Below, piece after piece: positions 1 to 5,910 of a stretch of DNA of 5,910 bases. The DNA lies in assembly GCA_014380505.1 (NCBI GenBank), contig JACMJT010000235.1, positions 1 to 5,910 on the forward strand. The letters are read 5' to 3'. The notes under the pieces were generated by a model. That model was not told the origin of the DNA. It was given only the letters and a program-made list of their open reading frames with translations, and ran no database searches. Within the stretch, counting starts at the first letter, position 1. Every line of letters begins with the position of its first letter. The stretch is from Hyphomicrobiales bacterium (GTDB lineage Bacteria; Pseudomonadota; Alphaproteobacteria; Rhizobiales; Aestuariivirgaceae). Made by a program: the position numbers and the translations under genes.

Positions 1-309
1 ACCGGCAAGTTCCGGGAGCAAGCCTGAGCGGATGGCTTCCGCCGTGATGCGGTTTGGGTTTCCGGTGTTGACGCCGATCAGCCCGAGACGGGGGATTTCC
101 ACGAGTTCCCAGGTATGAGCATATTTGCGGGTCAAGCTTTCCGAGCGCGACAGCCACACCGTAGAGCCAGGCTCGTTGAGGCCCAGCATGGCGCCGGTAT
201 TGGGGCAGGCGGCGGTGATCGATTCTCCCGTTTGCAGAACCACATCGGCGAGAAATCTCTTGTACCGGCGAACAAGCTTGCCTTGAATGAGTGTCGAGTG
301 AAATCGCAT
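1..309 (-). CDS. sfsA: SfsA family protein (sugar fermentation stimulation protein A homologue), N-terminal part
   Basis: The first 103 codons of a minus-strand gene that runs off the left edge of the window; full-length SfsA is about 235 residues. The reading starts [20 protein letters not shown] and continues with an ADV segment, then [28 protein letters not shown] and GVNTGNPNR. These match the N-terminal half of SfsA as I remember the E. coli protein ([33 protein letters not shown]). The family is linked to nucleic-acid binding and to maltose-gene expression in E. coli, but its biochemical role is poorly defined. The C-terminal nuclease-like domain lies outside the window. The in-frame ATG at 328-330 would add seven residues (MRELVKA). 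I prefer 309 because family members begin about there and because a ribosome site for 330 would fall inside the adjacent repeat. Only a weak GAGAG stands upstream of 309. The gene is divergent from the cinA-type gene. Confidence 0.9.
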
Positions 310-333
310 GGCTTTGACAAGTTCTCTCATTTT

Positions 334-395
334 CGTCATTCCGGCGAAAGCCGGAATCTATTTTTACATGGACCCCGGCTTCCGCCGGGGTGACG
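334..395. repeat. Two-hairpin palindromic intergenic repeat (62 bp)
   Basis: The element is framed by CGTC at 334-337 and GACG at 392-395. Inside are two perfect 8-bp stems with 4-nt loops: 338-357 (ATTCCGGC, loop GAAA, GCCGGAAT) and 372-391 (ACCCCGGC, loop TTCC, GCCGGGGT). A 14-nt T-rich spacer (358-371) joins them. The two halves are also imperfect inverted copies of each other, so the whole forms one larger palindrome. The first hairpin has a GNRA loop (GAAA) on the plus strand, and the second has one (GGAA) on the minus strand. It resembles the CGTCATTCC-type dispersed repeats of proteobacterial genomes. It fills about half of the gap between the divergent sfsA and cinA-type genes. Confidence 0.8.
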
Positions 396-426
396 GAACA
401 GAAGAAGAGAGATATCACACCTTTAG

Positions 427-433
427 AAAAAGG
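427..433 (+). promoter_or_regulatory. Ribosome binding site deciding the cinA-type start
   Basis: AAAAAGG lies 10 nt before the ATG at 444. The alternative in-frame GTG at 390 has no purine-rich site, because the bases before it are the stem of the palindromic repeat. This supports 444 as the start. Confidence 0.5.
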
Positions 434-443
434 CTTTGTGCAA

Positions 444-1205
444 ATGGCAGCATCCGTTCCCACCGCCGCCGTCCTTCTGATCGGCGATGAAATCCTTTCG
501 GGCCGCACCAAGGACAGCAATCTAGGATACATCGCCGATTATCTGACCGTGCTCGGCATCGACCTCAAGGAGGCTCGCGCAGTTCCCGATATCGAGGCGG
601 AGATCGCCTCGGCGGTGAATGCGTTGAGGGCGCGCTATACCTATGTGTTCACCACCGGCGGCATCGGCCCCACCCATGACGACATCACCGCCGATTCGGT
701 GGCGAAGGCATTCGGCGTTCCGATCGGCCACGATCCCAAGGCGGTTGAAATCCTCTCGGCTTACTTCAAGGGGATCGACCGCGAACCCAACGAGGCGCGC
801 ATGCGCATGGCGCGAATTCCCAAAGGCGCCATCCTCATCGAGAATCCAGTGTCGTTGGCGCCGGGGTTCCAGATGGAGAATGTGTTCGTGATGGCGGGCG
901 TGCCGAAGATCATGCAGGCAATGATGGATGTGATCGCTCCCCGGCTGACGAAGGGCGTTCCCATGCAATCGCGGGGCGTGGAATTCCTCGGCGGCGAGGG
1001 CGATATCGCCATACCGCTGGCGGAGATTCAGAACCGCTACCCCACGGTTGCCATCGGGTCCTATCCGTTCCAGTCGCCCGAGGGCTTCGCCACCAACCTC
1101 GTGCTCCGCTCGCGCGATCTTCCGGCGCTCGATGCGGCACTCGCCGACGTCAGGGCTTTGGCCACGCAACTAACCGGGCAAGGCAAGGCGCGGGGGTGGT
1201 CGTGA
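444..1205 (+). CDS. CinA/MoCF-type molybdopterin-binding domain protein (competence/damage-inducible protein A-like)
   Basis: A 253-residue protein consisting of one MoCF-biosynthesis (MogA/MoaB-like) domain. Visible motifs are LIGDEILSGRTKDSN at residues 11-26, where members bind nucleotide or pterin, and the signature TTGGIGPTHDD at 70-80. Further on come PGFQMENVFVMAGVP (140-154) and a C-terminal extension with SYPFQSPEG (206-214). The C-terminal PncC-like nicotinamide-nucleotide deamidase domain of full-length CinA (about 400 residues) is absent, as is usual for the short alphaproteobacterial version. Function is therefore uncertain: E. coli MogA-type adenylylation of molybdopterin or a CinA-type pyrophosphatase role are both family possibilities. 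The start is taken at the ATG at 444, which has AAAAAGG upstream. A GTG at 390 would add 18 residues (MTEQKKRDITPLEKGFVQ), which do not resemble the domain, and lies inside a repeat. The stop is TGA at 1203-1205. The gene is convergent with the kinase gene. Confidence 0.9.
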   Translation: MAASVPTAAVLLIGDEILSGRTKDSNLGYIADYLTVLGIDLKEARAVPDIEAEIASAVNALRARYTYVFTTGGIGPTHDDITADSVAKAFGVPIGHDPKAVEILSAYFKGIDREPNEARMRMARIPKGAILIENPVSLAPGFQMENVFVMAGVPKIMQAMMDVIAPRLTKGVPMQSRGVEFLGGEGDIAIPLAEIQNRYPTVAIGSYPFQSPEGFATNLVLRSRDLPALDAALADVRALATQLTGQGKARGWS

Positions 1206-1256
1206 GGTTTAAGCATTGTGAATCGTCGAATATCTCATCATGCCCGGGCTCGACCC

Positions 1257-1406
1257 ACTGCTCTCCGGTTAAGGAAGCCATGACAAGGCCAGGACCAACT
1301 GTCCTCTCCCCGCTCACGCGGGGCGAGGACAACTAAGTGCTGATATTTTTCTTAAGCACCGGAAGAGTGGGGATGTTGATCACTCGCGCTTCAACCGGAC
1401 GGCAGT
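1257..1406. mobile_element. MITE-like non-autonomous insertion (150 bp) with terminal inverted repeats and target duplication
   Basis: The left end reads ACTGCTCTCCGGTT (1257-1270). The reverse complement of the right end (1406 back to 1393) reads ACTGCCGTCCGGTT, so 12 of 14 positions match. Immediately outside lie direct repeats GGGCTCGACCC (1246-1256) and GCGCTCGACCC (1407-1417): 11 bp with one mismatch, the inner 9 bp (GCTCGACCC) identical. The element carries no coding region. Its interior holds a strong GC-rich hairpin (1301-1330) and a T-run (1345-1349). The combination of target duplication, inverted ends and disruption of an otherwise perfect palindrome shows an insertion. The transposase family that moved it is unknown; a target duplication of 9-11 bp is compatible with, for example, IS4-type elements, but this is not evidence of that family. 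Confidence 0.7.
1301..1330. terminator. GC-rich hairpin inside the insertion, possible terminator for the cinA-type gene
   Basis: Arms GTCCTCTCCCCGC (1301-1313) and GCGGGGCGAGGAC (1318-1330) pair over 13 positions with one T-C mismatch around a TCAC loop. No T-run follows directly on the plus strand; the nearest is ATTTTTCTT about 14 nt downstream. It could stop transcripts arriving from either convergent gene, but it may be only a structural part of the mobile element. Confidence 0.4.
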
Positions 1407-1440
1407 GCGCTCGACCCGGGCATTCTCTCTAAGGAAAAGG

Positions 1441-1463
1441 ATGCCCGCATCAAGTGCGGGCAT
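1441..1463 (-). terminator. Possible terminator downstream of the histidine kinase gene (right hairpin of the split repeat)
   Basis: A perfect 9-bp stem (ATGCCCGCA / TGCGGGCAT, 5-nt loop) begins 27 nt after the kinase stop codon. Read on the minus strand, it is followed by CCTTTTCCTT. This is a weak intrinsic-terminator shape contributed by the repeat. Confidence 0.4.
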
Positions 1464-1490
1464 GATGAGATTTCGGGGAGTACTGCTTTG

Positions 1491-3803
1491 CTACGCCGCC
1501 AGAGCGCGCTTTACCTTTTCAGTCAAATCATTGCGAGTGAAGGGCTTGTTGACGAGGTCGATGGCGTTGGGCAGGTCTTCCTGCATTTGGCGGAGCGAAC
1601 CCGGCGCATAGCCGGACATGAAGAGGACCTTGAGTTCGGGCCTGACGCTGAGCGCCTTCTGGGCCATCTCGGGGCCGTTCATGCCGCCGGCCATGATCAC
1701 GTCCGACAGCACGAGGTCGATATCGGGGCGTTCTTCTATTGCCTTCAGGCCCTCGGCGCCGCTGGCGGCCACGAGCACGTCGAAGCCCATATCCTCGATC
1801 ATGGCGGCGGCCACATCGCGAACCGAGGGATTGTCCTCGACCACCAGCACCATGGGCTTGCGCCGAAGCTCTGGCGTGGCAAGTTTCCACATGACGGTCG
1901 AAAGCGCTTCCTCCGGTGTTTCGGCGGGTGCGGCCGCCTTAAGGCGCGGCAGGAACATCCTCATGGTGGTGCCGTGACCCACTTCCGAATAGATCTTGAT
2001 ATGGCCGCCCGACTGCTTGGCAAAACCATAGATCATCGAAAGCCCGAGGCCGGAACCTGCCTCCGGACCCTTAGTTGTGAAGAAGGGTTGAAACACCTTT
2101 TCGAGATTCTCGGAGGCGATGCCGCAGCCCGTGTCGGTCACGGCGATTTCCACATATTCGCCGGGCTGGACGTCCTCCATATCCTTGCACCAGGCGGCAT
2201 CGAGCACCCGGTTGGCGGTTTCGATGGTGAGCTTGCCGCCCTTGGGCAGCATGGCATCGCGCGCATTGATGCAAAGATTGAGGATCGCCGTCTCCAGCAT
2301 CGTCGAGTCCGCCTTGATCGGCCAAATCTCGCTGCCTGGATGAATTTCAAGGCTGACGGCGGCGCCAACGGCGTGGTTTAGAATATCACGCATGCGGCCG
2401 ACGAGGCCGTTCACTTCGATATTCTTGTTCTGCAATGTCTGCTGGCGCGAGAAGGCGAGCATGCGCTTGGTCAGCTCCGAACCCCGCTCGGCGGCATCGG
2501 CGGCGGCGCGGATACGCTTCAGCGCGCGCTCGTCGTTCTTCACCAACTGTTCGACGAGCTGCAAATTGCCGATCACCACCATGAGGAGATTGTTGAAGTC
2601 GTGGGCGACGCCTCCGGTAAGCTGGCCCACTGCTTCCATCTTCTGGGCCTGGAGATATTTGCGTTCGAGAGTCTTGCGCTCGGTGGCGCATTGGCAGGTG
2701 CCGAAGATGGTTTCAACGTCCCCCTGGCTGTTACGATCCGCTTCGATCTTGACCTCGAAATAATTGAGATCGCCGGCCACCAGCGTTTTGTAGGCAATCT
2801 CGAAGCCCGGGCTGTTGTGGCCGAGTTTGGCGAGTTCGACGGCCTCGCGGAAACGGTCGATATCCTGGGGCTCGATCATCTTCTCGAACATGGCGAGATT
2901 GGGCTGGACGATGGCATCGGCCATGCCGATCAGTGCTATCATCTCGTTCGACAGGCGGTTGGCGCCGGTTTCGACATTGATGGTGAAACTGCCGAGGCGC
3001 GCGGCCTGCTGGGAGCGCCGAAGTATGCGTTCGGACGCCTGCATCTTCTCGAGCGCCACCATCTGATCGCCGATGTTGCGTGATAGGCCCACGCATTTCA
3101 CCGGCTTGCCGTCGATGGGATTGCGGATGATGCCGGCGATCGATTCAATCCAGATGTATGCGCCTGATTTCTGTTTCACCCGGTAGCGCGTCTGGAACAT
3201 GTCGGAGCCGAAGGGCGCGGTTCTGATCTGGCCGTCGAGGGTTTTTTCGCGGTCGTCGGGGTGGACGAAATCGTTGAATGTATTGAAATTGAGTTCGGCG
3301 CTGCCGCGTTCGAAATCGAGAAGATCGAACATTTCGGGGGAATTATAGGTGACGCGCGTGCGATAATCGTAGTCCCACGCCGCATAACCGCCGGAGCGCA
3401 GCGCCAGGCTCAGGCGGCGCTCGTTGTGGAAGGCTTCTTCCGCCTGTTCGATGCTGGCGTGCTGGCCTATGAGAACCATGTACTGGTCGGGGCCGTCGTT
3501 CCAGGTCTGGGGCGAGAATTTGATGGTCCGCATCGTGCCCAGCGGCGGGGCGTAGGAGACTTCGATTTTCTGAACCGGGCCTTGCGGGGTTTCGTCCTCG
3601 ACATGGCGGGCGGACAAGGGGCCAGCACCCGCCCTTGCCAGGGCGCGGCCCAGGATCTCGTCGCGGGTGGCATTCCATTTGCGGAGGACAGCACTCGTGG
3701 CCTCGACGACCTGGGCTTCCGGCAGCCTCACGGCGAACATTTCAACGTTGGCCGTCTCGAACGCCCTGGTCAGGTCGGCGATGACGCCCGTGGCCGCAAT
3801 CAT
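1491..3803 (-). CDS. Multi-PAS hybrid sensor histidine kinase with C-terminal receiver domain
   Basis: A 770-residue protein without hydrophobic membrane spans, so probably a cytoplasmic sensor. Order: a degenerate PAS-like region (about 1-120); a PAS/PAC segment (about 130-245, ending [11 protein letters not shown]…[10 protein letters not shown]); another PAS-like segment (about 262-378); HisKA with H401 in [11 protein letters not shown] (384-455); and a HATPase domain (about 495-620) with N-box N509/N513 ([10 protein letters not shown]), G1 DTGCGI (557-562), FQPFF (571-575) and G2 GSGLGLSM (583-590). The receiver (651-768) has acidic E656/D657, phospho-acceptor D701 in DLVLSD, S730 in MSGY and K753 in NKPF. 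All catalytic residues are present, including the D402-x-x-N405 pattern linked to phosphatase activity. The expected path is His401 to Asp701, then an unseen histidine phosphotransfer protein. The layout resembles CckA-like HK-receiver proteins, but CckA has membrane helices and this does not. No partner regulator lies in the window. The ATG at 3803 has GGAG 8 nt upstream. The signal sensed is unknown. Confidence 0.93.
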
Positions 3804-3811
3804 TGTTTCCG

Positions 3812-3815
3812 CTCC
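3812..3815 (-). promoter_or_regulatory. Ribosome binding site of the histidine kinase gene
   Basis: On the minus strand GGAG is followed by 8 nt (CGGAAACA) and the ATG at 3803-3801. The spacing is good and supports this start. Confidence 0.6.
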
Positions 3816-3836
3816 GTAACCAGCCTCAACCCAAAA

Positions 3837-3880
3837 GGTTAATCTGGGGTGAAAAACATGAATACAGGGTTGATGGTTAA
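3837..3880 (-). promoter_or_regulatory. Possible CtrA-like half-sites upstream of the kinase gene
   Basis: On the minus strand TTAACCAT (3880-3873) and TTAACCTT (3842-3835) share TTAACC, in the same orientation and 38 bp apart. TTAACCAT resembles the half-site bound by the alphaproteobacterial cell-cycle regulator CtrA (TTAA-N7-TTAA). A perfect inverted pair TCAACCC (3826-3832) / GGGTTGA (3867-3873) overlaps the same region. The full CtrA consensus with 7-nt spacing is not present, and the matches are short enough to be chance. I cannot place -35 and -10 boxes for either divergent gene with confidence. Confidence 0.2.
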
Positions 3881-3927
3881 CGCCCGATTGCGCGGGTTTG
3901 GCCTTAGCGCCATAAGGGGGACGTGTT

Positions 3928-3932
3928 GAGGG
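3928..3932 (+). promoter_or_regulatory. Ribosome binding site of gpt
   Basis: GAGGG lies 7 nt before the ATG at 3940, fixing that start. Confidence 0.65.
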
Positions 3933-3939
3933 CGGGCCG

Positions 3940-4437
3940 ATGGACGAGAAGTGGCAAAAAAGCTTCCCGGTATCGTGGGAGCAGTTTCACCGGGATGCGC
4001 GGGCGCTGGCGTGGCGGCTCGCCGGGGCAGGGCCGTTCCAGGCGGTTGTGGCGGTGACGCGGGGCGGGCTGGTGCCCGCCGCAGTGGTGGCGCGGGAGCT
4101 GGGCATCCGGGTCATTGAGACAATCTGTGTCGCTTCCTACGACTATGACAAGCAAGGCGGCATCGAGGTTCTCAAAACTGTGGGCGGCGCGATCACCGGC
4201 GAGAACGGCGGAGAGGGCGTGCTGATCGTCGACGATCTTGTGGATACGGGCGCCACGGCCCGGGTGGTGCGCGAGATGCTGCCGAAAGCGCATTTCGCCG
4301 CTGTCTATGCCAAGCCTGCCGGGCGGCCGCTGGTGGATACCTTTGTAACCGAAGTGAGCCAGGACACCTGGATCTATCTGCCATGGGACATGGGCCTGCA
4401 ATTCACTCCACCCATTCGGGAGAAAAGCACGCCGTGA
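3940..4437 (+). CDS. gpt: Xanthine-guanine phosphoribosyltransferase
   Basis: A 165-residue type I phosphoribosyltransferase that transfers the phosphoribosyl group of PRPP to xanthine or guanine (less well hypoxanthine), giving XMP or GMP in purine salvage. It acts in the cytoplasm, often at the membrane face. The diagnostic PRPP-binding motif [14 protein letters not shown] is at residues 94-107 with acidic D98/D99. [18 protein letters not shown] (40-57) holds the pyrophosphate-binding Arg. [10 protein letters not shown] (124-133) supplies the base-contacting Lys, and [10 protein letters not shown] (143-152) holds the Trp that stacks on the purine. The order and spacing match E. coli Gpt (152 residues) as I remember it, with a slightly longer N-terminus and a small insertion near residues 85-92 (ITGENGGE). 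The start is set by GAGGG 7 nt upstream. Its stop overlaps the GTG of the next gene (GTGA, 4434-4437), so the two are probably translated from one mRNA. Confidence 0.95.
4418..4423 (+). promoter_or_regulatory. Ribosome binding site deciding the aminotransferase start
   Basis: GGGAGA inside the end of gpt lies 10 nt before the GTG at 4434 and 16 nt before the ATG at 4440. The spacing favours the GTG, which overlaps the gpt stop as GTGA. The ATG two codons later remains possible. Confidence 0.4.
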
Positions 4438-5729
4438 CGATGATTGATGTGGATGCAGTCCTTGACGAGGCGATTGAACGGTTCGCGGCAAAGCGGCCGA
4501 AGACTAAGGCATTGCACGCGCGCGCCGCCAAGGTCATGCCGGGGGGCAATACAAGGACCATTCTTTATACAGCCCCCTTTCCGATCCGCGCCGGGAGCGC
4601 CAAGGGATCGGAAATCACCGACATCGATGGCAACAGCTATCTTGACCTCGTCGGTGAATATTCGGCCGGCATTTATGGCCACTCGCACCCGCGCATCAAG
4701 AGGGCAGTGACCGATGCGCTTGAAATGGGGATCAATATCGGCGCGCACCATGGCCGCGAGGTTGAATTCGCCGAGGCGGTGACGAAGCGGTTCAACCTCG
4801 AGCTGGTGCGCTTCACCAATTCCGGCACCGAGGCCAACATGATGGCGCTGGCGGCGGCGCGCTGCTTTACGGGGCGGGCCAAGATTATGCCGATGCATGG
4901 CGGCTACCATGGCGGAACGCTTTATTTCAGCCACGGCGCCTCGCCGGTGAATGCGCCGTTCGAATGCGTGCTGGGGCATTTTAACGATGCGGAGGGAACA
5001 CGAAAGCTTATCGGCGAGCATGCGGCCGATCTGGCGGCGGTCATCGTCGAGCCCATGCTGGGGGGCGGCGGCTGCATCCCGCCGGAGCCTGGATTCCTAG
5101 CGGCGTTGCGCGAAGAAACGGCAAAGCGCGGCATCGTGCTGATCTTCGATGAGGTGATGACATCGAGGCTTCATCCGGGCGGGCTCTCGGCGAAGCTGGG
5201 CATCAAACCCGACCTCAAGACGCTTGGAAAATATATCGGTGGCGGCATGAGTTTCGGCGCCTTTGGCGGCAGCAGCGCCATCATGGCGCAATTCGACCCA
5301 TCAACACCCAATGCGCTCCCGCATGCGGGCACCTTCAACAACAATACGCTGACCATGACCGCGGGGCTTGCGGGGATTACCGAAGTCTTCACGCCGGATG
5401 CCTGCGTCGAACTCAATGCCCGTGGCGATCGCTTGCGAGAGACACTCAACGATATGTTCATGCGTTATCAAGTGCGGATGCGGGCAACGGGCATGGGCTC
5501 GATGATTACGCTCCATCCTGTGGCGGGCGACATCCGCTCGCCCACGGATAGTGCGAAGGCCGACGCCAGATTGAAGCGGCTGCTGTTTCTCGATCTTCTC
5601 CACCAGGGCATCTACATCGCCGAGCGGGGTTTCATAGCGCTTTCGCTGCTGGTCACGGACGCCGACTGCACTCGCGTGGTGGCTGGCGTCGAAGATTTCA
5701 TCAAGAACCGGCGCGAACTGCTGGTGTAA
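4434..5729 (+). CDS. Class III PLP-dependent aminotransferase, beta-amino-acid (beta-phenylalanine) aminotransferase-like
   Basis: A 431-residue fold-type I PLP enzyme. Visible features: PGGNTR (36-41), [11 protein letters not shown] (129-139) binding PLP phosphate, GGYHGG (156-161) stacking on the ring, [10 protein letters not shown] (237-246) with the PLP-pyridine Asp, Schiff-base lysine K266 in [21 protein letters not shown] (297-304) and RGFIALSL (398-405). It resembles glutamate-1-semialdehyde aminomutase (HemL) overall, and many annotations would say so. However, [22 protein letters not shown] and ERGF closely follow what I recall of Variovorax beta-phenylalanine aminotransferase. That includes Arg41 and Arg398, its two carboxylate-binding arginines, at the same numbers. 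I infer transamination of a beta-amino acid with 2-oxoglutarate or pyruvate as acceptor; the true substrate is not provable here. The start is GTG at 4434 (alternative ATG 4440, two residues shorter; an upstream ATG at 4383 would sit deep inside gpt). It forms an operon with gpt. Confidence 0.85.
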
Positions 5730-5730
5730 T

Positions 5731-5758
5731 GCCATGGCAAGGCCGGACCTGCCATGGC
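5731..5758. terminator. Hairpin between convergent genes, possible bidirectional terminator
   Basis: GCCATGGCA (5731-5739) and TGCCATGGC (5750-5758) form a perfect 9-bp stem around a 10-nt loop, starting one base after the aminotransferase stop. No T-run follows on either strand, so if it terminates transcription it does so weakly or with help. The convergent gene's stop lies 13 nt beyond. Confidence 0.5.
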
Positions 5759-5771
5759 GAGCTGTGCGGTC

Positions 5772-5910
5772 TCAGTAGCAGGTCCAGACCTTCTTCTTCT
5801 TGATGATGAAGGCGGTGTGCCACTTGTTCCACTTCTTGTACTTGACCCACTGCCAGCCGCAGTCTTCGTCGTAGTAGCCGTAACCATAGCCGTAGCCGGG
5901 GCCATGGTAG
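5772..5910 (-). CDS. Small Gly/Tyr-rich then Lys/Trp-rich protein, C-terminal part, unknown function
   Basis: The last 45 codons of a minus-strand gene that enters from the right edge; the stop is TGA (complement of 5772-5774). The visible protein has a tract of alternating Gly and Tyr (YHGPGYGYGYGYYDEDCG), then WQWVKYKKWNKWHTAF and a basic tail IIKKKKVWTCY. Two cysteines flank the basic/aromatic part and could pair by a disulfide, which would suit an exported protein. The start and any signal peptide lie outside the window. The composition is like short secreted hypothetical proteins I associate with Hyphomicrobiales genomes, but I recognise no named family and assign no function. The frame is favoured by the coherent composition, the stop placed just past an intergenic hairpin, and the convergent arrangement. 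A competing minus-strand frame (5612-5905) overlaps the end of the aminotransferase and looks artefactual. Confidence 0.65.
   Translation of the reverse strand, partial: YHGPGYGYGYGYYDEDCGWQWVKYKKWNKWHTAFIIKKKKVWTCY

What the first reader, a model, noticed from the sequence alone, without database searches (positions are those of the whole stretch)
1232..1471. Nested insertion: a 150-bp MITE-like element inside the loop/stem of a two-hairpin repeat
The sequence shows an 11-bp direct repeat with one mismatch (GGGCTCGACCC at 1246-1256, GCGCTCGACCC at 1407-1417). These copies flank 150 bp whose ends are 12/14 inverted repeats (ACTGCTCTCCGGTT / ACTGCCGTCCGGTT). Removing the 150 bp and one direct copy recreates a complete palindrome with two perfect 9-bp hairpins and 8-bp outer arms. 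Three independent signals (target duplication, terminal inverted repeats, restored host palindrome) agree on the same junctions. The palindrome is therefore older and was the target. Insertion into a hairpin could reflect target preference for structured or AT/GC-symmetric DNA.
Basis: seen in the sequence. Interest (0 to 1): 0.7.

Follow-up and report, generated by a model that had tools for sequence, protein, structure and literature searches.

The report
Mini-transposon inside a DNA hairpin repeat
A 152-base, gene-less transposon landed exactly in the tip of a common bacterial hairpin repeat, as full-size relatives of it do in related bacteria, so it is a clear example of a largely known habit rather than a new kind of element.

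Summary
Between a CinA-like gene and a convergent histidine-kinase gene lies a two-hairpin REP (head-to-head dimer) whose first hairpin is split at its apex by a non-coding element with inverted ends and a direct repeat. Relatives move the borders by one base: the element is 1256-1407 (152 bp, TIR 13/15) and the target duplication is 9 bp (1247-1255 / 1408-1416, 8/9), not 11. The same ends with 8-9-bp duplications bound 1.27-kb IS4-family elements (ISRel1-type transposase) and shorter gene-less or deleted elements in other Hyphomicrobiales; in a sample of 16 such end pairs, 14 restore a hairpin palindrome (3.3% of random sites do). Two relatives with the same gene pair have almost no spacer. 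REP-apex targeting by an IS4-family IS (ISRm22) was published in 2006. New here are the gene-less member, the ISRel1-type group as REP-apex users, and a possible triple nest (a third hairpin repeat inside the element). No second copy of this interior was found, and the window's own genome is not held.

The parts
444..1205 (+). CinA-like / MoCF_biosynth-domain gene (left neighbour; the frame is open from 390, start taken at 444)
   Evidence: PF00994 E 5.5e-32 on the open frame 390-1205; best relatives 72-79% identical
1491..3803 (-). hybrid PAS/HisKA/HATPase/receiver histidine kinase (right neighbour, convergent)
   Evidence: Pfam PF00512, PF02518, PF00072, PF08447
1232..1239 (.). left outer arm of the REP dimer (ATCTCATC)
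   Evidence: repeat I2; rejoined
1240..1255 (.). left part of REP hairpin 1, including the left target duplication
   Evidence: copies of this repeat in relatives
1247..1255 (.). 9-bp target duplication, left copy GGCTCGACC
1256..1407 (.). 152-bp non-autonomous ISRel1-type (IS4-family) element, MITE-like
   Evidence: ends, duplication and target shared with elements in relatives
1256..1270 (+). left terminal inverted repeat CACTGCTCTCCGGTT
   Evidence: 14/15 to the CACTGCTGTCCGGTT of full elements
1393..1407 (-). right terminal inverted repeat CACTGCCGTCCGGTT (read on -)
   Evidence: 14/15 to the CACTGCTGTCCGGTT of full elements
1301..1330 (.). inner hairpin GTCCTCTCCCCGC/GCGGGGCGAGGAC, a separate repeat inside the element, flanked by AACT direct repeats (1297-1300, 1331-1334)
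   Evidence: repeat I7; the hairpin recurs in 5 of 69 family genomes at E <= 1e-5 and in G003; AACT repeats; reading as a nested insertion is inference
1408..1416 (.). 9-bp target duplication, right copy CGCTCGACC (one mismatch to the left copy)
1408..1423 (.). right part of REP hairpin 1
1441..1463 (.). REP hairpin 2 (intact), terminator-like on the - strand downstream of the kinase gene
   Evidence: repeat I11
1464..1471 (.). right outer arm of the REP dimer (GATGAGAT)
   Evidence: repeat I2

Best explanation
1256-1407 is a non-autonomous (MITE-like) element whose ends are those of ISRel1-type insertion sequences of the IS4 family. A transposase of that type, supplied in trans by a full copy elsewhere, inserted it by cut-and-paste into the apex of hairpin 1 of a pre-existing REP head-to-head dimer, with a 9-bp stagger that duplicated the loop and inner stem bases (GGCTCGACC). 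Shown here: the anatomy; the same ends, duplication length and target in other genomes; transposase genes between such ends. Inferred: that an enzyme of this type put this copy there, and that the target is chosen through the symmetry of the hairpin rather than one fixed sequence. Likely consequence (inferred): the REP hairpin on the CinA side is split and can no longer fold locally, while hairpin 2 still looks like a terminator for the kinase gene.
For: Unique flush TIR+duplication solution, 0 of 600 shuffles. A two-hairpin REP of the same design is intact in G002 and nearly so in G037, and the hairpin core occurs at <=1 mismatch in 22 of 69 family genomes, up to 87 places; the reversed-pattern control is 0 in all 69. 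The same end joined to the same REP bases recurs in G061. The end pattern occurs in 18 of 397 order genomes; the reversed-pattern control has single hits in 2 of the 397. Of 31 distinct end pairs in the fetched loci, 16 have an 8-9-bp duplication with <=1 mismatch, of sizes 152-619 and 1269-1274 bp; 14 of these 16 restore a palindrome (>=6 of 10 arm pairs) against 3.3% of random 29-mers. Leaving out the window and two elements found with a query that contained REP bases, it is 11 of 13. All six full-size elements among the 16 encode the transposase, 55-100% identical to that of L151 apart from split matches (52-71%) in L161. R. etli IE4771 carries a 267-bp element and a full 1274-bp IS in the two hairpins of one REP dimer. 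Transposases: PF01609+PF14294, NCBIfam IS4_1, YREK and DDE spacing. Two elements of 160 and 161 bp that resemble each other lie in two REPs of G049.
Against: No other copy of the 152-bp interior was found: the 150-bp insert in 69 family genomes, its right half in 69 family and 397 order genomes, the 240-bp region in the plasmid and phage collections (weak hits only, and scored candidates were capped in some genomes). Against the left end of the G061 IS the window element matches at the 15-base end only, apart from a 7-base chance match. No autonomous partner could be sought in the host, whose genome is not held. The two relatives nearest by CinA, G010 and G001, have no match to the REP hairpin core and none to the end pattern at <=1 mismatch. 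Both window ends differ by one base from the common end, and the duplication has one mismatch. 12 of 31 end pairs have no matching duplication. Because many targets are alike, wrongly paired flanks also match in 108 of 756 combinations, so the duplication alone is weaker evidence than it looks.
Confidence: 0.9

Rival explanations
1. A full 1.27-kb ISRel1-type IS inserted into the REP and later lost its interior by deletion in place, so that the 152 bp is a dead remnant and never moved as such. (This shares with the best explanation that the insert is a non-autonomous ISRel1-type element in a REP apex; it differs only in how it became short.)
For: No second copy of the interior was found. Internal deletion does make short forms: L198 (619 bp) keeps pieces of the transposase gene, and the first 67 bases of L176 (read on its other strand) and L192 (168 and 186 bp, G320) are 85% identical to the left end of the G061 IS.
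Against: The window interior shows no clear match to the IS interiors in hand beyond the ends. Short elements recur as similar copies in G049 and in G320, so short forms do move.
Confidence: 0.3
2. No transposition: recombination among REP units joined unrelated sequence between two REP halves and the end symmetry is secondary.
For: REPs are numerous in some relatives, and 12 of 31 end pairs lack a matching duplication, several with flanks that look like halves of different REPs.
Against: The inserted ends match those of transposase-bearing IS at 14/15 on both sides, and the break is at the same base of the REP as in other genomes.
Confidence: 0.03
3. The symmetry is chance in GC-rich, palindrome-rich DNA.
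For: Short inverted repeats are common in the region.
Against: 0 of 600 dinucleotide shuffles give a comparable arrangement, and the same arrangement recurs in other genomes.
Confidence: 0.01

Closest known systems
ISRel1-type IS4-family elements (R. etli; 'IS4-like element ISRel1 family transposase', e.g. NC_007762)
   Same: CACTGCTGTCCGGTT-type ends, 9-bp duplication GGCTTGACC/GGTCAAGCC, REP-apex target in R. etli IE4771; transposase 92% identical to those that records name ISRel1 family
   Different: 1.27 kb with a transposase gene; the window element is 152 bp, has no gene, and each of its ends has one base changed. For the copy in p42a (NC_007762) I saw only a right end, in sequence that does not look like a REP, and no complete end pair.
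ISRm22 / ISRm16-type IS4 elements of Sinorhizobium meliloti
   Same: IS4 family; all ISRm22 copies of strain 1021 in REPs with the insertion point at the palindromy axis (PMC1525189, passages). The two pSymB copies seen here have 9-bp duplications inside a hairpin; transposase about 40% identical.
   Different: Ends CAGGGCTGTCCGGGG, another hairpin (CTCCCCGC/GCGGGGAG type). PMC1525189 gives a 6-bp repeat. That the pSymB copy is ISRm22 is my inference; records call its transposase family ISRm16.
IS231A of Bacillus thuringiensis
   Same: IS4 family with insertion specificity (PMC2266710 passage); the recalled target consensus GGG(N)5CCC is exactly the GGGCTCGACCC seen here
   Different: The consensus is recalled, not read in any call; IS231 ends begin CAT and duplications are 10-12 bp (PMC2266710 table).
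CGTC-tagged REP super-family (PMC3733652)
   Same: 9-bp stem, 5-nt loop, A-T first pairs, head-to-head dimers, mainly alphaproteobacteria (passages): fits the host REP
   Different: The window copy has CATC in place of CGTC. The paper reports only a few fortuitous associations of CGTC repeats with transposase genes, whereas the IS4-type elements sampled here mostly sit in such hairpins.

Membership tests
IS4 family, IS4Sa-like ends (the parent IS) | YREK signature Y(2)R(3)E(6)K and D(60-110)D(100-150)E in a single-orf transposase | tested here: met
   YREK matches in all four transposases examined (L150, L151, L222, L223); candidate D122-D188-E293 in L151 fits the spacing; definition from PMC2266710 passages; NCBIfam NF033592 IS4 for the two scanned
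IS4 family, IS4Sa-like ends (the parent IS) | ends CA------T, duplication 8-10 bp, size 1150-1750 bp | tested here: met
   CACTGCTGT ends; 8-9 bp; 1269-1274 bp against the table in PMC2266710. Subgroup membership by clustering was not tested.
Non-autonomous ISRel1-type element / MITE (the window element) | same terminal inverted repeats as the autonomous element | tested here: met
   14/15 at each end
Non-autonomous ISRel1-type element / MITE (the window element) | target duplication of the same length | tested here: met
   9 bp, 8/9 identical
Non-autonomous ISRel1-type element / MITE (the window element) | no transposase gene | tested here: met
   152 bp, and all six frames hold at least one stop
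Non-autonomous ISRel1-type element / MITE (the window element) | several copies of the same element in a genome | tested here: inconclusive
   own genome not held; no copy found in relatives
Non-autonomous ISRel1-type element / MITE (the window element) | moved in trans by the transposase | not testable with these tools
   needs an experiment
REP of the CGTC super-family (the target) | 8-9-bp stem with A-T first pairs, 4-5-nt loop, head-to-head dimer | tested here: met
   against the passages
REP of the CGTC super-family (the target) | terminal CGTC tag (TGTC or CCTC variants) | tested here: not met
   the tag is CATC on both sides; so it is called CGTC-like only
REP of the CGTC super-family (the target) | many copies per genome | tested here: inconclusive
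   true of some relatives (87 places of the hairpin core in G005, 25 in G002) but none in G001 and G010; host genome not held

The most novel reading that the evidence does not exclude
ISRel1-type IS4 transposases choose the apex of hairpin-forming palindromes by two-fold symmetry or cruciform shape rather than by a fixed sequence (targets seen: GGCTTGACC, GCCTTCGC, GCCTGCGC, GACGTGTTC, and in the 40%-identical S. meliloti type CCGCCTGCG). REPs thus act as genome-wide landing pads for a whole guild of IS and MITEs, which in turn carry other hairpin repeats, building nested palindromes. This would make the CGTC REPs, thought to lack a transposase partner, regular prey of one transposase group.
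Probability: 0.4. Interest if true: 0.55.

Novelty: new member of a known kind. Interest (0 to 1): 0.35.

Why it matters
It turns a visual impression into a named, testable case: the parent group, exact ends, duplication length and target are fixed by independent copies. It extends REP-apex targeting, described for ISRm22, to the ISRel1-type group and to gene-less elements, and it qualifies the published statement that CGTC-type REPs have only fortuitous links with transposase genes. It also offers a compact system to ask whether an IS4 transposase reads hairpin shape or sequence.

Tried and rejected
Rejected: 11-bp duplication and ends at 1257/1406 (relatives show CACTG ends and 8-9 bp). Rejected: chance symmetry. 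The idea of an IS231-like parent (recalled GGG(N)5CCC target) was dropped after the ends and duplications fitted IS4Sa-like ISRel1-type elements better. Rfam gave only weak mir-205 hits at the unrelated hairpins 323-406, below the gathering score. The plasmid and phage collections have no match to 1232-1471. Matches of the insert in G003, G018, G038, G055, G056 and G058 are only the inner hairpin, a separate repeat. Two weak hits of the right half in 397 genomes (E 2.8e-4 and 5.8e-4) and one in 69 (E 0.0046) were judged chance. The literature searches that ran listed no paper that I recognised as being on MITEs of ISRel1/ISRm22-type elements in REPs; only open-licence PMC papers are held, most listed papers were seen as titles and starts of abstracts, and four were opened: PMC2266710 (one section and passages), PMC1525189, PMC3733652 and PMC10132070 (passages). 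The ISRel1 hits in PMC10132070 that I saw are ISRel10, another family.

Dropped rows: 3 of 31 end pairs lie too near a contig end to test; 12 pairs without a duplication were not used in the palindrome count; two of the 16 counted (both L214) share a left end. The listed order-wide places were fetched only in part (G245 has 69 ends, of which I fetched the surroundings of a few), so the 16 are a sample. The pattern contained REP bases, so that its ten G061 ends lie next to REP bases is partly by construction; the pattern contained only one base before the end, and gave 11 exact ends in G061, the eleventh also in a REP-like flank.

Full report
Setting. The window looks like a Hyphomicrobiales alphaproteobacterium: the nearest relatives of its CinA-like protein are 79% (G010), 77-78% (G001), 74% (G002) and 72% (Taklimakanibacter lacteus) identical. 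Its own genome is not held. The finding lies in the 285-bp spacer 1206-1490 between a CinA-like/MoCF gene (+) and a hybrid histidine kinase gene (-), which converge.

Observation. Rejoining 1255 to 1417 gives one 79-base palindromic unit: outer arms of 8 bp around two perfect 9-bp stems with 5-nt loops. A systematic scan of the spacer for an element of 60-279 bp with flush inverted ends (>=13 of 15) and a 9-bp direct repeat (<=1 mismatch) finds only 1256-1407, and 0 of 600 dinucleotide shuffles contain any such arrangement. The spacer as single-stranded DNA folds far better than shuffles (z -7.5), and so does the insert as RNA (z -5.6); for such palindromes this is expected.

The host palindrome is a REP dimer. 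A two-hairpin unit of the same plan, with TTCATCAT...ATGATGAA borders, is intact in G002, and one with a changed stem base is in G037. The hairpin core GCCCGGGCTYGACCCGGGC occurs, at <=1 mismatch, in 22 of 69 genomes of the family: 87 places in G005, 25 in G002, 17 in G037, but none in G001 and G010, the two nearest by CinA; the reversed-pattern control gives 0 in all 69. Stem and loop sizes and the head-to-head dimer fit the CGTC REP super-family of PMC3733652 (passages), but the tag here is CATC, so I call it CGTC-like.

Empty sites. Two relatives keep the same CinA-kinase pair. In G010 the two stop codons are 4 bp apart and in G001 they overlap. The whole 285-bp spacer is thus absent there. 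This fits REP and element being additions (or lost in both), but it is not the ideal empty REP. In the other loci compared the kinase was not found next to the CinA gene.

The same ends elsewhere. A search for REP halves broken at this base in 69 family genomes gave 4 places in 3 genomes; two, in G061, run on into ACTGCTGTCCGGTT, the window's end with one change, while the other two are point variants of unbroken REPs. G061 has 11 exact ends of this type; ten were read next to REP loop sequence in one or the other orientation (that pattern contained REP bases) and the eleventh has a REP-like flank too. The order-wide pattern CCACTGCYSTCCGGTT occurs in 18 of 397 genomes; the reversed-pattern control has single hits in 2. 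In the family at one mismatch it is found in 18 of 69 genomes, but there the control is hit about as often outside the genomes with exact matches (G046, G049, G053, G061), so most of those single hits are chance.

Complete elements. In the fetched loci there are 128 distinct ends and 31 distinct end pairs. Three are too near contig ends, 16 have a duplication (8, 9 or 10 bp allowed) with at most one mismatch, 12 do not. The 16 include full elements of 1269, 1270, 1271, 1271, 1273 and 1274 bp and short ones of 152 (the window), 156, 160, 161, 168, 186, 267, 317, 591 and 619 bp; the 156- and 591-bp pairs share a left end. Duplications are 9 bp in 13 and 8 bp in 3. With one duplication removed, 14 of 16 restore a palindrome with at least 6 of 10 arm bases paired, against 3.3% of about 100,000 random 29-mers. 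Without the window and without the two R. etli elements, which were found with a query that contained REP bases, it is 11 of 13; the exceptions are L219 and L167, the latter by eye a REP with unlike arms. A caution: flanks paired wrongly among elements also match within one mismatch in 108 of 756 combinations, because the targets are alike. The weight of the case lies in ends plus target plus duplication together.

The parent. In R. etli IE4771 (plasmid) one REP dimer holds a 267-bp gene-less element in one hairpin and a 1274-bp element with an 'IS4 family transposase' gene in the other. The transposase (381 aa) matches PF01609 and PF14294 and NCBIfam IS4, has the YREK signature and DDE spacing of the IS4 family, and is 92% identical to proteins that records call 'IS4-like element ISRel1 family transposase'. 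All six full-size elements encode a relative of it: 100, 73, 67, 58 and 55% over most of its length, and in L161 three pieces of 52-71%. Ends (CA------T), duplication length and size fit the IS4Sa row of the IS4-family table in PMC2266710 (one section and passages). The 40%-identical S. meliloti type has ends CAGGGCTGTCCGGGG and, in the two copies seen, 9-bp duplications in the loop of another hairpin, CTCCCCGC..GCGGGGAG. PMC1525189 (passages) reported ISRm22, IS4 family, in REPs at the palindromy axis, all copies of strain 1021. REP-apex targeting in this family is therefore known; the window adds a gene-less member of the related ISRel1-type group.

Short forms. G049 has two elements of 160 and 161 bp, similar over their length, in two different REPs. 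G320 has two related ones of 168 and 186 bp, one end of which (67 bases) is 85% identical to the IS end in G061, and the 619-bp L198 keeps pieces of the transposase gene. So short forms arise by internal deletion and also move. For the window's own interior no second copy was found, so a remnant of a full IS decayed in place remains possible.

A third layer. Inside the element, 1301-1330 is a near-perfect hairpin of a separate repeat type that is common in some other genomes (49 matches of the 240-bp query in G003, all at this hairpin; 5 of 69 family genomes at E <= 1e-5), in the copies read mostly as part of larger multi-hairpin units. Here it stands alone between AACT direct repeats. A nested insertion is the natural reading but rests on 4 bp. 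It is of the kind that the two S. meliloti relatives use as their target.

Function. The element codes for nothing recognisable. Hairpin 2 is followed on the kinase strand by a T-rich tail and scores as terminator-like (2 sites found in the region against 0.5 expected). Splitting hairpin 1 would remove the equivalent structure on the CinA side; this is inference. I see no sign of a selected function: the simplest account is a harmless landing place between convergent genes.

Verdict. The finding is true and now named; its kind is known. Interest is moderate: a clean, multiply supported case that extends REP-apex targeting to ISRel1-type elements and their gene-less derivatives and makes the symmetry-versus-sequence question testable.

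Noticed in passing
window 323-406: Another two-hairpin palindromic repeat (GTCATTCCGGCGAAAGCCGGAATC ... GACCCCGGCTTCCGCCGGGGTGAC) between the sfsA-like and CinA-like genes; it gives sub-threshold mir-205 hits on both strands in Rfam.
   Followed up: no
window 1297-1334: A third hairpin repeat flanked by AACT direct repeats lies inside the 152-bp element; the same hairpin is frequent in some relatives as part of larger multi-hairpin units.
   Followed up: partly
L151 4011-5616: R. etli IE4771: a 267-bp element and a full ISRel1-type IS occupy the two hairpins of the same REP dimer next to kdp genes.
   Followed up: partly
L150 4011-5375: Rhizobium sp. ACO-34A: an IS of this type whose two flanks are REP halves in opposite orientation (no direct repeat), as if two neighbouring insertions had recombined.
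   Followed up: no
L212 1804-2120: A 317-bp element with these ends that itself contains REP-like hairpins, so nesting goes both ways.
   Followed up: no
G245: One order-level genome with 69 ends of this element type, a strong local expansion.
   Followed up: no
L223 1086-2384, L224 1085-2384: S. meliloti pSymB IS4-type elements have 9-bp duplications at these two places, whereas PMC1525189 gives six base pairs for ISRm22.
   Followed up: no
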